NCBI GenBank assembly: GCA_026988735.1
Contig: JALSKR010000204.1
Coordinates: 1 to 11,682 of the forward strand
Reading direction: 5' to 3'
Origin: Sulfurimonas sp.
GTDB lineage: Bacteria; Campylobacterota; Campylobacteria; Campylobacterales; Sulfurimonadaceae
Length of the DNA: 11,682 nt
Numbering within the stretch: position 1 is the first letter of the stretch; every line of letters begins with the position of its first letter. A program made the position numbers and the translations under genes. Positions 1 to 11,682 of the stretch are shown piece by piece. The notes under the pieces are model-generated. The model did no database searches, was not told the DNA's origin, and saw nothing but the letters and a program-made list of their open reading frames with translations.

Positions 1-238
1 TAATAATAGGTGTTTCATATGACTCAACTATCTGTTCGCATAAGAACAGTCCATCCATTTTTGGAAGTGTTAAATCTAAAATAATAATATCAAATTTTTG
101 ATTTTCTAACAAAGAGAGTATTGCCGTGGGATCGCCATACACAATTGTTTCCATATTGGCGTTATCAAGATAATCTGAAATTAGTTCAGCTAAAACTAAA
201 TCATCTTCCACCATAAGTATTTTTATTTTTTTTTGCAT
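1..238 (-). CDS. Response regulator, receiver domain (partial, C-terminus outside window)
   Basis: The first 79 codons of a CheY-like receiver, running off the left edge. The phosphoacceptor is Asp55 in IIILDLTLPKMDG, and the acidic Mg-binding cluster is Glu11-Asp12-Asp13 in the VEDD motif. The conserved Thr/Ser and Lys of the fold lie beyond the window. The LDLTLPKMDG stretch is typical of OmpR/PhoB-type regulators, but no output domain is visible, so the class is inferred. I start it at the ATG at 238: it opens directly into the first receiver beta strand, and the upstream ATG at 252 is out of frame. Codons 2-5 contain a run of nine A. It follows the DUF302 gene in the same direction, but a terminator separates them, so it probably has its own promoter in 239-272. 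Confidence 0.85.
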   Translation of the reverse strand, partial: MQKKIKILMVEDDLVLAELISDYLDNANMETIVYGDPTAILSLLENQKFDIIILDLTLPKMDGLFLCEQIVESYETPII

Positions 239-272
239 GTGTTTACATCCATGAGTTTAACATATCATACAA

Positions 273-303
273 AAAGGATGTTAATCAAATATTAACATCC
301 TTT
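273..303 (-). terminator. Intrinsic terminator of the DUF302 gene
   Basis: A perfect 13-bp inverted repeat (273-285 with 291-303) around a 5-nt loop, beginning 5 nt past the stop codon of the DUF302 gene. Read on the minus strand, the stem ends in a run of five T (three of them in the stem), so it resembles a rho-independent terminator with a short U tract. It separates the DUF302 gene from the response regulator downstream. Confidence 0.75.
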
Positions 304-308
304 ATCTA

Positions 309-788
309 TCAACCTTTATTTTCAAACTCATTAGCATCTTCAATTGCTTTAATAACCTTTTTCTCAAGTTTTTTCAATATCGGATACGCCTTAGAATCCC
401 TTGGAGCACTCGTTGGTCGAACATAAAGCACTGTTGTTTTTCCATCTTTTTCTATTAGTGTAATTCTAATTGGACAATATGCCATCATTTCAGGGTCTTT
501 ATTCATAATCATATTGCCAAACTTTCCGTTACATGCAACAATTGTTCGTACACTTGATAAGTGCGATGTATTGAAGTTCTTACCAAACTTCTTTTCAAGC
601 CCCTTTCGCTTAAACTCTTCTAAAATATCCAGTTTCCATGGCACAACCAATTTAACCTCTTTAAAATGTTCTAAAAGGTTTTCCTCTATTGTATCAATAG
701 AACTTTTATATGTAACAGAATATACATTTGTAATTCCAGAAGACCAAAGTGAGATACTTAACAAACAGAATATGAGAATTTTTTTCAT
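309..788 (-). CDS. Secreted DUF302-domain protein
   Basis: A 159-residue protein with a Sec-type signal peptide: KK at positions 2-3, a hydrophobic core around 4-16 and likely cleavage near 20-24. The mature part ends in a DUF302-like module at about residues 83-126. It shows the family pattern of a proline-containing strand (YCPIRITLIE) followed by KDGKTTVLYVRPT. DUF302 proteins are periplasmic or cytosolic proteins of unknown biochemical role, common in sulfur-oxidising and other bacteria. Mature cysteines are C86 and C105, so one disulfide is possible. The ATG at 788 has AAAGGA about 7 nt upstream. It appears monocistronic: a terminator follows, and a palindrome and a repeated element lie 25-67 nt upstream. 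The family call is good; function is unknown. Confidence 0.75.
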   Translation of the reverse strand: MKKILIFCLLSISLWSSGITNVYSVTYKSSIDTIEENLLEHFKEVKLVVPWKLDILEEFKRKGLEKKFGKNFNTSHLSSVRTIVACNGKFGNMIMNKDPEMMAYCPIRITLIEKDGKTTVLYVRPTSAPRDSKAYPILKKLEKKVIKAIEDANEFENKG

Positions 789-812
789 ATTTTAATCCTT
801 TATATTTTACTG

Positions 813-838
813 TACTGTAGTTTTTAAAAACTACAGTA
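813..838. repeat. 26-bp perfect palindrome upstream of the DUF302 gene
   Basis: Two 13-bp arms, TACTGTAGTTTTT and its reverse complement, meet with no loop. It ends 25 nt before the DUF302 start codon, so in the minus direction it lies in the promoter or 5' leader. It could be a dimeric repressor site or an RNA hairpin in the leader. It has no downstream U-run suited to termination of the DUF302 gene, which begins after it. Confidence 0.6.
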
Positions 839-855
839 TCATGAAATTTTGTAAC
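829..855 (-). promoter_or_regulatory. Repeated upstream element, copy 1 (DUF302 gene)
   Basis: Shares the 14-base block AACTACAGTATCAT and the 8-base block TTTGTAAC (plus-strand reading) with 1422-1443. Five extra bases separate the blocks here. Both copies have the same orientation and lie 30-67 nt upstream of a minus-strand start codon, which points to a promoter or operator rather than chance. On the minus strand each reads GTTACAAA followed by TGATACTGTAG. The left half of this copy overlaps the palindrome at 813-838. Confidence 0.5.
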
Positions 856-929
856 GGAGAATTACGAAATTGTTCTGGTAGTATAAACTAGTCACATAAA
901 TGAGTTATTAATTTTTTGTTAATGAATTA

Positions 930-1142
930 TTAACTACTAAAAATTTCTATAGTGACATCACCGCCTACACTCAACACATCGCCAGCTCTTATTTTGGCAC
1001 GTTTGCGGAGTTCAACTTCTCCGTTACGCACGACATAGCCGTCAGCTACAATCATTTTTGCCTGTGCACCACTGTCTACGAGATCTAATACTTTTAATAA
1101 TTTATACAGCTCTATATACTCATCTTTTAACTCAAATTTCAT
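930..1142 (-). CDS. ybcJ: YbcJ-like S4-domain RNA-binding protein
   Basis: A 70-residue protein consisting almost entirely of an S4 RNA-binding fold (about residues 8-60). It has the family signature SGAQAK, then ADGYV, NGEVE, LRKRAKI and AGD, which aligns closely with E. coli YbcJ. Members are small, basic, cytoplasmic RNA-binding proteins thought to act on ribosomal or other structured RNA; the exact target is not known. The start at 1142 is supported by AGAGG 7 nt upstream, which sits in the last codons of the GIY-YIG gene. The two genes are 4 nt apart and must be co-transcribed. No other start is plausible at this length. Confidence 0.9.
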   Translation of the reverse strand: MKFELKDEYIELYKLLKVLDLVDSGAQAKMIVADGYVVRNGEVELRKRAKIRAGDVLSVGGDVTIEIFSS

Positions 1143-1146
1143 CTGT

Positions 1147-1392
1147 TTACCTCTTTATAATCTTTAATTTTTCTGTCCGTGATAATTTTTTTATTTCATA
1201 TTCACGCTTTGAAGCACTGCTTCTATTTGCATGTTCTTCATTGTATACCAATCTGACCGGTCTTCTGATTTTAGTATACTTTGCACCTTTATCTGAATAG
1301 TTATGTTCAGAAATTCGTCGTTTTAAATCTGTTGTTATCCCTGTATACAGGCTATTATCACTACATTGCAAAATATATACATAATATACCAT
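1147..1392 (-). CDS. GIY-YIG domain protein (YhbQ/UPF0213 family)
   Basis: An 81-residue stand-alone GIY-YIG nuclease domain. The GIY strand is YVY at 4-6, the YIG strand is YTG at 16-18, the conserved arginine is in DLKRRISEHN (about 22-31), and the likely catalytic glutamate is Glu64 in KREYEIKKLSRTEK. The length matches the YhbQ/UPF0213 family, whose members bind or nick DNA and may act in repair; the role is not settled. It is the first gene of a two-gene unit with the YbcJ-like protein. The start at 1392 has AAAGGA upstream. A repeated upstream element lies at 1422-1443. The family call is firm; whether it is an active nuclease is inferred from the retained residues. Confidence 0.9.
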   Translation of the reverse strand: MVYYVYILQCSDNSLYTGITTDLKRRISEHNYSDKGAKYTKIRRPVRLVYNEEHANRSSASKREYEIKKLSRTEKLKIIKR

Positions 1393-1421
1393 TTATACAT
1401 CCTTTCATCAAACTATATCAT

Positions 1422-1443
1422 AACTACAGTATCATTTTGTAAC
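1422..1443 (-). promoter_or_regulatory. Repeated upstream element, copy 2 (GIY-YIG gene)
   Basis: The second, more compact copy of the element at 829-855, 30 nt upstream of the GIY-YIG start codon. On the minus strand, TTACAA at 1437-1442 sits 17 nt before GATATA at 1414-1419, a weak sigma-70-like pair. It also lies upstream of the plus-strand response regulator, so one bound factor could affect both divergent units. Confidence 0.45.
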
Positions 1444-1469
1444 AATTTCTTAATTATAAATGAATTTAG

Positions 1470-1498
1470 TTGTAAATAATAAAAGGTTATAATATAAT
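1470..1498 (+). promoter_or_regulatory. Sigma-70-type promoter of the response regulator gene
   Basis: TTGTAA at 1470-1475 is followed after exactly 17 nt by TATAAT at 1493-1498. A second TATAAT overlaps at 1488-1493. The predicted transcript start is near 1505, giving a 5' leader of about 45 nt before the ATG at 1551. This is the best-matching housekeeping promoter in the window, consistent with basal expression of the regulator. Confidence 0.6.
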
Positions 1499-1510
1499 AA
1501 AGACTTAATT

Positions 1511-1528
1511 TATCACAAATTGGTCACT
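1511..1528 (-). promoter_or_regulatory. Candidate weak operator in the response regulator leader
   Basis: On the minus strand, AGTGACC and TGTGATA lie 11 bp apart, resembling the TGTGATA repeats before sqr. It falls just downstream of the predicted transcript start of the regulator gene, a position suited to negative autoregulation. Only GTGA is well conserved in the outer half-site, so this is a weak match. Confidence 0.2.
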
Positions 1529-1550
1529 TTTTTTAATACAGGGAAAGAAT

Positions 1551-2303
1551 ATGGAAAAACAAAAAGTAATAATAGTCGAAGATGATGAAATCACATCACT
1601 TAACCTAAACATGTCTTTACAAAAGCATGGATACAATGTAGTGGCGATATGTGATAATGCTCCTATGGCAAAAAGTAAAATAGCTACACACAATCCGGAT
1701 GTCATTATTATTGATATCTCTTTACAAGAAAGCAATGACGGAATCGAACTTGCAAAGACTATAAAAGAAAAATATGATATTCCTTTTATTTATCTCACTT
1801 CATACAGTGATGATGACATTATTGCCCAGGCAAAACTTACTGAACCTTATGGATATATTGTAAAACCTTTTGACCCCGGATCTCTGCATGCAACTCTTCA
1901 AATGGCTTTGTTCAAATACCAACAGGAAAATGAAAGAAAAGAGAATATAAATTCACTCAAAGTAGATAAACTGAACCTGGAAAAACTACTCTATTCCAAA
2001 CGTTCACAAGACAAACCTATCGTTCCGTTCGGTGGTGGTGATTATCATCTTGACATCAGTATATGCGAAACCTTTTACAAAGGAAAAAAGATCAAGCTTA
2101 CAAAAAAAGAAAATGCTTTTTTGCGCCTTCTTGTTGCCCAGCTTGGTTTGGTTGTATCGTTTGAGCAGGCAATGAACTATGTATGGGATGAACACGGTGC
2201 TACCGAAAACAGTGTAAGAACACTGGTATGGAGACTCAGAAACAAACTCGAAACAGACATTATAAAAAATGCTTCAGGAATTGGGTATTACATAGAGGAT
2301 TAA
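1551..2303 (+). CDS. Response regulator: receiver plus OmpR/PhoB-type winged helix
   Basis: A 250-residue DNA-binding response regulator. The receiver (about 4-120) has acidic residues Glu10-Asp11-Asp12, phosphoacceptor Asp55 in IIIDIS, Thr83 and Lys105 (VKPF), all intact. A charged, probably helical linker (about 121-160) leads to a Trans_reg_C winged helix (about 165-250) with KLTKKE, the recognition-helix region TENSVRTLVWRLRNKL and the terminal GIGYYIED wing. The receiver resembles those of hybrid kinases more than the usual OmpR receiver, and the linker is longer than normal. AGGGAAAG precedes the ATG. It converges on the hybrid kinase with 1 nt between stop codons and is its natural phosphorelay acceptor (inference). 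Winged helices of this type typically bind direct repeats about 11 bp apart; such repeats lie before sqr. Confidence 0.93.
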   Translation: MEKQKVIIVEDDEITSLNLNMSLQKHGYNVVAICDNAPMAKSKIATHNPDVIIIDISLQESNDGIELAKTIKEKYDIPFIYLTSYSDDDIIAQAKLTEPYGYIVKPFDPGSLHATLQMALFKYQQENERKENINSLKVDKLNLEKLLYSKRSQDKPIVPFGGGDYHLDISICETFYKGKKIKLTKKENAFLRLLVAQLGLVVSFEQAMNYVWDEHGATENSVRTLVWRLRNKLETDIIKNASGIGYYIED

Positions 2304-2304
2304 A

Positions 2305-4599
2305 TCAATTGACTTGAATTGATGCAATCTTCTCTTCTATTTCTTTCAAAGTTTGCTCATAATTATAGTCTGCATTTTCAAGTTTTGCCATTTTTTCCAT
2401 TTCAGTTGCATTTTTTTGTAAAATTTCGATTCTAAAATTTCCACTTGATCCTTTAATACTGTGAGCAAGAAGTGCTGTTTTTTTATAATCTCTTGCAGCA
2501 ACAGCTTTTGCCAAGTCACTCAAAGTCGTTTTCATTTTTTTAATGAAAAGTGTCAAAAGCATAATAAGCTCATCTTCATTCAACATCAACTCTTTCATCA
2601 GTTTCTTTGCATCCAAACCTACAATTTTTTGATTGTCTGTGGAAAATATATCTGTTTTATCCTCCTGTATAACACTGTAAGAGTCTAGTTTCAGATATGC
2701 CATAAAAACACGTTCTAACTCTTTTAGAACCAAAGGCTTCCCTAAAAACGTGTCGAATCCGTTAAGTAAATCTCTCTCTTTACTCCCCTTTAACACATTG
2801 GCTGTCAGAGCAGAGATTGGCGTATGACTTAAACCGTTTTTTTCCTCGTATTGGATAATTTTAATGACGGCATCTGTTCCGTTCATAACAGGCATCTGCT
2901 CATCCATAAGAATTAAATCATATCTGTTTTTTTGATACAGTGCAACCGCCTCTTTTCCATTGTGAGCCAAATCAAATGTCAAGCCATATCTGCTGAGGAC
3001 AATCTTCATCAGTTCCTGATTCGCTTCATTATCCTCAGCAACCAGGATATGCCCCTTGAATTTATTGGAGATTTTTTTGTTATGTATTAATGATAACTCA
3101 GGGTTGAGCAGTTCATTGAAATGTTTATGAATTTTTGAACAATACAGAGGAAAACTCATCGCCTTGATATGCTCATAGTGTTCATAGGTATCATACTCTT
3201 TGCTCATAAGTGCTATATATTTTTTTTCAGAATAGATAATCTCTTTTTGTATGTTTATGTCACATGTTTCATGCACAAATATACATATATCAAACTCGCA
3301 GTCAAGTGTCTCTACAACACTGATGTTCATCGCAAAAATTTCAGCATACTTCAAAAACGATTCATGTCGAAAATCTAAAACTTTGTCTTTGGCATAAAGA
3401 ACCATTTTTAGTTTTTGAAAATCACTGATATCTTTAAATATCTGACACTCATTATTTTGCACTGCAACAGGGATATCCAACCAAAAGGTACTGCCCTTGC
3501 CGACTTGTGATTCTACATGAACACTTCCGTTCATTAACTCTGCAAGTTGGTGTGATATACACAGCCCTAGACCCGTTCCCTCTTTATTGTTGTTTTGGCT
3601 AAACTGTGCCTGCGTAAATGCAACAAATATACTTTCCATATCTTTTTCATTTATACCGACTCCGTTGTCTGTTACACTGATTGTAAGCTGGTTGTTATGA
3701 CAGCTTGCTTCAACCTTTATCACACCTCCCTCAGGTGTAAATTTTATGGCATTACTTAAAAAATTCGAGACTATTTGTTGAATTCGTAGAATATCACCAA
3801 ACAACTCTTTTGGAATACGAGGATCTATAAACGAAGTAATGGTAATATTTTTTGAATTTGCACTCGCTACAAAAAGCTCCATCGTATGGCTTAGTTCTTC
3901 ATGCAGAGAAAAAATCTTTGGCTCAATCGTAAACTCACCGCTTCTCAGTTTTGAAAAATCCAAAATATCATTGATAATACTCAGCAGGTTTTCACCGCTG
4001 CTTAATATAATATCCAAATAATTTCTATGTTTATTGGAAATATCTTCATCCATCAAAAGATTTACAAAGCCTAAAATAGCATTTAAAGGCGTGCGTATTT
4101 CATGAGACATATTGGAAAGAAAGTACTCTTTTGCCTGAGAAGCACGCAGGGCTTCCTGTCTTGCGTCAATGAGCTTTTGGAAAATACTGTCTGTATAATA
4201 TTTTAAAATGCCTTTAAAGTTTTTGTCAAAAATATAAGAAATCTCTTCAAATATCTCTTTTGAGTTTACCTTGGCATCATAAGTAAACTCTATCATGGAA
4301 CGACGGAAATTACTGCATATCTCAAACAACTCGTCCGCACTGATCTCACGATGTTTCAAATAGGCCAAAAATTCCTGCATAACAGGACAGTCACCGATGT
4401 CTCTCTCACCCGCAATAACGCCCATAAAGTAGTCAAATACACCGCTGGCATATTTTTCTATAAATTCTTTTTCATCCATTTTATGTAAATGAAGTATCTC
4501 TTTTACAGAAGCATACGATATCCATTGCTGCAGTATATCTGACTTTGAAGATACAAATACGCCTTTTACTGCTCTTAAATGGATGCTGCCTTCTTTCAT
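2305..4599 (-). CDS. Soluble hybrid sensor histidine kinase (kinase, receiver, HPt)
   Basis: A 764-residue cytoplasmic kinase with no membrane segments. Residues 1-140 form an all-helical N-terminal region with CPVMQEFLAYL and ELFEICSNFRRSM; it vaguely recalls RsbR-type sensor domains, but I cannot name it. A helical linker (about 140-160) leads to the HisKA domain with His166 in SNMSHEIRTPLNA. The ATPase domain follows, with Asn283 (N box), DNGVGI at 311-316 and GTGLGL at 341-346. Residues about 395-500 look like a decayed receiver without a usable aspartate. A true receiver (about 515-635) has Glu522-Asp523, Asp566, Thr599 and Lys621. The C-terminal HPt domain has His713 in AHSIKGSSG. This layout resembles BarA and ArcB, which relay His-Asp-His to a separate regulator. 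The start lies 10 nt after the pseudo-deformylase stop, with no strong ribosome-binding site, suggesting coupled translation. Confidence 0.93.
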   Translation of the reverse strand: MKEGSIHLRAVKGVFVSSKSDILQQWISYASVKEILHLHKMDEKEFIEKYASGVFDYFMGVIAGERDIGDCPVMQEFLAYLKHREISADELFEICSNFRRSMIEFTYDAKVNSKEIFEEISYIFDKNFKGILKYYTDSIFQKLIDARQEALRASQAKEYFLSNMSHEIRTPLNAILGFVNLLMDEDISNKHRNYLDIILSSGENLLSIINDILDFSKLRSGEFTIEPKIFSLHEELSHTMELFVASANSKNITITSFIDPRIPKELFGDILRIQQIVSNFLSNAIKFTPEGGVIKVEASCHNNQLTISVTDNGVGINEKDMESIFVAFTQAQFSQNNNKEGTGLGLCISHQLAELMNGSVHVESQVGKGSTFWLDIPVAVQNNECQIFKDISDFQKLKMVLYAKDKVLDFRHESFLKYAEIFAMNISVVETLDCEFDICIFVHETCDINIQKEIIYSEKKYIALMSKEYDTYEHYEHIKAMSFPLYCSKIHKHFNELLNPELSLIHNKKISNKFKGHILVAEDNEANQELMKIVLSRYGLTFDLAHNGKEAVALYQKNRYDLILMDEQMPVMNGTDAVIKIIQYEEKNGLSHTPISALTANVLKGSKERDLLNGFDTFLGKPLVLKELERVFMAYLKLDSYSVIQEDKTDIFSTDNQKIVGLDAKKLMKELMLNEDELIMLLTLFIKKMKTTLSDLAKAVAARDYKKTALLAHSIKGSSGNFRIEILQKNATEMEKMAKLENADYNYEQTLKEIEEKIASIQVN

Positions 4600-4609
4600 T
4601 GTTATACCA

Positions 4610-5428
4610 TTATCTTACATGTAACAAAAAGTATGATGCAACTGTAATGACAAACAGTTTCACCAAAGATATTGCGGTTGTTCCGACAATATTTCCTAAT
4701 TGGCAGCTACTGCATGCGACATAACGTTTTCCTTCATACTGAGCATAAAAAAAGTAAATTATGTTTAAACCAATGACTCCGTATATCGTATAAAGTTGAT
4801 ATGACCACAGAGTCTGCAAAGTCTGTTCATTATCAATAAAAAAAGATGCCACAAGAGGAAGAAGCATAAAAAACATAACAACATTTATAAGTTTCAAAAT
4901 TTTATCTCTGAAAAAGACCGTAGGACAGTAATCAGCATTTGTAGTATTTATACCGTTTTCTAAACTTTTTTCAAACTTTTCTTTTTCTTCTTTGGACATT
5001 TTTTGCACAAAAGTAGCGCCAAAGGTATAATCTATTTTTCTTTGAATTCTTACAGAAAAATCTCCCCTTGCCTGTAGTGACTTATCATTTCCATTTCTGT
5101 CTTGATAAACAACACTGATAGTTTCAAACCGTTGTATCTGTGCTGTTTTTCCGGGATAGTATGCAGTTGATTCTGTTGTAATTATTCTTCCCTTATGGTT
5201 TATCAACCGGGGATTGACCATTTCCACAAACTCATCATTATCATCTTTAACAACAATAACATTATAAAAACTTCCGATTTGATAAGCACTCAAAGCATCC
5301 AAATTATTTTCATTGATAGTATCTTTAAGATTATCTATCAAGGCAAATAATTCATTGTTAAAAACTCGAACATCCACAGCATATTCAACACTGAGTGGTG
5401 TAGGATATTTTATTATTTCTTTTATCAC
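4610..5428 (-). CDS. Membrane protein with a degenerate peptide deformylase-like domain
   Basis: A 272-residue protein. Residues 1-160 align by eye along the whole peptide deformylase fold: an N-terminal YPTPLS like the HxPdxxL start, LDALSAYQ (43-50) for GxGLAAxQ, VNPRL, TESTAYYP (85-92) for EGCLSxP, and VRIQRKIDYTFG (126-137) for xxIQHExDHLxG. Gln50 is kept, but the metal-binding Cys is Thr88 and the HExxH residues are Arg130, Lys131 and Tyr134. All three metal ligands and the catalytic Glu are lost, so it cannot be a deformylase. Three membrane helices follow (about 178-198, 210-229, 252-270). A CxxC (C239, C242) lies in the loop that positive charges place in the cytoplasm. Translation starts at GTG 5428, with AAAAGG 7 nt upstream; the ATG at 5430 is out of frame and meets TGA at once. 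A role as sensor or kinase partner is inferred from position. Confidence 0.75.
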   Translation of the reverse strand: MIKEIIKYPTPLSVEYAVDVRVFNNELFALIDNLKDTINENNLDALSAYQIGSFYNVIVVKDDNDEFVEMVNPRLINHKGRIITTESTAYYPGKTAQIQRFETISVVYQDRNGNDKSLQARGDFSVRIQRKIDYTFGATFVQKMSKEEKEKFEKSLENGINTTNADYCPTVFFRDKILKLINVVMFFMLLPLVASFFIDNEQTLQTLWSYQLYTIYGVIGLNIIYFFYAQYEGKRYVACSSCQLGNIVGTTAISLVKLFVITVASYFLLHVR

Positions 5429-5446
5429 ATGTAAACCTTTTAAATG

Positions 5447-5476
5447 AAGAGCTTTGAATTACATTTCAAAGCTCTT
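5447..5476 (-). terminator. Hairpin between the small membrane protein and pseudo-deformylase genes
   Basis: A perfect 12-bp inverted repeat (5447-5458 with 5465-5476) around a 6-nt loop, 4 nt past the stop codon of the small membrane protein. On the minus strand it is followed by CATTTAAAAGG, not a U run, so termination should be partial at best. It may set a lower level of kinase expression relative to sqr, or protect the 3' end of a processed sqr message. It ends only 5 nt before the ribosome-binding site of the next gene. Confidence 0.5.
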
Positions 5477-5480
5477 ACAA

Positions 5481-5660
5481 CTAATGACTTTTACTAACAA
5501 CAATTATCATTTTAATATTGATAATAATAAAACGAATAAACTGAAAAATAACACATGTTCTTAACCTTCTTGCAAATGCACCAGGTATCATAGTTAATTG
5601 GTACTGTTCATTTTTTTGGAAGTTCTCTTCCTCTTTTACAATTTTTACTTCATTACTCAT
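5481..5660 (-). CDS. Small single-span membrane protein downstream of sqr
   Basis: A 59-residue protein, below common gene-calling cut-offs. It is supported by an ideal AGGAG 5 nt before the ATG and by its position 13 nt after the sqr stop. Residues 1-20 are charged (MSNEVKIVKEEENF...). Residues 21-30 hold a short LTMIPGAFA segment. A basic RRLR at 31-34 then leads to one hydrophobic helix at about 36-55, near the C-terminus. With Arg and Lys before the helix, the N-terminus should face the cytoplasm, giving a tail-anchored topology. I recognise no family. Co-transcription with sqr suggests a subunit, membrane tether or signalling partner of the sulfide oxidase or of the downstream kinase system (inference). 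Confidence 0.7.
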   Translation of the reverse strand: MSNEVKIVKEEENFQKNEQYQLTMIPGAFARRLRTCVIFQFIRFIIINIKMIIVVSKSH

Positions 5661-5673
5661 ATTATCTCCTTTT

Positions 5674-7143
5674 TTATTCTGGAATCAATGTCCAACCTGG
5701 ATTTAGTTTTGCTTTGTAAATAAACAAATGATGTAAGATATGCTTAATCCAATGTCCGGCAAGTCCAATTTCCCCAAATGTATAATCTGTATCACGACCT
5801 GTTCCAGGATACTTTTCAAAGTCAGGAACAACTGGATAAACAGTCATTGCTGCCGCTGTACCGGTAAAAATACCTTTTCCAGCACTCGCAACACAAGCAG
5901 CACCCATTTCAGCCATAGAAGCTTCATGCAAGTGAGCATTTTCACCTTTTGTAATCATATCACAAACTGAGTGCGCAACCGCTTTTCCTATAATACCTGA
6001 AGGCATACCAGTTCTTGGAGGAGTAGGATTGATAGGTGTTCCATTAGGTGATTTCATCGGTTTAGAAATAAGATGTGGCGGTGCAAAAGCAATGCCAGCT
6101 GCAAACATATTTTTATATGTAGGGTTTTGATATGTTCTTGGCCAGTCACTTGCTTTCCACTCGGCATAAGGTTTTGGAGTATAATCAGCATCAACTTTCA
6201 TAAAACCATTTGGAGCAAATACTGTATCAGTTATATCCTCACCTGATTTATTATATGCTTTGAGTCCAACACCAGCAAAAGGAGGAATAAGCATTGCAAA
6301 ATCAAATGTCTCTTCGCCTGTGCTACCATCTAGAAGTTCATATGCAACCTTGCCCTGCTCGACTTTAGAAACATGTGCACCAATTAACCATTCAATATTT
6401 CTCTCAGCATATAATGACTCGGCAAAAAGTTTTGAAGAGACAACATACCCACCAACTTTCATATGGAGTCCTCCCATACCAAAATCACCTAAAAAAGATT
6501 CATTAGAGATCCATTTTATATCTGCCATATCACGAACACCAGCTTTTCTCAGTTCATGTTCAATATTGAAAATATACTCAAATGCAGCACCCTGACAAGT
6601 ACACATACCATGTCCTGTACCTATTAAGAATTTTTGACGTGTTCCGCCTTTCATCTTTTCTATAGCCTCTTGTAACTTCTCAGAAGCATGCACAGCATGA
6701 TCAGCCGTACAGACAGAAACTGTATGCTCGCCTAATTGACTGCCTTCACCCAGTCCCGGTGTTGCACCAAAATTGAGTTTTGGTCCTGTAGCATTTACAA
6801 TATAGTCATACTCTATATTTTCAGTCTCTCCGGCTTTATCAGCACTTGTATACTCTATAGTCACAAAAGGTTTATCACTGGATTCAGAACCTTCTGGATT
6901 CAGAGAAACTGCTTTTGCCTGACGATAATCAATGCCTGCTTTTGCATATACAGGTGCCAAATCAAAAGTAACATCTTTTTTTGTCATTTGACCAACACCA
7001 ACCCAAATGTTTGATGGAATCCAGTTCCACTTTGCATTTGGTGTAACAACGACAACTTCATGATCCGAGCCTAACCATTTTGCAGCGAATGTTGCCGTTG
7101 TATGACCAGCAACACCACCACCTAATACAACTAATCTTGCCAT
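5674..7143 (-). CDS. sqr: Sulfide:quinone oxidoreductase
   Basis: A 489-residue FAD enzyme that oxidises sulfide to sulfur or polysulfide and passes electrons to the membrane quinone pool. The FAD-binding Rossmann motif is LGGGVAGHTT (7-16); the second flavoprotein motif is NATGP (117-121). Cysteines at the positions expected for the redox pair and the third conserved Cys are C181 or C183 (GMCTCQGAAFEY), C417 (ACVASAGKG) and C145 (SVCTADHA). The extra Cys at 181/183 forms a CTC. The C-terminal part (about 455-480, with WIKHILHHLFIYK) is amphipathic and should seat the enzyme on the membrane. It is longer than the roughly 430-residue type I enzymes and looks like one of the longer types; I cannot fix the type. 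I chose ATG 7143, where GAGGAAA is well spaced and the Rossmann fold starts at once. The frame is open upstream to ATG 7170, but that would read through the ribosome-binding site. Confidence 0.92.
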   Translation of the reverse strand: MARLVVLGGGVAGHTTATFAAKWLGSDHEVVVVTPNAKWNWIPSNIWVGVGQMTKKDVTFDLAPVYAKAGIDYRQAKAVSLNPEGSESSDKPFVTIEYTSADKAGETENIEYDYIVNATGPKLNFGATPGLGEGSQLGEHTVSVCTADHAVHASEKLQEAIEKMKGGTRQKFLIGTGHGMCTCQGAAFEYIFNIEHELRKAGVRDMADIKWISNESFLGDFGMGGLHMKVGGYVVSSKLFAESLYAERNIEWLIGAHVSKVEQGKVAYELLDGSTGEETFDFAMLIPPFAGVGLKAYNKSGEDITDTVFAPNGFMKVDADYTPKPYAEWKASDWPRTYQNPTYKNMFAAGIAFAPPHLISKPMKSPNGTPINPTPPRTGMPSGIIGKAVAHSVCDMITKGENAHLHEASMAEMGAACVASAGKGIFTGTAAAMTVYPVVPDFEKYPGTGRDTDYTFGEIGLAGHWIKHILHHLFIYKAKLNPGWTLIPE

Positions 7144-7178
7144 ATAATTTTCCTCTTTATTTAAGTTCAAAATAACTC

Positions 7179-7207
7179 TATCAAAATAATATCACAATGT
7201 TATCACA
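7179..7207 (-). promoter_or_regulatory. sqr promoter with three direct repeats spaced 11 bp
   Basis: On the minus strand, TGTGATA (7201-7207), TGTGATA (7190-7196) and TTTGATA (7179-7185) follow one another at exactly 11-bp steps. TATTAT at 7186-7191 is a candidate minus-10 box overlapping the second repeat. No minus-35 box is seen: that region reads AAAATC. A promoter without a minus-35 box and with 11-bp direct repeats upstream suggests activation by an OmpR/PhoB-type regulator, such as the one at 1551-2303. The sqr start codon is 36 nt downstream. Confidence 0.5.
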
Positions 7208-7240
7208 TGATTTTCTTTCTTTTTTAGATAAATTTTAAAA

Positions 7241-7280
7241 GCAAAAAACACGACAGCCTACAAATGCCTAAAACAGGACA
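7241..7280 (-). repeat. Two imperfect 15-bp direct repeats between pepN and sqr
   Basis: The segments at 7241-7255 and 7266-7280 match at 12 of 15 bases, 25 bp apart; on the minus strand the pattern is TGTCsTGTTTTwkGC. They lie in the 169-nt gap between the pepN stop and sqr, upstream of the TGTGATA repeats. They could be a second regulator's sites. I found no convincing pepN terminator in this gap. Confidence 0.35.
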
Positions 7281-7312
7281 GTTGCAAAAAATTATAATCG
7301 CATATTTTAAGC

Positions 7313-9874
7313 TTATTTTAATATTTTATCAATAATTTCAAAACTGTTTTTTGAAAGTCCCTGTGTAGAAATTACACGTTCGAGTTCCTCTTTCATTAAC
7401 TCCTGATTATGTTCATTCATTTTATCACACACTTTAAAAGCCCCACATAACCCTGAAGCTATTTGTGGATTGATTTTATCTATAGCAATTATTTTATCAG
7501 CCAAAAATTTATATCCGCTTCCGTCTTTGGCATGAAAATGTTTATGGTTTCGCGCGAAAGAACCAACTAAAGAGCGGACAAGATTAGGGACTTTTTCATC
7601 ATATACTTTGTCTCTTTGAAGTTTTTCAACACGCTCTAAGACGTCATACCTGCTTGAAGATGCCAAAATAGCAAAGTATTTGTTCATAACAAGTGTTTCA
7701 TCTTTGTATTTGTTGTAAAAATCCTGCAGTGCGACTTCTGCATACTCTACATGTAAGTTTTCCAGAACATCCAAAGCAACAATCCGGTCAGTCATAGTAA
7801 GTGATTCTTCATACTGTTTTTGTGCCAATGCTGCGACCTCATCATTTTTCAGTATGGAAAGAATTTTTAATGCTCTGTTTTTTATGGCCCGTTTTGCTAT
7901 ATACTGTGCTTCTAAGTTTGCTGATGCCGGCAGATGATTTTGCTTGTAAATATCGAACAACTTCTCTTTGTATTTTTGTGCTATATGCAATAACAGTTTA
8001 TCCTGTGCATCATATATAACATCAAAATCTATCTCTTTTTGCAGTTGCATAATTGCAGAAACAGACGGTAGTTCTAAAAGCAGTGCTTTATACGACAAAT
8101 CAACATCCAAATCTAACAAATGTCCATACGCATCTACAAACAATTCGTCAAGTGCATCCGAAGCTATCAGTTTGTTTATCGTCTGCAATGCAAAATTCTG
8201 TGTTGCCTCATACTGCGTAAAACTGTTTGTGTCATACTGCATTAAAAAAGCATAGTTATTCTCTTCCTGTTCTACAATTATCGGTGCAGAAAAATCCCTG
8301 TTTATCGAAAGTACAGGTTTTGTTTGAAGATTTTCAAACACAAACTCTTCCTTTTCTTTTGAAATTATCAATGTTTTTGAGAGTATTTCACTTCCGTTTT
8401 CATCCAACAGTCCCATTTTTAAAGGATAATAACAGGGAAGCTGTTTTTTTCCATCAACACTCTCAGGAATTATCTGCTCCAAGAAAAGTCTGTATATTCC
8501 ATTTTCAAACGACTCCTTTACATGTAAACGCGGTGTTCCGCTTTGCTTATACCATCTTTTAAAAAGTTCCAAGTCAAAATCACCGCATTCATGCATCGCC
8601 CATAAAAAGTCATCAGTTGTAACGGCCTGTCCGTCAAAAGTCTCAAAATACAGATCCATTGCCCGTCTGTAGTTTTTCTCTCCCAAAAGTGTATAAACCA
8701 TGCGTATAACTTCTGCGCCTTTTTCATAAACCGTAGCCGTATAAAAGTTATTCATAGATATGTAGGACTCGGGCTGAATCGGATGGCGTGTCGGCGAGGC
8801 ATCTTCAACAAACTGTCTCTCTCTGAGTGCTTTTACATCTTCAATACGTTGCACCTGTGGTGAATTCATATCTGCAGAAAAGCACTGGTCACGAAAAACT
8901 GTCAGCCCCTCTTTGAGTGTCAGTTGAAACCAGTCTCTACATGTAATGCGGTTTCCTGTCCAGTTGTGAAAATACTCATGTGCTATCACACTCTCTATTC
9001 CCATAAAGTTGGCATCAGTGGCTGTATCTGTATCTGCCAGTACATAGGCGGAGTTGAAAATATTGAGTCCTTTGTTCTCCATCGCACCCATGTTAAAACT
9101 CTCAACCGCTACAATATTGTAAATATCCAAATCATAGGCACGCCCGTATTTCTCTTCATCCCATTTCATAGAGGCTTTCAGCGAGTACATGGCATGATGA
9201 CACTTTTGCTCATTTCCCAAATCGCAGTAAATATTTAACGCGACTTTATTCCCCTCTATTGTTGTAAATTCATCACTTATACTGCCAAGATTTCCTGCAA
9301 CAAGCGCAAAAAGATACGATGGTTTTGGATGCGGGTCATGCCAGGTTACCCCGTGGCGTTCACCAAAGTCATCATGGCACTTGACTTTATTACCGTTACT
9401 GAGTAAAACCGGATACTTTTTTTTGTCTGCAATAATCGTTGTAGTAAAAACACTCATAATATCAGGACGGTCAAGATACGGCGTTATGCTTCTAAAACCC
9501 TCAGGCTCATTTTGGGTACAAAAAATATCGCCTGATTTATACAGTCCTTCGAGTTCTGTATTGTTTTGCGGATATATTCTGTTTTTGATTTTTATCTCAA
9601 ATGTATCGGGAACATTGAGAACAGTAAGCTGTTCTTCTTCAATAATATAACGGCTCTCCTGCAACTTTAAACCGTTTAAAGAGAGCTCTAAAAGTTCCAG
9701 GTTCACAGCATCAAGTGTTAAATCATTCACACCTGCATCGACTTTTGTTATCTGCATCGTGTTTGTAACAAGTGTCTCTTCTTCAAATAATTCAAACAAC
9801 AAAGCAACTTTTTCAATTGCATAGGCGGGTTTTTTATAATCTTTTAAATATTTTGCTTTTACTTCTACACTCAT
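7313..9874 (-). CDS. pepN: Aminopeptidase N (M1 family metallopeptidase)
   Basis: An 853-residue cytoplasmic zinc aminopeptidase that removes N-terminal residues from peptides during protein turnover. The substrate-anchoring GAMEN motif is at 263-267. The zinc site is HEYFH at 299-303 (His299, His303, catalytic Glu300), with the third ligand Glu322 in TLKEGLTVFRDQ. The length and motif context match the E. coli PepN type (870 residues), with the immunoglobulin-like (DUF3458) domain and helical C-terminal domain occupying about 450-853. The ATG overlaps the rhlE stop codon by one base (TAATG), so translation is probably coupled. Its stop is 169 nt before sqr, on the same strand. Confidence 0.95.
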   Translation of the reverse strand: MSVEVKAKYLKDYKKPAYAIEKVALLFELFEEETLVTNTMQITKVDAGVNDLTLDAVNLELLELSLNGLKLQESRYIIEEEQLTVLNVPDTFEIKIKNRIYPQNNTELEGLYKSGDIFCTQNEPEGFRSITPYLDRPDIMSVFTTTIIADKKKYPVLLSNGNKVKCHDDFGERHGVTWHDPHPKPSYLFALVAGNLGSISDEFTTIEGNKVALNIYCDLGNEQKCHHAMYSLKASMKWDEEKYGRAYDLDIYNIVAVESFNMGAMENKGLNIFNSAYVLADTDTATDANFMGIESVIAHEYFHNWTGNRITCRDWFQLTLKEGLTVFRDQCFSADMNSPQVQRIEDVKALRERQFVEDASPTRHPIQPESYISMNNFYTATVYEKGAEVIRMVYTLLGEKNYRRAMDLYFETFDGQAVTTDDFLWAMHECGDFDLELFKRWYKQSGTPRLHVKESFENGIYRLFLEQIIPESVDGKKQLPCYYPLKMGLLDENGSEILSKTLIISKEKEEFVFENLQTKPVLSINRDFSAPIIVEQEENNYAFLMQYDTNSFTQYEATQNFALQTINKLIASDALDELFVDAYGHLLDLDVDLSYKALLLELPSVSAIMQLQKEIDFDVIYDAQDKLLLHIAQKYKEKLFDIYKQNHLPASANLEAQYIAKRAIKNRALKILSILKNDEVAALAQKQYEESLTMTDRIVALDVLENLHVEYAEVALQDFYNKYKDETLVMNKYFAILASSSRYDVLERVEKLQRDKVYDEKVPNLVRSLVGSFARNHKHFHAKDGSGYKFLADKIIAIDKINPQIASGLCGAFKVCDKMNEHNQELMKEELERVISTQGLSKNSFEIIDKILK

Positions 9875-11154
9875 TACTTTGCATCTCTTTTTGTAGTTTT
9901 ACGCTTTTTCGTATTTCTTTTACTCACCATTCCCGTGGTATTTTTATTGTAATGGCGTACTCTTTTATTTTCAGGTTTTTTATGTTCGGCTTTTAACTTC
10001 ACTTCATCCACATCTTTTCTTCGGATATTGGGATCAGGTTCAAAACCCTCTACCACTTTCTGGGGAATTTTTTGACCTATGAGTTTTTCTATATCTTTTA
10101 TATCATACTTTTCATAAATATCAATAAGAGAGATTGCCTCACCTTCACGTCCCGCACGCCCAGTTCGTCCGACTCTGTGAACATAATCCTCTGGGATGGA
10201 AGGCAATTCGTAGTTAATGACATAAGGCAACTCTTCTATGTCCAAACCGCGTGAAGCAATATCCGTTGCCACTAATACTCTTGTTTTACCTTCTTTAAAC
10301 TGCTTGAGTGTTTTTAAGCGGTTGGCTTTTGTTCTGTCTCCATGAATAATGCCACATTTTAATCCGTCTTTTTGCAGTTCTTCAAAAAGTCTGTCGGCAC
10401 TTGCTTTTGTTTTTGTAAAGACCAGAACCTGAGGAAAATTTCTTGAACCTATCAGATATGCCAAAAGTTCCGCTTTTCTGTCCGTATCTACAAGGTATGC
10501 AATCTGGTTAATCATATCTACGGTTGTGTTCTTTTTCGCCGTTTCTATAAATGCCGGTTTGGTCAGAATCAGTTTGGAGAGCCTGCGTACCTTGTCACTG
10601 AATGTTGCAGAAAAAAGAAGTGTCTGGTGTCTTTTTGGCAATAAGGGATGGATTTTACGAATATCTTTGGTAAAACCCATATCGAGCATTCTGTCGGCTT
10701 CATCAAGCACAAATATCTCTACATCTTTGAGACTCAAACCGTTTTCTATATGTTCAAGTAAGCGTCCGGGTGTTGCAATAATGATTTCAGTTCCCTTTTT
10801 TAAAGCTTCGCGTTGCTTTTGCAAATCTTTTCCGCCAACAAGAATCGTTGTTTTGATATCCATATATTTTGACAAAGCCACAATATCATCATGAATCTGT
10901 ATACTCAACTCTCTTGTGGGCGAAAGGATAACAGCGCGCACACTTTTTCCCTGTACAGCTTTTCTCAGTTTTTGCAGTATAGGCAATACAAAAGCGGCTG
11001 TCTTGCCTGTTCCTGTCTGCGCTGTTGCAAAAACATCTTTTTTTGCCAATACCAAGGGGATAGCCCTTGTTTGCACAAGAGTAGGCTCTGTGTAGCCCAA
11101 ATCGTTTATAGCATCCAGTAACGGTTTAAAAACTCCCAGCTTTTCAAATGACAT
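9874..11154 (-). CDS. rhlE: DEAD-box RNA helicase, RhlE type
   Basis: A 426-residue ATP-dependent RNA helicase with every core motif: Q motif (YTEPTLVQ, 21-28), motif I AQTGTGKT (45-52), Ia PTREL, Ib TPGR, II DEAD (151-154), III SAT (182-184), IV LVFTKT, V ATDIASRGLD (296-305) and VI HRVGRTGRAGR (326-336). A lysine- and arginine-rich tail (about 378-426) is typical of RhlE-like proteins and should bind RNA. Members act in ribosome assembly and RNA decay, often at low temperature. The start at 11154 has AAGGGAAG just upstream and a normal N-terminus (MSFEKLGV). It is the first gene of a two-gene unit with pepN. Calling it RhlE rather than another DEAD-box class rests on the overall length and the short basic tail. 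Confidence 0.9.
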   Translation of the reverse strand: MSFEKLGVFKPLLDAINDLGYTEPTLVQTRAIPLVLAKKDVFATAQTGTGKTAAFVLPILQKLRKAVQGKSVRAVILSPTRELSIQIHDDIVALSKYMDIKTTILVGGKDLQKQREALKKGTEIIIATPGRLLEHIENGLSLKDVEIFVLDEADRMLDMGFTKDIRKIHPLLPKRHQTLLFSATFSDKVRRLSKLILTKPAFIETAKKNTTVDMINQIAYLVDTDRKAELLAYLIGSRNFPQVLVFTKTKASADRLFEELQKDGLKCGIIHGDRTKANRLKTLKQFKEGKTRVLVATDIASRGLDIEELPYVINYELPSIPEDYVHRVGRTGRAGREGEAISLIDIYEKYDIKDIEKLIGQKIPQKVVEGFEPDPNIRRKDVDEVKLKAEHKKPENKRVRHYNKNTTGMVSKRNTKKRKTTKRDAK

Positions 11155-11179
11155 TTTCTTCCCTTAATTTATATATGTA

Positions 11180-11211
11180 ATTTTACCATATTTTCTCCCC
11201 TTTCTATCACA
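11180..11211 (-). promoter_or_regulatory. Candidate rhlE promoter
   Basis: On the minus strand, TAAAAT at 11180-11185 sits 25 nt before the rhlE start codon and is a possible minus-10 box. No clear minus-35 is present. A single TGTGATA at 11205-11211 resembles the sqr half-site but has no partner 11 bp away. Confidence 0.25.
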
Positions 11212-11261
11212 TTTTGTTTATAAATCAGATAATAAAATTTAATAGCTGTTTCAGCAATATC

Positions 11262-11283
11262 TGTGATAAATTTGTGATATAAT
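11262..11283 (+). promoter_or_regulatory. Promoter with two 11-bp-spaced TGTGATA repeats
   Basis: TGTGATA at 11262-11268 and 11273-11279 is followed by TATAAT at 11278-11283, which overlaps the second repeat. The arrangement copies the sqr promoter base for base over most positions: TGTGATA, 4 bases, TGTGATA, then TAAT here or TTAT at sqr. Predicted transcription starts near 11290, 18 nt before the ATG of the truncated gene. Confidence 0.55.
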
Positions 11284-11307
11284 TACTAAAAAATTAAAAG
11301 TTAGCGA

Positions 11308-11454
11308 ATGATTCAAGCCTATAAACATTATTTACATATATTACTTAACACTGAACAGGTCAGTGAAGATGAACTCAAAGAAGCATCTATTATCCCGAAT
11401 TATGCAATAGAGATTTCTAAAGATTGCCTATGCTTGTGCTTAAGGGATGTTTAG
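11308..11454 (+). pseudogene. 5' remnant of an unidentified gene cut by a mobile element
   Basis: An open frame of 48 codons. Residues 1-27 (starting MIQAYKHYLHILLN) look like the N-terminus of a real soluble helical protein, with a good promoter 25 nt upstream. At codon 28 the sequence enters the inverted terminal repeat of the element at 11390-11559 and reads IIPNYAIEIS and a cysteine-rich tail to a stop at 11454. The rest of the gene is not seen in the window. I do not recognise the family from 27 residues. No strong ribosome-binding site precedes the ATG. Confidence 0.5.
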
Positions 11455-11559
11455 TAAAAATTGTTAGCCACCTTGTTGGTGGTGTCAATTTTTAATGAAT
11501 GTGCCTTGAGTGCAATAATAGGTGATATTTTTAATTTTTTATTGCATAATTCGGGATAA
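11390..11559. mobile_element. 170-bp element with perfect 20-bp terminal inverted repeats (MITE-like)
   Basis: The 20 bases at 11390-11409 are the exact reverse complement of 11540-11559 (outer end TTATCCCGAATTATGC). The 130 bp between hold no coding region, only a terminator-like hairpin. The left flank is the start of a host gene, and the right flank is the N-terminus of an IS1380-like transposase. That fits a miniature element, or the ends of a heavily deleted insertion sequence, rather than an intact element. No direct target duplication is evident beyond a TA that forms part of the repeats. Confidence 0.6.
11456..11493. terminator. Terminator-like hairpin inside the 170-bp element
   Basis: Outer arms AAAAATTG (11456-11463) and CAATTTTT (11486-11493) flank a 4x3 internal loop and an inner CCACC/GGTGG stem (11468-11472 with 11478-11482) with a TTGTT loop. 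The A-run and T-run on the two sides make it usable as a terminator in both directions. Insertion sequences often carry such structures near an end. Confidence 0.5.
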
Positions 11560-11632
11560 AATCTTTGAGCAGTTTCATCCCACCAAATGGTGTAACTTTT
11601 TTATCTGAATATTGAATTTTTAGTTCACCCAT
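11531..11632 (-). pseudogene. N-terminal fragment of an IS1380-family-like transposase
   Basis: A 33-codon frame from ATG 11632, preceded by AAGGAG. Residues 1-25 begin MGELKIQYSDKKVTPFGGM and run to KLLKDF. This is the characteristic opening of one group of IS1380-type DDE transposases, which run to about 400-450 residues. After Phe25 the frame enters the inverted repeat at 11540-11559, reads IPNYAIKN and stops. The catalytic part is absent, so the fragment is dead. The family is named from the N-terminal pattern alone. The outer end of the parent insertion sequence should lie near or beyond the right edge of the window. Confidence 0.55.
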
Positions 11633-11682
11633 TTGGTGACTCCTTATCAGCTCTCTTTTATCTCGGCTCTATAGTACTTTTT

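Follow-up and report, generated by a model that had tools for sequence, protein, structure and literature searches.

Why should a gene with the fold of peptide deformylase (PDF), stripped of the residues of that enzyme and prolonged by a membrane tail, lie next to a sulfide:quinone reductase (SQR) gene in Sulfurimonas? The question is raised by a window of 11,682 nucleotides (the whole stretch of DNA that was analysed), in which an original prediction had noticed a dead deformylase at 4610-5428, between sqr and a hybrid kinase, and had proposed its reuse as a membrane sensor or kinase anchor. The gene does occupy these coordinates, on the minus strand, and we give somewhat better than an even chance to the reading that its product is a membrane-bound accessory subunit, probably sensing or regulatory, dedicated to SQR. 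The neighbourhood comprises the following genes:

1551..2303, plus strand: response regulator with a Trans_reg_C DNA-binding domain, convergent with the kinase gene.
2305..4599, minus strand: hybrid histidine kinase (HisKA-HATPase-REC-Hpt), 10 nt after the pseudo-deformylase gene.
4610..5428, minus strand: gene of the pseudo-peptide-deformylase membrane protein (272 aa, GTG start).
5481-5660, minus strand: small gene of 59 codons, 13 nt after sqr, with AAGGAG upstream.
5674..7170, minus strand: sulfide:quinone reductase, closest solved structure 3hyv; by inspection, the true start is likely an ATG near 7143.

Both sqr and the kinase gene thus flank the pseudo-deformylase as described, but the small gene, which had been overlooked, separates it from sqr. 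Within the pseudo-deformylase itself, the parts that matter for the argument are these:

4958..5428, minus strand: deformylase fold with replaced active site, residues 1-157 (Pfam PF01327, Foldseek 2ew5).
5165..5167, minus strand: Thr88, at the position of the metal ligand Cys in the family alignment.
5027..5041, minus strand: Arg130-Lys131-x-x-Tyr134, at the position of His-Glu-x-x-His in the family alignment.
4613..4957, minus strand: membrane module, residues 158-272, with helices modelled at 173-194, 201-235 and 244-271.
4925..4927, minus strand: Cys168, before membrane helix 1, predicted cytoplasmic, present in 116 of 120 family members.
4703..4714, minus strand: C239-S-S-C242, in a loop that links helices 2 and 3 and is predicted to be cytoplasmic; each of the two Cys is found in 120 of 120 members.

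The deformylase fold can be followed from end to end. Pfam PF01327 matches residues 2-149 (profile positions 1-155 of 156) with an E value of 4.8e-26 and 91.6 bits against a cut-off of 22.8, and our profile A1 found the H. pylori PDF, PDB chain 2ew5, at 1.1e-27. An AlphaFold model, built from 67 of the 81 sequences collected at that stage, showed a mean pLDDT of 84.5 and a pTM of 0.54, with residues 9-15 and 160-166 below 50. Foldseek searches with this model against the PDB returned 2ew5 as the top match (E 1.2e-12, TM 0.81 by target length), the fold being the same throughout at 28% identity in the Foldseek alignment, followed in third place by the E. coli PDF 1xen; the best 50 of 612 matches are deformylases by title. 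Structure prediction and Foldseek together therefore answer the objection that the fold might be a different one: it is that of PDF, closest to 2ew5. The six NCBIfam deformylase models that match the protein all score under their cut-offs, as in the case of TIGR00079 (62.5 bits versus a curated cut-off of 103.95). An ordinary deformylase is also encoded in the genome of the window, on another contig, so this genome keeps a canonical Def separate from the pseudo-deformylase.

A family of relatives was collected by scanning the contigs of 84,980 species, which gave 87 sequences, nearly all titled Sulfurimonas, Sulfurovum or other Campylobacterota. Eighty of them were kept and, together with the window protein and 39 of 40 more distant relatives (one contig-end fragment was dropped), they make up the 120 members considered here. 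Thr88, Arg130, Lys131 and Tyr134 align with the Cys, His, Glu and His of canonical PDFs of the same phylum in 31 out of 31 cases, a count in which only the Cys and, partly, the first His were free to vary, as these PDFs were chosen by a motif including the Glu and the second His. Among the 120 members, the position of the ligand Cys is occupied by Thr (101), Ser (12) or Asp (7) and never by Cys; that of the first His by Arg (111), Gln (7) or His (2); that of the catalytic Glu mostly by Lys (109) and never by Glu; and that of the second metal His mostly by Tyr (102) and never by His. Homologues keeping the Cys or the HExxH motif, which would speak against a pseudo-enzyme, were looked for: an aligned Cys or HE pair occurs in 0 of 120 members, and two keep His130 alone. 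The complete Thr-Arg-Lys-Tyr (TRKY) set is found in 98 of the 120, and the other 22 carry different sets (DRKM, SQMF, SHQY, TQQF and others). Compared with the PDFs 2ew5 and 1xen, the family lacks the metal ligand set and the catalytic Glu in all 120 members and adds a membrane tail.

Much of what surrounds the pocket has nevertheless been kept. E86, R100 and D133 are retained in 120 of 120 members, and Q129 and G137 in 119. The family and the canonical set share a conserved residue at 17 of the 155 positions that can be compared, whereas six (43, 88, 90, 130, 131 and 134) switch from one conserved residue to another (at least 80% in the family), all of them within the three deformylase motifs. 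Positions 13, 87, 89 and 135, invariant in the canonical set, are mostly lost with no conserved replacement. In a FastTree phylogeny of 35 members, 31 canonical PDFs and three PDB sequences, the family forms one clade with a support of 0.92, the nearest canonical sequence being a long branch. A degenerating gene copy can be rejected, because the substitutions are common to the family and dN/dS values in 14 pairs stay between 0.00 and 0.16 (PDF half, 0.000-0.160; tail, 0.030-0.159; dS >1 in several of the pairs). Such family-wide substitutions in a gene under purifying selection support the pseudo-enzyme proposed originally, and the alignment indicates an active site replaced by other conserved residues rather than eroded. 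A metal site moved elsewhere in the protein was also considered and rejected, since no conserved His appears in the tail columns of 81 sequences. Judged from its residues, the protein does not belong under the name of peptide deformylase: the fold is present, and the metal and catalytic residues are not.

The tail had been described as three membrane helices with a CxxC loop. The first and third helices are clear in family-averaged hydropathy (peaks of 2.31 and 2.09), but the second is weak (1.37), which is why three helices are likely, short of proof. The CxxC falls in the break between the modelled second and third helices, and both of its cysteines are kept throughout the family. A third cysteine that the earlier account did not mention, C168, is almost as conserved. 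The rebuilt pocket varies more than the CxxC (98 versus 120 of 120 members), and as 22 members vary in the pocket while C239 and C242 are invariant, constraint seems to be weaker on the pocket than on the tail. The segment joining helices 1 and 2 is acidic, and a slight net positive charge is found both ahead of helix 1 and in the loop from helix 2 to helix 3; from these charges and the lack of any signal peptide in sight, the three thiols are predicted to lie on the cytoplasmic side. The tail profile (A2) had no match in the PDB up to an E value of 10. One locus, L156 (3690-3986), carries a stand-alone, tail-like membrane module of 98 aa with a CTGC motif and no deformylase part (profile A1, 22.7 bits), which begins right at the stop codon that ends the small gene, with sqr upstream, and was missed in the genome search. 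This module has no Pfam match, and its existence suggests that the tail can occur as an independent unit. Fusions in which the tail adjoins a kinase or another domain were searched for, and none was seen among the open frames at the matches, of 259-373 aa once weak and contig-edge matches are left out.

With which protein does this membrane pseudo-enzyme work? The best solved relative of the SQR of the window is 3hyv (E 5.7e-44), the SQR of Aquifex aeolicus, and the three cysteines that are catalytic in the Aquifex enzyme align and are kept. Because of this nearness to the Aquifex type, the enzyme may be a type IV SQR in the scheme cited in PMC4584964. Among 397 Campylobacterota genomes searched with an SQR threshold of E <= 1e-60, this SQR type is present in 111, which include all 79 genomes holding the pseudo-deformylase family (84 by raw tally, five weak matches with E values from 7.8e-4 to 0.0097 being excluded), and 286 genomes have neither. 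In 71 of the 79 the pseudo-deformylase lies within 1.5 kb downstream of sqr on the same strand, and the co-occurrence gives a Fisher p of 1.4e-57 when kinship is ignored. Within the genus of the window, the four genomes without this SQR also lack the family. At the level of loci, sqr is found just upstream in 84 of 118 (three more of the 121 loci had no called family gene), including distant families with otherwise different neighbours. A profile search found no pseudo-deformylase in 32 of the 111 SQR genomes, one of which (G218) has the stand-alone module; SQR can therefore work without the pseudo-deformylase. Taken together, genomic context strongly supports SQR, rather than the kinase, as the constant partner of the pseudo-deformylase.

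The small gene is tied to SQR even more tightly. In all of the 127 locus copies examined, which include duplicates and the 20 SQR-only loci, a relative of the small gene comes after SQR. At the level of whole genomes, each of the 111 SQR genomes contains such a relative and the 286 others contain none; moreover, second SQR copies in three genomes each have their own small-gene copy beside them. The 59-aa protein, which ends in RTCVIFQFIRFIIINIKMIIVVSKSH, matched nothing in Pfam or the PDB, and is possibly an obligate small subunit of SQR, as far as gene distribution can tell. In genome G303 (contig C95, 19311-20271) a second family copy adjoins a copy of the small gene, with no SQR match on that contig. 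Regarding transcription, a promoter and terminator scan of 4400-7400 gave no more predictions than shuffled sequences and is consequently uninformative about an operon.

The hybrid kinase had been noted as having no membrane segment of its own, and hydropathy bears this out for 48 kinases of more than 700 aa, with a highest 19-residue mean of 1.55, the usual threshold for a membrane helix being 1.6. This feature, along with a kinase gene starting 10 nt downstream, favours a pseudo-deformylase acting as membrane sensor or anchor of the adjacent kinase, with the thiols sensing and the PDF domain binding the kinase, a reading that we nonetheless regard as improbable. Constant co-occurrence was not found: counting at loci only, 52 of 118 have the kinase as one of the next two genes downstream. 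A kinase neighbour is present in 47 of the 84 loci where sqr is upstream and absent in the other 37, and among the 34 loci with no sqr in view it appears in five, all of which start less than 450 nt from a contig end; the remaining 29 lack it. In these 29, less than 350 nt of sequence is available on the upstream side of L059 and L072 and on the downstream side of L051, L053, L061, L073 and L136. Moreover, in two of the 20 SQR-only loci examined (from 32 such genomes; L154, L156 and L164 end, at contig ends, less than 800 nt after sqr), L153 and L155, the genes that come after sqr and the small gene are those of the kinase and the regulator, and there is no pseudo-deformylase. The kinase also has conserved residues of its own, as C71, P72 and C95 are invariant (48 of 48) in an N-terminal part whose ~150 aa have no Pfam match. 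With no membrane helix and these residues kept, the kinase may sense by itself.

The copies located away from sqr (29 of 118 loci, among L049-L076 and others) offer a different panorama. Within three genes of them we find a MerR regulator (11), a CMD-family protein (11), a DsrE-like protein (7) with, by eye, a signal-like N-terminus, or a thioredoxin-like protein (2), neighbour types assigned by running Pfam on one example of each. The other copies show nothing of this kind, and a sulfur or redox theme appears to hold for only part of this group. Given these different neighbours, the pseudo-deformylase is not confined to one operon. The DsrE-like genes would fit a sulfur relay, in which C168 and C239/C242 take sulfane sulfur from SQR as persulfides and pass it on, doing chemistry and not sensing. 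The genomic link to SQR and the presence of three nearly invariant thiols on what is predicted to be a single face of the membrane are in keeping with such a role, to which we assign a low probability, as the tail has no relative of solved structure and the stand-alone module no Pfam match.

The accessory-subunit reading could accommodate these observations as follows. A deformylase copy would have lost metal and catalysis early, and its pocket would have been rebuilt with conserved Thr, Arg, Lys and Tyr; a membrane module with the three predicted cytoplasmic thiols would have been joined to the dead PDF domain. The resulting protein would sit at the membrane beside SQR, with the dead domain docking SQR or the 59-aa protein, and the thiols would sense or take up what SQR generates, be it sulfane sulfur or a redox state. 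The neighbouring hybrid kinase may then receive this signal in the Sulfurimonas family. The partnership with SQR is strongly supported by genomics, and its mechanism is what we infer from it; besides the co-occurrence, the tail-like module after sqr in L156 and the CMD-family and DsrE-like neighbours of some copies away from sqr speak for this reading. Against the accessory subunit stand the kinship that confounds the SQR co-occurrence and the 29 loci away from sqr, some with no sulfur or redox gene near; the second membrane helix is also only weakly hydrophobic, and were SQR periplasmic, its product would not be directly accessible to thiols in the cytoplasm.

A more specific version, to which we attach only a slim chance, would make the rebuilt pocket itself the sensor: a metal-free anion site of Thr, Arg, Lys and Tyr that binds hydrosulfide or polysulfide and, through the thiols, gates SQR and in some lineages the kinase. 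Foldseek matches include, by title, E. coli deformylases with bound hydrosulfide (4az4 and 4al2), a lead suggesting that this ligand could have been accommodated by the pocket of the ancestral enzyme. A still more doubtful role is that of assembly factor, the peptide groove of the dead PDF receiving, at the membrane, the nascent N-terminus of either SQR or the small protein. The retained fold and PDF positions (Q50 in addition to E86, R100, Q129, D133 and G137) would suit it, as would an SQR with no obvious export signal in its sequence; SQRs in general are membrane-attached and have no obvious export signal. Against it, positions 43, 87-90, 130, 131 and 134, located within the active-site motifs of deformylases, are among those changed, and SQR genomes without the pseudo-deformylase exist. 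Finally, a new enzyme with a different chemistry in the old pocket is very unlikely, for although the replacing residues are themselves conserved, 22 members depart from the TRKY set while C239 and C242 never vary.

Membrane-anchored pseudo-enzymes are known in general, but for one of deformylase fold tied to SQR we found no precedent: literature listings showed no SQR accessory protein of PDF fold, and titles and abstract beginnings, in a coverage that leaves out most subscription journals and all preprints, contained no paper on the pseudo-deformylase. As to accessory or regulatory genes of SQR, the order found here is sqr, small gene, pseudo-deformylase. TorE and NapE, according to PMC6134056, are small membrane proteins that aid a respiratory enzyme, and the 59-aa protein and the pseudo-deformylase may do likewise for SQR; the pseudo-deformylase differs from them by its soluble pseudo-enzyme domain and its thiols. 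According to PMC4584964, SQR is believed to carry sulfide oxidation in Sulfurimonas, and what each of its several types does has yet to be settled. In this regard, the pseudo-deformylase and the 59-aa protein would be two concrete, testable candidate partners of SQR, and the family would be a case of a housekeeping enzyme whose fold has found a new use in respiration at the membrane.

Public annotation files at least one relative under 'peptide deformylase', although the residues proper to that enzyme are missing from the family. On a plasmid of Sulfurovum mangrovi (NZ_CP087125.1, 5001-5816), the only one of 25 matching plasmid records to be covered at 80% or more, the relative is annotated as two 'peptide deformylase' pieces, preceded in order by an FAD-dependent oxidoreductase and a hypothetical small protein, the latter a 53-codon gene at the place equivalent to that of the small gene. 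Elsewhere in the window, a DUF302 protein (Pfam PF03625) is encoded at 309-788 on the minus strand.
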